Assembly: GCA_016844745.1 (NCBI GenBank)
Contig: JAERMQ010000006.1
Coordinates: 62,001-126,000 of the forward strand
DNA from: Ignavibacteria bacterium
Lineage (GTDB): Bacteria; Bacteroidota; Ignavibacteria; Kapaibacteriales; UBA2268
Length of the DNA: 64,000 bases
Direction of reading: 5' to 3'
Shown here: positions 1-64,000 of the stretch, piece by piece
Position numbering within the stretch: the first letter of the stretch is position 1
Layout of the letters: every line of letters begins with the position of its first letter
Notes under the pieces: model-generated
Database searches by the model: none
What the model was told of the DNA's origin: nothing
What the model saw: only the letters and a program-made list of their open reading frames with translations
Made by a program: the position numbers and the translations under genes

Positions 1-264
1 TTCTTTTCGAACAATCCAGCTTGTCAGATTACAGAAGTTATAATTATTTCCTTTTATATTTCTTTGACTAAAAATTAATCCTAAAAATCCCATCACTTTA
101 TTATTTTCACAAATCATATAACCGAAATAATCCTTACCGGTATTCCATCTGTCAACAAAAAGTCTCTGCCAGTCACTCTTTGTGATGCGGGGATTATTGA
201 ATTCGGCGAGTAATTCATAAACATTTTCAAAGTCCTCCGATTTTACTTTTATTATATCCGGCAT
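1..264 (-). CDS. Partial CDS, possible GNAT-like acetyltransferase (MPDIIKVKSEDFENVYELLAEFNNP...), runs off the window start
   Basis: Open reading frame on minus strand from ATG at 262-264 to window edge; N-terminal GNAT-like pattern only. Confidence 0.45.
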   Translation of the reverse strand, partial: MPDIIKVKSEDFENVYELLAEFNNPRITKSDWQRLFVDRWNTGKDYFGYMICENNKVMGFLGLIFSQRNIKGNNYNFCNLTSWIVRKE

Positions 265-400
265 TTGTTTCGTAATTTAGTATTTATAAATGAATACAAT
301 TAAACCCTGAACTACAAAAATAACAATAGAATTCCAAAAGTTTTGAAAAAAAGCAAACCTTCCGTATATTTGTAGTTTTGGATTTGGCTAAAATTGAAAA

Positions 401-919
401 ATGATAGCGATTGAAATACACGGAATCAAAGATGGAATATACGAGATAGATAAGAGTGTATCTGTTGAAGATATACCTGACTTGAGCGAAGAATTTTTTG
501 GAAACATAGTATTCAAAGGACATTTGAGAAAAATCGGTAGACGTTTTTCGATTGAAGGCACTGCAAAATGTAGTTCCCGGTTAATCTGCGACCTTACATT
601 AACTGAATATTCAGAAGAAATCGTTTGTGAAATAACAGCCTCATTTCTTGCCGATACGCTTCTTTACTGGAAAAGTAAAGAAAATTTCCAGGGCAGTGAC
701 GATACAATAATTATACATGAAGATGACAAGACGATAGATTTGAGCGATGAATTAAGACAACAACTTGCTTTGACGCTTCCTTTGAAGCGAATTGCGCCGG
801 ATGCTAAAGATATTGAAATAGAAAAGATTTACCCTGATTATTTTTCTTCCGGTTCTCCTGAAAGCGAAAGTACTGGAAACAATATATGGGATTCATTGAA
901 AAAAATTAAAATTAATTGA
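401..919 (+). CDS. DUF177/YceD family protein
   Basis: Position directly upstream of rpmF-plsX and YceD-like sequence. Confidence 0.75.
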   Translation: MIAIEIHGIKDGIYEIDKSVSVEDIPDLSEEFFGNIVFKGHLRKIGRRFSIEGTAKCSSRLICDLTLTEYSEEIVCEITASFLADTLLYWKSKENFQGSDDTIIIHEDDKTIDLSDELRQQLALTLPLKRIAPDAKDIEIEKIYPDYFSSGSPESESTGNNIWDSLKKIKIN

Positions 920-944
920 TATAATCACAATATAGAGAAGTGAA

Positions 945-1115
945 ATGCCAAATCCAACCAGAAAACATTCGAAGTCGAGACGGGACAAAAGGCGTACTCA
1001 TTATAAAGCAGAGTTGCAGACAACATCAGTTTGCCCTCAGTGCGGAGCTGCAAAATTAACCCACCGGGCATGCCCCGAGTGCGGATATTATAATGGTAGA
1101 AAAGTTGTGTCCTAA
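945..1115 (+). CDS. rpmF: 50S ribosomal protein L32 (56 aa, missing from ORF track)
   Basis: MPNPTRKHSKSRRDKRRTHYKAELQTTSVCPQCGAAKLTHRACPECGYYNGRKVVS; L32 N-terminus plus CPQCG/CPECG zinc motif. Confidence 0.95.
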   Translation: MPNPTRKHSKSRRDKRRTHYKAELQTTSVCPQCGAAKLTHRACPECGYYNGRKVVS

Positions 1116-1135
1116 AATAATTAGAACTATCTTCT

Positions 1136-2179
1136 ATGGCAAAAAATAATCGAAAATTTCGCATAGCTTTGGATGCAATGGGAAGTGACTATGCACCCGA
1201 AAGCGAGGTTCGAGGCGCTATTCTTGCGTTCGAAGCGCTAAAAAACGAAATTGATATTGAAATAATCTATGCGGGCAATGAAACCGAAATCAATAAAATA
1301 TTGACCGGGATTACGCCTCGAGATTTTAAATATTCAATCCTTCATGCCGATGAAGTGGTCACTATGGATGATGAACCTACTGTCGCTTTGAAAAGGAAGC
1401 GGAATTCTTCCATGTTCAAAGGCTTGGAATTGCAGGCTCAGGGCAATGCAGATGCCTTTGTTTCAGCCGGTAATACGGGTGCGGTTTTAGCAACTTCTAC
1501 AGTGGTTTTGGGGAAAATCGAAGGAGTGAGCCGTCCAACTATTGGCGCATTTCTTCCTTCACGCGAAGGTACTCCGGTTTTGGTTGTCGATGTTGGCGCC
1601 AATGTTGAGTGCAAACCAAAGTTCTTATATGAATTTGCAGTAATGGGAAGTATTTGTGCAAATGAAGTTTTGGGAATTAAAAATCCAAAAGTAGGGCTTC
1701 TCAATATAGGCGAAGAAGAAACCAAAGGTAACGAACTGACACTTGCCACATATCCGTTATTAAAAAACAGCAATTTGAATTTCATCGGTAACGTCGAAGG
1801 ACGGGATGTTTTGAAAGGTGAAGCCAATGTTGTCGTTTGTGATGGTTTTGTTGGAAATATCGTTCTGAAATTCGCCGAAAGTATGCCGATATTCTTCAAG
1901 GCTCAGTTCGAGCATCATCAGGTAACAGGTTTATACCAAAATCTTAAACTAAGAGCAGCCCAATCAACTTTGAGGGAAGTCTCTTTGCCGCTCGATTCAC
2001 AGGAAAGCGGGGGAGTTCCATTACTCGGGGTTGCCGGTAATGTTATTATCGGTCATGGAAATTCTACTCCAAAAGCAATCAAAAGCATGATAATGCAAGC
2101 AGTTACGCTTATACAAAATGAAATAAACAAAAAAATCGAATCGGCGCTAAAACAAACCGATGATTCCAAACAGTCCTAA
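1136..2179 (+). CDS. plsX: Phosphate acyltransferase PlsX
   Basis: IALDAMGSDYAPESEVRGA start and downstream rpmF-plsX-fabH synteny. Confidence 0.95.
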   Translation: MAKNNRKFRIALDAMGSDYAPESEVRGAILAFEALKNEIDIEIIYAGNETEINKILTGITPRDFKYSILHADEVVTMDDEPTVALKRKRNSSMFKGLELQAQGNADAFVSAGNTGAVLATSTVVLGKIEGVSRPTIGAFLPSREGTPVLVVDVGANVECKPKFLYEFAVMGSICANEVLGIKNPKVGLLNIGEEETKGNELTLATYPLLKNSNLNFIGNVEGRDVLKGEANVVVCDGFVGNIVLKFAESMPIFFKAQFEHHQVTGLYQNLKLRAAQSTLREVSLPLDSQESGGVPLLGVAGNVIIGHGNSTPKAIKSMIMQAVTLIQNEINKKIESALKQTDDSKQS

Positions 2180-2193
2180 TTAGTTATTAAATT

Positions 2194-3183
2194 ATGCCAG
2201 CAACAATTACTTCAATAGCTCATTTTTTACCTCCGGATGTATTCCCGAATTCATACTTTGAGAAATATTTAGAGACCAGCCACGAATGGATTATGACTCG
2301 CTCCGGTATTGCAGAAAGACGTTTTGCAACTACAGGCGCAACTTCAGATATGATAGTACCTGCTGCTTTGGAATGTATAGAAAAAAGGGGTATTTCAAAG
2401 GATGAAATAGATTGTGTAATTGTTGCAACTGTTACTCCAGACCACATGTTCCCATGCACAGCCGCAGTAGTCCAAAGCAAACTGAATATAACTAAAGCAT
2501 GGGGATTTGATATTTCGGCTGCCTGCTCGGGTTTTCTTTTTGCCTTGCAAACTGCAGCAAGCCTTGTCGATAGCGGAGTTTGTAAAAAATTGCTGCTTTG
2601 CGGCTCTGATAAAATGTCCTCAATCATGAATATGAATGACAGGGCTCAGGCAATTCTTTTCGGCGATGGAGCCGGTGTATGCCTGCTTGAAAAATCAAAT
2701 AATCCGGAAATGGGAGTATTGGATTCATTACTCAGAATAGATGGAGCAGGCGGTCAATATCTGCATCAGGTTGCCGGCGGCAGCTTCAAGCCTGCAAGCC
2801 ATGAAACAGTAGATGCTAAGGAACATTACATTTTCCAGGATGGTCAGAATGTATTTAAAGCAGCAGTAAAAGGCATGGCTGATATATCCAGCGAAATAAT
2901 GCAAAAAAATCATCTTGCTCCGGAGGATATACGTTGGCTTGTCCCGCATCAGGCTAATCTTAGAATAATAAGCGCTACAGCCGACCGCATGGGATTGAGT
3001 ATGGATAAAGTAATGATTAATATTGAAAAATACGGAAATACTACAGCAGGAACAATACCGATTTGCCTTTCCGAATGGCTTAATAAAGGCGAAATCCAAA
3101 AAGGTGATAGATTAGTGCTATCAAGCTTTGGTGCCGGTTATACATGGGGTGCTGTGCTACTGCGCTGGGATATGAACGACTAA
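2194..3183 (+). CDS. fabH: 3-oxoacyl-ACP synthase III
   Basis: Thiolase fold, ACSGFLFAL active site, VPHQAN, NTTAGTIP motifs. Confidence 0.95.
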   Translation: MPATITSIAHFLPPDVFPNSYFEKYLETSHEWIMTRSGIAERRFATTGATSDMIVPAALECIEKRGISKDEIDCVIVATVTPDHMFPCTAAVVQSKLNITKAWGFDISAACSGFLFALQTAASLVDSGVCKKLLLCGSDKMSSIMNMNDRAQAILFGDGAGVCLLEKSNNPEMGVLDSLLRIDGAGGQYLHQVAGGSFKPASHETVDAKEHYIFQDGQNVFKAAVKGMADISSEIMQKNHLAPEDIRWLVPHQANLRIISATADRMGLSMDKVMINIEKYGNTTAGTIPICLSEWLNKGEIQKGDRLVLSSFGAGYTWGAVLLRWDMND

Positions 3184-3391
3184 TGATTAATGATTAATGG
3201 TCAATGGTTAATGGTTAATTATAAAATTATAAATTATTAGTTATGAGTTATAAGTTAAAATTTTCTTAAAAAGAAATATTATTGATTCAGAAATAACAAT
3301 TAAAAATTAATAATTTGAAAATCATGGTAATCATTTAATCAAGTAAATCAAGGTTCAGACAATTAAAATCAAGGTTCAGACAATAAATATA

Positions 3392-4315
3392 ATGAAAACA
3401 GCCATATTATGCTCAGGTCAAGGCTCTCAGTACGTAGGAATGTTAAAGGATATTTCCGAACATTTTCCTACTACTTTAGGCAAAATTAGTCTTGCCGATG
3501 AGCTGATTGGTTATAAATTAAGTGAAATCTGTTTCGATGGTCCTCCGGATTTATTAAAAGAAACAAGAAATACCCAACCTGCATTATTTTTACATTCTGC
3601 CGTTGTTTATGACCTGATTAAGGAACTGCTCGAAGTTAATGCAGCAGCGGGACACTCAGTTGGTGAGTATGCTGCTCTTTATGCAGCCGGAGTATTATCT
3701 TTTGTAGATGCTTTTAAACTTGTCGCTCTGCGTGGAAAATTAATGTTCGAGGCAGGGGAGAAACTCCCAGGCACTATGTTTGCCGTTATTGGATTGGAAG
3801 ATGAAAAAGTGGAAGCCGTTTGCAGGGAATTAACTGAATCCGGTAATGGAAATGTTGTCGTAGCTGCTAATTTCAACTGTCCTTCACAGGTAGTTGTTTC
3901 AGGTTCGGCGGAATATTTACGCAATAATACGGCAGCATTCAAGCAAGCAGGGGCAAAAATCGTTAAAGAGCTTGTCGTTAGCGGAGCATTTCATTCACCT
4001 TTAATGAAACCTGCAAAGGAGGAATTAGAGAAGGCTATTCTTGCAACCAATTTCAATACTGCACGTATTCCGGTATATTCGAATGTTTATGCTAAACCGT
4101 TGACAGATTCGGATGAACTTAAAAATGCATTGATTATGCAGCTCGAATCTCCGGTTTTATGGACACAATCAATTAAGAAAATATATGAGGACGGAATAAA
4201 TAATTTTATTGAGGTTGGTGCGGGCAATGTCCTTCAGGGATTAGTAAAAAGGATTGTATCTGATTCTCAAATTAGCGGATTTGATAAAGTAAGCGATATA
4301 ACCGAAAAATTGTAA
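3392..4315 (+). CDS. fabD: Malonyl-CoA:ACP transacylase
   Basis: GQGSQ, GHSVGEYAAL, AFHSPLM motifs. Confidence 0.95.
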   Translation: MKTAILCSGQGSQYVGMLKDISEHFPTTLGKISLADELIGYKLSEICFDGPPDLLKETRNTQPALFLHSAVVYDLIKELLEVNAAAGHSVGEYAALYAAGVLSFVDAFKLVALRGKLMFEAGEKLPGTMFAVIGLEDEKVEAVCRELTESGNGNVVVAANFNCPSQVVVSGSAEYLRNNTAAFKQAGAKIVKELVVSGAFHSPLMKPAKEELEKAILATNFNTARIPVYSNVYAKPLTDSDELKNALIMQLESPVLWTQSIKKIYEDGINNFIEVGAGNVLQGLVKRIVSDSQISGFDKVSDITEKL

Positions 4316-4381
4316 TAACCAAAAATTTCGTATATTGTAAGTCTATAACTTTGATTAAAATATAGTTAAATAAATTTGTAA

Positions 4382-5128
4382 ATGGAAAAAAAATTAGAAG
4401 GAAAAATAGCTGTAATAACCGGAGGTTGCCGTGGAATAGGTAAAGCTATGGTCGAATTGTTTGCAAGGCAGGGAGCTATTGTCTATACAATTGACCATGT
4501 CATTCCACAGGAAGGCGAAGCTTTTATCGAAGACGCAGAAATAGCTTCTTCAATTGCCTGCCTTCAAGCCGATGTTACAAAAGAAGAATCGGTTAATAAT
4601 GCATTTGCCGAAATACTGAAACGAAGCAATAGAATAGATATACTTATTAACAATGCCGGTATAACACGTGATAATCTATTGTTGAGGCTTTCCGAACAGG
4701 ATTGGGATGCCGTTTTAGACACAAATCTTAAAGGCGCTTTCCTTTGCACAAAAGCCGTTGCCAAGCCGATGATGGCTCAGAGGGCAGGGAGAATAATTAA
4801 TATTGCATCAGTCGTAGGACAAATCGGCAATGCAGGACAATCAAACTATTCAGCTTCCAAAGCTGGGATGTTCGGATTTACCAAATCAATAGCGCGTGAG
4901 TTGTCTTCGCGGAATATACTTGTGAATTGTATAGCTCCGGGCTATGTTAGAACGCCGATGACTGAAAAATTAACAGACGAGCAGAAACAGGCTTTTATTC
5001 AGAATATACCGCTTAAACGTGTTGCAGAGCCGCTCGATATTGCAAATGCCGCTTCTTTTTTAGCTTCCGACGAATCATCATATATTACAGGTCATGTGCT
5101 GCACGTAAATGGCGGAATGGCAATGTAA
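4382..5128 (+). CDS. fabG: 3-oxoacyl-ACP reductase
   Basis: SDR motifs TGGCRGIG, NNAG, YSASKAG. Confidence 0.95.
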   Translation: MEKKLEGKIAVITGGCRGIGKAMVELFARQGAIVYTIDHVIPQEGEAFIEDAEIASSIACLQADVTKEESVNNAFAEILKRSNRIDILINNAGITRDNLLLRLSEQDWDAVLDTNLKGAFLCTKAVAKPMMAQRAGRIINIASVVGQIGNAGQSNYSASKAGMFGFTKSIARELSSRNILVNCIAPGYVRTPMTEKLTDEQKQAFIQNIPLKRVAEPLDIANAASFLASDESSYITGHVLHVNGGMAM

Positions 5129-5191
5129 GAAAATTGAAATAATGTTTTTTTATTTATAATTCATATTTGTAAAATTTTTTTGAGGTTTAAA

Positions 5192-5431
5192 ATGGCTGAT
5201 TTAAAGCAAAAAGTTGTCGAAATAATCGTAAGAAAACTCGGTGTCGAAGAAACACAGGTTACAGATTCTGCATCCTTTACGAAGGATTTGGGAGCAGATT
5301 CACTTGATACTGTCGAGCTTATCATGGAATTCGAAAAAGAATTCGGTATTACGATTGAAGATAGCGATGCCGAAAAAATTCAAACCGTCAGCAATGTTGT
5401 TAATTATTTGACAGAGAAAACAGTATCATAA
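5192..5431 (+). CDS. acpP: Acyl carrier protein
   Basis: [17 protein letters not shown] phosphopantetheine site; ATG at 5192 preferred over the track's TTG at 5180. Confidence 0.95.
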
Positions 5432-5462
5432 TTTGAAAATGTAATAATTAAAAGAAAAGGCT

Positions 5463-6719
5463 ATGCCAAAATATAATTTCCCCCGAGTGGTAGTAACCGG
5501 CTTAGGTACCGTTTCTCCAATCGGGAATTCAGTTGCCGAATTCTGGCAATCGATGATGGAAGGGAAAAGCGGAACCGGACCAATTACCCGGTTCGACCCT
5601 GTAAATCATGATACCAAATTTGCCAACGAATTAAAAAACTACGACCCGTTGCTGCATATGAACCGTAAAGAAGTCCAGCGAATGGATTTGTTTTGTCAAT
5701 ATGCAATCTCTGCCGCAACCATGGCTGTTGAAGATGCAGCAATAAATTTCGAAACACTCGATAGGGAACGAATCGGGGTAATATTCGGTTCCGGAATCGG
5801 TGGAATGTGGACTTACCATCATCAAATGCTGAATTTATTCGAAGCCGATGGAAACCCGCATAGAATATCACCTTTCTTTGTTCCGATGCTTATTTCCGAT
5901 ATTGCGGCAGGTCATATCGCAATACGGTGGGGATTGAAAGGTCCTAATTATGCAACGGTATCGGCTTGTGCAACATCTTCTCATGCAATATCAGATGCTT
6001 TTATGCTTATTCAACGGGGAAATGCCGATATGATTCTTTGCGGAGGCAGTGAATCTGTCGTTTGCCCAATGGGAATAGGCGGCTTCAACTCAATGAAAGC
6101 ATTATCTACACGCAATGATAATCCCGAATCAGCAAGCCGTCCTTTTGATAAAGACAGGGATGGATTTGTTATGGGTGAAGGCGGTGGCATTATTGTTATA
6201 GAAAGCTATGAACATGCTATGGATCGCGGAGCGAAGATTTACGCCGAGCTTGCCGGTATTGGTCTTACCGATGATGCTTTCCATATTACTCAACCATCCG
6301 AAGGAGGCGAAGGTGCTGTCCGGTCGATGAGAATTTGCCTCGAAGATGCAGGTTTGGTGCCGGAAGATATTGATTATATCAATGCTCATGGTACATCCAC
6401 TCCATATAATGATAAAAATGAAACCCAGGCGATTAAAACGTTATTCGGCGCTCATGCATATAAAATGAAAATCAGCTCGACTAAATCAATGACCGGTCAT
6501 TTGCTTGGCGCTGCCGGAGCTGTCGAAGCCATTGCTTCCGTTATGGCTTTAAAAGAACAGACTGCTCCACCAACTATAAACTATATAACTCCGGACCCTG
6601 AATGTGATTTGGATTATACTCCGAATAAACCCGCTAAACACAGGATTAAAGCTGTGATTAGCAATACATTCGGATTCGGTGGTCATAATGCTTCTTTATG
6701 CTTTAAAGAATTAGAATAA
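5463..6719 (+). CDS. fabF: 3-oxoacyl-ACP synthase II
   Basis: KAS motifs ACATSSHA, NAHGTSTPYND, KSMTGHLLGAAG. Confidence 0.95.
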   Translation: MPKYNFPRVVVTGLGTVSPIGNSVAEFWQSMMEGKSGTGPITRFDPVNHDTKFANELKNYDPLLHMNRKEVQRMDLFCQYAISAATMAVEDAAINFETLDRERIGVIFGSGIGGMWTYHHQMLNLFEADGNPHRISPFFVPMLISDIAAGHIAIRWGLKGPNYATVSACATSSHAISDAFMLIQRGNADMILCGGSESVVCPMGIGGFNSMKALSTRNDNPESASRPFDKDRDGFVMGEGGGIIVIESYEHAMDRGAKIYAELAGIGLTDDAFHITQPSEGGEGAVRSMRICLEDAGLVPEDIDYINAHGTSTPYNDKNETQAIKTLFGAHAYKMKISSTKSMTGHLLGAAGAVEAIASVMALKEQTAPPTINYITPDPECDLDYTPNKPAKHRIKAVISNTFGFGGHNASLCFKELE

Positions 6720-6777
6720 GCTAAATTGAAATACCGGCAGAGTTTTAAATGACATCCTGCCGGTAAATAAATCGTAG

Positions 6778-7668
6778 ATGATAAGAAATATGTTTCGCTA
6801 TTTATACAACATCATACTCCGGCGTAAATATTTTAACAAGCTTAGATTCCTTGCTCGCAGTCATACTTACAATGTAAAATGGCTGGGCATCCTACCTGAA
6901 AATAAAAAATCGGACATCGAAAAAACATTCAATTTAAAAATTAAAAATCTCGGCTATTACGAGCAGGCATTTACTCATAGGTCTTACCTCCAGATTTCTA
7001 CTTTTTCGAAGAGCAAATCTAACGAAAGAATGGAATTTTTAGGTGATGCCATTTTAGGTTTTATTGTAGGGGAGTTTTTATTTACAAGTTATTCGGACTC
7101 ATTCGAAGGTGATTTAACCAAAATGCGTTCCTGGCTTGTCAATAAAAATTCTCTTGCTCTTTGTGCGCGTAAACTTGGTTTATCTCAATTTATTTTACTT
7201 AGTCACAGCGCTGAACGTTCGCTTCGTACCGGCAGTGATTCTATGTTAGCCGATTGTCTGGAAGCGGTTATTGCAGCTATTTATTTAGATGGAGGATTTT
7301 CTATAGTTAAGCAGTTCATTCTCGAAAAACTTCTTCCAATAATAATGAATGATATTGAAATGGAGGACTCAAATTACAAAAGTATTTTGCTTGAAAGTTT
7401 ACAAGCTAAATGCAAAAAGGCTCCCAGTTATGTTATTATTGAAGAGAAAGGACCAGACCACGACAAAGAATTTATAATTGGGGTTTACTTAGATAGAGTT
7501 TTAATGGGACAAGGAACCGGTAAAAGCAAAAAACAAGCTGAACAATTGGCAGCACAAAATGCTTTGGAGAATGGTATTAATATTATCGAAACAGAAGAAG
7601 ATGTAGAAAATTATGAAATAAGTGAAATTGATAGCAATGAAAATGAAATGAATGATGGTTCAGATTAA
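6778..7668 (+). CDS. rnc: Ribonuclease III
   Basis: NERMEFLGDAILG signature plus C-terminal dsRBD. Confidence 0.93.
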   Translation: MIRNMFRYLYNIILRRKYFNKLRFLARSHTYNVKWLGILPENKKSDIEKTFNLKIKNLGYYEQAFTHRSYLQISTFSKSKSNERMEFLGDAILGFIVGEFLFTSYSDSFEGDLTKMRSWLVNKNSLALCARKLGLSQFILLSHSAERSLRTGSDSMLADCLEAVIAAIYLDGGFSIVKQFILEKLLPIIMNDIEMEDSNYKSILLESLQAKCKKAPSYVIIEEKGPDHDKEFIIGVYLDRVLMGQGTGKSKKQAEQLAAQNALENGINIIETEEDVENYEISEIDSNENEMNDGSD

Positions 7669-7704
7669 TGTCAAATTGTTGTCGTAAAATGTCTATCAAA
7701 AGTG

Positions 7705-7786
7705 AGAATGTCATTCGTAAGCGAATTGAAGAATCCAGTCCAAAAACCGTTTCTGGATTCTTCACTTCGCTTACGAATGACATTCT
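7705..7786. repeat. Inverted repeat (34-bp arms, 1 mismatch): AGAATGTCATTCGTAAGCGAATTGAAGAATCCAG ... CTGGATTCTTCACTTCGCTTACGAATGACATTCT
   Basis: Arms 7705-7738 and 7753-7786 read directly. Confidence 0.9.
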
Positions 7787-7869
7787 ACTTGACTTTTGAG
7801 ACAAGCTCATTTATAAGATTCAAATATATTAAATCTAAAACTAATTTTTTTAATTAATTCAAAACAAAA

Positions 7870-9318
7870 ATGGAAAAGTTAATTATTGAAAAATCCAGAA
7901 GTAAAAGAAAAGGCTATACACTTCCCACACTTGATGTAGAGCCTGTTTCGAATGATTCACTAATCCCCCGAAAATTCCTTCGCAAAACGGAACCGGAATT
8001 ACCGGAAGTAAGCGAAATAGATATAGCCCGGCATTATCTGCGTTTGTCCCGGCTTAATTATAATATCGAAGAAGGTTTCTACCCGCTTGGTTCCTGCACG
8101 ATGAAGTATAATCCAAAGGTAAACGAGAAAGTAGCTTCGCTGCCCGGATTTGCCGATTTGCATCCCTGTACACCGGAACGCAATAGCCAGGGTGCACTCC
8201 AATTGATGTATGATTTGGGAGAAGCTCTAAAAGCAATCAGCGGATTGATGGGTGTTACATTGCAGCCGGCTGCAGGCTCTCAGGGTGAGTTTACAGGTAT
8301 TTTAATGATGCGCGCTTATCATCTTGACAGGGGAGATACAAAACGTGATACAATTTTAATTCCCGATTCAGCGCACGGCACAAATCCTGCATCAGGTGCA
8401 ATAGGAGGTTTCAAAATCGTAAGCGTTAAATCTAATGATGATGGAAGAATAGATTTGGAAGACCTTAAATTAAAAGCCACCGACGAGGTAGCTGCTTTGA
8501 TGTTGACTAATCCCAATACTCTTGGTCTTTTCGAAGGTCAAATCTGCGAAATAGAAAAAATAGTTCATGATTGCGGTGGACTGATGTATATGGACGGAGC
8601 TAACCTGAATGCTTTATTGGGTATCGTTCGACCGGGTGATATGAATTTCGATTGTATGCATATTAATCTTCATAAGACATTTTCAACTCCTCATGGCGGC
8701 GGTGGTCCAGGTTCCGGACCTGTTTGCGTCAGCGAAAAACTTTTGCCATTTTTGCCTGTTCCCAGAATTATCAAAAATGGAGATAAATACGCATTGGAAA
8801 CTTCGGCAGATAAATCGGTTGGCAAAGTTCATTCCTTCTTTGGGAATTTTGGTATGTTTGTTCGTGCTTATACGTATATTCGTATGTATGGCGCTGAAGG
8901 CTTGCATCAGGTTAGCTGCGATGCGGTATTGAATGCTAATTATTTGTTTTCAAGATTGAAGGATAAATTCGATGTGCCGCATGATGAATATTGTATGCAT
9001 GAATTTACTTTGAGTGGCGACCGCCAAAAGAAAGCCGGGGCAAGCACCAAAGATATTGCCAAACGATTATTGGATTACGGATTCCACGCTCCAACGATTT
9101 ATTTCCCGCTTATAGTTCATGAAGCATTATTAATCGAACCGACCGAGACAGAATCCAAGGAGAGTATTGATTCCTTTGCCGATGCGATGCTGGCAATCGA
9201 TGAAGAAATAAAGAATACTCCCGAAGTTGTTTTGAACGCACCCAGCACAACACCCATGCGACGTTTGGATGATGCACTTGCTGCCCGGCAGTTGAATATT
9301 TCGTGGGTAGGGAAATAG
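7870..9318 (+). CDS. gcvPB: Glycine dehydrogenase (decarboxylating) subunit 2
   Basis: P-protein C-terminal half: GSCTMKYNPK, HKTFSTPHGGGGPGSGP lysine motif. Confidence 0.93.
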   Translation: MEKLIIEKSRSKRKGYTLPTLDVEPVSNDSLIPRKFLRKTEPELPEVSEIDIARHYLRLSRLNYNIEEGFYPLGSCTMKYNPKVNEKVASLPGFADLHPCTPERNSQGALQLMYDLGEALKAISGLMGVTLQPAAGSQGEFTGILMMRAYHLDRGDTKRDTILIPDSAHGTNPASGAIGGFKIVSVKSNDDGRIDLEDLKLKATDEVAALMLTNPNTLGLFEGQICEIEKIVHDCGGLMYMDGANLNALLGIVRPGDMNFDCMHINLHKTFSTPHGGGGPGSGPVCVSEKLLPFLPVPRIIKNGDKYALETSADKSVGKVHSFFGNFGMFVRAYTYIRMYGAEGLHQVSCDAVLNANYLFSRLKDKFDVPHDEYCMHEFTLSGDRQKKAGASTKDIAKRLLDYGFHAPTIYFPLIVHEALLIEPTETESKESIDSFADAMLAIDEEIKNTPEVVLNAPSTTPMRRLDDALAARQLNISWVGK

Positions 9319-9416
9319 TGAATAGTGAAAAAGGGAAGAGGGAAAAGGGAAAAGCGAAGAGGGAAAAGCGAAGAGGGAAAAGGGAAAAGCGAAGAGGGAA
9401 AAGCGAAGAGGGAAAA
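9314..9416 (+). repeat. Heptanucleotide array: AATAGTG x2 then GGGAAAA/GCGAAGA/GGGAAGA x12 (near-polypurine)
   Basis: Units counted by eye; gcvPB stop TAG (9316-9318) is inside the first unit. Confidence 0.9.
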
Positions 9417-9465
9417 GTGGATTAGTAAATGAGAAATTTGACTAAGTTGTTTTCGAAAAAAATAA

Positions 9466-9517
9466 AATAATACACCCCTTAACCCTCTCTCAACAGTGGA
9501 TTAAGAGGTGTGTTATT
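9466..9517. terminator. Hairpin AATAATACACCCCTTAA ... TTAAGAGGTGTGTTATT between convergent genes
   Basis: 17-bp imperfect stem with 18-nt loop. Confidence 0.55.
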
Positions 9518-9565
9518 TCTTCATTAATCTTTTCTACTTCTACTTCTTTTTCTATGTTCTATGTT

Positions 9566-10354
9566 CTATTTCGGGGGAGTCCATCCATCGCGCTTCCAAC
9601 CGACAAGTTCGATATTGACAGTTCCGACATAAACTTTTAATTTAGCTTTAATTGGAATTCGTGCTTTATCGTCACTAAACCAGGCTTCGAAATTTCCTGT
9701 CATCCCGTATATACCTGTCCAATCTGCTGAACCATGTAAATAAAAAGTCCGAACGGCATAATCGATAGAAGAAATTCTAACCTTTTCGACTTTATTTGTA
9801 AAATTAATAATTGTTACGCATGTATCACGATCCATAACTGTTGGAACGGAAATGCAACGATTGATACCTGAGAACTGCCGGGCAAAATAGAAAAGGGAGA
9901 AACCGTCATTCCATTTTTTTTTTGAGTAAATAGTATCTAACCAGGCTTTCTGTTGGCTTTTCCATTTTTCATTTATAATAATATTATTTTGATAATCGAA
10001 TATATGGCGCTGCCAGTCCCATTCGTGAGAAATGAAACTAGAAGAACTTTCGAATTTGTATGAGAATGCTGCAGTTGGATCTATCCAACTTTGACTTGTT
10101 GCAAAAAGTCTGAAAAAGGGGATTTGTGGAATTGATTCCATTCGGGACATTGTCCGGAAATATTTGATTCCTCCGTTTGATTCTTCAGATAAAATAAACA
10201 TTTTAATAGTCCCGATTTTAAATCCGAGAAATGATACTTCGTAAGTTAGTTCTTCTCCGGACTGGAATATGGAACTTTGGGCTGAATTAGATTTAATTGT
10301 AGAAATAAGAAGAACTGCAAGTACTAAAATTAATTTCCAAACTTTAGAGCACAT
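9566..10354 (-). CDS. DUF3108 domain-containing protein (copy 1)
   Basis: Signal peptide, SGEELTYEVSFLGFKIGTI N-terminus; paralogue of 10593-11396. Confidence 0.8.
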   Translation of the reverse strand: MCSKVWKLILVLAVLLISTIKSNSAQSSIFQSGEELTYEVSFLGFKIGTIKMFILSEESNGGIKYFRTMSRMESIPQIPFFRLFATSQSWIDPTAAFSYKFESSSSFISHEWDWQRHIFDYQNNIIINEKWKSQQKAWLDTIYSKKKWNDGFSLFYFARQFSGINRCISVPTVMDRDTCVTIINFTNKVEKVRISSIDYAVRTFYLHGSADWTGIYGMTGNFEAWFSDDKARIPIKAKLKVYVGTVNIELVGWKRDGWTPPK

Positions 10355-10592
10355 AAATTCAAGAACTAATATTTAAAATAAATCAAATTTAATTAAAATT
10401 TTTTTATTTGAATATAATTTCAGAAAACGGAAGGTAAAAATTTAAGTTAGTTCAAAAAACTTCATCCCTGCATGTAATGAAAGGGGGAATCAGTTATTAA
10501 AAGAAAACCAATAATGAATTTTGAAGTAAGCAGATATAAATAAAATTATCATAACCTTTTCTACTTCTGCTTCTTTTTCTAAGTTCTATGTT

Positions 10593-11396
10593 CTACCTCG
10601 GAGGAGTCCAGCCATCACGTTTCCAACTTACAAGTTCGATATTAACGCTTCCGACATAGACTTTCATTTTAGCTTTAATTGGAATACGGGCATTATCATC
10701 GCTCACCCATGCTTCGAAATTTCCGGTTATCCCGTAAACACCTGTCCATTTTGCAGCACCATTGAAATAAAGAGTTCGAACAGGATAGTCTATTGAAGAA
10801 ATGTTAACATTTTCGACTTTATTAGTAAAGTTAATAATAGTTTTACATGTATCCCGTTCCATTACAGTTGGAACTGCAATACCGCGCTTGCTGCCGGCAA
10901 ATTGCCTGGCAAAGTAGAATAGCGAACAGCCGTCATTCCATTTTTTTGAAGAGCGAACAGTATCTAACCATGTTTTTTGTTGGTTCTTCCATTTTTCGTT
11001 GACTACAAAATTTTTCTGATAATCGAAAATCAGGCGCTGCCAGTCCCATTCGGGAGTTATGAAACGGGTTGAGCCTTCGAATTTATAAGAAAACGCTGCT
11101 GATTGGTCAATCCAGCTTTGATATGTTGCATTAAGTTTGAAATAAGGAATTTGTGGAATGGATTCCATTTGAGACATAGCCCTATATGCTATGTTGAGAC
11201 CAAATTTTTCTTCAGCAAGAATAAACATCCTGATTGTTCCTAATTTAAATCCAAGGAACGTTACTTCGTAAGTTAATTCTTCTCCTGATTGAAATATTGA
11301 ATTTCCGTACGAATAGGATTTTGTAATAAAAAAAAGGAGTAAAAGTGTTATTAATGATAATTTCCTCATTTTGATGAACATTATTTTCCAAGCCAA
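10593..11396 (-). CDS. DUF3108 domain-containing protein (copy 2)
   Basis: As copy 1; near-colinear tandem paralogue. Confidence 0.8.
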   Translation of the reverse strand: MAWKIMFIKMRKLSLITLLLLFFITKSYSYGNSIFQSGEELTYEVTFLGFKLGTIRMFILAEEKFGLNIAYRAMSQMESIPQIPYFKLNATYQSWIDQSAAFSYKFEGSTRFITPEWDWQRLIFDYQKNFVVNEKWKNQQKTWLDTVRSSKKWNDGCSLFYFARQFAGSKRGIAVPTVMERDTCKTIINFTNKVENVNISSIDYPVRTLYFNGAAKWTGVYGITGNFEAWVSDDNARIPIKAKMKVYVGSVNIELVSWKRDGWTPPR

Positions 11397-11468
11397 AGTT
11401 TTAAAAGGATTTAAACGAATATAAACTGATTTTATTTGAATTTTGTATTATAGAATCATTTCAAAAAC

Positions 11469-11565
11469 CAAAAATTGAATTCCAAAGTACAACTTTGGAA
11501 TTAGTAAGTTCTTGATATATCTCATTCCAAAATTCCGATTTTGGAATGTAATTATCACTAAAAAT
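11469..11565 (+). repeat. 97-bp two-hairpin repeat element, copy A
   Basis: AATTCCAAAGTACAACTTTGGAATT and CATTCCAAAATTCCGATTTTGGAATG; reverse-complement copy at 54583-54679. Confidence 0.9.
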
Positions 11566-11587
11566 CATTTTTAGATTGAATTCAACA

Positions 11588-13825
11588 TTAGTAATTTGAT
11601 TTAATGATTTGTATTTTTTTATAAATAACTGAGCTACCTGTCTGAATTTTAATAAAATATATACCCGATGGAAGAATATTATTGGCTAATGTAATAACAA
11701 CTAAATATGAATTCCCTTGTGGTATTTCATTTCTGTTCACAGGGATTTCCTCACCAAGAATATTTATTAATAAAACCTTGATGCCCAATGTATTTGTAGT
11801 ATTAATCCCGATATTAATGAAATCGTTTGCAGGATTGGGATAGACTATAATATTAACTTTATCATCATTCATTTCTTCAACTTCCAATACCGGTGCAATA
11901 TCATAAAGCGCTGAAGAACCGTCATCTGCACATACCGCCATGAAATTTCCGTTTTGAGATAATGATAGGTAATTTACGGAATGTGGCAGATTATTTCTAT
12001 TAAAAACTGAAGAATCCTTCCAGAAAATAGCTCCTGAACTTATATCATAAAGATAAAGGGAGCCTAATGAATCACCGGCAACAATTTTATTTCCTATCTG
12101 AGTAAAGGCTAATGAACGGATTTGAGGGTCTGTGTCCGAAGAATTTATTTTCAGTTTGGTCAGAAGAGAATAATTAGAAGCATCCCAAATATAAATATTG
12201 GAACCTAGACCTGATGTTGCAATTCTCTTTCCATCAGGCGAAAATTTAGCTGATGAAATTTCCGTGAAGCTTATATTTTTATCATTAACAAAAATAGTAT
12301 CCTTTACATAAGTAACATTAGGAATATCGAATTTATAAATTATTATATAACCTTCCTTGGTTCCCATACAAATCTTTTTGCCATCAGGGTATATGTCCAT
12401 AGAAATAATATCCAGATATGTTGTATCGAATTTTTTAAATTGAAAATCCTTGTAATTTATTAAATACCCTCCAACCTTTGGACAAGCTGCAACGATATAA
12501 TTTAACGAGGGAGTGAAAGTAACAAGGCTAACATCATCAGGCAATTTAAAGGATTTTTCCAAAACGGGTTTTTCATAATTTTTATTATTCCAAATTCGAA
12601 TAGAATCTGTTCCACCGCAGGTAACAATAGATTTTCCATCTTGTGATATATCGAAGAATGTAACGGGAGCATTATTAGCCTTAAAACTGAACATATCAAA
12701 TCCGGTCTGAAATTCCTTTACTCTAATGATGCCATTGGAAGTAGTAACATAAATTATTGGTACCGTCGGATGAAATTTAATGCAGTTCGAGCCGGTATTA
12801 TTGGGAGAATAATTTGCATTTACCCTAAACAGTTCAGAACCATTTGATATTGAAAAGTAACCGAAAGTTCCTGAACTTCTGTCAATACCGCCAAATGCTG
12901 TTTCTGTTGGAGAGCATTTCAAAGAATATCCCCAAAGTTTGCAACTAATTCTATCTTTATTTCCTGGATTATCAATTGTACTTATATATACTTCCTCATC
13001 CCTCGATGAGCCTGTAATTATCTGTTTGTTGTCGCTTGAAAAAAGAGAAACAGGATACTTGAATGTAGTTGTCGCTTCCCTATAAAGCTGTCCTGTCGCT
13101 ATTTTATAGATTTTTACATTATTCGAATCATCATTATAGGTATAGTTAGCTAAGAAATATTTACCGTCGTTTGAAAAAGAAAATGAATTAGGAATACTTT
13201 TGTACCTAATACGCATGATTTCTTTTAAGCTGTCGCTACTCCATATTCCAAAAGTCGAATCTTTTCTTACTACGGAAAAATAATTTTTATTTTGTGAGAA
13301 AATAACGTTTGTGGCAGTATCTCCGCCGATATCCAGATATGACTTAGCGCCGGTTTGAAAATCGAAAATCTGCAATTGTTTTGTTAATATTTCTTTTATG
13401 GCATATCTTTTACTATCAGGAAGGAAGGAAATCGAATTAACAATATAATCCATAGCTGCAACATCAAAAGTATCGACACGAATAGTTTTACCAGCTTCAA
13501 TATCTATTAATTCTACAAATCGTGTGGTATTACATCCGATTAAATATTTTCCCTCCGGCGAAATATCAATTTTTCTCATTTCTCTCAGGATTGGGAATTC
13601 ACGAATGATTTTTTGCGTTTTCAAATCGAGGACTTTAATTGAATTCATGTCTTCAATTGTCTGGGATATCTTACTTTGAAGATAAGCTAACTTCCCATCC
13701 GGCGAGAAGGTAAAGCAACTGAAACTCACATCCTGACCATGCTTAAGCCAGATTTGACGCGGGGGAGAAGCAAGTAAAAGATTTGCCGTAAAAAGTAAGA
13801 TAATTAGTTTATATAAAGTCTTCAT
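11588..13825 (-). CDS. WD40-like beta-propeller protein with T9SS C-terminal sorting domain
   Basis: FSPDGK/SPEGKY repeats; C-term IIVYPNPANDFINI...PSGIYFIKIQ. Confidence 0.85.
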   Translation of the reverse strand: MKTLYKLIILLFTANLLLASPPRQIWLKHGQDVSFSCFTFSPDGKLAYLQSKISQTIEDMNSIKVLDLKTQKIIREFPILREMRKIDISPEGKYLIGCNTTRFVELIDIEAGKTIRVDTFDVAAMDYIVNSISFLPDSKRYAIKEILTKQLQIFDFQTGAKSYLDIGGDTATNVIFSQNKNYFSVVRKDSTFGIWSSDSLKEIMRIRYKSIPNSFSFSNDGKYFLANYTYNDDSNNVKIYKIATGQLYREATTTFKYPVSLFSSDNKQIITGSSRDEEVYISTIDNPGNKDRISCKLWGYSLKCSPTETAFGGIDRSSGTFGYFSISNGSELFRVNANYSPNNTGSNCIKFHPTVPIIYVTTSNGIIRVKEFQTGFDMFSFKANNAPVTFFDISQDGKSIVTCGGTDSIRIWNNKNYEKPVLEKSFKLPDDVSLVTFTPSLNYIVAACPKVGGYLINYKDFQFKKFDTTYLDIISMDIYPDGKKICMGTKEGYIIIYKFDIPNVTYVKDTIFVNDKNISFTEISSAKFSPDGKRIATSGLGSNIYIWDASNYSLLTKLKINSSDTDPQIRSLAFTQIGNKIVAGDSLGSLYLYDISSGAIFWKDSSVFNRNNLPHSVNYLSLSQNGNFMAVCADDGSSALYDIAPVLEVEEMNDDKVNIIVYPNPANDFINIGINTTNTLGIKVLLINILGEEIPVNRNEIPQGNSYLVVITLANNILPSGIYFIKIQTGSSVIYKKIQIIKSNY

Positions 13826-13967
13826 GGTTCAACTCATTTGAAATTTGAAAATTTGAAAATGTTCCAATTTGAAAATGGAAATTGATTGTAGGTATTAGCA
13901 ATTTTTAATTTTAAAGTAATGTCCATCATTGTAATCAAGCCACATTTCGTATTTTTTTGTTAATTTA

Positions 13968-14378
13968 TTATTTAAGAATGGTTAATTGATAAATTTTACT
14001 TGAAATGATATCTTTTGGTTCGAAAACTCTAAATAATTTCATAAGTAATGTAGTATTCCCTTCATTTAAGGCATAAAAATTCCATATTTCATACATTGGT
14101 GCACCGTCAATGCCTCTCGTACCTGTATATTTTGTTTTGTGAGTTATGTATTTTGCTTTTGAAGAATCAAAATTAGAGATTATATTCCATGTATAACCGC
14201 CATCAAAAGCAGTATTCAATATTTTTAATTCAATAGTATCGCCGAGTTTGGAAGAAATTAAGCCATTCGTATCGGGTCGGGCAATATTTCCCGTTGGAGT
14301 TGGATTAACCGAATAACTTATGTTACAATTCAAAAGTAAAATAAGTAAAATACATAGTATGAACTTGAATATAAACAT
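13968..14378 (-). CDS. Chagasin-like (I42 family) protease inhibitor
   Basis: Signal peptide; GGYTW and GIDGAPMYEIWNFYALNEGNTTLLMKLFRVFEP resemble the I42 loops. Confidence 0.65.
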   Translation of the reverse strand: MFIFKFILCILLILLLNCNISYSVNPTPTGNIARPDTNGLISSKLGDTIELKILNTAFDGGYTWNIISNFDSSKAKYITHKTKYTGTRGIDGAPMYEIWNFYALNEGNTTLLMKLFRVFEPKDIISSKIYQLTILK

Positions 14379-14398
14379 TCAAAACCTTTACATTATAT

Positions 14399-14689
14399 TT
14401 ATAAATCAATTCCTTTTCTTGCAGCATGGCTTATGGCAGCAATCTCTACTACATTATCTTTTATGCGATAAACAATTCTATAACTTTTGTAAATCAATTC
14501 CCTGATTGCCGGATTATTATATTCAGGTACTATCCTTCCCGATTCCGGGAAAACAGATAAATTTTCTATTAAACTTAGGATTTTCTGGATTGTAATTGAT
14601 GCATAAAGAGGAGATTCTTTTGCTATAAAAGTAAATACTGATTCAAGATGAACAGCGGCTTTTGGAGACCATCTTATTTGCTCATCCAT
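14399..14689 (-). CDS. Type II TA system RelE/ParE-like toxin
   Basis: WSPKAAVHLESVFTFIAKESP...YRIVYRIKDNVVEIAAISHAARKG. Confidence 0.85.
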   Translation of the reverse strand: MDEQIRWSPKAAVHLESVFTFIAKESPLYASITIQKILSLIENLSVFPESGRIVPEYNNPAIRELIYKSYRIVYRIKDNVVEIAAISHAARKGIDL

Positions 14690-14862
14690 TGCGATACTCT
14701 TTGTTTTATTTCATCGTGAGGAATGAATTCTCCTTTATCCAACTGTTTCAATCCTCCATCAACCTGCGCTTTGAAGTATAGTTGTTCCATAATATCTTCA
14801 ATAGTTGATTCGCTCGGCATTTCACTTATTATTGCTATAGCTTCTGCTTTAACATCTAACAT
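14674..14862 (-). CDS. Antitoxin component (MLDVKAEAIAIISEMPSESTIEDIMEQLYFKAQVDGGL...)
   Basis: Overlaps the downstream toxin; typical paired antitoxin pattern; internal ATG preferred. Confidence 0.75.
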   Translation of the reverse strand: MLDVKAEAIAIISEMPSESTIEDIMEQLYFKAQVDGGLKQLDKGEFIPHDEIKQRVSQWMSK

Positions 14863-15008
14863 TATTTCTCCGTAATTTTTATTTAATATCAAATTTAAAA
14901 CGAATCTGATTCTTTTTTATTATTTTGTGAATAAAATGATAATGCCCATCTACTGTTCCTCTATTATCTTCTCAATTAGCTTTTAGCTTTGATGGGAAGA
15001 GAAGGATA

Positions 15009-15338
15009 CTACATCATCTCTAATGTTTCCAAAAATGTTCCATACAAACCCAATGATGTTAATACAAAATTATTTGATTGATTTTTATCTAAATTATAAA
15101 GATTACCCAAACCATAACAATCTTCAACTTCATCATAGAATATTTTATATCCATTATGATCTTGGGATTCCTCTAAAACAGTCCAAAGTTCAACTTCCTG
15201 TTCTTTATCAATAGAATAATATTTTTGCTTTATTGGTGTAATTAAACAATTTTTTAAATTAACACCATGTAAGTTTGTAATATTCCAATTACCATTTATT
15301 TCATCATAAATTTTATTCTGAATTTCAATTTGTGTCAT
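15009..15338 (-). CDS. Hypothetical protein
   Basis: 110-codon ORF with normal composition; no family recognised. Confidence 0.6.
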   Translation of the reverse strand: MTQIEIQNKIYDEINGNWNITNLHGVNLKNCLITPIKQKYYSIDKEQEVELWTVLEESQDHNGYKIFYDEVEDCYGLGNLYNLDKNQSNNFVLTSLGLYGTFLETLEMM

Positions 15339-15363
15339 AATTTAATATTAATAATATTTTTAA

Positions 15364-15390
15364 ATCATTTATCATTTATCATTCATAATT
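15364..15390. repeat. Short heptamer array ATCATTT x2 + ATCATTC + ATAATT
   Basis: Read directly. Confidence 0.7.
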
Positions 15391-15397
15391 CCCCATC

Positions 15398-15481
15398 CTA
15401 CGAATCCACCCAAACCTCATCCGAATAAACACTCGTCTGCGTATCATTTTTTGCTTTAATTTTAAAATTAATCCTATAAAT
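15398..15481 (-). pseudogene. C-terminal remnant of a fibronectin type III-like domain gene
   Basis: Minus-strand translation LIYRINFKIKAKNDTQTSVYSDEVWVDS* with in-frame TGA just upstream and no start. Confidence 0.45.
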
Positions 15482-15494
15482 CAAAGATCAGGAA

Positions 15495-15725
15495 CTATTT
15501 ACTTTCTAAATACAGAGTATCCGGGCATAAATCTTGTCCACCGTTCCATTGAATTGAACCAAGAAAAGGCTTTACTTTTTTAAATTTGTGATAATCCTTT
15601 AATTCTTTAAAAATTCCGGTTTCCAAATATGGTTTTACATCAAATACCCTGATTTCATCATTTGTAAATTCGATTTTTAAAGTAAAATCAGGATTAGGAG
15701 TGACTTCTTTTACTCTTGGATTCAT
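15495..15725 (-). CDS. DUF2442 domain-containing protein
   Basis: MNPRVKEVTPNPDFTLKIEFTNDEIRVFDVKPYL. Confidence 0.8.
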   Translation of the reverse strand: MNPRVKEVTPNPDFTLKIEFTNDEIRVFDVKPYLETGIFKELKDYHKFKKVKPFLGSIQWNGGQDLCPDTLYLESK

Positions 15726-15735
15726 ATCAGTCTCA

Positions 15736-16155
15736 TTACTTCAAATATGTCATTGCCATATAAGGGCTCTCGGGATTAACCTTGAGTGTTTGCGATTTAG
15801 TATCAATCACAACATCCATATCCTCTAATGGTATTGAACCGAGTAGAACTTCACTCTTCCCGGGTAATACCATAGCCCTGCAAGTAGTAGAGCGGTTTTC
15901 GAATTTTATATCGACTGGTCCTACAATTTCAAAATTCCTGATTGTACCGTCGGTAAGAACAGCTTCCCTGATTTCATAAACTTTTAAATCGAGCTGGCTT
16001 TTAATATGCTCATTGATACATAACATATAAGAACCTCTATCGACAAGAGCTTTAACTTTTTCTTTTTTGATTTCTTCTTTAGATATTATACCCCTACGAT
16101 ATAAACCAATTTCATCGGAATTGATTAGTTCAATATTTGCATAAACCATTCCCAT
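15736..16155 (-). CDS. Clan AA aspartyl protease-like protein with altered active-site triad (DRG)
   Basis: KALVDRGSYMLCINE ... AMVLPGKSEVLLGSIPLEDMDVVID. Confidence 0.75.
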   Translation of the reverse strand: MGMVYANIELINSDEIGLYRRGIISKEEIKKEKVKALVDRGSYMLCINEHIKSQLDLKVYEIREAVLTDGTIRNFEIVGPVDIKFENRSTTCRAMVLPGKSEVLLGSIPLEDMDVVIDTKSQTLKVNPESPYMAMTYLK

Positions 16156-16397
16156 TTTTGAACCCTTTCATTATGAAGGATAAAACCAACATCCAAAAAT
16201 AATCATTTCAGAATAAATATTTTAATTTTTCTATAGTACTTTAAAGATATAAAAATTTATCCCACAAACAGCAACATTTATACAATCAAAATTAAATTTT
16301 CGATTTTTATATTTAGAAATATTATTTAATTTGTAATAAATGAAGTTAATGGTTTTTAACAATTAAATTAAGTTAAACTATTTTTGGAGTTATTTTT

Positions 16398-16928
16398 ATG
16401 AAAACAAAAATTTATTCAATTTCCTTCTTACTAATTGTTTCAATAGTAATCATAGGAGCATTTTCAACAGCAATCCCCCAAGATTCTAAGATGCCGCCGG
16501 CAAGGGAAGTCCCCGGTTTGAATTCACCGGACAAATACCCAAAAGCCTGTGTTAGTTGCCATATTAATTATCCGGAAATGAAAACAGATGCAAGACTAAG
16601 TGTTTTATCTGTAGCCTGGAATACCCAGGTTGAACCCGGTTTATTAGCGAAGTCCCAGGCTGCATGCAACGAAGGCGTTACCCTTAAAGGCAAGCATCCA
16701 TCCAAATTCAATGAAAATACCAACATTCCACAAGCTTGTATCACTTGCCACAGCAAAACCTCAAAAAATGCACCTGAAATGGGTAAATTAATGCATACAA
16801 TCCATTTAACCGGCAAAGACAACACCTATTTTTCATGGGGAAACGGTGATTGCACTAATTGCCATAAAATGGATAAATCCGGCGATTGGTCGATTCCAAG
16901 CGGAAAAGAAAGCGAAGTCGGAAAATAA
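16398..16928 (+). CDS. Multihaem c-type cytochrome
   Basis: Signal peptide and three CxxCH motifs (CVSCH, CITCH, CTNCH). Confidence 0.8.
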   Translation: MKTKIYSISFLLIVSIVIIGAFSTAIPQDSKMPPAREVPGLNSPDKYPKACVSCHINYPEMKTDARLSVLSVAWNTQVEPGLLAKSQAACNEGVTLKGKHPSKFNENTNIPQACITCHSKTSKNAPEMGKLMHTIHLTGKDNTYFSWGNGDCTNCHKMDKSGDWSIPSGKESEVGK

Positions 16929-16942
16929 TATTTTATTTTTCA

Positions 16943-17150
16943 GTCAAGAAAAACTCTTGACGATAGGTTATTACTAAGTGAGTCAAGAGCTTCTCTTGAC
17001 TTTTTTAAGACAACAACTCGAGTCAAGAGTTCCTCTTGACTCGTTTTTTTACATCAAGAATGATTTATTTCACAAAATTCACACGTCAAGATGAACTCTT
17101 GACGTGAGGATATACATTCCCTAACGTCAAGATGAACTCTTGACGTTAGG
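16943..17150. repeat. Cluster of five GTCAAGA...TCTTGAC hairpins (16943-16961, 16981-17001, 17019-17043, 17082-17106, 17120-17150)
   Basis: All five stems read directly; copies 2 and 3 are followed by T-runs. Confidence 0.9.
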
Positions 17151-17157
17151 ATTCAAC

Positions 17158-17185
17158 TTATAACTCATAATTTATAATTCATAAT
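17158..17185. repeat. Heptamer array TTATAAC TCATAAT TTATAAT TCATAAT
   Basis: Read directly. Confidence 0.75.
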
Positions 17186-17248
17186 TTCCTTTAGGGTTAC
17201 CTAAAAATTCATTAATTTTGAACTTTTTATTAACCGTTTCCTAACAAT

Positions 17249-19258
17249 ATGAATAAATTCAAACTAAAAATAAATAACTACATACCGTATTCACTTGTTT
17301 TCCTTTTTAAAATTTACTTTCTTGGAATTATTATTTTTACACTGTATAGGCTCGGGTTACTCCTTTCAAATCTATCGCTGCTATCGGATGTTCCGGCAAA
17401 ATATACTTATATGGCATTCCTGCAAGGGTTGCGATTCGATACTGTTATAAGCGGTTATATATTAATTTTCCCGTTTATTCTTAGCATGGCTCTGAGTCTA
17501 ATCCCAATCAGGCAATTTTTTTTGAAATATTTAATATTTATCATTCTCAGTATATTCTACATTCTTTCATTTGCAGTTTGTACTACTGATATACCATACT
17601 TCATGCATTTCAGTTCCCGAATAACTCTTGCAATATTGAATTGGACTGGTGCATCCTCAATGGCATTCAAATTCGTAATCGAGAATCCGGTTTATTATGC
17701 ACCTATTATAGGATTCTTTGTATTCAGTACAATCTTTGTTATTTTGATTAGAAAGCAACTCAAAAAATGGATTGAGCAAGATAAAATATTCATTATTTCA
17801 TGGAAAAAGCGGCTTAATTTCGGATTGGTTTATTTATTAGCGGCACTGTGTTTATTCATCGGTATTCGCGGACGTGTAGATACTTTATCTCCGATTCGCT
17901 GGGGCACTGCACTGTTTTCGCCGTATCCGTTCCCAAATCAATTAGCACTCAATCCGGTTTTTACATTTTTCGACAGCATGATATACCAAAGGGATTTGGA
18001 AAAGAATAATAAGAAAATGATGGATGACTCGACTGCTGCTAATTATATCCATAACTTCCTTTGCGGTCCAACTCAAACCGGCTTCCAGTCTCCCATAGCA
18101 AGAATGGTAAAACCGGAAAAGGATGCTAAAAAATATAATGTGGTTTTGATTTTAATGGAGAGCATGTCGGCAGAATTTTTGGCAAGCTCAGGCAATTTTA
18201 ATCCGTCAGTAACGCCATTTCTCGATAGTCTCAGCAATAATGCGCTTTATTTTAATAATATGTATTCATCAGGGATTCATACTTTTATGGGCACATGGAG
18301 CGTATTCCTCGGAATGCCTCCTATTCCAACATCGGAAAATCTACTCCTCAATCCTGAAAATATGCATCAATTTTCAGGTTTGCCGGTTACTTTATTCAAA
18401 AATGGCTACAGCACTTTCTTTGCAATGACTCATGACTCACAATTCGATAATATGGGAGGTTTGCTGAGTAATAACGGATTCGAACAGGTAATTTCACAAA
18501 AAGACTATTTCGATGCTGAAGCGCTAAGTTCGATGGGGATTCCCGACAATGTATTATTTGACAGGAGCCTGCCATATTTAAGGGAGCTTGCCTCAAAGCC
18601 AAAGCCGTTTTTTGCAGCAATGCTAACGGTCAGTAATCATGGACCGTGGCGTGTACCGGAACATTTACCACCGGGATTCAATCCAAAACATACAGAGAAA
18701 AAACTTCTTGCATGCGAATATGCCGATTGGTCTTTGCGTTATTTCATCAATAAAGCGCGCCGGGAGCCATGGTTCAATAATACAATTTTCGTCTTTGTAG
18801 CCGACCATGGTGTTAACATAGTTCCATCCTACGAAATATGCCTTGGTTATCACCATATTCCGTTAATTATTTATGCGCCGAATATTATCAAACCTCAGGT
18901 TATTTCAGGCTTCGCTCAGCAGGAAGATATTTTCCCGACTATTATGCACTTCCTCGATATTGAGTATATTAATAATACCTTCGGAATGGACTTAATGAAG
19001 CGTCAGCGGGATTTTTCATTCTTTTGTACCGATACCAAAATCGGCGCTATCAATGACAGCCTGTTCCTTATGATTAAAGAATCCGGCGATATGAGTATGT
19101 ACAAATACAAGGAAAAAAGTTTTGAGAATCATATTTCTAAGCATAAAAATCTTGTCGATTCGATGAAGTACCGCAGCTATGCTACATTCCAGACAGCAAT
19201 CCGAATGATTAAGCAGCAGAAAGTATCCTTAGATAAAGTGAAATCAGTAATGAAGTAA
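17249..19258 (+). CDS. LTA synthase family protein (membrane sulfatase/phosphoglycerol transferase)
   Basis: N-terminal TM helices; LMESMSAEF, FVADHGVN, sulfatase-like core. Confidence 0.85.
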   Translation: MNKFKLKINNYIPYSLVFLFKIYFLGIIIFTLYRLGLLLSNLSLLSDVPAKYTYMAFLQGLRFDTVISGYILIFPFILSMALSLIPIRQFFLKYLIFIILSIFYILSFAVCTTDIPYFMHFSSRITLAILNWTGASSMAFKFVIENPVYYAPIIGFFVFSTIFVILIRKQLKKWIEQDKIFIISWKKRLNFGLVYLLAALCLFIGIRGRVDTLSPIRWGTALFSPYPFPNQLALNPVFTFFDSMIYQRDLEKNNKKMMDDSTAANYIHNFLCGPTQTGFQSPIARMVKPEKDAKKYNVVLILMESMSAEFLASSGNFNPSVTPFLDSLSNNALYFNNMYSSGIHTFMGTWSVFLGMPPIPTSENLLLNPENMHQFSGLPVTLFKNGYSTFFAMTHDSQFDNMGGLLSNNGFEQVISQKDYFDAEALSSMGIPDNVLFDRSLPYLRELASKPKPFFAAMLTVSNHGPWRVPEHLPPGFNPKHTEKKLLACEYADWSLRYFINKARREPWFNNTIFVFVADHGVNIVPSYEICLGYHHIPLIIYAPNIIKPQVISGFAQQEDIFPTIMHFLDIEYINNTFGMDLMKRQRDFSFFCTDTKIGAINDSLFLMIKESGDMSMYKYKEKSFENHISKHKNLVDSMKYRSYATFQTAIRMIKQQKVSLDKVKSVMK

Positions 19259-19275
19259 TTTAAAAACTTTGCATC

Positions 19276-19340
19276 TTTGCGACCTTTGCGGGCTTTGCGA
19301 GAGAATTTTTTCTCGCAAAGCAAGCAGAGAACGCAAAGAC
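19276..19340. repeat. CGCAAAG palindrome family, copy 1
   Basis: gcgggctttgcgagagaatttttTCTCGCAAAGcaagc. Confidence 0.75.
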
Positions 19341-19372
19341 ATTTTATTATTATTTTTAACTTGTTAAATAAT

Positions 19373-19386
19373 TAGTAATTAGTAAT
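19373..19386. repeat. Heptamer array TAGTAAT x2
   Basis: Read directly. Confidence 0.75.
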
Positions 19387-19392
19387 TATTTT

Positions 19393-21129
19393 CTACCACT
19401 TCACAAACTTCTCAGTTCGCTCTCCAACTCTCAAGAAATACATTCCCGGCTGCAAATGAGAAATATCAATCCTTTGAATATCTGATTTAGTCTTCTTTAA
19501 CAGAACACATTCGCCTAAAACATTGAAGATGCGTATATCACTTTTCTGAAAAAGAGCATAGGAAATGTTTATATCAATAAAATCATTTGCCGGGTTGGGA
19601 GAGAGGAAGCTGCCATCATTGCTTTTGACCTGCTGCTCTTCAACAGCGGAGACATACTTCGGAGCGCCGAATTCATAAACACCTATATCAACAATTGCAT
19701 TCTGGTCTTCATTGCCATCCCAAATGCGAACCTTGCCATCGAAATCTGTAGGAGGAAGGTCTGATGAATTCAAGCCTGCATCTATGGCAGGGCTGCCGTT
19801 TGCCAGATGGAAATCACCATTGGCAGTATCGACGAATTTCGGCTCAAGAAAAATATTGCCGTAAGCATCGGTAGAATCGCCGTTGTAGTTTGTGCGGACG
19901 AGTTTACCTAAGAAATCTATTCCTGAATTATCATATTTTTGATAAGAAGAATAAATGAGATTATTTTTTATTTTACAATCTTTTGTCCCCGTTAATTGAA
20001 TTGAGACCAATTCTTTTCCATTTTTTATTTTCCTATTATTTGATATAATAGTATTGATAACTTCTGCTGAGTCTGATACTGAAATACCGCAAGTATTTTC
20101 AAATGAAATATTATTAGAAATAAAACAATTAATGATTTTTGACCCTTTTCCTAAAGCGACTCCACCAATATTATTTGCTTTATTACCATAAATAATACAA
20201 TTGATTAAGGTTGGACCATTACCCCATCCAAAATCTCCAACACCACCAATTCCAGAATTTTGGGAATTAGTATCAGCTATATTATTTGCGATTATACAAT
20301 TTTCCATTATTGTGCCTACATTGGCAAAATAAATACCTCCATAATATTCACTTTTATTGTTAATGATTTTAGATCTCGTTATTTTTGAGCCATCATAGCA
20401 TACTTCCATAAATCTATTATTATTCTGATAAATTAGATTGTCAATATTTAAAAAATTGCCAAATGTCTCACATGTAAAACCATTTGACTTCTCAATTGTA
20501 ACATAATTAAGAGTACAAATAACGTTAGGATCATTAGACTTATTAGGTTTTAAATATATACTTCCTGTATAACCTCCTCTACCCCAATATTCAGTTGTAT
20601 CATAAGAAGTAAAAACAATTCTTTCATATTCAGTTCCCTTAGCATCTAATGAACCATTAACAATAAATATTGTGTTCTTTCTGAACTTAAAAATTGTTCC
20701 TTTTTCAATTGTCAAAGTTTTATTTGTCTGCACAATTAGTGAATCCCTCACCTCATAAACACCCTTCTTCAAAAAGCCTTCAATATTTCCGGTTAGATAG
20801 TCACCTAACTTCGTCATAACAATATTTCCCATATCTTTATTGGAGTATAAAGTTAGATTTGTGAAGCTGGTGTCGGAGTAGCCCTTGCATTTGAAAGAAA
20901 TATTATAAAATCCCTCATCTACAATTTCATTGAATTTGCCGGTACTATCAGCCTTAACGATAAATGTCGCCTGGTCGGGGACAGTTCTTTGGAATGTGAT
21001 TTGTAGATTTGCGTAATCCGAAGGCTGGCTTAGCACTACCTTGCCGGTAACGATTACTTTTTTGACTTGAGGATAAGCAATAGTGGTTGCAAAGAATAAA
21101 ATAAAAACGAGTAGAATAATTTTTTTCAT
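19393..21129 (-). CDS. Right-handed parallel beta-helix protein with T9SS C-terminal domain
   Basis: Asn/Ile-rich repeats; C-term FLSPNPANDFIDINIS...GMYFLRVGERTEKFVKW. Confidence 0.85.
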   Translation of the reverse strand: MKKIILLVFILFFATTIAYPQVKKVIVTGKVVLSQPSDYANLQITFQRTVPDQATFIVKADSTGKFNEIVDEGFYNISFKCKGYSDTSFTNLTLYSNKDMGNIVMTKLGDYLTGNIEGFLKKGVYEVRDSLIVQTNKTLTIEKGTIFKFRKNTIFIVNGSLDAKGTEYERIVFTSYDTTEYWGRGGYTGSIYLKPNKSNDPNVICTLNYVTIEKSNGFTCETFGNFLNIDNLIYQNNNRFMEVCYDGSKITRSKIINNKSEYYGGIYFANVGTIMENCIIANNIADTNSQNSGIGGVGDFGWGNGPTLINCIIYGNKANNIGGVALGKGSKIINCFISNNISFENTCGISVSDSAEVINTIISNNRKIKNGKELVSIQLTGTKDCKIKNNLIYSSYQKYDNSGIDFLGKLVRTNYNGDSTDAYGNIFLEPKFVDTANGDFHLANGSPAIDAGLNSSDLPPTDFDGKVRIWDGNEDQNAIVDIGVYEFGAPKYVSAVEEQQVKSNDGSFLSPNPANDFIDINISYALFQKSDIRIFNVLGECVLLKKTKSDIQRIDISHLQPGMYFLRVGERTEKFVKW

Positions 21130-21166
21130 AAGACACCTAATTTAATGAATATTTTTCTATGCTGTT

Positions 21167-21220
21167 TTTGCGACCTTTGCGGGCTTTGTGAGAAAATTTC
21201 TCTCGCAAAGCCCGCAAAGA
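21167..21220. repeat. CGCAAAG palindrome family, copy 2
   Basis: gcGGGctttgtgagaaaatttctctcgcaaagCCCgc. Confidence 0.8.
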
Positions 21221-21253
21221 CATTTTATAATTATTTTTAACTTGTTATATATA

Positions 21254-21295
21254 TAGTAATTAGTAATTAGTAATTAGTAATTAGTAATTAGTAAT
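21254..21295. repeat. Heptamer array TAGTAAT x6
   Basis: Counted directly. Confidence 0.95.
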
Positions 21296-21301
21296 TTTTT
21301 T

Positions 21302-22555
21302 CTACCACTTAATAAACTTCTCAGTTCGCTCTCCAACCCTCACAAAATACATCCCCGGCTGCAATTGCGATATATCAACTCGCTGAACATTTGATGTAGT
21401 CTGCTTTGCCATAACACATTCGCCCAATACATTGAAGATTCGTATTTCACAAATTGGAACAAGGGAGCATGCTCCCTTGTTCAAGCAAATATCTATGTAG
21501 TCGTTTGCAGGATTGGGGGAAAGGAATTGTTGGTTATCATTTTCAGGATTATCGACAGAAAGTGGCTCTACGCTGTAGAATATCATACCAGATGTATTGA
21601 CTAAGAACAATCTATTGATTTGATTCAAAGTAAAAAAATTGAAGTTCCCGACACTCAAATCATTATTATCATAGATATAGAACCAGCTTTTACCAGAATC
21701 AATACTTTTCAGAATGCTATTTGTCTGGTTCAGAAATAATTCATCTTTGCTATTCCTTAATAAATAATTCCTTGATTCTCTATAAAGACCTTCATAATAA
21801 CTTTCCCAAGTAGAACCTTCGTCAGAACTTCGATAAACACCTTCCTTCATGGCATAAATTATGTAACTGTCTAATACAACTAATTTATTAAATGTGCCTG
21901 TTTCATAAATATTTCTTGGAATTAATTTCCAGGTCTCTCCATAATTTGAAGTATATATAAAATCATTATATATAGGATTATTATTTGGAGACATTATTAG
22001 CATTTTACCATTTTTCCCAAATGCAAATCCAGTAATGTATTTATTATCTATTATTCCGGATAATTTCTTCCAATTTTTACCATTATCATCGCTTTTATAC
22101 AATGATGTAATATTATTAGAAGAATTTTGAATGAAAAGAATCCCTTCTGGTGAAGTTAAAAACCTCCCTCCATATTCAGCTTTAAGATTTGTCGGAATTA
22201 TATTCCAGGAAGAACCACCATCACGGCTTATACATATTGTATCGTAATTTATTGAAATAACATACAAATAATCCTCCTCACTATCAAATCTGACGTTTAA
22301 ACTTTTTATACTTACAGGTATTTTAAATGTTATATTTACCCAGGAATTTCCATTATTTTCACTTTTGAAAAGGGCTAAAGGTGCTTGATTAACTAACGAA
22401 CCTGTAACATAGATATTATTTTTAGAATCGAATTTTATATCAGTAATTTGAAGACCATAAGGTCCCTTCGTGCGCTTGAAATGCAGTGTTTCCTGTGCTA
22501 ACAGGGGTGTTGAGAAAATTGACAACAGAACAAAAAATAAAACGACTTTTTTCAT
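21302..22555 (-). CDS. Sialidase/BNR-like beta-propeller protein with T9SS C-terminal domain
   Basis: SxDxGxxW repeats; C-term GMYFVRVGERTEKFIKW. Confidence 0.85.
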   Translation of the reverse strand: MKKVVLFFVLLSIFSTPLLAQETLHFKRTKGPYGLQITDIKFDSKNNIYVTGSLVNQAPLALFKSENNGNSWVNITFKIPVSIKSLNVRFDSEEDYLYVISINYDTICISRDGGSSWNIIPTNLKAEYGGRFLTSPEGILFIQNSSNNITSLYKSDDNGKNWKKLSGIIDNKYITGFAFGKNGKMLIMSPNNNPIYNDFIYTSNYGETWKLIPRNIYETGTFNKLVVLDSYIIYAMKEGVYRSSDEGSTWESYYEGLYRESRNYLLRNSKDELFLNQTNSILKSIDSGKSWFYIYDNNDLSVGNFNFFTLNQINRLFLVNTSGMIFYSVEPLSVDNPENDNQQFLSPNPANDYIDICLNKGACSLVPICEIRIFNVLGECVMAKQTTSNVQRVDISQLQPGMYFVRVGERTEKFIKW

Positions 22556-22700
22556 TTTGAAATTCCTCCTATTACAATAAACAAAATATAAGTAAAATAA
22601 TTACATTATGTTCAAAATTATTTATTTATAAATCATTTTTTTTCAATTATTTATTAATTTTATTTAATCCTTTTTTAAAAAAGTGTTGTTAGTTCAATTT

Positions 22701-22785
22701 TTCTACCATAATATAATCCCTAACGGGATATAAAAGTATGTTGGTATAATTGAATTACTACTGATATTTAATCCCTAACGGGATA
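22701..22785. repeat. Two copies of TAATCCCTAACGGGATA motif
   Basis: 22701-22730 and 22765-22785; related copies at 36704-36788. Confidence 0.75.
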
Positions 22786-22829
22786 ATCAAATTTGAATTC
22801 GTTGGTTTTTGAATTATATAAAAATTTGA

Positions 22830-22874
22830 ATTCAGCATTCAGCATTCAGCATTCAGCATTCAGCATTCAGCATT
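22830..22874. repeat. Heptamer array ATTCAGC x6
   Basis: Counted directly. Confidence 0.95.
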
Positions 22875-22971
22875 GTAACAGCCTAAAAGCCTAATTTTAA
22901 AATATTATTCCTTCAAAAACATCTATATTCCGTGCTTTAGCACTATTATTTGAACAATTAATTAAAATAAA

Positions 22972-23865
22972 TTGAACGACTATAAAAAATATCTTCAGCC
23001 TGATGAAATCGCTCGTTTGGCAAATCTTGAATTAAAAGCCCGGCTCGTCGTGGAAGGCTTCATTACAGGGCTGCATCGCTCACCATATCACGGTTTTTCA
23101 GTAGAATTTGCCGAGCATCGTCCGTATTGGCCCGGCGATGAAGTGAGGCATATCGATTGGAAGGTTTTCGGCAGAACCGACCGCTACTTCGTTAAGCAAT
23201 TCGAAGAGGAAACCAACCTCCGCTCCGTTATAGCAGTCGATTCCAGCGCTTCAATGAAATATTCTTCCGACGGCAGGCTCTCGAAATTCGAATATGCGTG
23301 TTATCTGGCTGCCGCTATTGCTTATATGCTGATTAATCAACGCGATGCAATTGGGCTTGCGCTCTACGATACCAAGATTCATTCCTATCTGCCGCCAAGC
23401 TCGAAACGCTCTTATATCCGGGAGATTCTTCGTTTATTGGAAACAACAACTCCTGCAAATGAAACCGGTACTGCCGCTGCCCTGGACTTATTAGCCGAGA
23501 GAATCAAACGCCGCGGTTTGGTTGTAATTATGAGCGATTTCTTCGATAACCCCGATTCGGTAATGCATGCGCTGAATCATTTCAGGCATAATAAGCATGA
23601 AGTAATTGCATTCCAGATTCTTGACCCACGAGAACGCGATTTCAAATTCGGGAAGGCAGCTAATTTCATCGATATGGAGACCGGCGAGGAAATGATAACG
23701 CATCCTTATCAAATAGAGCGTTCATATACATCCGCTATGAAGGAATTTATGGCTAAAATCAAGCACCAATGCCGCCTGCACAATATTGATTATCATTTGG
23801 TAGATACCACTATGCCGTTCGATAAATCGCTTCGGGACTATATGGCGAAGAGAGCGAAAATGTAA
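22972..23865 (+). CDS. DUF58 domain-containing protein
   Basis: GFITGLHRSPYHGFSVEFAEHRPYWPGDEVRHIDWKVFGRTDRYFVKQFEEE. Confidence 0.92.
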   Translation: MNDYKKYLQPDEIARLANLELKARLVVEGFITGLHRSPYHGFSVEFAEHRPYWPGDEVRHIDWKVFGRTDRYFVKQFEEETNLRSVIAVDSSASMKYSSDGRLSKFEYACYLAAAIAYMLINQRDAIGLALYDTKIHSYLPPSSKRSYIREILRLLETTTPANETGTAAALDLLAERIKRRGLVVIMSDFFDNPDSVMHALNHFRHNKHEVIAFQILDPRERDFKFGKAANFIDMETGEEMITHPYQIERSYTSAMKEFMAKIKHQCRLHNIDYHLVDTTMPFDKSLRDYMAKRAKM

Positions 23866-23866
23866 A

Positions 23867-23900
23867 TCAATGGTTAATGGTCAATGGTCAATGGTCAATG
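23867..23900. repeat. Heptamer array TCAATGG/TTAATGG x5 (left flank of four-helix-bundle gene)
   Basis: Counted directly. Confidence 0.92.
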
Positions 23901-23920
23901 AAAAAAATATAGGAAAAAAA

Positions 23921-24301
23921 ATGAAAGAGAATATTATAAAAGATAAGTCGTTTCAGTTTGCAATTAGAATTGTTAATCTTTACAAATATCTTTGTGAACA
24001 GAAAAAGGAATTTGTTCTAAGTAAACAATTATTAAGGTCTGGGACAAGTGTTGGCGCTAACATTCGGGAAGGGGATAATGCAGAAAGTAAATCTGATTTT
24101 ATTCATAAACTTGCAATCGCCCAAAAAGAATGTGATGAAACGATTTTTTGGCTTGAATTACTTAAGGCTACAGATTATTTGACCGAAACGGAATTCGATT
24201 CAATCAACAAAGATGCTCTAGAAATAATGAAACTTCTTATAACTATAATCAAATCTTCAAAAAAATCATTGACTATTGACAAAAAAACAATTACGAATTA
24301 A
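23921..24301 (+). CDS. Four helix bundle protein (S23/IVP-like, TIGR02436 type)
   Basis: DKSFQFAIRIVNLYKYL...LSKQLLRSGTSVGANIREGDNAESKSDFIHKLAIAQKECDETIFWLELL; ATG at 23921 preferred because the track's first 17 codons are repeat-encoded. Confidence 0.88.
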   Translation: MKENIIKDKSFQFAIRIVNLYKYLCEQKKEFVLSKQLLRSGTSVGANIREGDNAESKSDFIHKLAIAQKECDETIFWLELLKATDYLTETEFDSINKDALEIMKLLITIIKSSKKSLTIDKKTITN

Positions 24302-24315
24302 TAATTACGAATTAC
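24289..24315. repeat. Heptamer array AATTACG AATTAAT AATTACG AATTAC
   Basis: Includes the stop codon of the four-helix-bundle gene. Confidence 0.8.
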
Positions 24316-24343
24316 AAAAACGAAAATAAACATTAATATTACC

Positions 24344-24390
24344 TTAACCATTTATCATTGACCATTAACCATTAACCGTTAACCATTGAC
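24344..24390. repeat. Inverted-orientation heptamer array TTAACCA/TTGACCA x6-7 (right flank)
   Basis: Counted directly; ends in the TTG start of the ABC-F gene. Confidence 0.92.
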
Positions 24391-26278
24391 TGTATTCTCT
24401 TGTAGTAACCTGACCAAACAATTCAACGAAAAAATTCTGTTCGACCGGATTTCATTCGGTATGGAAGAAGGCGAGAAGTGTGGATTAATCGGCAAAAACG
24501 GCGCCGGCAAGACTTCGCTTCTGAGAATTATCGCTGGTACAGTTCCGCCCGACGAAGGCGAAGTTGTTTTTAATAGCAAAATTAGACTTGAATTTTTGGA
24601 ACAATTACCGGATTATACTTCTTCATCCTCAATAATAGATACTGTATTGAGCGGTAAATCTGAATTACTTGATAAGCTCGAACTGCACCGCATGCTGTGT
24701 GTCGAGCTTCAACATAATTCATCCAATGAAATAAAAACGCAAATAGAGAAAATATCATCGGAAATCGAAATTCAAAACGGCTGGCAATTGGAAAATGAAG
24801 CTAAAAAAATTCTTTCCAAATTAGGTGTAAATAATTATTTCGACAAGATGGGCACTCTTTCAGGAGGTTTGCGCAAGAGAGTTGCATTAGCTCGCGCATT
24901 GCTTGCAGAGCCTGATTTCCTGATTTTGGACGAACCGACAAACCATCTGGATGCTGATTCCGTACAATGGCTGCAGGACAGGCTTTCATCCTCGAATAGC
25001 ACAATACTTTTCGTAACCCATGACCGGTACTTCTTAGATGCACTTTCTACCAGAATAATAGAATTGGATAGCAAGAAAATTTATTCTTATTCCGGTAACT
25101 ACGAAAAATATTTACTTCAAAAAGAAAATTTCCTGCAAACCCAGGAATCGACTCAGAAACATTTGCGAAACAAGCTCAGGACTGAATTGGTATGGCTTTC
25201 CAAAGGAGCAAAGGCTCGACGCTCGAAGCAAAAAAGCCGCATAGATTGGATTACCGATTTGCAGGAAGATGCTCAATCTACAGATGAGAAGAAAATAAAA
25301 ATTGAGTTGGGGAATGTTTTCCTCGGAAGCAGGCTAATCGATGCACATGGTATATCCAAATCCCTTGGCGGAAAGCTGCTGTTCAAAGATTTTACTTACC
25401 TTGCCAAACCCGGAGACAGAATCGGGATAATTGGACTGAACGGTTCGGGCAAATCTTCGCTCCTGAATGTATTAAGCGGTGAATTGCCGAATGATTCTGG
25501 TACAATTAAGATAGGTCAGACAGTCAAAATCGGCTTCTTCAGGCAGGAATCAACCGATTTGAATCTGAATATCAGCCTTGTTGCTGCATTGCGTGAAGTT
25601 GCGGATTATATTGATGTTGGAGTAGGCAGGGACAGGTATCTTACGGCTAAGGATTTATTGAATAAATTTCTTTTCTCGCCTTCGCAACATTCATCGTTTG
25701 TTTCAACTTTGTCCGGTGGGGAGCGCAGGCGGCTTGCTATTCTGCGTGTACTGATGGGCAATCCGAACGTTTTACTTCTTGATGAACCAACTAACGATTT
25801 CGATATTCCCACACTTACAGCATTCGAGGAATATTTGGATAATTTTATGGGTGTGCTGATTATCGTATCTCATGACAGGGCTTTCCTGGACAGAACAGTA
25901 AATTTCATCTGGGCTTTTGAGGAGGGTGGCAGAATTCGAGAGTATCCCGGCAATTATACTGATTATTTAGAAAAGAAAGAAGCCCGGCAAAGATTATTAT
26001 TTCAGGCGAGTGATAAATCGAAGAAAACCGATTATATAAGGAATGACCAGCAGCAAGACAACAGAAAAAAATTATCCTATAAATTGCAAAGAGAATTTGA
26101 AGAATTGGAGCTCTCCATCCCGACATTGGAAGAAAAGAAAATTGAAATTGAAAGTAAGATTTATTCAGGCAGCATTATTGATTATAAAGAGATTGAAGAA
26201 CTAAGCCATGAGTTAGAGCGCATCTCGAAAGAAATCGAGCAGAAAACAGAGAGATGGTTTGAATTGAGTATGATTTAA
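24386..26278 (+). CDS. ABC-F family ATP-binding cassette protein
   Basis: Two Walker A (GKNGAGKTS, GLNGSGKSS), two LSGG signatures, no TM segments. Confidence 0.92.
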   Translation: MTVFSCSNLTKQFNEKILFDRISFGMEEGEKCGLIGKNGAGKTSLLRIIAGTVPPDEGEVVFNSKIRLEFLEQLPDYTSSSSIIDTVLSGKSELLDKLELHRMLCVELQHNSSNEIKTQIEKISSEIEIQNGWQLENEAKKILSKLGVNNYFDKMGTLSGGLRKRVALARALLAEPDFLILDEPTNHLDADSVQWLQDRLSSSNSTILFVTHDRYFLDALSTRIIELDSKKIYSYSGNYEKYLLQKENFLQTQESTQKHLRNKLRTELVWLSKGAKARRSKQKSRIDWITDLQEDAQSTDEKKIKIELGNVFLGSRLIDAHGISKSLGGKLLFKDFTYLAKPGDRIGIIGLNGSGKSSLLNVLSGELPNDSGTIKIGQTVKIGFFRQESTDLNLNISLVAALREVADYIDVGVGRDRYLTAKDLLNKFLFSPSQHSSFVSTLSGGERRRLAILRVLMGNPNVLLLDEPTNDFDIPTLTAFEEYLDNFMGVLIIVSHDRAFLDRTVNFIWAFEEGGRIREYPGNYTDYLEKKEARQRLLFQASDKSKKTDYIRNDQQQDNRKKLSYKLQREFEELELSIPTLEEKKIEIESKIYSGSIIDYKEIEELSHELERISKEIEQKTERWFELSMI

Positions 26279-26313
26279 AATTATTTTACTTAAATTACAA
26301 ATATTATTAAATT

Positions 26314-26407
26314 TTAAAACAAGAGAAACCCCCTAACCCCCTTTGAAAAAGGGGGAACATTTATACCCCCTTTTTCAAAGGGGGTTAGGGGGTTTCTCTT
26401 GTTTTAA
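26314..26407. repeat. 94-bp perfect inverted repeat, 42-bp arms, 10-bp loop (CCCCCTAACCCCCTTTGAAAAAGGGGG)
   Basis: Arms compared base by base. Confidence 0.95.
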
Positions 26408-26468
26408 TTTATTACATTGTAACCTTTTTCCCCTAATTTGCACTTCATTATTGTACGGATAATCAAAA

Positions 26469-26969
26469 GTGGAAATGAGCAAAGAATCAGAGCAAATATT
26501 TAACGATTACATTAAGCCAGTCTATAAGAATCTGGAACGATATGTCCTGAATCTTACATTCGACCGCGCTCTTGCTAAGGATATTATTAATGATACTTTG
26601 ATTATTGCTCTCGAAAATTTTGCTAATATCAAGGATAAAAAGAAAGTACTGTTTTTTATGTTCGGAACGGCATCGAAAATTTACAAGAGAATATGTAAGA
26701 AAAATATTAGGAATGTAAGTATCGATGCAGTATCCGAAGTGTTCATATCATCCGGCAGTACCGATTCGAATTATGATATTCAATTTTTATATGAATCACT
26801 TGCAAAGCTGCCACCGGAGCAGAAGGATGCAATTATACTATTCGATATTATGGGATATGCACAATCCGAGATTGCAGAAATTCAGGCAGTTTCGGTTAAC
26901 AACGTGAAAGTGAGAATACATCGCGGTAAACAAAAATTAGCCCAAATTATGGGAGTCAAAAATGAATAA
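26469..26969 (+). CDS. RNA polymerase sigma-70 factor, ECF type
   Basis: Region 2 and region 4 patterns, LPPEQKDAIILFDIMGYAQSEIAEIQAVSVNNVKVRIHRGKQKL. Confidence 0.85.
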   Translation: MEMSKESEQIFNDYIKPVYKNLERYVLNLTFDRALAKDIINDTLIIALENFANIKDKKKVLFFMFGTASKIYKRICKKNIRNVSIDAVSEVFISSGSTDSNYDIQFLYESLAKLPPEQKDAIILFDIMGYAQSEIAEIQAVSVNNVKVRIHRGKQKLAQIMGVKNE

Positions 26970-28665
26970 CTTAAATGATTACTTAAGCCAGGCAAAGCGC
27001 CTTGACAACGATAAACCTCTTTTCGTTGAAGAGGAATTGAACCTGATTCTTATTAAGAAAGAAATAAAATTTCCAACTATAATAAAGACGTTAATTATGA
27101 GTTTCGCCTGTATTTCTCTTTTTACGACATTAGCATATTTTCTTTTCTTCGGAATGCAGGATAGCCAGGCTTTAAAGACGAATGATGGAAATAGTGGAGT
27201 AAATAAAATCAGTAGTGTAACATTAGAAAAGGGCAATGCTATACTTGCTTCTAATGCAGTTGATAATAATTCTTCATCCAATAATAAAGACGATTTACAG
27301 CACCAAGAAAATCAAATTAATGTAATGATGGTGAAAGAAAATACATCCCAAAATGAGGAATTAAATTCTAACGGAATTGCATCCGCAACCATTACCAAGA
27401 ATCAAGCGCAAACTTTTACATCAGGTATGTATATCAATTTAGATACTGGTTCTGTGATTATTCATAACTCTTCAGGTACATTTATTGCGGTTTCATCAAA
27501 AAACAATAATAAATTACCAACATATCAAATGGGTGGACAAGCATTTTTTATAAATATTGAAGATACCAATAAGAAAAAGGAACCTGTTTCAAGGGAAGAA
27601 GCTTTTAGCCGCTGCGATATTCCAGGTATAAGAATGCTCGAATTGAATGACGAAGAAATGAAAAATTTTCACATTGAACGTAATGAAAATACTATTAAAT
27701 TATTTATCGAGCGACAAATAAATAAATATGATGAATACTTAATATCCAGATATATAAGTGCAGGGTATTTTCCACTTTTTGTTCCTTCAATTATTAGAAC
27801 TTATATTTTACATGGCAATAAAAGTACTAATAGGTTTGATATTCAATCTTTAGCTCCCAAGGAAAAACTGGATAGAATGTATTTTTCTAAATCTTTATAT
27901 GTTGCATATCACAATTTTGATAAAAGAAATAATATACGAAGTTCCGGTATTAATCCATGCTCTCCCTTATTTCAGTATGGTGAAGGAAGCTTTAAGGAAT
28001 TTTATGAAAAATATTGGATATTGGAAAATGAAAGATACAAAACTTATGAAAAGATGCTTACTGGACAAAATTATCCCCTACTGCATGAAGAGTGGCTTTT
28101 ACAAACAAAAAGAATTGAGAGTCATGAGAAAACAATTTATGACCAATTGATACCCGTTTTATATTATCCTACTCTTGCAAATGGAGATTCGCTTGATTCC
28201 TACTTTGTTCTCTGGTTTGTTCCGAATGACGAATTTATAGAAAAATTGCCGGAGCGTTATAGAAATAAAGTTCGTGAAGAATTATCAGCATTGAATAAAG
28301 TGCAGCAGGAAGGTATGCCTCTTGCTCAGGCATGTAAGGGTCAGGCATTTGAGGATTCATATTATGGTTTCTGCCGTCTAAGCGCCGGCGCTTATGAGAT
28401 ATTAAGCATTTTGCCAAATCCTGTCAGCGATGAAGCTACATGCCGTACAAGTACCGCCGAAACACGTTTTCTTAATATACGGCTTCATTCAATTGATGGG
28501 CGCTGTATGGGTGATATCGACAACAATGTAAAAATTTCAGCAGGCATTAACGATATTCCCATCAATCTCGCACGAAACGAACTGGCGTCGGGCTTCTACC
28601 TGATTTCCTTCTCGAGCGAAAAAGGGGAAATTGCAACAAAAAGAATATATTATGCAAGAAAATAA
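26962..28665 (+). CDS. Single-TM protein overlapping the sigma gene, with T9SS-like C-terminal domain
   Basis: 8-nt overlap with sigma gene; TM FPTIIKTLIMSFACISLFTTLAYFLFFG; C-term ILPNPVSDEA...ASGFYLISFSSEKGEIATKRIYYARK. Confidence 0.7.
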   Translation: MNNLNDYLSQAKRLDNDKPLFVEEELNLILIKKEIKFPTIIKTLIMSFACISLFTTLAYFLFFGMQDSQALKTNDGNSGVNKISSVTLEKGNAILASNAVDNNSSSNNKDDLQHQENQINVMMVKENTSQNEELNSNGIASATITKNQAQTFTSGMYINLDTGSVIIHNSSGTFIAVSSKNNNKLPTYQMGGQAFFINIEDTNKKKEPVSREEAFSRCDIPGIRMLELNDEEMKNFHIERNENTIKLFIERQINKYDEYLISRYISAGYFPLFVPSIIRTYILHGNKSTNRFDIQSLAPKEKLDRMYFSKSLYVAYHNFDKRNNIRSSGINPCSPLFQYGEGSFKEFYEKYWILENERYKTYEKMLTGQNYPLLHEEWLLQTKRIESHEKTIYDQLIPVLYYPTLANGDSLDSYFVLWFVPNDEFIEKLPERYRNKVREELSALNKVQQEGMPLAQACKGQAFEDSYYGFCRLSAGAYEILSILPNPVSDEATCRTSTAETRFLNIRLHSIDGRCMGDIDNNVKISAGINDIPINLARNELASGFYLISFSSEKGEIATKRIYYARK

Positions 28666-28687
28666 TATTTGAAAATTTGAAAATGGG

Positions 28688-28817
28688 CAGAATGTCATTC
28701 TGAGCGGAGCGAAGAATCTTCTTGAATAAAAGATGAGAGTTGAATTAGGAAAGTTATTAAAAATGAATATTTCAGAATTTGCGAGAAGATTCTTCACTTC
28801 GTTCAGAATGACATTCT
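28688..28817. repeat. Inverted pair of GAATGTCATTCTGAGCGGAGCGAAGAATCTTCT, arms 28688-28722 / 28784-28817
   Basis: Read directly. Confidence 0.85.
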
Positions 28818-28960
28818 TCTTGATTTAAGTTTTTATAGTAATTCAAGAATCCAGATTCAGAGCGGTTCAGGTGATTCCTGCATTCGCAGGAATGACATTT
28901 AACAACTATTTTTTCAAAACTTTTAAAGAATATTTTATTAACTTTATAATCGAGGAAAAC

Positions 28961-29695
28961 ATGAATAGACTAAATATAAACATGAAGAAATTTTATTTTA
29001 AGACAATGTTATTTCTTTTTATACTCACACCAGCATACAGCCAGCCTAAGTTGGTGATTGTCGGGGGGGATACTCACGATTGGGGAAAAGTATCGGGCGC
29101 CAATCCATTGAAACAGGAAATTAAAATAACCAATCAAGGCGACAAAAAACTAATTATTACCGAAGTCAAGCCAGGATGCGGCTGCACTTCCGCACCCCTT
29201 GATAAAAAGGAACTGGAATTCGGCGATACTGCAACAATGAGCGTTCAACTCAATGTGGGGGCTTCATCCGGTGATATAACAAAATCAATTACGATTTCGT
29301 CCAATGACCCTCAGTCGGACGGGAAGCATTTTTTATGGCTGAAAGCAAATATATATAATGCTATTGATATTCAGCCAATGCGCCTTTTGTTTAATCAGAT
29401 GGAAATTGGGCAAAAATCAACAAGTTCATCAAAAATTATAAATAACTCTAAATCTGTTGTGAAGCTCACTGGTGTTGATGTTAGACCATACCAAATTTTT
29501 ACTATTAATTTAAAAGGGGATGAATCAATAAAACCCGGTGAATCCTTAGAGTTGACGGGAACAGTCATACCAAAAATAACCGGACCCTTTAGTGGAAATA
29601 TTAAATTCAAAACCGATAATAAAGATTATCCTGAAATTTCTATTGAAGCATGGGGAGTGGTCAATGCTGCAAAGTCCCAGGCTCAAAATAAATAG
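28961..29695 (+). CDS. DUF1573 domain-containing protein
   Basis: HDWGKVSGANPLKQEIKITNQGDKKLIITEVKPGCGCTSAPLDKKELEFGDTATMSV; ATG 28961 preferred over upstream GTG. Confidence 0.88.
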   Translation: MNRLNINMKKFYFKTMLFLFILTPAYSQPKLVIVGGDTHDWGKVSGANPLKQEIKITNQGDKKLIITEVKPGCGCTSAPLDKKELEFGDTATMSVQLNVGASSGDITKSITISSNDPQSDGKHFLWLKANIYNAIDIQPMRLLFNQMEIGQKSTSSSKIINNSKSVVKLTGVDVRPYQIFTINLKGDESIKPGESLELTGTVIPKITGPFSGNIKFKTDNKDYPEISIEAWGVVNAAKSQAQNK

Positions 29696-29712
29696 ACTCA
29701 TATTCAGGACAT

Positions 29713-29770
29713 TAACAACGTTGGAAAATCAATTCTATCGAGTGAAATTATTGAAATTCCAACGTTGTTA
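29713..29770. terminator. Hairpin TAACAACGTTGGAA ... TTCCAACGTTGTTA between convergent genes
   Basis: Perfect 14-bp stem, 30-nt loop. Confidence 0.5.
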
Positions 29771-29794
29771 AAGACTAATTTTTTTCTTTTTGAT

Positions 29795-30433
29795 TTAATC
29801 TCTATATTCTTCCTTTCCTTTTTCATTATGATTTTGATGTCCGTTTAATTCAAGCATTTTGAATAATGAAACGGTGAAATGCATATAATCAATATAAGCC
29901 TCTACAAATTTCCTTCCGGCTTCTATTGATTCGTCCTTCTTCTTTTGCGCTTCAGACGCTCTTTGATACTTCATTTTCACATTAGTCATTATTGCTTCGG
30001 TTAAATGGGTTAAAAGCTCATCGGAACTACCGGAATCCAAAGCGCCATCTGTTAATTCAATTGCGTGTGATTTTGCGGTTCCTGCGGGCTTTAGCCCGGT
30101 ATATGGAGCACCTTCGGCGGCTCTATGTATCCTTACGAGTGTCTCAAAGAAATACATATCAGCCATTTCTTTAGTATCTTCGTTGAGCGAACGTAGTTTC
30201 ATTGTTCTTTCAAACAGTGTGGTAATTTCTTTCTCGGATTCCTTTTTTACCCATTTTAGTACAAACTTAACATCGCCGGTCTTAAGTGCTTTTCTGGCAT
30301 CTGTTATGACGGGACCATCCAAAGCATCGCAATGAGCCTGCGATTTATTAGTTGATAAAAGGAATAAAAATATTCCGGAGATTATGAGCAAGAATGTTTT
30401 GCTCTTCAATAATTTAAACATAGAAAACCTCAT
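29795..30433 (-). CDS. DUF6448-like family protein
   Basis: HCDALDGPVITDARKALKTGDV...FFETLVRIHRAAEGAPYTGLKPAG. Confidence 0.7.
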   Translation of the reverse strand: MRFSMFKLLKSKTFLLIISGIFLFLLSTNKSQAHCDALDGPVITDARKALKTGDVKFVLKWVKKESEKEITTLFERTMKLRSLNEDTKEMADMYFFETLVRIHRAAEGAPYTGLKPAGTAKSHAIELTDGALDSGSSDELLTHLTEAIMTNVKMKYQRASEAQKKKDESIEAGRKFVEAYIDYMHFTVSLFKMLELNGHQNHNEKGKEEYRD

Positions 30434-30724
30434 AAAAATTTTAAAAATTATATTTTGTTTATTGTAATTGAATAATTGAATAATTGATTCATACCCTATA
30501 AAACCTTATAAAAAAGATCACTATAAATCAAAAATTCAATTTACAAAATTCATAGGTTAGTTAACGTTAACTAACTAAAATTATTTTATTTTCTTTTTAT
30601 CCTTTGCATTATTTTTATTAAAAAATTATCAAAACTATATTTTTTGTTTTTAGTTGAAACTAAATTCTCTTAATTTCGTAATTATTAAATAAGTATTTCT
30701 AATGTTAATAATTTTGAGGAATTT

Positions 30725-32803
30725 ATGAAAATCCTTATACCAGCTACCTTGATTCTACTTATAGCCCTATCTATGAATGCACAGACATTAAAAAATTATT
30801 CAATACTTCCAACAAAATCAATACCCATTTCAGATACTATTCATGGATTTGTTATGACAGATAATTACCGTTGGCTTGAAGATAAAGATGACCCAAGAGT
30901 TAAGGAATGGTCACATGCACAACATGATTACACTGTTAATTTAATAAAAACGCAAACTCATGAAATTAAAGGATTCCGTGAAGAAATCGAAAGGTATTTG
31001 GATAGAGATATAGTCGGAGCGCCATTTTTCAAAGGCAAAAGGGAATTTTTCTATTCGAAGAAAAAGGGCGAGCAACAGTATAAAATCTATACAAGATTAG
31101 AAGGCAAAGAAATTAAAATATTCGACCCGGAAGAGCTTGACCCAAGCGGTAAAACATCATCAACAGGATTTGTCTTAACCAAAGACGGCAATAAAGCTGC
31201 GATTGGTTATCAATTCAAAGGCGATGAAATCAGTCATTACCAAATAATTGATACAAAAACCGGACAAAAACTAGGAACTTCCATCGATGATTTATATGGT
31301 TTCGCATGGACAAAAGATGAGAAACATGCTTATATTACGCTCCGCACAAAAGAAATGATAACCAAGCAATTACCGCTCCCAACCTATTTGCATACAATAG
31401 GGGAGAGCCACGATAAAGATGTTTATTTATTTGCTCCGAAGGATGCTAAAGACTTTGCATCTATTTGGGATGATGAAGACGAAGATGTCAGCTTTTATTC
31501 AGAGGGGGATTTCTATTCCAATACACTGAAAATCAAGCGCCATGGCATCGATAATGATTTTGTAACAATCTATTCAAGTAAAAATTTCAAAGCCGATGTT
31601 AATTTAAAAAAAGGCAAACTCTACTTCCAAACTAATGACGAAGCCCCTAATTTTAAAATCATGGTAGCCGACCTTGCTCATCCTGAGTTTTCAAATTGGA
31701 AAACATTTTATCCCGAAAAAGAAACCGTCCTGGAAGATTTTGTAATAACAAATGATAACGTAATAGTTCGTTATAAAAAGGATGTTCTGGCGCGGCTCTT
31801 CGTCTATGATTTAATCGGTAATCCCATACGTGAACTGGAATTGCCTGAGGTTGCAAATGTCAGTTCGATGAGCTATCAAAAGGAATCTAATACTGTTTAT
31901 GTTTCGATGAATACTTTCACAGCGCCTTCCAAAATGTACAAAATTGATGGCAGCAAGCTTAACTGGGAATTTTTCTATCAGGATAAACCATCAATCGAAA
32001 CTAAAGATATCGAATCGAAAATGGTTTTCTATAATTCTAATGACGGTGTGAAAGTGCCAATGTTTATTGTCTATCGAAAAGGGACACAATTTGACGGTAA
32101 TAATCCAGCATTGCTCTATGGATATGGTGGTTTCAATGTCAGCATGGGACCGAATTATCTTGGTGTAACGGCTTCGTTTATAAATCGTGGTGGAGTTTAT
32201 GCTATTGCCTGCCTCCGTGGGGGCGATGAATACGGCGAAAACTGGCACCGCAACGGTATGCTTTTCAACAAACAAAATACTTTCAATGATTTTATTTCTG
32301 CCGCTCAATTCCTTATCGATAATAAATATACCAACAGTAATAAGCTTGCTATCAAGGGCGGCAGCAATGGAGGTCTGTTGATAGGTGCAACAATTACCCA
32401 GCGTCCGGATTTATTCCGTGCGGCAATATGTGCTGTTCCATTATTGGATATGCTTCGTTATCATAAATTCCTGATTGCCAGATACTGGATTCCCGAATAT
32501 GGCGACCCTGATAAAAAGGAAGATTTCCTGAATATTCTGAAATATTCACCATATCAAAATTTTAAGCCTGGCTTTAATTATCCGGCAATGCTCGTTAAGG
32601 CAGGCGAGAACGACTCACGCGTTGACCCGCTTCATGCTAAAAAATTCGCTGCCGCTTTGCAGAACAATCCTGGTCAGAAGAATCCAATCCTTCTTTTTAT
32701 TGATTTCGATAGCGGGCATGGTTCCGGGCAATCGGTTAAGCAAATGACTGATAATATCGAGCTTGAATGGCGATTTTTGATGAATGAGATTGGAGTGAAA
32801 TAA
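30725..32803 (+). CDS. Prolyl oligopeptidase family serine peptidase (S9)
   Basis: YGYGGFNVS, RGGDEYGENWH, GGSNGGLL, catalytic Asp/His region SRVDPLHAKKF...GHGSG. Confidence 0.93.
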   Translation: MKILIPATLILLIALSMNAQTLKNYSILPTKSIPISDTIHGFVMTDNYRWLEDKDDPRVKEWSHAQHDYTVNLIKTQTHEIKGFREEIERYLDRDIVGAPFFKGKREFFYSKKKGEQQYKIYTRLEGKEIKIFDPEELDPSGKTSSTGFVLTKDGNKAAIGYQFKGDEISHYQIIDTKTGQKLGTSIDDLYGFAWTKDEKHAYITLRTKEMITKQLPLPTYLHTIGESHDKDVYLFAPKDAKDFASIWDDEDEDVSFYSEGDFYSNTLKIKRHGIDNDFVTIYSSKNFKADVNLKKGKLYFQTNDEAPNFKIMVADLAHPEFSNWKTFYPEKETVLEDFVITNDNVIVRYKKDVLARLFVYDLIGNPIRELELPEVANVSSMSYQKESNTVYVSMNTFTAPSKMYKIDGSKLNWEFFYQDKPSIETKDIESKMVFYNSNDGVKVPMFIVYRKGTQFDGNNPALLYGYGGFNVSMGPNYLGVTASFINRGGVYAIACLRGGDEYGENWHRNGMLFNKQNTFNDFISAAQFLIDNKYTNSNKLAIKGGSNGGLLIGATITQRPDLFRAAICAVPLLDMLRYHKFLIARYWIPEYGDPDKKEDFLNILKYSPYQNFKPGFNYPAMLVKAGENDSRVDPLHAKKFAAALQNNPGQKNPILLFIDFDSGHGSGQSVKQMTDNIELEWRFLMNEIGVK

Positions 32804-32917
32804 TGGTTAATGGTCAATGGTCAATGGTCAATGGTTAATGGTCAATGGTCAATGGTCAATGGTCAATGGTCAATGGTTAATGGTCAATGGTCAATGGTTA
32901 ATGGTCAATGGTTAATG
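32801..32917. repeat. Heptamer array TAATGGT/CAATGGT, 16 full units
   Basis: Counted directly; first 3 bases are the S9 peptidase stop codon. Confidence 0.97.
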
Positions 32918-33169
32918 TGTAAAGAAAAAATCCTATAATCCTATAATGTTTTAATCAAGTATATCAAGATTCAGATTATTTTTTTTGGATTTTGTAATGG
33001 AATGAACTAATTTTGACGCTGTAGGAGTTTAGGTTATTAGTCTTTTAGATTATTATTAGGAATAATTTAAGAGTGTGTCTAATAATCTGCAGGGAATTGA
33101 CTAATAGCCTATCTGTCTATCAGTCTGTTAATTTAAAAAATGATTTATTATTATAAGCCGGAGCCGATT

Positions 33170-36100
33170 ATGAAGAAAGTTTTTTTTACTTTTATTTTTG
33201 CAATATTTATCTTATCAATCGAATTGAATGCACAGTCGGTATGGGACGAGATTCCTTATCCCGCGGGGATTAATTCCAAAGTTGTGCAGGTAATTTATAC
33301 CGGGAATACTATTTATATAGCTACTCAATTGGATGGCGTATATTCTTCAGCTAAACCTTTTACATCATGGAAACAGGCTAACCTTTCCGGAGATAATACT
33401 AATCCGATAATTTCCATGTTTCAAACATTGGACGGCAATTTGTATGTTTCACGGAATAATAGGATATATAGATGGAATACTACTATGAAGGCATGGGAGT
33501 CTAATAATTATTTCTTTGAAATACAATCAACCCTTTATTGCCTTGTTCCAACTTATAAAGGTAGTTTTCTTGCGGGAACGAACAAAGGTATTCTCGAATC
33601 TCAAGGTAGTCTTGCCGATTGGTTGGATATTTCCGAAAATAATCCAGGATTAAATGTGAGAAAGATTGCCTGTACTCCAACTAATCAAATCTATATGTTT
33701 TCCGATAGTCCTTATGGAGGTCTGTTTTATACTCCTTCATCAGGGGATTTATGGGTAAAAACAGCCGGTCTGGATAAAACCAATCCAATAGCAGGATTCA
33801 CATCGAATGCTAATGCTACTTATGCTTATTATGATTCATTGATATTCCAATATTCTACAAAAGATAAGAAATGGATTAATTTTCGAACTGCGAATTACAG
33901 TCCAATTTCCTGCTTGGTTTCAGATTTAAGCGGTAATCTGGCTTGTGGGGAAAGTAAAACACTATCGATATATAACGCATCCGAAGATACGGTTTATGAC
34001 AATCATCCCAATTTATTCTTCCCATCGAATATATACTCGGTATCAATGAATCAATCAGGATTCATGGCTGTTGCATGCCAGAAATTCTTATATGTAACCG
34101 ATTTCACTTTCAACCAATTATTCACCAGCATGCATACTCAACCGAAGCTATTTAAGTATATTGTTTTCACAGATTCAAAAAATAATCCGATAGCAAACAG
34201 GACTTTAAAATTATACAAAGCAAGCTGTGATAATAACCAGCTATTTATTCAAGATGTTACAACTAATGCCGATGGAATATTGGAAATAAATTTTGGGAAA
34301 GCAGGTTTGAAAGTCGCTGATTTATTGAAATTTGAGCGATTCATTATCAGTTCTCCTACTGTTAAAATCGGGCATGAAGAATTGAATTATAAGAATTTTG
34401 ATATTTATTTGAATAATATGAAATTCGATTCTGTAGGTACTCCATCATATTACCCGTTAGGCGTCACCGATACTCAATATGTAACGCTCGACCACATGCA
34501 AATTTTGCAAAACCTGGTAATTTCTATCGAATGGGAAACCAAAAGGGAATATATGGATTCTATCAAGCTTTGGACAGGCTGGCTTAATGATTATTTATGG
34601 GATGTAACCGACGGACAGTTGCGGCTTGGTAAAGTTATTGTTTATGACGGCAAGCAAAAGTGGAGCAGCGCCGATATTCGCTTTTATGCAAGCAATAGCA
34701 TATTTCCGGCTTCCTATTCAGGTGGGGTTGCCTTATCTGAAAAATATAATGCACAGGTGCGAATGCCAAGATGCATAGTGTCACTCGGCTTAATCGATAA
34801 TATTGCTGAAACCGATTCCCCGAATTGGTACCAAAAACCAGATAAGTTCCATCTGAATCCTAATACTATGGCTTATGGATTAGGTAAGTATTTATGGGGT
34901 TTCTATGAAGAATGGGTTTATTCCCTTCCTCAGAACCAGACCATTATTCCAAAGGATTATAATTTCGGTTTTATGGATAATTATCTTTTAACGAATACAT
35001 ATGGCTCGGAAATGTCTAATCCATCCCGCTATATACTCGATGGTTACAAGCTCACTGCACAATATCTTATGAATGGTTCCGATTGCTGGACTCAATTCGA
35101 AAAGAAATTCGAAGGCGATTATCAGGATAGCAGTTATACTATTTGGTGTCCAATAACGAAACCTTCGGAAAGGAAACTACCTTTAAACATGGATTATTTA
35201 ACCGGACCGGTAGATTTCCAAACCGGGCAGTTCACTTGCGCTTCGAGAACAAATACCGATATTACCGTTAAAAAGCAAAATAAAGGTGCAGGAGATTTTT
35301 ATGCCCAATATAAAATCACAAGTGGTACCCAGGTGTCATATCCTGATTCTTACTTAGCCGAAGAGAAGGATGGAGGATATTTCATCAAGACCGTTCAAGG
35401 CAGGGCATCGGTCTTCGGTCGTGCTAATATACTTGGTGCTATGGTTGGAGACAGGCTTATAGCATCACGGGCTGACCATTACATTCAGCAATATTACTCC
35501 CGTACTTATGAATTATTAACTATTAGTTCAAACGAAAAATCCGGCGACAAGCCTCTCGCTGAGCCAAATAGTTGTATCCTGAATCCGATTAACGGATATT
35601 ATAATGCCGTACCGTCCTTTGCTTACGATGATGCCGGCAGGCTGCAATTGAAATTTATGACCAACAAAGAATTCGGCTCTTCGGCAAAACTCAGCGTTCA
35701 GTATGCCGGAGGAACAAAGATAAATACTTTAATGGAATTGGATGTACCTGCAAAAACTTATTATACTACACTGACAGATAGTTTGGATTTGGAGGGTGGA
35801 TTTCTTTTCTATGGCGGAGATAATGATTCAAAAGTATTCTTTATACCGGTTATATATCGGAATTATTTCAACGGAGGCGCTACCGCTATTTCTTCGTATG
35901 ATGGGAGAGTCGAATTATTCTGCAATGAAAATAAAGCCGTGCAAACCTACTTTATTTCATCGATGGACTTTCTTCGCGATACGACCGGCTTCGACATTAG
36001 CGATGAGTGTATCGGTGCTATGTATTCCATTGCTTCCAATCCGCATGTTGCCCAGCTTCCCGGGATAAATGTCCTGACTTTCAGGTATGATGTTGACGAA

Positions 36101-36547
36101 CTATTTATCAAAACACCGAATACATTAAAGATTTTCAGATGGGACGAGAGCGGAAGAAAATGGGCTTTGTTGAATAGCATTGTCGATACGGCAGCTAAGA
36201 CAGTGAGCGTAAGGGTATCGAGCTTAGGAACCTATGCCCTGTTTGCAACCGAAAAAACAGTTGGTCTGCTCGATTATTCTTACGAAGATATCTTTAATCT
36301 GGAGGTAAAGCCCAATCCTGCTTCCGATAATTCCGAAATCAGGTTCGAATTGCCCGCGCCGGCTAATGTGCGTCTCAGTTTATACGATGAACTTGGGAAT
36401 CAAAGAACAAAAATCTTCACCGGAACTCTTGCTCAGGGACGCTATGCTTTGCCAGTAGATGCTACTAATATTGAAAATGGCGTTTACTTCGTGCGAATGG
36501 AAGCCGGAGGACGCATCTTTACAAAGAAGTTTATAGTAGTAAGATAA
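33170..36547 (+). CDS. Large secreted protein with T9SS C-terminal domain
   Basis: Signal peptide; C-term LEVKPNPASDNSEIRFELPAPANVRLSLYDELG...GVYFVRMEAGGRIFTKKFIVVR. Confidence 0.8.
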   Translation: MKKVFFTFIFAIFILSIELNAQSVWDEIPYPAGINSKVVQVIYTGNTIYIATQLDGVYSSAKPFTSWKQANLSGDNTNPIISMFQTLDGNLYVSRNNRIYRWNTTMKAWESNNYFFEIQSTLYCLVPTYKGSFLAGTNKGILESQGSLADWLDISENNPGLNVRKIACTPTNQIYMFSDSPYGGLFYTPSSGDLWVKTAGLDKTNPIAGFTSNANATYAYYDSLIFQYSTKDKKWINFRTANYSPISCLVSDLSGNLACGESKTLSIYNASEDTVYDNHPNLFFPSNIYSVSMNQSGFMAVACQKFLYVTDFTFNQLFTSMHTQPKLFKYIVFTDSKNNPIANRTLKLYKASCDNNQLFIQDVTTNADGILEINFGKAGLKVADLLKFERFIISSPTVKIGHEELNYKNFDIYLNNMKFDSVGTPSYYPLGVTDTQYVTLDHMQILQNLVISIEWETKREYMDSIKLWTGWLNDYLWDVTDGQLRLGKVIVYDGKQKWSSADIRFYASNSIFPASYSGGVALSEKYNAQVRMPRCIVSLGLIDNIAETDSPNWYQKPDKFHLNPNTMAYGLGKYLWGFYEEWVYSLPQNQTIIPKDYNFGFMDNYLLTNTYGSEMSNPSRYILDGYKLTAQYLMNGSDCWTQFEKKFEGDYQDSSYTIWCPITKPSERKLPLNMDYLTGPVDFQTGQFTCASRTNTDITVKKQNKGAGDFYAQYKITSGTQVSYPDSYLAEEKDGGYFIKTVQGRASVFGRANILGAMVGDRLIASRADHYIQQYYSRTYELLTISSNEKSGDKPLAEPNSCILNPINGYYNAVPSFAYDDAGRLQLKFMTNKEFGSSAKLSVQYAGGTKINTLMELDVPAKTYYTTLTDSLDLEGGFLFYGGDNDSKVFFIPVIYRNYFNGGATAISSYDGRVELFCNENKAVQTYFISSMDFLRDTTGFDISDECIGAMYSIASNPHVAQLPGINVLTFRYDVDELFIKTPNTLKIFRWDESGRKWALLNSIVDTAAKTVSVRVSSLGTYALFATEKTVGLLDYSYEDIFNLEVKPNPASDNSEIRFELPAPANVRLSLYDELGNQRTKIFTGTLAQGRYALPVDATNIENGVYFVRMEAGGRIFTKKFIVVR

Positions 36548-36574
36548 TTGTTAATTCCTTAATCTTGAGATTTT

Positions 36575-36607
36575 AGATGTCCATCATCTGCCAGATGTTG
36601 GACATCT
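36575..36607. repeat. Hairpin AGATGTCCATCATCTGCCAGATGTTGGACATCT
   Basis: 15-bp arms, loop GCC; perfect sister copy at 50143-50175. Confidence 0.85.
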
Positions 36608-36665
36608 TGACTGTCTTTATACCAAACAAAATTAAACTATCCGGTATATATATTCCCAAAGTACC

Positions 36666-36688
36666 CAGTCAGAAGTAACTTCTGACTG
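36666..36688. repeat. Hairpin CAGTCAGAAGTAACTTCTGACTG; degenerate copy at 36807-36825
   Basis: 10-bp arms. Confidence 0.8.
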
Positions 36689-36703
36689 TAGGGGAAACTG
36701 CCA

Positions 36704-36788
36704 CTTCTACCATAATTTAATCCCTGACAGGATAATCTATCATTACCGGATCGTATTCCCTACCATAATATAATCCCTGACGGGATAT
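36704..36788. repeat. Two copies of CTACCATAATNTAATCCCTGACRGGATA
   Basis: 36704-36733 and 36760-36788. Confidence 0.75.
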
Positions 36789-36845
36789 ATATTCCCCAAT
36801 TACACAGTCAGAAGGAACATCTGACAATAAGCTAATTCTGAAAAA

Positions 36846-38582
36846 TTATCTCACCTTAACAAACTTCTGAAACAAGCTTCCAGACTGCACAAAATAAATG
36901 CCTTCCGGCAAACCGGATACATCTACTCTCATCAAAGTTCCTTCTCCCAGCATGGAGAGGGTCGGTGTGACGTTGGTATAATCACACTCACCTAACATAT
37001 TATATATCTTTATGTTATGCAGAGATGCAGCCTGTTGGGACCCTACAGATATTTCGATGAATTCGGAGGCTGGATTAGGATATACATTTAGGTTCTTTTC
37101 TACAATTTCTTCAATAACTTCATTAACAACCGGGAATAATAATTGACATATTCCGGTACTATCAAAACCTATGTTAGAAGAATATCTTTCATCTCCCGCA
37201 CCAATACAAGGTGAATTTTTTTGTAAAAAAGGAGGTGCGGAAAATAAAGGGTCTTGTCTTAAATTAAAGTAAGAATCAATATTATCTCCATTTTTATTTT
37301 TTGTTACAATTTTACCAATTCCCTCTTTATTTACACTGAAATAATTTCCGGACTTATTATTCCATATTAAATTATTTAATATTGTCGAAGTGTCAGTATT
37401 GTACAAATCATTTGTAAGATATATACCATAATTGTTATTTACAATGATATTATTAATATAATTACATCTTGAAAATAAATTATTGCCCAGATAATTAATA
37501 TATTGATAAACTCCTATACTGCAATCGAAAATAGTGTTATTTATGATTTCCGGATAAGAAGTGCAGAATAATGAAATACCTCTACTACAATTAAAAACTA
37601 CATTATTTTTAATAATAGGTTTACCCGGATAAATATCAATTCCTCTCCCCCCATATTTACCATAAATATTATAAACCAGATTGTTGATAATATTTATTTT
37701 TCCGGATGCATCATTTCTTGTAGAAGAATATATTCCAGACCCCTTACCATTATAAATTGAATTGCATTCAATTTGTGCATTATTATTTTGGTCTAACCAA
37801 ATACCAGCGCCTTCGTCATCATTTTGAAAATTATGTAAATTATTGTACATAATTTCTGTATAAATGTCCTTGTTGCTAATTATTCCTCTTGAATTGAAAT
37901 TTCTTAATTCGCAATTTAATACTATTAAATTTGAGTTAGTTGAATAAATGCAATTTGAGCAATATTCAATAATACAATTCTCAAATAAGGCATTAGTTCC
38001 TGATAATTCGAATCCATCCCAATCCAAAGGCGTTGGTTTATCGGAATTTGATGTGAATAATACTGGTGATTCTTTAGTTCCGGAAATTATTAAATAACCA
38101 TTTACTGTAAATTTATATTTACCCATGAACTTAATAACTGTCCCTTTTTGAACTATAAGAGTTGAGCTACTTGGCACACTTATATTATCAGTAACATAAT
38201 ATATAGTTTCATTAGTGAAAGTTCCGCTCAAAGTTCCTTTCAAGTATTCCCCGGCATTAGGTTCGAGAACAATATCATCTAAATGTTCTGTTTCAGATAA
38301 AACGACTGTATTTTTTTTATTGTAATACTTCTCCTGATATGATATTTTTGTATAAAGAATTTTATAAATACCACCTTTTAGCCCGATACTGTAGCTGCCA
38401 TCGGTATTTGAGAATGTCGAATCAAGAACTGCAGTAGGTGAGAAAGGCAGAAAGGTTATCTTAACCCCACTATGCTCAGTCTGGTTCTTTAGAAAGACAT
38501 TGCCGCTCACATCACAAAAGCTAATATATGAAAATGATATAAATATTAAACAGAATACAAGCAATTTCATATTATCACCCAA
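36846..38582 (-). CDS. Right-handed parallel beta-helix protein with T9SS C-terminal domain
   Basis: NosD-like N/I repeats; C-term LNVYPNPASEFIEIS...GIYFVQSGSLFQKFVKVR. Confidence 0.82.
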   Translation of the reverse strand: MGDNMKLLVFCLIFISFSYISFCDVSGNVFLKNQTEHSGVKITFLPFSPTAVLDSTFSNTDGSYSIGLKGGIYKILYTKISYQEKYYNKKNTVVLSETEHLDDIVLEPNAGEYLKGTLSGTFTNETIYYVTDNISVPSSSTLIVQKGTVIKFMGKYKFTVNGYLIISGTKESPVLFTSNSDKPTPLDWDGFELSGTNALFENCIIEYCSNCIYSTNSNLIVLNCELRNFNSRGIISNKDIYTEIMYNNLHNFQNDDEGAGIWLDQNNNAQIECNSIYNGKGSGIYSSTRNDASGKINIINNLVYNIYGKYGGRGIDIYPGKPIIKNNVVFNCSRGISLFCTSYPEIINNTIFDCSIGVYQYINYLGNNLFSRCNYINNIIVNNNYGIYLTNDLYNTDTSTILNNLIWNNKSGNYFSVNKEGIGKIVTKNKNGDNIDSYFNLRQDPLFSAPPFLQKNSPCIGAGDERYSSNIGFDSTGICQLLFPVVNEVIEEIVEKNLNVYPNPASEFIEISVGSQQAASLHNIKIYNMLGECDYTNVTPTLSMLGEGTLMRVDVSGLPEGIYFVQSGSLFQKFVKVR

Positions 38583-38801
38583 TTAATGTTAAATTTTTAA
38601 AATTTTATCTTCATATTCTAAGATATTTTCTCATTAATTCTGCTTCTATACTTACCTTTCCAAAGCTGCCCTGGCATACAATTACTTTACCTATTTTTCC
38701 ATCATTAAAACAATACAACAGTTCAAAACGTGAAAAGTTTCGCATAACAGAAAAAAAAATCTATCCTTGCGTTAAGATTTCATCTTGATGTGTAGTTCCG
38801 G

Positions 38802-38822
38802 CGTCAAGAGGAACTCTTGACG
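38802..38822. repeat. Hairpin CGTCAAGAGGAACTCTTGACG
   Basis: Same core as the 16943-17150 cluster. Confidence 0.9.
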
Positions 38823-38977
38823 TGAGGATAAAGGTATTGTGTAAAGACGTTGCATGCAACGTCTCTACAAAAATATTTTACCTTCTTATAAATCAATGCG
38901 TTCATCTTTGACTAAATTTTCTTAATTTTACATACGATACTTCCTCTTCCATAAGGAGAAGAAATATCGTACGGAAA

Positions 38978-39107
38978 TGGTCAATTTAGGCTGTTGGGGT
39001 TTAGAGAATTCTGAATTCTGAATTTTATTCAGCATTCAGCATTCAGCATTCAGCATTCAAAATTCAGAATTCCTAACAACCTAAAAGCCTACAGCCTAAA
39101 TTGACCA
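38978..39107. repeat. Composite element: 17-bp perfect terminal IR (TGGTCAATTTAGGCTGT), inner 12-bp IR, AATTCTG and ATTCAGC heptamer core
   Basis: Arms 38978-38994/39091-39107 and 39006-39017/39061-39072; ATTCAGC x4 at 39027-39054. Confidence 0.9.
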
Positions 39108-39135
39108 TTAACCATTAATCATTAACCATTGACCA
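39101..39135. repeat. Heptamer array TTGACCA/TTAACCA x5
   Basis: Counted directly; ends 7 bp before the RNB gene start. Confidence 0.92.
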
Positions 39136-39142
39136 TTAAAAT

Positions 39143-41494
39143 ATGAGCGCACGTTCCTTCTACAGCGATGAATTGCACGAAGCACATTCATTGGAAATCC
39201 CGTCCGAACTATACGAAACACGTCCTATTATCGAAGGCTATACTATCGATGGTCCCGATTCGAAAGATTTGGACGACGGCATCAACTTAACAAAATACGA
39301 TGACCATTATAATCTCCAGGTCTCGATTGCCGACGTTGCGGAGTTAATCAAACCTCATTCGATGCTTTTCCATACTGCTTTGGAACGATGTGCTACCCGC
39401 TATTATTTAGAGCGAAACAATCCAATGCTTCCGCGCATAATTTCCGAAGATAAATTGAGTTTGCATCCCGACAAACTGACTCCCGCCATTACTTATGATA
39501 TGAACATCACACCGGAAGGGGAATTAATCGATATTACTTTCCGTGAAACCATGTTCAGGAATATCCGCCGTTTGTCATATTTCGGATTCGATAAAATAAT
39601 AACCGAATGTTACACTGACCCCGATTACGTGAAATTTATGGATATGGCGAACTTTGCCAATTATCTCATCGACCAGCGCAGACAGAAAGGAGCATTTGCA
39701 ATTTATGATTTAATTAATAAGCTATTCACTTCCGAAGAAGGAGTCATCAAGCCGCTTCCCAACCATCTTGCGCATATAAGCAATATCGTCATCCAGGAAT
39801 TTATGATTTTTACGAATAAATCTGTCTCATGGTTTTTCGCGGAAAAGCAAATCCCTTTTGTCTTCCGTAATCATACAGTAAGGCAGAATGCGCCTAAACG
39901 AAGCGATATTTTACAGCAGATGAACATGGTACTGATTAATCCAAAGTACCTGGATTCCTTACGGAAACGAAGCCGCATCTGGTATAACCGCGCTAATTAC
40001 GGCACTGAATTAATCGGGCATTTCGGCTTGAATGAAGATTGCTATTCGCATATAACCTCGCCAATCCGAAGGGTTCCCGATTTATTAGACGAATATATCA
40101 TCAAAGCATATATTCATGGAACGGAAAGCCCTCTCAAGCCTGATGAACTAAATGGTTATATCGAAGGTATAAATGCCGTAATGAATGAAATAAAAGATGA
40201 AAGGAAAATATATCTGAAGGAAAAAGAGCAATTTGCTGCTAAAATGAAAATGGAAAATGCTACAGCCGAAGAATTTGCAGCTATTAGTATGGATGAATTT
40301 CATCTAATCCTGAAAGACTCAATTAAACTGAACGAAAAGCATGAAAATATTGAAAAGGCTTTGCAATTAAGATATGAAACCAACCGGATTGACGTTAATA
40401 TTATTTACCTCATTCTTACAGAAGCTGCCGGGAAGAAGAGTATTTGGCTGAAGCATGTAAAAACCGCACTTGCATATCTCCTGAAAAAAAAGGGAATGCC
40501 AATGCAAATCTTAGAAATGCTCCAGCAGAAGGATAAAATCAAGCGATATGCTTATGAATGGGAGAATGCCGAAGGCGAAATCGGGCTGCGTATGCAAGAA
40601 TGGGTCGATGCTGATGGTAAGTTCAAAGCCAGGGTGAAAGCAAAAGTCAGGGATAAAATCATTAAACCGAATACTTTTTCCGAAGGCAGCTCCAGAACCC
40701 AGGCGAAGCAGCGGGCTATATTTGATTTCCTGCGTTTCTATTTCAAGCTTACAATGAGTGCGTTGATGAAAAAGAAACCGGTTGGTTCTGAAGGAAGTGA
40801 ACTTTCCGAAAGTTCCGAACTTTCGGAAAGTTTAAATGATGATGAACTAATTGCAGCACTTGAGGAATCAGGTTTGAATGAAGATAATATTGAAGGGACA
40901 ATTGAGCAATTTAATGAATGGGAATTGAAGAAGCAGGATGAAGATGCTAAACAAAGCCCTGCAGAAAAAACAAAGTCCGAAATAAATTATATTGGCGCAT
41001 TGCAGGAATTCTGCGTAACCCATGATTCGGTTTCAGAGCCGGAGTTTGAATTTACACTCTCAGGAGAAGCCCATGCTCCGAGGGTTACCTGCATCGGTAC
41101 TTTATCAACGGATAAAGGGAAAATAGAACGGCAGGTTGTTTCGACCACCAAGAAACTTGCTAAGCAGGCAGTTAGTTTTTTATTAATCAATGCCATTAAG
41201 GAAATTAAGCCGGGCGCATCTTTCTCGAAAAATGAATTCTTAGCGCCGGCTGAAATACCGAAGGATTACTACGGGCTTATAATCGGATATTGCCAGAAGA
41301 TGAAGATACCGCCGCCGGAAGCCACATTCGAGCGTAAGGGTTATTTGCAAAGTCCGATTTTTGTTTGCAAGATAATGATTATTTTGGAAAACGGACAACA
41401 GGAGTTTACTGCGGAGAATTCTTCCAAGCAATCGGCGAAGCGGGACGCCTCGAAGCTCTGCTATGATTATTTGGTGGAGAAGCAATTGATATAA
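39143..41494 (+). CDS. RNB-domain exoribonuclease fused to (apparently) three dsRNA-binding motifs
   Basis: RNB catalytic IDGPDSKDLDD and HFGLNEDCYSHITSPIRRVPDLL; C-terminal dsRBD-like segments ~40494-40749, ~40985-41203, ~41263-41491. Confidence 0.85.
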   Translation: MSARSFYSDELHEAHSLEIPSELYETRPIIEGYTIDGPDSKDLDDGINLTKYDDHYNLQVSIADVAELIKPHSMLFHTALERCATRYYLERNNPMLPRIISEDKLSLHPDKLTPAITYDMNITPEGELIDITFRETMFRNIRRLSYFGFDKIITECYTDPDYVKFMDMANFANYLIDQRRQKGAFAIYDLINKLFTSEEGVIKPLPNHLAHISNIVIQEFMIFTNKSVSWFFAEKQIPFVFRNHTVRQNAPKRSDILQQMNMVLINPKYLDSLRKRSRIWYNRANYGTELIGHFGLNEDCYSHITSPIRRVPDLLDEYIIKAYIHGTESPLKPDELNGYIEGINAVMNEIKDERKIYLKEKEQFAAKMKMENATAEEFAAISMDEFHLILKDSIKLNEKHENIEKALQLRYETNRIDVNIIYLILTEAAGKKSIWLKHVKTALAYLLKKKGMPMQILEMLQQKDKIKRYAYEWENAEGEIGLRMQEWVDADGKFKARVKAKVRDKIIKPNTFSEGSSRTQAKQRAIFDFLRFYFKLTMSALMKKKPVGSEGSELSESSELSESLNDDELIAALEESGLNEDNIEGTIEQFNEWELKKQDEDAKQSPAEKTKSEINYIGALQEFCVTHDSVSEPEFEFTLSGEAHAPRVTCIGTLSTDKGKIERQVVSTTKKLAKQAVSFLLINAIKEIKPGASFSKNEFLAPAEIPKDYYGLIIGYCQKMKIPPPEATFERKGYLQSPIFVCKIMIILENGQQEFTAENSSKQSAKRDASKLCYDYLVEKQLI

Positions 41495-41499
41495 GTAGG

Positions 41500-41532
41500 A
41501 CTCATCCGATGACTCCCTGTCATCGGATGAGT
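41500..41532. terminator. Perfect hairpin ACTCATCCGATGACTCCCTGTCATCGGATGAGT between convergent genes
   Basis: 14-bp arms; sister copies at 46903-46935 and (decayed) 50106-50138. Confidence 0.6.
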
Positions 41533-41538
41533 TTGTAT

Positions 41539-44322
41539 TTATCTGATAAAAACAAATTTCTTTGTCTCGGTATTATTTCCGGCTTTTAATATGAGAAAAT
41601 AAGTTCCGGCACTTAGATAGTTAGAATCATAATTTATGGTATGATTTCCCGTTGACTGCAACTGATTATTGATAATTTTATCTAATTCAATTCCTAATGT
41701 ATTTGTAATCGTTAAGGATACAATTGCAGGTTCGGAAATTGAAAAATCAATAGTTGTTAATCCTGATGCAGGATTTGGATAGTTATTGATATTCAATGCT
41801 AAAGGTGTATCTTCAGTAACGGCAGAAGCTGCTTCAAAACCGCCGCTGAATACTCCATGCCCACACGTAGCAACGGCGACCATTCCATCTGACTCGCGCG
41901 TGTCTATCATATTTATAATGTTATTACCGATTGTATTCTCACCTTCTAAAGTCCAGACGGTTGCCATACCATTCAAAGATGTCGTCGAATATAAACCTGT
42001 GCTTGTGCCGGCGAGATAGACAATTCCATTACCAGAATGCATTATCGCGGCTGTACGAATTGAGGGGCCACTGCCTTTACCGTCAGGATATTCTTCCAGG
42101 TTACCGCCTATAGCAGTCCATGAATTTCCAGCATCGGATGTGTAGAATAAACTCTGAACGCTATAATTCGAAAATGCTACAATCGCTATATCGGCATTCT
42201 TACTATCAATAGCGATAGAACTTACATATCCAAGTTTAGGAAATCCCTTTCCTTCCCAGATTGGTTTTGGTACAGTGTAGTCAGAATTTGCCGAATCAAT
42301 CCGGAAGAGACGTCCATCGTTGGTGCCATAGTAAACACAGTTAACCGGAGTTTTTGCACATGTGATTGCGGTTATCATTGGAATGCGTACCACCGAATCA
42401 ATTGGTAATATTTTTGTGCGTTCGAGCTTTGTCCATCCCACGTTGGTAGCACCAGTTCCACCGAATGGAATCAAAGTAACGTCATCGTTTCTCCAAAGAA
42501 AGCTTCCTCCGCCAAAATACATCCTGCTATTATTATTCGGGTCAAGTGCGAATGGGTTAATCCAGACATACTGGGTTGAACCAATCGGGTCTATACGTGT
42601 TTCTTTTAATATTCCGCCTTTTTCATTAAGCACTTTACGATATGCGTGCCCGTATTGCCAGGATACATAATAAGAAGTCCTTCCCCCTGCAATAGCACAC
42701 GTGGCTCCATCGAATTGATGAAGTGTTGTCCATGGCTTATTTGGGTCAGGTGAATTTGAAAAGTTTGAGTTGTTATCCTGAATACCACCAATAATAGTCA
42801 AATCACCCGGGCTTGAGTGGTCAATAGCTACTGTGTAAAATTGTGCAGTCAGATAGTTGTTGTTCAGGGATTTCCATACCGGTGATGGGTAAAGGTTATT
42901 GTCGGTTTGGAACAATCCCCCATCGCAACCCAATATCATCGAAGCCGGATTCGAAGGAAAATATGCAAGAGCAAAATGGTCCACGTGAGGTGTGGATAAA
43001 GAATTAGTATTATTTGATGTTGCAAAGCCATCAGTTGACCTGAAAGATAGGACTCCTCCCATAAATACTGTGTTTTCATCATCGGGTTTAACACTTAAGA
43101 CCCAGGTCATCATAGGATTCGCGGAACGCTCTTCGAAGGTTCCGCTGCTTCCTGAGCCATCGCCGGAACCATAACTGTATTTCCAAAGTGTGCCTGTTAT
43201 TACTGAATTCTGGAGGTAATCAAGTGCAAAGTACACTACATTTTCGTTCGATGGAGCAATTGCTATCAGTGATAAAAAGAATGTACGGCGCCATTCAGGT
43301 GGGCTGATATTAACCCAATTCATACCATCAACAGAACGATAAATTCCCCCTTCGGTACTTTGTGATGGAATTGAGTCGCCTCGCAATCCTTTCCAGCTAA
43401 GATTCGAACAAATTACTGCATAGACGATACCCTTAGAGGTTACTGCAACGTCGGTGGGTGCTGAGCCTTCAGGAAAATTTCCGAGGACCATCTTCCATGT
43501 GCTACCCCCGTCGGACGAGCGCTCAATTCCGCCAGGGACAGCGGCATAGACAACATCTTGCAATATATTAGACTTATCAGTAGCGATACGGAATACAAAG
43601 TTGAACGGTTGTATTAATGAACCGACAGTATCAGTTTTTGTGGAAGCAAGAACAGTCCATGTTAAACCATTATCAATAGATTTGAAAATTCCATTTCCAA
43701 AGTATTCTCCCCATTTATGGGCAGCCTCACTCTTTCCGAGCGGGTAGCCACCGGTATTACCACCGGACGTCGGCTCATAACCAAACTCCCCTGTTCCATA
43801 GTACCAGGTATTCGTTTTGCCTTGGCGTTTATCCTGAACAAGGCAGCTTGTACTCGGTAGTATTGATAAGGGGGTTGTTCTTAACCACGAAACACCCCTA
43901 TCGCTCGAGCGCCACATTCCACCGGTTGTTCCTCCGGCAAGAATAATATTTTCATTTGCGACATCAATCCCAAGAGCGCGAGTCCTGGCACCGATATTTG
44001 CAGGTCCGCGCGAAACCCAATCCACGCTTTTGGTAGTTGAACCTTCTTTTTTAAACATATAGTTTGATTGAGATTGAATTTTGTTTGCGAACTGTAGTTC
44101 ACGAATGCGAATATTAGCAGGAATGATACCAACAGTTGGGTCGGCTAATCGCATCTGTTCATATTCGGCACGCTCTTCTCTCGCCTCGACCTCGTTTTCC
44201 TCCTGTATAAATTCCTGATTAGCGGATTGTTCATTGGGTTGGGCTGAAGAATTACCTGTAATGACAAAGAGGATAAATAGTACAGCGCTAATTATCATCA
44301 AAAAATTAATTAGTTTTTTCAT
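41539..44322 (-). CDS. Sialidase/VPS10-like beta-propeller protein with T9SS C-terminal domain
   Basis: SSDRGVSWLRT, SIDNGLTWT, SSDGGSTWK repeats; C-term NYPNPASGLTTIDFS...GTYFLILKAGNNTETKKFVFIR. Confidence 0.87.
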   Translation of the reverse strand: MKKLINFLMIISAVLFILFVITGNSSAQPNEQSANQEFIQEENEVEAREERAEYEQMRLADPTVGIIPANIRIRELQFANKIQSQSNYMFKKEGSTTKSVDWVSRGPANIGARTRALGIDVANENIILAGGTTGGMWRSSDRGVSWLRTTPLSILPSTSCLVQDKRQGKTNTWYYGTGEFGYEPTSGGNTGGYPLGKSEAAHKWGEYFGNGIFKSIDNGLTWTVLASTKTDTVGSLIQPFNFVFRIATDKSNILQDVVYAAVPGGIERSSDGGSTWKMVLGNFPEGSAPTDVAVTSKGIVYAVICSNLSWKGLRGDSIPSQSTEGGIYRSVDGMNWVNISPPEWRRTFFLSLIAIAPSNENVVYFALDYLQNSVITGTLWKYSYGSGDGSGSSGTFEERSANPMMTWVLSVKPDDENTVFMGGVLSFRSTDGFATSNNTNSLSTPHVDHFALAYFPSNPASMILGCDGGLFQTDNNLYPSPVWKSLNNNYLTAQFYTVAIDHSSPGDLTIIGGIQDNNSNFSNSPDPNKPWTTLHQFDGATCAIAGGRTSYYVSWQYGHAYRKVLNEKGGILKETRIDPIGSTQYVWINPFALDPNNNSRMYFGGGSFLWRNDDVTLIPFGGTGATNVGWTKLERTKILPIDSVVRIPMITAITCAKTPVNCVYYGTNDGRLFRIDSANSDYTVPKPIWEGKGFPKLGYVSSIAIDSKNADIAIVAFSNYSVQSLFYTSDAGNSWTAIGGNLEEYPDGKGSGPSIRTAAIMHSGNGIVYLAGTSTGLYSTTSLNGMATVWTLEGENTIGNNIINMIDTRESDGMVAVATCGHGVFSGGFEAASAVTEDTPLALNINNYPNPASGLTTIDFSISEPAIVSLTITNTLGIELDKIINNQLQSTGNHTINYDSNYLSAGTYFLILKAGNNTETKKFVFIR

Positions 44323-44361
44323 GTTTTTAATATTAATAAAAATGTAAAAATTTACTTATTC

Positions 44362-44423
44362 AACTTTGCGTTCTCTGCGAACTTTGCGAGAAAAAAGAAA
44401 TTTCTCGCAAAGTTCGCAAAGTT
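44362..44423. repeat. CGCAAAG palindrome family, copy 3
   Basis: gcGAActttgcgagaaa...tttctcgcaaagTTCgc. Confidence 0.85.
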
Positions 44424-44436
44424 CGAAGAGGTTATC

Positions 44437-46845
44437 TTATTTCAAGACTGACATTTTTCTGCAAAGTGTTTGTTGCCCGGCAACTAACCGATAAAAATAA
44501 ATTCCGTCAGGAAGTTCTTTTGCATCAAACATTACATTAAAATATCCGGCTTTTTTGAAACCGTTTACTAATTCAGCTACCTTTTGACCCATAATATCAA
44601 CAACATCAAGTACAACAACTGCATCTACAATTAATGTATAATTGATGATTGTTGTCGGATTAAACGGGTTGGGATAGTTTTGAGAAAGCTGGTTTTCATA
44701 GTGTAATGGAATATCAAAGGCTGAAATTTTAGGCGTTATGTACCATAAACAATCACCTAAGAAATCTCCATGGTCAAGATGTGTTTGAAGTGCATTAACA
44801 CTTATGCAAATAGTATGTCCGTTATGACAAACATTAACTTTGTTATTTGCACAACCAGGATTACGAACAGTGACAGAGAAATTGCAAGAAACAGAATTCC
44901 CCGAGGCATCGGTTACAGTATATGTAATATTTGTTACACCTATCGGGAAGTTAGAACCGGAGGCTAATCCGGAAGTCATCGCGGTAACGGCTCCACCACA
45001 ATTATCCTGACCAACCGGAGCAGTATAATTCACAACAGCGCCCGATAATGAAGTCGGATTTGCTGTAATGTTCGATGGGCAAACTATTGTAGGTAATTCA
45101 TTGTCAATAACAGTCACATCAAATGAACATGATGCCGAACCTGCGCTGTTGGTAGCGGTGCAAGTAACTGTTGTCGAACCTACCGGAAAGGAGCTTCCCG
45201 ATACATGCGAGAAGGTAACTGCCGGAGCAGGTTCTCCGGTTGTAGTAACTGTAAAGTTTACTAATGCTGCGCATTGGCCCGGGGAATTGCTTACAACTAT
45301 ATTATTCGGACAGGTTATGGTAGGAGGAACGTTTACAATATCCTGAAGTTTGGCAACAAAAATATCATATCCTCTAACCGCATTAATTGTTAAGCTGCCG
45401 AAATCCGTTAATCCCTGGAAATTACCTGCTATGTATATGCCGTCATTTCCATCAAGGCTTATACCCCAAGGGTAAGGATCCCCACCGTTTGTTGGACCTG
45501 TGGCTAATGCCCATAAACATGTTCCACTTGCATCGAACTTGGATAAATAAGTCTGACCATAATTATTAGGCAGGGATTGAGTACCAAAAGTAACTTCTCC
45601 CATATAATGCCCGGCTATAATGCAATCACCGTTTCCTTTTGCTTTTATAGAATAACTTCCTGTAATAGATGAAGTTCCGGCGGCATGAGATTGCTTTGCC
45701 CATTGAACTATCCCATTATTATTAAATTTAGCAATAAATGCTTCACCATTTAATGGGTGGGAACCGGAAAGAACATTAGAACCAAATGTCAATTTGTTAG
45801 AGAAAGCCCCTGTTACGATAACATTCCCTTGTAAATCGGTGCAAATTCCAAAACCATAAGAATGTGCATTAGTTCCTCCATAATGCTTAACCCAATCAAG
45901 AATGCCGGATGCTGTTACTCTGGCTATATAAACGTCTCTATCACCAATACTGGTCAATGTTCCGGTTGAGAAGTTTTCCGTACCCTGTAAATAACCCGAA
46001 ACAAAGCTGTTCCCCTGAAGGTCAATGTCAATGCACATTCCGTCGGCAGCACCATAAATTCCGATTTTAGTAGCCCACATTGCATTGCCTGCAGGGTCAT
46101 ATTTAACAACATATGCTCCGGTACCTAAAACTGAGTATGCATCGAATGAATAAATTCCTCCACCTAAATATCCGGTAATAAAGCTGTAACCGGATGCATC
46201 GGTTGCGATACCTTTTGCATAATTGTTAACCATGTTCCACCTTGGGTCATTAATTGGTTTTTTTGCCCAAAGTACAACACCATTTGCATCATATTTAGCT
46301 GTAAAGATTTCCCTCGCACCCGTACCTGTCAGGCTGATAGTAGGACTAAAAGCTGCATTACTTCCATCAGAACCATGAAAAGTTCCGGTTACATAACAAT
46401 TTCCTAGAGCATCAACATCGATACCAACTCCCTGGTCTCCGTATATATCCGGGTCATCGCCACCTGCGTTCCTTACCCAAAGGCAATTTCCGTTAATGTC
46501 ATATTTAGCGACAAAAATATCAGGAGAGACTGTGGCTGTGACTGTATATAGTCCGAAGGCAGCAGTGCCGTTGAAACTACCGGTTATAAAACTATTTCCA
46601 TTAGCATCTGTGGCTATGGTATTTCCATTATTAATACCGGCATAATCCCATCCGGTGCCGCCTGCCGACGCTGCCCATAGCCAGGTTGGATTTTGTGCCG
46701 GGCTACTCATCGTTAGACCAAAGAAAATAATCATCATACTTATGGCAAAGCTGACATTGAGGCGCCAACTTGTTTTAATGATTTGATTCGTGTTGTGAAT
46801 TAGTGAATCCATATCCTGATTCGATTTGTCGAGAAAAAAATTCAT
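44437..46845 (-). CDS. SBBP-repeat/HYR-domain protein with T9SS C-terminal domain
   Basis: YVTGTFHG/ITGSFNG repeats, two HYR modules (PTITCPNNIVV, PTIVCPSNITA), YPNPFNPTTIINY C-term. Confidence 0.87.
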   Translation of the reverse strand: MNFFLDKSNQDMDSLIHNTNQIIKTSWRLNVSFAISMMIIFFGLTMSSPAQNPTWLWAASAGGTGWDYAGINNGNTIATDANGNSFITGSFNGTAAFGLYTVTATVSPDIFVAKYDINGNCLWVRNAGGDDPDIYGDQGVGIDVDALGNCYVTGTFHGSDGSNAAFSPTISLTGTGAREIFTAKYDANGVVLWAKKPINDPRWNMVNNYAKGIATDASGYSFITGYLGGGIYSFDAYSVLGTGAYVVKYDPAGNAMWATKIGIYGAADGMCIDIDLQGNSFVSGYLQGTENFSTGTLTSIGDRDVYIARVTASGILDWVKHYGGTNAHSYGFGICTDLQGNVIVTGAFSNKLTFGSNVLSGSHPLNGEAFIAKFNNNGIVQWAKQSHAAGTSSITGSYSIKAKGNGDCIIAGHYMGEVTFGTQSLPNNYGQTYLSKFDASGTCLWALATGPTNGGDPYPWGISLDGNDGIYIAGNFQGLTDFGSLTINAVRGYDIFVAKLQDIVNVPPTITCPNNIVVSNSPGQCAALVNFTVTTTGEPAPAVTFSHVSGSSFPVGSTTVTCTATNSAGSASCSFDVTVIDNELPTIVCPSNITANPTSLSGAVVNYTAPVGQDNCGGAVTAMTSGLASGSNFPIGVTNITYTVTDASGNSVSCNFSVTVRNPGCANNKVNVCHNGHTICISVNALQTHLDHGDFLGDCLWYITPKISAFDIPLHYENQLSQNYPNPFNPTTIINYTLIVDAVVVLDVVDIMGQKVAELVNGFKKAGYFNVMFDAKELPDGIYFYRLVAGQQTLCRKMSVLK

Positions 46846-46902
46846 ATAAGAACTCCAAAAAAAATTAAAAATAAAATTACTTAATTATCGAAAATGTAAT
46901 TA

Positions 46903-46935
46903 ACTCATCCTATGACTGCCAGTCATCGGATGAGT
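46903..46935. repeat. Hairpin ACTCATCCTATGACTGCCAGTCATCGGATGAGT
   Basis: One mismatch in 33 bp palindrome. Confidence 0.85.
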
Positions 46936-46941
46936 ATGTAT

Positions 46942-48198
46942 TTATCGTATAACCACAAATTTCTTTGTTTCGGAAATATTTCCTGTTATAATTTTTAGGA
47001 AATAAATACCTGGTGTAAGGTTAGCTACATCATAATTCAAACTATATTTGCCGGGTTCTAATATTTGACTATCGTTAAGGTTTGCCGTTTCCATTCCCAA
47101 TGAATTAATAATACTAAGCGATACCGCTCCCGGCTCTGTTACTGTATAATTTATTGTAGTTAAACCCGAGGTTGGATTAGGAGAAACTATAGTGCTTGAA
47201 TTAACAACAGGTGTTTCGCTTATTTCGGTTACTTGGCTTAATGGAGCTATCCACAAACCATCACCAAAAGTACCGGAAAAAATATTTGTCCCAATAATAG
47301 CCAATGACACAATAGAGGAAGTAGTAAAATTTTTACTGACCTTCATCCAATTTTTACCTTTGTTACTTGAGAAAAAGACACTACCTGTTTCTGTACCGGC
47401 AAATATGTAAGAGCCACTTGTGGTTAATGAGTATATGGATAAGTCAGTCAAACCGGCACTAACTTTGGTCCAATTTCCTCCTTTGTCGGTTGATAAAAAC
47501 ACACCTGTTGATGTACCTGCAAAAATGTCTGTCCCGTTAGTTGCAAGAGCTCTTATACCTTTATCGGTTAAACCGTTATTGGCTGCTGTCCAATTAGCTC
47601 CATTGTCTGTTGACAAAAATAATCCTATATTACTCTCTGTATAGTAATCACCTAAGAATATGTAGTTCTCTACGATTATTATGTCTGATATATAAATTGA
47701 AGAGGGCAAGCCATTACTTGATTTTGTCCAATTGCTTCCATTATTACTTGTTAGCCAAAGTCCTCCGCTGCATCCAAGAAAGACATTGTTCCCACTTGAT
47801 GCAAACGTATTGACAGCTGTATTGGGGCTCGACGGGATTCCTCCGTTATTGATTGCAGTCCAGTTACTACCATTATCAGTAGAAAGAAATGCTCCTCCTC
47901 CATAAGTTCCGGCAAAGATGCTATTTCCATCAACAAACACCGAATATAACTTGAGAACAGTCATTCCATTATTCCGGTAATTCCAGGTTATTCCGGAATC
48001 CGTTGAGAGCAGCACACCAACTCCAAATGTTCCAGCATAAATATTTGTCCCGTTTTGGGTTAAAGACATTATGTTCTTACTGCCGAATACAGTTCCAGTA
48101 TTTGACTTTGTCCAATTGGCATGAGAATTATTTACGCTTAAAAAAACAGCGCAAAAAGCGAACAAAATTGTATAGAATGTTTTCATTAAAAACTCCAA
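46942..48198 (-). CDS. BNR-type beta-propeller protein with T9SS C-terminal domain
   Basis: LSTDNGxNWT repeats; C-term VSPNPTSGLTTINYT...GIYFLKIITGNISETKKFVVIR. Confidence 0.87.
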   Translation of the reverse strand: MEFLMKTFYTILFAFCAVFLSVNNSHANWTKSNTGTVFGSKNIMSLTQNGTNIYAGTFGVGVLLSTDSGITWNYRNNGMTVLKLYSVFVDGNSIFAGTYGGGAFLSTDNGSNWTAINNGGIPSSPNTAVNTFASSGNNVFLGCSGGLWLTSNNGSNWTKSSNGLPSSIYISDIIIVENYIFLGDYYTESNIGLFLSTDNGANWTAANNGLTDKGIRALATNGTDIFAGTSTGVFLSTDKGGNWTKVSAGLTDLSIYSLTTSGSYIFAGTETGSVFFSSNKGKNWMKVSKNFTTSSIVSLAIIGTNIFSGTFGDGLWIAPLSQVTEISETPVVNSSTIVSPNPTSGLTTINYTVTEPGAVSLSIINSLGMETANLNDSQILEPGKYSLNYDVANLTPGIYFLKIITGNISETKKFVVIR

Positions 48199-48224
48199 AA
48201 AAATGATATAAAATTTACTTATTC

Positions 48225-48286
48225 AACTTTGCGTTCTCTGCGAGCTTTGCGAGAAAAAAAAATAGTTTCTCGCAAAGCTCGCAAAG
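48225..48286. repeat. CGCAAAG palindrome family, copy 4
   Basis: gcGAGctttgcgagaaa...tttctcgcaaagCTCgc. Confidence 0.85.
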
Positions 48287-48287
48287 G

Positions 48288-49790
48288 TTATCTGATAACT
48301 ACAAATTTCTTTGTTTCGGTATCATTTCCGGCTTTGATTTTCAGGAAATATACTCCGGGAGTGAGATTGCCGGTATCATAATTTATGGAATGATTTCCCT
48401 GTTCCGGTATTTGAGCATTATTAATCATTTCAGATTCGATACCTAATGAATTAATAATTGATATTGAAGTAGTTCCCGGCTCTTTTACAGAATAATCAAT
48501 TCTGATTTGACCGGATGACGGATTTGGAGAACAATTTATGGAAAATGAAGTATTGTATGTTTCTTCGATTACCTGAGATGTTCCTTTGTATGTAACTTCG
48601 ATTTTGTATCCGTTATAACCATCGAATGTGTGTTTTTTTGAGTCCTGAAATGAAAAATCATTATCTACATTATTCCATTGTTCATCTGTCCATTCATCGT
48701 ATTGTTTTGTAATTAAATTTCCATCAACATTATAAGAATAAATTGTTCGCTTAGAATTTACCCATAAACCATCCAAAAAAACTTCGTAATAATCTGTCAG
48801 TATATTTCCATTTTTGTCATAGCTGAAGTTTTCACGAGAAGAATTCTTCCATTGTCCGTTTTGCCAACTTTCATTTAAATTTGTAAGGATTTTTCCGATT
48901 GAGTTATATGTATAAGTTGTTCGAGAATTATCTACCCATTTCCCGGTACTATCCAAAATTTTAATCATATTTGTAAGATTATTACCGTTCAAGTCATAAG
49001 TATATGTCCCTAAACTAGAATTTAACAATTTCCCTGTAGTATCCCAATCTTCATGCAAATAAGTAAGATAATTCCCATTTAAGTTATAATTGATTGTATT
49101 TTTGTAATATTTTAACCATTGCCCATTTACCCAACTTTCTAACAAATATTTAATCCTATTTCCTATATCATTATAGGTGGATGTCCAAAGAAATATATTT
49201 GCCCATTGCCCATTTTTTACTCGTTCAACTAAATAGTCTAACTGATTTCCTTTTGAATCGTAAGTGTAAGTATTTCGTGAAGTACCCACCCAAAGGCTGG
49301 TTTGCCATGTTTCATTTAATAAAGTAAGCATTTTCCCGTTTGCATCATAGGTATTTGTTTGCTGACCTGAATTCACCCATAGCCCGGTTTTCCATTGTTG
49401 TGATAACCAAGTCAACATATTTCCATTTGTGTTATATGTTTTAGTATATCTACCAATATTCACCCAAATTCCGTTTTGCCAGGTTTCGGATAAATAATTA
49501 AGATTATTTCCTTTTGAGTCATAAGTCCAGGTATATCTGTAAAGATTCATCCATTGCCCGTTTGACCATTGTTCAATGAATCTTGTGATAATGTTTCCAT
49601 CAATGTCGTGTGTATATGTATTCTTCCTGTCATTTCCGGTCGATGAATTTACCCTGACGCTTTCAACAATTTCTTCGTTGTTGAGGATTGTTTCTTTCCC
49701 TTTCAGATTCCTATTATTCTGGGAAAAAGCTGTCATAAAAGACAGGGATAAGAATAATAGAATGTACAATGATTTCATAAAAAACTCCAA
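48288..49790 (-). CDS. RHS/YD-like repeat protein with T9SS C-terminal domain
   Basis: About eleven ~31-aa TYDxxGNxLxYLxExWxNGxWVN repeats; C-term SPNPSSGQIRIDYS...FVVIR. Confidence 0.8.
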   Translation of the reverse strand: MEFFMKSLYILLFLSLSFMTAFSQNNRNLKGKETILNNEEIVESVRVNSSTGNDRKNTYTHDIDGNIITRFIEQWSNGQWMNLYRYTWTYDSKGNNLNYLSETWQNGIWVNIGRYTKTYNTNGNMLTWLSQQWKTGLWVNSGQQTNTYDANGKMLTLLNETWQTSLWVGTSRNTYTYDSKGNQLDYLVERVKNGQWANIFLWTSTYNDIGNRIKYLLESWVNGQWLKYYKNTINYNLNGNYLTYLHEDWDTTGKLLNSSLGTYTYDLNGNNLTNMIKILDSTGKWVDNSRTTYTYNSIGKILTNLNESWQNGQWKNSSRENFSYDKNGNILTDYYEVFLDGLWVNSKRTIYSYNVDGNLITKQYDEWTDEQWNNVDNDFSFQDSKKHTFDGYNGYKIEVTYKGTSQVIEETYNTSFSINCSPNPSSGQIRIDYSVKEPGTTSISIINSLGIESEMINNAQIPEQGNHSINYDTGNLTPGVYFLKIKAGNDTETKKFVVIR

Positions 49791-50105
49791 AAAAATAAAA
49801 AAAATTAATTACAAAAATCCCTGTCAAATAGAATCATTTTATCTGATTTAATAGAAAGATATAATCGCTGCCATACTTATCTTTCAATCTTTTCTTGGTT
49901 TTTAACGGCTTATCAGCAATACATAAACAGGAATTGTTATTTATTTGCAACAGCAATCTACACAAAAAATAATTAAATGCAAAAATTATTTTGCTTTATT
50001 AAAATAATTATTATTTATAACCTTTTAATTTATTTGAATAGTATAAAATGTAAGTTAGGATAAACTAAATGTTTGAAGAAATTATGAGGTGCTGGAAATG
50101 AATCA

Positions 50106-50175
50106 ACTCATCCGATGACTGGCAGTAATACTATGAGATTTTAGATGTCCAACATCTGCCAGATGTTGGACATCT
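50106..50175. repeat. Adjacent hairpins: decayed ACTCATCC copy (50106-50138) and perfect AGATGTCCAACATCTGCCAGATGTTGGACATCT (50143-50175)
   Basis: Read directly. Confidence 0.85.
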
Positions 50176-50212
50176 TTTTCAATTCCATTTTAATTCAGAC
50201 TCTGTAAAGAAA

Positions 50213-50271
50213 CAATCAGGGATGATTGTTCTACTAATTTCAATTATTAGTAGTTCAATCATCCCTGATTG
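50213..50271. repeat. Inverted repeat CAATCAGGGATGATTGTTCTACTAAT / ATTAGTAGTTCAATCATCCCTGATTG
   Basis: 24/26 pairing, 7-nt loop. Confidence 0.88.
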
Positions 50272-50284
50272 AATTTGACAAAGT

Positions 50285-51394
50285 CTATATAGCTGAACAA
50301 ATCAATTCAATTTCATCATCCGTCAGGTAAGGATGCATCGGAAGACTGAAAATTCGCCCACCAATATTTTCTGAAATTGGGAAATCACCTTTTTTATAGC
50401 CGAGTTCTTTAAATGCTGTCTGCAAATGCAAAGGCTTTGGATAATAAATTGCAGTCGGTATGCCACTCGCACTTAATTTGGCAATAGTAGCGTTGCGTGC
50501 TTCGGCGCTTTTCTCCAAAACGGAATATTGCGCCCAAGCAGAAATATATTTCTCCGGTATGAAAGGTACAACGACTTTATCTCTCAATAATTCCGAATAT
50601 TTCGCAGCTACTCTATTTCTTTTTGTAATTTCTTCTTCGAAAATCGTCATCTTAGCAAGCAATACTGCCGCTTGAATGGAATCGAGCCTGCCGTTGATAC
50701 CTATGCGTACATTTTCATATTTATCCGTACCCTGCCCATGAATGCGGATGGAGACAAGTTTTTCGTAAAGTGCATCATCATTGGTAAAAACTGCTCCGCC
50801 ATCGCCATAGCAGCCAAGCGGCTTTGCCGGGAAGAATGATGTTGCGCCGCAATCCCCAAAGCTGCCGGAACGACGCCCATTAAGCGATGCACCAAAGCTT
50901 TGTGCTGCATCTTCTAATAAACGTAAATCGTATTTGTGGGCTATATCATCGAGCGAATTCCAATCGGCGCAGAGTCCGAATAGATTTACAGGTATAATAG
51001 CTGCAGGATTTAACTTGCCTTCGTTTTTAGTGGCAATAATTGCTTCTTCCAGCTTAGCGAAATCGATATTATAAGTTCTTTCATCAATATCGACAAAAAC
51101 TGGTGTGGCTCCCACCAAAGATATTACTTCGGCAGTAGCAAAAAATGTAAATGGTGTTGTGAAAACAGCATCGCCGGGTCCGATACCCCAAGCCATTAAC
51201 GGCATAAGAAGTGCATCTGTTCCTGAAGAGCAGACAATACAGTGCTTGGTGCCGGCGAAATCAGCTAATTTCTTCTCAAGAGCAGCTATCTCAGGTCCCA
51301 TTATGTATTTGCCATGTTCCAGAACGGCTGCTATACCGCTATCCACGGATGTTTTGATTAATTCATACTGACGCTTCAAATCGATAAATTGCAT
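50285..51394 (-). CDS. DegT/DnrJ/EryC1/StrS family aminotransferase
   Basis: AGTKHCIVCSSGTDALLM, EDAAQSFGA, FFPAKPLGCYGDGGA. Confidence 0.93.
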   Translation of the reverse strand: MQFIDLKRQYELIKTSVDSGIAAVLEHGKYIMGPEIAALEKKLADFAGTKHCIVCSSGTDALLMPLMAWGIGPGDAVFTTPFTFFATAEVISLVGATPVFVDIDERTYNIDFAKLEEAIIATKNEGKLNPAAIIPVNLFGLCADWNSLDDIAHKYDLRLLEDAAQSFGASLNGRRSGSFGDCGATSFFPAKPLGCYGDGGAVFTNDDALYEKLVSIRIHGQGTDKYENVRIGINGRLDSIQAAVLLAKMTIFEEEITKRNRVAAKYSELLRDKVVVPFIPEKYISAWAQYSVLEKSAEARNATIAKLSASGIPTAIYYPKPLHLQTAFKELGYKKGDFPISENIGGRIFSLPMHPYLTDDEIELICSAI

Positions 51395-51465
51395 TTTTTT
51401 CCTTTTTTAGATTTTGTAATAAGTACACTGCTTTCACGATAAAGAAGGGAATATATTTTTAATTA

Positions 51466-51622
51466 TTGTCTGAACTAGGATTTTTAGGATTTAAGGATTA
51501 CAGGATTAAAAATAATTTTTAATGGTCAAGGATTAAGGGAAAAGAGATAAAGTACGGGTATAAGTGTTTATTTATCCTTAAATCCTTAAATCCTTAAATC
51601 ATGTAAATCAAGGTTCAGACAA
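51466..51622. repeat. Long imperfect inverted repeat with TTGTCTGAAC ends and ATTTAAGG internal repeats
   Basis: Left TTGTCTGAAC 51466, right GTTCAGACAA 51613-51622. Confidence 0.75.
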
Positions 51623-51688
51623 ATTAGATAAAAAAAAAGAATCCCGTCACATTGCAGTAACCGGATTCTTCGATTTACCCCGGAATAC

Positions 51689-51727
51689 TTACCCTCCAGT
51701 CAAGAGGAACTCTTGACTGGAGGGTAA
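51689..51727. terminator. Perfect hairpin TTACCCTCCAGTCAAGAG GAA CTCTTGACTGGAGGGTAA
   Basis: 18-bp arms, GTCAAGAG core family. Confidence 0.6.
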
Positions 51728-51734
51728 CTTCATA

Positions 51735-53645
51735 TCATTTAACAATTACTTTAATAACTTTATATTCACCGTTCGATTCTAATTTAAAGAAATATGCTCC
51801 TGCAGGTAAAGTTGACACTACGTATTCGGCTGTATAACTGCCTGCCGGAAGGTCTTTCCCGATTAAACGGTCAATTCTGCAGCCCATCGAATTATAAAGT
51901 TCGAGGTTTGCATACGCTGAATTTTTCACTGAGAAAGTTATATTGAATACATCTGAACTGGGATTTGGTTCTGCAGACAGACTAAGCCCGATTGTCTCTC
52001 CGGCAGGTCTTTCTTCAACCCCGGTTTGAATAAATCCAATACCAGAAATTGCAGTTGTGATGGGTTGTTTGCAACCTTGTGGTAAAGTATATTTTATATT
52101 AGCAGTTTTTGTACCAACATCTGAGGGAGCAAATTCAAAAGTTACATCAAGAGTTCCTTGTGGTGGTAGTGATTTTGTTGTTCCGCTTGTAATTCTGAAG
52201 TTCGAAGCATTTGTTCCCTCAACTGAAATTTGAACAATGATGGTATCAGCAGTTGTGTTAGTAAAAGCATTTTTTACAGTTTGGCTCTTCTTTTTATTTA
52301 TTTCAACAGAATCTGCTTGTTTATGTTCTGCAAGTGCAGTGCCTCCGCAATTTGTAACGAAAGTAACTGGTGCAATTGGGCAAGGGCTTTTGCCATCGTC
52401 AACAATCGAGAAGGTGACTTTTTGGGATTTCGTATCCGATGAGGCTAATTCCATTGTAAATGTCCTTTTTTCTCCTGCGTTTAATGTAAATGGAGCCGGT
52501 TGTCCACCCCAATTTCTAAGTATAATTGTATTTGGGGGTTCGAATTTTACATCATTAACCACATAGTTTGCACCAACTACTTCCAATGAAAGCGGGCGTT
52601 GTTCGCCTATTGGTTTTTCACCGAAGTAGAATTTCGAGGGAGTCATAGAGAAAGTAGTCAGGCTCGATGCAGGCGCAGTATATTGACCGGTAAAAAACGT
52701 TGCCGGATTTTTTTTGCAGGAGACCCTGAAATTTCGGGTACGTTGATTCTCATCGCAGCTTAGGGGAGCCTTCCATGTGACCTGGCATACTTTTCTATCC
52801 TGCATTTTACCTGCAACTAATTGCATATAAGAAATAAATTCTTCTTTTGTTTGTCCTGTATAAGCAATTCCTCCTGATAGATTGCTTGATTGTATTATAT
52901 TAGGGTCATGGAAGTCAACGCAGGAAACAGCTATAATTATAGTTTGGGCATCCCTTGCCGCATCTGCAATAGCTAAGGATTGAGCGTCATAAAAGCTTTG
53001 TTCCGGAGGACCATCGGTAACAAATAATAAATACCTTGCAAGGCTTTTGGGTTGATTCTTTATTAAATCGAATACATTAACATTTGAAATAAATGCTTTA
53101 TCGAATATCGTGCTTCCAACCCTTGTGCTGGATGATAATGTAGCATGTTTAAGCGCTGCCGTATCATCGGTAAAATTCAGCCAGAGTTTATTATTGTTGA
53201 CAAATTCGACCATTGCGATTTTTGTGCCATTTAGATAAAAGAGTGAGTCGATGAAGGCACAAATTCCATCGCGAACCCATTTCATCTTAGTCTCTTTCCG
53301 CCAATCGTCAGGGTCAGCTATTATGTCAAGCGATTTACTATTATCAATTAAAATAAGCACGGATACTCCGGGAGTATCTGCTTTTTCGGAACAATCAACG
53401 AATACCTCTTTCATTGGGACATCATTTTCGGAAATTTCAAAATCGGCAGGAGTCAATATATAATTATCCATTGTTCCGGATACTTCCTTGGCAAGGTAGT
53501 TGACTTTGATGGTTCTGTACGATGAATAATCGAAAGAATAAAAATATGGACCTCCAATTGAATAAACTGTTGCTCCTATATATAAGATATTAGTGAAAAA
53601 CAATACTGAAAATATTATCCCATATTTAACTAATTTGGATTTCAT
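51735..53645 (-). CDS. VWA-domain protein with choice-of-anchor-like modules and T9SS C-terminal domain
   Basis: VLILIDNSKSLD, FVTDGPPEQS; C-term LSAEPNPSSDVFNITFS...AGAYFFKLESNGEYKVIKVIVK. Confidence 0.87.
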   Translation of the reverse strand: MKSKLVKYGIIFSVLFFTNILYIGATVYSIGGPYFYSFDYSSYRTIKVNYLAKEVSGTMDNYILTPADFEISENDVPMKEVFVDCSEKADTPGVSVLILIDNSKSLDIIADPDDWRKETKMKWVRDGICAFIDSLFYLNGTKIAMVEFVNNNKLWLNFTDDTAALKHATLSSSTRVGSTIFDKAFISNVNVFDLIKNQPKSLARYLLFVTDGPPEQSFYDAQSLAIADAARDAQTIIIAVSCVDFHDPNIIQSSNLSGGIAYTGQTKEEFISYMQLVAGKMQDRKVCQVTWKAPLSCDENQRTRNFRVSCKKNPATFFTGQYTAPASSLTTFSMTPSKFYFGEKPIGEQRPLSLEVVGANYVVNDVKFEPPNTIILRNWGGQPAPFTLNAGEKRTFTMELASSDTKSQKVTFSIVDDGKSPCPIAPVTFVTNCGGTALAEHKQADSVEINKKKSQTVKNAFTNTTADTIIVQISVEGTNASNFRITSGTTKSLPPQGTLDVTFEFAPSDVGTKTANIKYTLPQGCKQPITTAISGIGFIQTGVEERPAGETIGLSLSAEPNPSSDVFNITFSVKNSAYANLELYNSMGCRIDRLIGKDLPAGSYTAEYVVSTLPAGAYFFKLESNGEYKVIKVIVK

Positions 53646-53793
53646 GTTAGCACCTTATTATTATTTAAAATATATCCCTCTATAACATTATACTATTACA
53701 AAAATAGTAATAGTATAAAATCAATTTATAGAAATAACAACTAAAAACTTGTAGTATTTGTGATTTTTCTTCTGTAATAATTATTACTACATG

Positions 53794-54471
53794 TCAGAAT
53801 TTTCCGAATTTGAAAACCAAACCGCCTGATAAGCCGCTTAAATCAGAGTTTCCCAATTTCCATAGTTCCACTCCGTAAATCAACCTGTAATTTATTCCAA
53901 ATTCCAACCTGAAAGCTTTTGTGATATTCAAATCAACTCCAATACCAGGTTGAAGTATTGCAAAGGCAGATGATTCCAATGACCTGTCAGCCATAAAATC
54001 ATTATTGTTCCTGTTGGAAATTGTATAGGTAGCTCCACCAGCGCCAACCAATAGATTTACTGTGAAATGTACCAATTTTTCTGATGAATTGATGTATTCA
54101 AGTATTAAACCTCCCCATCCGGCGCGTAGGTAAACAGTCTTGTTGGTATCCGCTAAATTATAAAGTTGTTGCCTATTTTTGGATTCTTTCCAATAATCCT
54201 TTATTTCATGGTTTGTGACTAATCCCCAGCCACCGCCGCCAATAGAGAAGGAGCTATTTATTATCCAGCCACCCCTTCCGCCAACCATCAAGCCTAATTC
54301 ATTTTTAATATTTGAAATCTGGATTTCAGGTCCGCCATAGCCACCACTCTTAATTTCATCTATATTAAATAATGTCTGGTCTTGTTTATTAGTTTCATCA
54401 CCCTTAAGGCTTGGTGAAAAGAAAATAAAAAATATAGAAATTGAAACTATTGTGATTAATATCTTATACAT
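53794..54471 (-). CDS. Predicted outer-membrane beta-barrel-like protein
   Basis: Signal peptide, alternating Gly/aromatic pattern, terminal VFKFGKF. Confidence 0.6.
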   Translation of the reverse strand: MYKILITIVSISIFFIFFSPSLKGDETNKQDQTLFNIDEIKSGGYGGPEIQISNIKNELGLMVGGRGGWIINSSFSIGGGGWGLVTNHEIKDYWKESKNRQQLYNLADTNKTVYLRAGWGGLILEYINSSEKLVHFTVNLLVGAGGATYTISNRNNNDFMADRSLESSAFAILQPGIGVDLNITKAFRLEFGINYRLIYGVELWKLGNSDLSGLSGGLVFKFGKF

Positions 54472-54582
54472 AATTTTCTCCTTTTTTAATTTATTTATAA
54501 ACTCCAAATTTACAAAATTTAAACATTCCAGATTTTATCAAAGATTGAAATAATAATAAATTATAAGTTCTCTCTAAAGAGC

Positions 54583-54679
54583 ATTTTTGGTGAAAATTAC
54601 ATTCCAAAATCGGAATTTTGGAATGAGCGATAACAAGGACTTTCTAATTCCAAAGTTGTACTTTGGAATTCAATTTTTG
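54583..54679 (-). repeat. 97-bp two-hairpin repeat element, copy B (inverted relative to copy A)
   Basis: ~90/97 identical to reverse complement of 11469-11565. Confidence 0.92.
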
Positions 54680-54748
54680 ATTTTAGATAGGTCTTTTTCA
54701 ACAGGCTCTTAGTTATATTTTGACTATTAATTCAGTGTATTCCAATTA

Positions 54749-55366
54749 TTAAAAGCTGCCTAATTGCATTGAAAACAGAGCAACGATACCATTAAAAATT
54801 GATTCGTCAAACGTAGTAGGACCTAATTTATATACAATCCCAGGCATGATACGGTAGCCACCACCAAAGGAAATACGAAACCACGAATTAATATTCAATC
54901 CTGCTGATAATATAGGTTCAATAACAAGGTTGTTTTTACTTCCAAAGTCGGGTTCATAAAAAGAACCGTCGGGCTTTCGGGTAGTAAGGGCAAATTTTAG
55001 ATTACCATAACCGATTATTCCCGATATTGAATAATAGAGTATATCCTGAGGATTAAAAATATATTCAAATTCGAGCGAATAATAATTGAATTCCAAATGA
55101 GGTTTTTTGTTCGTAGCTTCATCAATATATTCCGTCGATAAATCAGAACCGGTAAGGTTATACAATCCTAAGCCGAATGAAAAATTCTTACGATATATAG
55201 CATTAAATCGAGCGCCAAACATAGTAGAAAATTCATTTTTAAACAGGGTAGGTTTGAATATTGCGGAGCCATTGAAGGCAATATTTTTAGCCGGCATTGG
55301 GTGTTCTTCTGCGAAAACAGGCAGACAACCAAGGAAAAATAATAATATTATAATAAAATGCTTCAC
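54749..55366 (-). CDS. Predicted outer-membrane beta-barrel-like protein
   Basis: GTG at 55366 (VKHFIIILLFFLGCLPVFA) preferred because the longer ORF overlaps the upstream dehydrogenase. Confidence 0.6.
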   Translation of the reverse strand: MKHFIIILLFFLGCLPVFAEEHPMPAKNIAFNGSAIFKPTLFKNEFSTMFGARFNAIYRKNFSFGLGLYNLTGSDLSTEYIDEATNKKPHLEFNYYSLEFEYIFNPQDILYYSISGIIGYGNLKFALTTRKPDGSFYEPDFGSKNNLVIEPILSAGLNINSWFRISFGGGYRIMPGIVYKLGPTTFDESIFNGIVALFSMQLGSF

Positions 55367-55377
55367 ATAATAAAAAG

Positions 55378-56718
55378 TTACTTTGCTAAAACAGTCCTCC
55401 TGCCAACGCAATGATATTCGATTCCATGCTTTTCCATTTCGTCGAGGGCATATAAATTTCTTCCGTCGAAAAGCAAAGGTTGTGTCATAAGAGATTTTAA
55501 CTTTTTGAAATCGGGAGTCCTGAATACGTTCCATTCCGTAACTATTATTAATGCACTTGCATTAGCAAGACAATCATACATATTTTTTGAATAAGATATT
55601 TTATTACTATAATGTAAACGGGTATTTGCCGCAGCTTCAGGGTCGTAAGCGGCAACCGATGCTCCTTTCTCGAGTAATCTGTCAATAACGGTGAATGCCG
55701 GGGCTTCGCGGATATCGTCCGTATTCGGTTTGAACGCTAATCCCCAAATAGCAAAGCGAAGATTTTGAATATTTCCGTTGAACCGTTTGAATATTTTTTC
55801 CATAAATGAATTGATTTGCAATTTATTTGTTTCGTAAGCAGTTTTTATAATCCTCAGGTTAATGCCCTGCTCTTCTCCCGAATAAATAAGAGCGCGGACA
55901 TCTTTAGGAAAACATGAACCACCGAAACCAATTCCGGCGAATAAGAAACGTTTTCCGATACGACTGTCGGAACCCATTCCGATTCTGACACTTTCAATAT
56001 CAGCACCGACAGCACTACAATATCCCGATAAATCATTCATGAAAGAAATTTTTGTTGCTAAGAACGAATTCGAAGCGTATTTGGTTACTTCGGCACTTTT
56101 AATATCCATAACATGGATAGGATTACCACTACGTACAAAAGGAAGATAAAGTTCCCGCATCACTTCTTCGACATATTTACTTGTAGTCCCGATAACTACT
56201 CTTTCCGGTTTCATCGAATCGTCAACAGCAAATCCCTCCCTCAAAAATTCAGGATTACTTGCAACTTCAATCGGAGCATCCGGTAGTATTTTCTTAAATA
56301 TTGAAAGTACTTTTTCAGCAGTACCAACGGGAACAGTACTTTTATTGACAATTATTTTATTGTCAGTTAAGTTATTGGTTTTGTAGATACCGGCTATTTT
56401 TTCCGAAACTTCCAGAACGTGGCTTAAATCAGCGGAACCATCCTCGTTTGGGGGTGTCGGAAGGCAAAGGAATATAAGGTTTGATGGAATTACACTTTTT
56501 TCGAGGTCAGTGGTGAAATGCAATCTTTCTTCATTTACATTTTGCTTAATTAGATAATCCAGTCCCGGTTCAAAAATCGGACAGATGCCGTTGTTTAATT
56601 TACTAATTTTGTCAGTATCAATATCGACACAAATTACATTATTTCCAGTTGCTGCAAAGCATGTACCGGTGACCAGACCAACATAGCCCGTACCGATAAC
56701 TGCAATGTTATAAGACAT
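55378..56718 (-). CDS. UDP-glucose/GDP-mannose dehydrogenase family protein
   Basis: IAVIGTGYVGLVTGTCFA, GFGGSCFPKDVRAL. Confidence 0.94.
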   Translation of the reverse strand: MSYNIAVIGTGYVGLVTGTCFAATGNNVICVDIDTDKISKLNNGICPIFEPGLDYLIKQNVNEERLHFTTDLEKSVIPSNLIFLCLPTPPNEDGSADLSHVLEVSEKIAGIYKTNNLTDNKIIVNKSTVPVGTAEKVLSIFKKILPDAPIEVASNPEFLREGFAVDDSMKPERVVIGTTSKYVEEVMRELYLPFVRSGNPIHVMDIKSAEVTKYASNSFLATKISFMNDLSGYCSAVGADIESVRIGMGSDSRIGKRFLFAGIGFGGSCFPKDVRALIYSGEEQGINLRIIKTAYETNKLQINSFMEKIFKRFNGNIQNLRFAIWGLAFKPNTDDIREAPAFTVIDRLLEKGASVAAYDPEAAANTRLHYSNKISYSKNMYDCLANASALIIVTEWNVFRTPDFKKLKSLMTQPLLFDGRNLYALDEMEKHGIEYHCVGRRTVLAK

Positions 56719-56749
56719 GACGCTCCTTTGTTTTTAGGTTCAAATATTA

Positions 56750-57856
56750 TTAAAAAGTAAAATTTGATTTTTTTGTATCAACAGGTAAACTAACTGTAAA
56801 TACCGTAGTCTTATCATCCGGTGCAGTAATAGCTAAATTACCTTTAAAACACTCAATAATTTTAAAAACGATTGCTAATCCGAGTCCGATTCCTTGCTGT
56901 TCAAAAGTTTTAGGCAAGTCCGAATCAAATGATAAAATTGATTTGATATGGCTTGAAGAAATAGCTTTTCCTTTACTTGTCACCGAAATTTTAGTAAAGC
57001 CTCTGTCGATATTATTAAAAATAAGTACTTCGGTGTTACTATCTGAATATTTGAAGGCATTATCGATAAGCTCTTCAATTATTTTAGTTAGAAGTTCCGA
57101 TGGTATTTGGATTGGACAATCGGTTATATTTATTTTAATATCCTGCAATCTGCCGTACTCCATTGCAATGGAAAAAGCAGCTTCCTGAATAACAAAAGCA
57201 ACGTTATCGACAATGCTGATGTATTCTTTCTCAGGGCAGATACTATAGTTATTAAATTTAATAAAATAGATATAATTGTTTATCACTCTTAATAATTTCT
57301 TACCAGAGAAATTAATATATTCACTCATCATAACAAGATCACTTTTGGATAAATCGTTTGTTTTTTCCAGCATGATTTGCGAAAAACCGAGAATACTAAA
57401 AAGGGGAGAACGAACTTCAAATGGTAAGGAGTTGGAAATTGATTTTGTCAACTCATCTATTTTTGCGGTATAAATCTGTTTAAGCATCAAAGATTTGCTG
57501 ATTCTGGACTTAACGGCATTCAATATTTCAGAATTTTTATATGGTTTTACAATATAATCGTCTGCACCGGAATCCATGCCATAACGATGACCGTTTTTGT
57601 CGGAAATGGCTGTCAGGAAAATAAACGGTGTATCAAAAAGGTCAGGATTTTGCCGGATGCTTTTCAGAACGTCATATCCGCTATATTCAGGCATAAGAAT
57701 ATCACAAATAATTAAATCGGGTTTATTCTGTAAAGCTCGCTCAATACCTATTCTGCCGTTATTGGCAGAAACTACATAATAACCGCTATCCTCGAGCATT
57801 TCGATAAGATTTTCCAAAACTAAAATATCGTCTTCGATTACTAAAATTTTATACAT
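56750..57856 (-). CDS. Response regulator with degenerate histidine-kinase module
   Basis: REC domain (IICDILMPEYSG) then SLPFEVRSPL and HATPase-like ELIDNAFKYS...GIGLGLAIV; ATG 57856 preferred over TTG 57868. Confidence 0.87.
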   Translation of the reverse strand: MYKILVIEDDILVLENLIEMLEDSGYYVVSANNGRIGIERALQNKPDLIICDILMPEYSGYDVLKSIRQNPDLFDTPFIFLTAISDKNGHRYGMDSGADDYIVKPYKNSEILNAVKSRISKSLMLKQIYTAKIDELTKSISNSLPFEVRSPLFSILGFSQIMLEKTNDLSKSDLVMMSEYINFSGKKLLRVINNYIYFIKFNNYSICPEKEYISIVDNVAFVIQEAAFSIAMEYGRLQDIKINITDCPIQIPSELLTKIIEELIDNAFKYSDSNTEVLIFNNIDRGFTKISVTSKGKAISSSHIKSILSFDSDLPKTFEQQGIGLGLAIVFKIIECFKGNLAITAPDDKTTVFTVSLPVDTKKSNFTF

Positions 57857-57877
57857 TAAACACCTCAATTTAATTGA

Positions 57878-57938
57878 TAATGGTCAATGGTCAATGGTTA
57901 ATGGTCAATGGTTAATGGTTAATGGTCAATGGTCAATG
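57878..57938. repeat. Heptamer array TAATGGT/CAATGGT, 8 units plus partial
   Basis: Counted directly. Confidence 0.95.
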
Positions 57939-58011
57939 AAAAAAATTATGAATTATGAGATTTAATCCAATAATCCTTTAATCCTAAAAATCTTAATTCT
58001 GACAATTTTCA

Positions 58012-58037
58012 TTTACCATTTACCATTGACAATTGAC
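58012..58037. repeat. Heptamer array TTTACCA TTTACCA TTGACAA TTGAC
   Basis: Encodes the C-terminus and stop of the adjacent kinase. Confidence 0.85.
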
Positions 58038-61000
58038 TTCGGAATTTTTACTGAAAATTTACTTCCTTTGTTCAATATCGTCTCTATGTTTAATTCTCCG
58101 CCAAGCTGATCGATAGCTGATTTAACAATTGATAACCCCAGTCCGGTTCCGGAAATTGTACCAACATTCTTACACCTGAAGAAAGGTTGAAGAATATTGG
58201 AAATCTCTTCGTCGGGTATTCCCATACCATTATCAATTACATCAATCAAGACATTTTCTTTTTCACTATTTACAATTATTGTAATGTCGGAATAAGCAGG
58301 AGAATATTTGATTGCATTTGATAATAAATTGCTAAAAATATGATGAAATAATTTAATATCAGTCTTAATCATAAGTTGTGAAGGAGCATGTACCTTAATG
58401 ATGTGATTGTTTTTATCGGTAGATTTATGTTCGTTTGTTATATTGTTACAAATTGCCGAAACATCAATTTTAGTCTGCTCTAAAGGTATTTGGCGCTCTT
58501 CCAATCTGCCAATAGCAAGAACATCATCGATAAGACTAACCAGAGTTTCAATTGAAACCTGGATTTTATAAATATGATTCCGGAATCTTTCTTCAATGTT
58601 CACCGGTAAATGTTCACCGGTAAATGTTCCTGAATGGAATTCAGGGTTACGTAACCCTGAATTCCATTCAGGTAAATGGTTAACGGTTAATGAATTATAA
58701 ACAGTGTTAATTGACGGTTGCTCATCAACATTTGATTTTTGCTCATCAACATTTGATTTTTGCTCATCAACATTTGATTTTTGCTCATCAACATTTGATT
58801 TTTGCTCATGAACAATTGATGATTGTTCATTACTTGTTGCAAGTACCTTGCTAAAGAGAGAAGAAAGGAGTTCGGATGACGAGTAAATTACAGATAACGG
58901 AGTCCTGTATTCGTGTGACACGACCGAGATAAAGCGTGATTTCAACTCACCTAACTCTTTTTCCCTTTGATAAGCACGAGTTACTTCTTCTTCAATTATT
59001 TTCATTTCTGTTATATCTGTTGCAATATGAAGTACGACGATTGATGAATCAATCCATTTAATATATCTCTCATTGATTTGATACCATCTTCCGTTATTAT
59101 TATTGAAATAATCCCACTTGCTGATTTCCCCAAAACTGATATATTTTTCATCAGTAAATTTCAGGCAGTAAGTACATTCGCCTGACGAGCTTGGAAAAAG
59201 TGTTTCCCAGCATTTCTTTTCGGAAGAACCTGGAAAAGTATTTAAATAAGCTTCATTACAAAAGATTATATCCAATGTATCCCTTTTAGAGACTAAAACA
59301 AGAGAGGTTAATCCATCTAATACTGTTAGTAATCTTTCATGGGAATTTGTAAGCTGGATATTTGAGTCTGTTAATTTATCATTTAATATAGCCAGTTGTA
59401 ATGCATCTTCCTGTATTTGAATCCTTGATTCTTTTAATGCTTCTTCTGCAATTTTCCTATCGGTTATATCAATCAGAACTAAAAGGTAAGATGGGATGGA
59501 ATTATAATAAAATTGAACGGCTCTTGCAAATATATATTTTTTATTATTGGCAAAATCGTAAAGTTCTACTTCATTTTCAAATTTTAAGCTAAATTCATTT
59601 TCAAATTTGGAATTTGCTATACTTAGAGATAAATCAAAAAAAGATACCATATTTTCAATTAAATCTTGAATGGTTTGGTTAGAGTTCAATTCAGGAATAT
59701 CATATCCCAAAATATCTGTTAATGTTGAATTGGAATAGACGATATTTCCATTCTGAATAAGTAATATAATATCGGGAATTGTATCAAGAAGTATTTGAAG
59801 GTTGCGTTCACTTTCTTCGAGTTGAGCAGTTCTCTGTGTTACTTTTATTTCAAGTGTTTCATTGAGAGCTTTTAGCTTGTCATCGGCAATTTTTAATTCT
59901 GTAATATTTTTACCTATTCCAATAATTGTTAATGAATTTTCAGGAAGATTAATCGATGGTGATAAGGTCCATGCAATCCAATTAATTTGATTATCGAATA
60001 TTATTCTCTGTTCCAGGTATTTGTGATTCTGTTGAATAGTAAGGTGATTTAAAGCGGTTCGGATTAAAGCTTGTTCATCGTGAAGTGTATAATCCAATAA
60101 ATTAAGATTGGACTGATTTGCTATTTCAATATGGAAGAATTTAAAAAATGAAGGGCTTGCATAAAGTATTCTGCCGGTATTATCTAATTTAATAATTATA
60201 TCGGATTGATTTTCGACCAATAAACGATACTTTTCCTCATTGATTTTAAGAAGCCGGTTGTATTTTAGTTTTGTCCTGAAGTTAAAGTAAATTATTGAAA
60301 TTAGTATTGTTACTATTAAAAGTATAATAGCTAATGATGATATAATTATTTGCTGGTTTTGAATTTTTAAATCACTTTTAGCAAGCTCCTCTTCAAACTC
60401 TACTTTCATTTTAGAAATTTCAGATTTCTTACTATCGGCATCAAGGGATTCTTTATATAAGGAGTATAACCTAATGTATTCATAAGAATTTTTGTAATCA
60501 TTCATTTCCTTATATAGTTCAGCAAGAAGATAGTATCCCCTGGATATCAGTTCATAATTATTCACAAGTAGGGCTTCGGAAATTCCTTTTTTGAAATAGC
60601 TTATTGCATTGGGTAAATCCTTTAAACGAAGATATGATGTTCCAATATTAAGCATAGAACTAATTATAAGGTCTTTAAAACCCAGTTCTACTCTATACTG
60701 ATAGGCTAATAGATTATATTTAAGAGAATTTTGTAAATCTTTTTGAATATAAAAGACATTTGCTAATTTAGAATAAACATCACCTTTTAATGTATTTATT
60801 GAGTCATTCTCGGTCAATTTGGCAGCTTGTGTATATGTTTCCAATACAAGTTTCATATCAGGATTTGGTGATTTTAAAAATAGATCGCCTTTAATAATTA
60901 GAAACCATGATTTCATAGCATTACTATTACATTTATTAGCCAAATCAAATCCTTTTAAAAGATATTCATCAACATGTTTAGGTTCATTTAATAATAAGAA

Positions 61001-61675
61001 AATTCTTCCATACCAGTACCAATTATTAGCTAATTTATTATATTGTTTTAATTTTATATTAATTTTTTCTGTTTTTTCCAGAAAATCCAAAGCCTTTTGG
61101 TATTCCCCCCAATAATAATATATCCTGCTAAAATATTTATATACTTCTGCGATTCCCTTTTCGTTATTGATTTTTTCATAATTTTTCAAAACTGTAAATA
61201 ACAATTTATATAGTTTATAAAATTCTCCTTCATGGGCATAAATCAATGCATAATAAAAACTTCCATCGGCTAATCCCTCCTTATCTCCAAATTCATTTAA
61301 TAATCTGATACCCATATTAATAAATTCTTTTGCTTCTTTAATATTTCCCGTAAATCTATGAATATTACCATACCTCAGAAGGGATAAACCTTCGTACTTT
61401 TTTAAATGATATTTCTTAGAGATTTCTAAAGCTCTCCGGGCATACATTTCGGATTTTTCTACCGATATTTCCATTTCCAGATATTCATCGGATTTTTTAA
61501 GTAAGTTTTCAATTTGTTGATAGATAATTGAATCGGTTTTTCCATCATTAACTTTTATATTTTGCTGCTGTAATTCCTGAAAACTTAATAAATGATTAGT
61601 ATTTGTTGATAAAATCATTAACAAAAGGATGAAAAAAGCGGTACCTGAATATTGTGGAATTTTATACTTCTGCAT
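58013..61675 (-). CDS. TPR-PAS sensor histidine kinase
   Basis: TPR region, TM helix, PAS domains, H-box FISVVSHEYRTPLS, N-box SNLLSNAIKYSP, DNGMGIP, GTGLGLSIV. Confidence 0.93.
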   Translation of the reverse strand: MQKYKIPQYSGTAFFILLLMILSTNTNHLLSFQELQQQNIKVNDGKTDSIIYQQIENLLKKSDEYLEMEISVEKSEMYARRALEISKKYHLKKYEGLSLLRYGNIHRFTGNIKEAKEFINMGIRLLNEFGDKEGLADGSFYYALIYAHEGEFYKLYKLLFTVLKNYEKINNEKGIAEVYKYFSRIYYYWGEYQKALDFLEKTEKINIKLKQYNKLANNWYWYGRIFLLLNEPKHVDEYLLKGFDLANKCNSNAMKSWFLIIKGDLFLKSPNPDMKLVLETYTQAAKLTENDSINTLKGDVYSKLANVFYIQKDLQNSLKYNLLAYQYRVELGFKDLIISSMLNIGTSYLRLKDLPNAISYFKKGISEALLVNNYELISRGYYLLAELYKEMNDYKNSYEYIRLYSLYKESLDADSKKSEISKMKVEFEEELAKSDLKIQNQQIIISSLAIILLIVTILISIIYFNFRTKLKYNRLLKINEEKYRLLVENQSDIIIKLDNTGRILYASPSFFKFFHIEIANQSNLNLLDYTLHDEQALIRTALNHLTIQQNHKYLEQRIIFDNQINWIAWTLSPSINLPENSLTIIGIGKNITELKIADDKLKALNETLEIKVTQRTAQLEESERNLQILLDTIPDIILLIQNGNIVYSNSTLTDILGYDIPELNSNQTIQDLIENMVSFFDLSLSIANSKFENEFSLKFENEVELYDFANNKKYIFARAVQFYYNSIPSYLLVLIDITDRKIAEEALKESRIQIQEDALQLAILNDKLTDSNIQLTNSHERLLTVLDGLTSLVLVSKRDTLDIIFCNEAYLNTFPGSSEKKCWETLFPSSSGECTYCLKFTDEKYISFGEISKWDYFNNNNGRWYQINERYIKWIDSSIVVLHIATDITEMKIIEEEVTRAYQREKELGELKSRFISVVSHEYRTPLSVIYSSSELLSSLFSKVLATSNEQSSIVHEQKSNVDEQKSNVDEQKSNVDEQKSNVDEQPSINTVYNSLTVNHLPEWNSGLRNPEFHSGTFTGEHLPVNIEERFRNHIYKIQVSIETLVSLIDDVLAIGRLEERQIPLEQTKIDVSAICNNITNEHKSTDKNNHIIKVHAPSQLMIKTDIKLFHHIFSNLLSNAIKYSPAYSDITIIVNSEKENVLIDVIDNGMGIPDEEISNILQPFFRCKNVGTISGTGLGLSIVKSAIDQLGGELNIETILNKGSKFSVKIPKSIVNGKW
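58595..58830. repeat. Coding repeat block within the kinase DHp region: AATGTTCACCGGTA x2, 44-bp perfect palindrome (58629-58672), heptamer-like TAAATGG/TTAACGG, and four 21-bp units (58721-58804) plus a degenerate fifth
   Basis: Read directly; peptide (SNVDEQK)x4. Confidence 0.93.
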
Positions 61676-61821
61676 TATTGCACTGGCTTGAACCTTTCAA
61701 TTAAAAATATTCAATTTTCATAAAATGATAAATCCGTTTAGCATAAAATAAGAAAATTTTTAATTAAGAAGCAAACAAAATGAAAAAATATATTCTTGTT
61801 TCTTATTATTATGCATACTAA

Positions 61822-61951
61822 GAGTCTGTGGAAAAACTAATTATATGGATGAATGTCATTCTGAACGAAGTGAAGAATCCAGTCCCAATGCCGCTTCTGG
61901 ATTCTTCACTTCGTTCAGAATGACATTCTTCTTTACTTTTTCAACAGGCTC
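61822..61951. mobile_element. MITE-like element: TIR GAGTCTGTGGAAAAAC / GAGCCTGTTGAAAAAG, flanked by CTAA on both sides, internal 32-bp perfect inverted repeat
   Basis: CTAA at 61818-61821 and 61952-61955; arms 61851-61882 / 61897-61928. Confidence 0.7.
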
Positions 61952-61994
61952 CTAAATAATTAATATATTATCTTTTTTTTAATTACAGGAAAAA

Positions 61995-62174
61995 TTAAAT
62001 ATTAAATTTTATTAAAATAAATAAAAGAAATAAAATAAAAAACAACAATAATACAAAGGTAAATTTAAAGATTTTTTTCAAAATTGAAATAATAAAAATA
62101 ATAATAATAATTATTCCGATTATAATATAAGGGATTGGTAGGGATTTGATATATTCGAAAATGTTTTGCAACAA
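61995..62174 (-). CDS. Candidate 59-aa two-TM hydrophobic protein (TTG start)
   Basis: LLQNIFEYIKSLPIPYIIIGIIIIIIIFIISILKKIFKFTFVLLLFFILFLLFILIKFNI-like; starts 9 bp after TonB stop; below the ORF-track cutoff. Confidence 0.35.
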   Translation of the reverse strand: MLQNIFEYIKSLPIPYIIIGIIIIIIFIISILKKIFKFTFVLLLFFILFLLFILIKFNI

Positions 62175-62183
62175 TTATTCAGG

Positions 62184-62960
62184 TTAACTCAATTTAAAAG
62201 TAAAAGTAATAATTCCCACCATCTCAATATTATCTTTTAACGGATTGAATCGCCATTGCCTAAGCGCTTCCATGGCTGCCCTTTCCAATGAAGGGTCGCC
62301 TCGTTGAATTGGAAGCATTTTGCCGACAGTCCCATCTGAAAAAACTGTAAACCTGATTTTAATTTGTGCTGATTTATCTACACCAGGAGGGAATTGAGGA
62401 AGTTTTTTTTGCAATACGGTCCTGTTACCGCCGCCGCCCCATTCGATGTCTCCAAGCCCCAAACCTTTTCCGGCGCCTGTGCCTTTAGAGCCTAATCCAA
62501 AACCGCTATTATCTCCCGAAGGTGAACCAATATTTCTATTGGATGTCCCGGAATTTTGTTCAATTTTCGAATCGGATAAAAGCCTGTCTTTGGGGATAAA
62601 TGCCGAAGCCTGGTCTATATCATTGACTGATGCATCCTTTTGATATTTGGTTCGGGCTGACACTTCGGCATTGGATAAATCAGTCTGAGGATTTTTACCT
62701 TGCAATAGATGGCCTTCGGAGGAGAGGTTGCCCCTGCTAACGCCTGTTCCATCGCCGTCTCCAAATGATAAATTAATTACGGGTATTGTATTGACTATTT
62801 GAACATGCTCCTGAAGGGGTTCAAAGTAAATGACCGATGATATCAGCAATAAAAGTGATGTTATGATTAAAGCGAAAAAAAATCCACGGGCTGTATTAGG
62901 GTCCCAGGGAACTTTTATTTGTAAAGAAGACGGAGTCTCGTGTCTGGAAGACACAAACAT
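62184..62960 (-). CDS. TonB family protein (energy transducer)
   Basis: N-terminal TM; C-term IKIRFTVFSDGTVGKMLPIQRGDPSLERAAMEALRQWRFNPL. Confidence 0.85.
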   Translation of the reverse strand: MFVSSRHETPSSLQIKVPWDPNTARGFFFALIITSLLLLISSVIYFEPLQEHVQIVNTIPVINLSFGDGDGTGVSRGNLSSEGHLLQGKNPQTDLSNAEVSARTKYQKDASVNDIDQASAFIPKDRLLSDSKIEQNSGTSNRNIGSPSGDNSGFGLGSKGTGAGKGLGLGDIEWGGGGNRTVLQKKLPQFPPGVDKSAQIKIRFTVFSDGTVGKMLPIQRGDPSLERAAMEALRQWRFNPLKDNIEMVGIITFTFKLS

Positions 62961-62978
62961 AATTTTACCCCCTTAATT

Positions 62979-63087
62979 TAATGGTCAATGGTCAATGGTC
63001 AATGGTCAATGGTCAATGGTCAATGGTCAATGGTCAATGGTCAATGGTCAATGGTCAATGGTCAAGTCAATGGTCAATGGTCAATGA
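62979..63087. repeat. Heptamer array TAATGGT + CAATGGT x11, a CAAGT interruption, then CAATGGT x2
   Basis: Counted directly. Confidence 0.96.
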
Positions 63088-63153
63088 AAAATTGTCTGAA
63101 CCATGATTTATAGGATTAAAGGATTATAAGATTTATACCCTTTAATTAATAAT

Positions 63154-63236
63154 TAGTAATTAGTAATTTTTTTCCATTAACCATTAACCATTAACCATTA
63201 ACCATTAACAATTGACCATTAACAATTGACCATTAT
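63154..63236. repeat. Heptamer arrays TAGTAAT x2 and CCATTAA/CAATTGA x9
   Basis: Counted directly; last unit overlaps stop codon of SPOR gene. Confidence 0.94.
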
Positions 63237-64000
63237 TTAACTCTGTCAATCCAACTTTGGGGGAACCCGAATTTAAGTGCTGCAAGTCTGGCTTCGTCTC
63301 TGGACTTAAATGAACCGAAACGAACTCTGTACCAAATCTTATCACGTATGGTTTGCGAGGTAATAAATCCACTCGCAACATTCTTCGCATTTAGCTTTCC
63401 AAGCCATTCTTCGGCATCTTTTTTGGATGGTGAAGAATAAATCTGTACGGCATAAACACCTTCCCCCTCGTCAAGGGACGATAGCTTATTGCTTTTATTT
63501 TCTTTATAATTTCTTTCTGATTTTAAAGGGTTTCTATATTTTCGGTTTTCAACAGGATTTCTATAAAACTCCGGAGAATGGTCGAAGGCTATTGACTGAG
63601 GCACTCCAACTGCCGATGTATCTTTAGTTAGTAGAGGTTCGGTTTTAGTAATACTATCATGAGAGCCAATATCTAAAGGTTTATGCTCGATTATGTCAGT
63701 ATTTTGATGTTTACCTAATATGTCATCGAAATTTTCCGGTACCTTCTTAAGCCCACTCATAGCATTAGATACATTGATATAAGTAAACGCTAACAGACCA
63801 GTTAACTTGTTATAATTATTTACAATATTAAAGGCACAAAATCCCAAAAATGAAAGTAATACTAATGATGCGGCAATTCTTGCCATCCAGTATCCAATGA
63901 CCTTGAATGGAAACCTGTTCTTTTCACGAGGTTCTTTGATAGGCTTTATCTTTGGTTCTTTTTTCTTCGCTGATTTTTTCTCTGTTTTGGAATCATCTAA
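63233..64000 (-). CDS. SPOR-domain protein, partial (frame stays open to the window edge)
   Basis: GVYAVQIYSSPSKKDAEEWLGKLNAKNVASGFITSQTIRDKIWYRVRFGSFKSRDEARLAALKFG; 38 further in-frame codons upstream of the track start. Confidence 0.88.
   Translation of the reverse strand, partial: LDDSKTEKKSAKKKEPKIKPIKEPREKNRFPFKVIGYWMARIAASLVLLSFLGFCAFNIVNNYNKLTGLLAFTYINVSNAMSGLKKVPENFDDILGKHQNTDIIEHKPLDIGSHDSITKTEPLLTKDTSAVGVPQSIAFDHSPEFYRNPVENRKYRNPLKSERNYKENKSNKLSSLDEGEGVYAVQIYSSPSKKDAEEWLGKLNAKNVASGFITSQTIRDKIWYRVRFGSFKSRDEARLAALKFGFPQSWIDRVK

Follow-up and report, generated by a model that had tools for sequence, protein, structure and literature searches.

RNB exonucleases are standard textbook RNases. 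In bacterial RNase R (TIGR02063; B. subtilis 8CDU, E. coli 5XGU, M. genitalium 7DIC), the RNB domain is accompanied by an HTH domain, two cold-shock domains (CSD1 and CSD2), an S1 domain and a K/R tail. The cold-shock domains stand in the way of entering duplexes, the RNB domain alone can degrade structured RNA, and an RNase II hybrid gains the ability to degrade dsRNA from the C-terminal S1 domain and K/R extension (PMC12320835). Dis3L2 (8E27-8E2A), a helicase-free RNB nuclease for structured RNA, relies on mobile cold-shock domains, an S1 domain and a full tri-helix wedge (P612-M669), and its cold-shock domains must swing away before a duplex reaches the core (PMC10023572). Only D. radiodurans RNase II (2R7D) and H. 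volcanii RNase R are named as minimal-domain exceptions in a 2025 review that covers RNase R and homologous enzymes; by its description neither has an array of double-stranded RNA-binding domains (dsRBDs), and the terms dsRBD and dsRNA-binding are absent from its text (PMC12320835). In RNase III and Dicer, too, a nuclease carries a dsRBD at its C-terminus, but these are endonucleases with an unrelated catalytic domain.

Here we describe a gene from an Ignavibacteria bacterium, located in a 64,000-nucleotide stretch of DNA (hereafter called the window), that encodes an RNB core lacking OB-fold domains and carrying dsRBDs in their place. The protein shares its RNB fold and active site with RNase R, which is its best structural and sequence match, and the hydrolytic 3'-5' chemistry is likely the same. 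However, it lacks the HTH, CSD1, CSD2, S1 and K/R-tail elements of RNase R. Its RNB core is likewise comparable to that of Dis3L2, which carries no dsRBD, and its reduced set of RNB-associated accessory domains recalls the D. radiodurans and H. volcanii enzymes. Proteins of the same family and layout (e.g. WP_261891862.1 from Acaryochloris) are present in RefSeq under the automatic name 'RNB domain-containing ribonuclease', which is generic, is silent on dsRBDs and comes with no assigned function. We found no description of an RNB domain fused to dsRBDs in open-access full text; because subscription literature falls outside that scope, this should be read as 'not found' and not as 'does not exist'.

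Domain layout of the window protein

The gene and its parts are as follows (window coordinates, all on the + strand):

39143..41494, +, complete CDS of 783 aa, RNB exoribonuclease with a C-terminal dsRBD array (ORF, Pfam, AlphaFold)
39227..40120, +, RNB catalytic core, residues 29-326 (Pfam RNB, AlphaFold, Foldseek to RNase R/II/Dis3L2)
39248..39277, +, catalytic acids D36, D42, D44 and D45 (IDGPDSKDLDD), invariant in 45/45 aligned relatives
39899..39982, +, wedge region with two helices only, 253-265 and 267-280 (motif spacing, model helices, Dis3L2 comparison)
40055..40072, +, TSPIRR motif, residues 305-310, with R309 and R310 both invariant in 45/45
40139..40486, +, all-helical bundle after the RNB core, residues 333-448 (model; no Pfam family, no confident PDB match)
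40496..40741, +, predicted dsRBD1, residues 452-533, divergent and basic (model fold with pLDDT of about 90; weak-E Foldseek)
40748..40978, +, acidic low-confidence linker, residues 536-612 (pLDDT<50 at 538-540, 542-566 and 576-612)
40988..41206, +, dsRBD2, residues 616-688, the most canonical of the three (own dsRBD HMM, model, conserved residues)
41267..41479, +, dsRBD3, residues 709-779 (Pfam dsrm 711-777, own dsRBD HMM, model)

Pfam detects the RNB domain at residues 33-325 (E 1.2e-55; 189.5 bits versus a cut-off of 29.3), and the IDGPDSKDLDD motif aligns with IDGADAKDLDD of B. subtilis RNase R. The catalytic acids and the TSPIRR motif are intact, as the first-pass annotation had stated: D36, D42, D44, D45, Y87, R309 and R310 are each invariant among the 45 aligned relatives. 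Given its domain score, its catalytic residues and its RNB fold, the protein is a member of the RNB (RNase II/R) superfamily. It is nonetheless neither RNase R nor RNase II, because all NCBIfam matches fall far below their cut-offs: 179 bits against the RNase R model TIGR02063 (equivalog cut-off 597.85), and 96.8 and 87.9 bits against the RNase II models NF003455 and TIGR02062 (542 and 641.9). The 3'-RNase superfamily model also matches far below its cut-off.

Only about 28 residues precede the RNB core, and neither Pfam nor the model reveals a cold-shock domain there, much as the first reading of the sequence had it. The ATG is the first start codon past an in-frame stop, which makes a longer in-frame N-terminus impossible, and most relatives are also short at this end; a frameshift or missed N-terminal cold-shock domains were rejected on these grounds. 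Pfam gives no match to S1, CSD2, OB_RNB or the RNase III catalytic domain even at E<=10.

An AlphaFold2 model, built from the alignment of 45 relatives (mean pLDDT 86.4), places the RNB core from residue 29, followed by the helical bundle (333-448), dsRBD1, a disordered linker (about 538-612), dsRBD2 and dsRBD3. Each of the three dsRBDs (452-533, 616-688 and 709-779) is modelled as alpha-beta-beta-beta-alpha, and the model led us to reject an OB or S1 fold in the C-terminal half. Thus, the checks by HMM and structure prediction support the three C-terminal dsRBDs, with no S1 domain after the RNB core, that had been proposed from the letters alone. A Foldseek search with the full model retrieved RNase R, Dis3L2, Rrp44, RNase II and the D. 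radiodurans enzyme (best 8cdv_C, E 1.8e-23), and next the tandem dsRBDs of Dicer-TARBP2, MLE, Loqs and DRB4 (E 1e-8 to 1e-6); a profile search of PDB sequences returned the same two sets.

The dsRBDs are not equally conspicuous. The protein meets the definition of a dsRBD (PF00035) carrier by its dsrm score (42.3 bits versus a cut-off of 23; two stretches, best 711-777) and by fold, with dsRBD1 recognized by fold only, since it is missed by Pfam and by an HMM built from the family's own dsRBDs. A separately modelled fragment (326-536; pLDDT 93.0) found its nearest structures in the dsRBDs of Loqs, ADAR, Xlrbpa and DHX9, at weak values (E 0.08 or worse, target TM about 0.6), and gave nothing convincing in the PDB for the helical bundle. 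The predicted identity of dsRBD1 therefore rests mainly on the modelled fold, together with the three dsrm stretches that Pfam detects in an orthologue (L002/L054). Residues 450-536 hold 19 K/R versus 12 D/E, and position 518 is K or R in 44 of 45 relatives. dsRBD2 has residues in each of the three regions that canonically contact dsRNA (E622 in helix 1; G641, H644 and P646 in loop 2; K670, K671 and K674 in helix 2). The contact set of dsRBD3 is partial: K762 and K766 are kept and the loop-2 His is missing. Because dsRBD3 lacks this His and dsRBD1 is divergent, RNA may be bound by fewer than all three domains, a point against the function proposed below.

As a separate observation, a near-perfect 33-nt palindrome (40800-40832; inverted repeat I20) lies in frame within the linker between dsRBD1 and dsRBD2, in a segment that is missing from the orthologue L002.

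The RNB-dsRBD family and its shortened wedge

The layout had been presented as though it were a one-off; instead it recurs in a widespread family of about 75 relatives. A scan of genome collections, supplemented by plasmid and viral searches, recovered more than 70 relatives from Ignavibacteriota, Bacteroidota, Cyanobacteriota, Chloroflexota, Actinomycetota, Pseudomonadota, Patescibacteria, plasmids and large-phage contigs, and the motif QE[FCM]MI[LAF][TA]N, run once across GTDB genomes, matched 80 loci in at least seven bacterial phyla. Pfam analysis of 65 relatives, which amounts to the survey of RNB and dsrm co-occurrence recommended in the first-pass annotation, found RNB in 65/65, dsrm in 60/65, S1 or cold-shock domains in 0/65 and a winged helix in 1/65. 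With the family-built dsRBD HMM, nearly all members show between one and four copies, and of 32 RNase R-type proteins encoded in neighbouring genomes none gives a match.

Distribution is patchy. Profiles made from the C-terminal part find full-length members in 3/394 genomes of the class, namely the source genome, G011 (737 aa) and G232 (938 aa), and 12/246 genomes of the cyanobacterial phylum carry the gene. Searches by tblastn locate copies on plasmids of Acaryochloris, Vibrio, Streptomyces and Rhodococcus. Members are also present on IMG/VR contigs of up to 536 kb, with two detected dsRBDs (one in a single case), near genes for portal protein, Thy1, dNMP kinase, RNA ligase and RNA repair. 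Given this patchiness and the copies on mobile elements, the data suggest that the gene has spread horizontally. Two occurrences should be read with care. A copy in a Crocinitomicaceae metagenome-assembled genome (L073) hardly differs from that of Crocosphaera watsonii (L075), so it is probably a binning contamination and provides no independent evidence. A Micrarchaeota copy (L079) has no detectable dsRBD, and we consequently do not claim the full layout for archaea.

A maximum-likelihood tree computed from the RNB domain (quick search, SH-aLRT support) gathers the family into one clade (support 99), with RNase R, the HTH-type RNB proteins and the viral RNB proteins that have a long wedge on the other side. 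The exceptions under the family label are three scan matches without dsRBDs (L129, L131 and L132). The window protein clusters with three other Ignavibacteria members (support 99). The clade, which is monophyletic, is defined by an RNB domain, a short wedge, a helical bundle and at least one dsRBD, and the window protein belongs to it. HTH-type RNB proteins, such as the second RNB gene in G043 and G051, were rejected as members because they fall outside the clade. An annotation or assembly chimera of RNB and dsRBD genes was likewise rejected, given the full-length orthologues in three other Ignavibacteria and the single clade across phyla.

The wedge sets the family further apart from RNase R. 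The stretch between the R-x-H and GHF motifs, which holds the tri-helix wedge in RNase R and Dis3L2, measures 38-55 aa across 75 family members, with 46 or 52 in most of them, against 68-70 aa across 30 RNase R proteins from relatives, a shortfall of about 17-23 aa. The model of the window protein has two helices in this region (253-265 and 267-280). Among viral RNB proteins, every one that bears dsRBDs has a short wedge, and those with a long wedge have no dsRBD. Because the carriers form one clade, the shortening represents one evolutionary event and not many.

Genomic surroundings and hairpin repeats

The window gene is solitary: upstream lie approximately 560 nt of intergenic DNA rich in repeats, and the gene downstream is convergent and encodes a protein of secreted type. 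Among the neighbours of 30-odd loci, no family recurs beyond close relatives and no defence genes recur. Analysis of 121 neighbour proteins with Pfam and PADLOC revealed no repeated defence partner, with each defence model matching only 1-3 of the 121, and PADLOC has no model that matches the three RNB-dsRBD members submitted to it. A conserved operon or defence island is therefore unsupported by the neighbour comparison. A PAPS-reductase/DndC-like gene lies near three RNB-dsRBD genes (L080, L082 and L138; two Streptomyces and one viral contig), and one PAPS-reductase match is listed among the phage-contig neighbours. Elsewhere in the window, the sole RNase III gene detected in the source genome (6778-7668), which is separate from the RNB-dsRBD gene, comes last in a fatty-acid synthesis cluster (plsX, fabH, fabD, fabG and fabF; 1136-7668).

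The window also contains repeats of one hairpin family:

7705-7786, 28672-28834 and 61848-61931, hairpin repeats with arms like TTCACTTCGTTCAGAATGACA

This hairpin-arm repeat has 417 matches (<=2 mismatches) in the source genome versus 0-80 in 60 relatives, and thus the source genome is hairpin-rich. The link to local palindromes drawn in the first-pass annotation nevertheless did not hold up: G011, the other carrier in the source genome's family, has only 13 matches, fewer than several non-carriers, and co-occurrence of the gene with the repeats is unsupported. With two carriers and one repeat family, a functional link cannot be sustained. Other inverted repeats of the window include a perfect palindrome, GACGTTGCATGCAACGTC, upstream of the gene (38846-38863) and a 42-bp perfect inverted repeat with a 10-nt loop (26314-26407).

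Candidate functions

We propose, with a probability of roughly one in two, that the window protein is an accessory Mg2+-dependent 3'-5' hydrolytic RNB exoribonuclease that selects structured or double-stranded RNA. Targeting to structured RNA can soundly be inferred from the domains, and our best reading is of an accessory, horizontally spread exonuclease whose dsRBD arm would bring it to such RNA. Since an ordinary RNase R is also encoded in the source genome (as it is in G011), the window copy is likely specialised. Sequence and model together show that the RNB active site is intact, that there is no gate made of CSD1, CSD2 and S1, that the wedge is shortened, and that the C-terminal helical bundle is joined by three dsRBDs whose tether is partly flexible. 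The dsRBD arm, mainly dsRBD2 and dsRBD3, may grip an A-form duplex and hold it beside the RNB funnel, taking on the recruiting role that the OB-fold domains have in RNase R. The 3' end would then thread into the open RNB core for digestion. Because no cold-shock domain blocks access, the duplex could be opened by thermal breathing and the power of hydrolysis. The predicted outcome is the clearing of hairpin-rich, antisense-paired or foreign double-stranded transcripts, which the housekeeping RNase R would handle less well.

By analogy with Dis3L2, the shortened wedge may count against digestion through duplexes. When that enzyme is stripped of the whole tri-helix together with the linker (P612-M669), it no longer degrades duplexes but still degrades single strands (PMC10023572). 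The D. radiodurans minimal RNB enzyme, which behaves like RNase II (PMC12320835), also counts against such digestion. A serious rival, given the shortened wedge, is therefore that the enzyme trims 3' ends up to the duplex. The dsRBDs would hold on to the duplex and serve as a brake or ruler while the wedge-poor core removes only a single-stranded 3' tail, leaving the hairpin in place and perhaps protected; such an activity could serve the maturation of small RNAs, terminator ends or antisense duplexes. The wedge is short in every family member measured, and Dis3L2 lacking the tri-helix accumulates products with 2-3-nt overhangs from hairpins yet digests single strands (PMC10023572). However, the wedge is only partly missing here, Dis3L2 variants with single-helix deletions show no such block (PMC10023572), the lone RNB domain of RNase R still unwinds (PMC12320835), and the neighbourhood offers no specific RNA partner gene. 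We consider trimming possible, though less probable than digestion of the duplex.

The copies on plasmids and in phage contigs, along with the patchy spread, might instead reflect a dsRNA exonuclease used by mobile elements as a weapon or shield, removing the antisense or dsRNA intermediates of rivals or the dsRNA signals of the host. Against this, PADLOC does not recognize the protein, the surveyed loci share no recurrent defence genes, many copies look chromosomal (Glycomyces, Thermogemmatispora, Streptomyces), and the window copy is an isolated gene flanked by genes whose products are secreted; we judge such a role improbable. Still more remote is a protein with an idle nuclease core that acts through its dsRBDs in the manner of yeast Ssd1 or Zam, for although RNB-family pseudonucleases exist (PMC9145284; PMC8934651), the four catalytic Asp residues, Tyr87 and both Arg residues are invariant in 45/45 relatives, unlike the degenerate active site of Zam.

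Returning to an exonuclease that digests structured or double-stranded RNA, we tentatively extend this reading to the clade, which might constitute a distinct, horizontally mobile, dsRNA-dedicated exonuclease class of bacteria, plasmids and large phages, wherein a dsRBD arm would have taken the place of both the gate formed by OB folds and a portion of the wedge. If true, this somewhat doubtful generalization would offer a different route to helicase-free degradation of duplex RNA. The recurrent branch appears under generic automatic names only, and it offers a natural experiment in the handling of dsRNA by RNB enzymes, having gained duplex-binding domains while lacking the cold-shock domains, the S1 domain and part of the wedge that are thought to govern unwinding. 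Moreover, the copies on plasmids and in large phages point to roles for dsRNA turnover in the biology of bacterial mobile elements.
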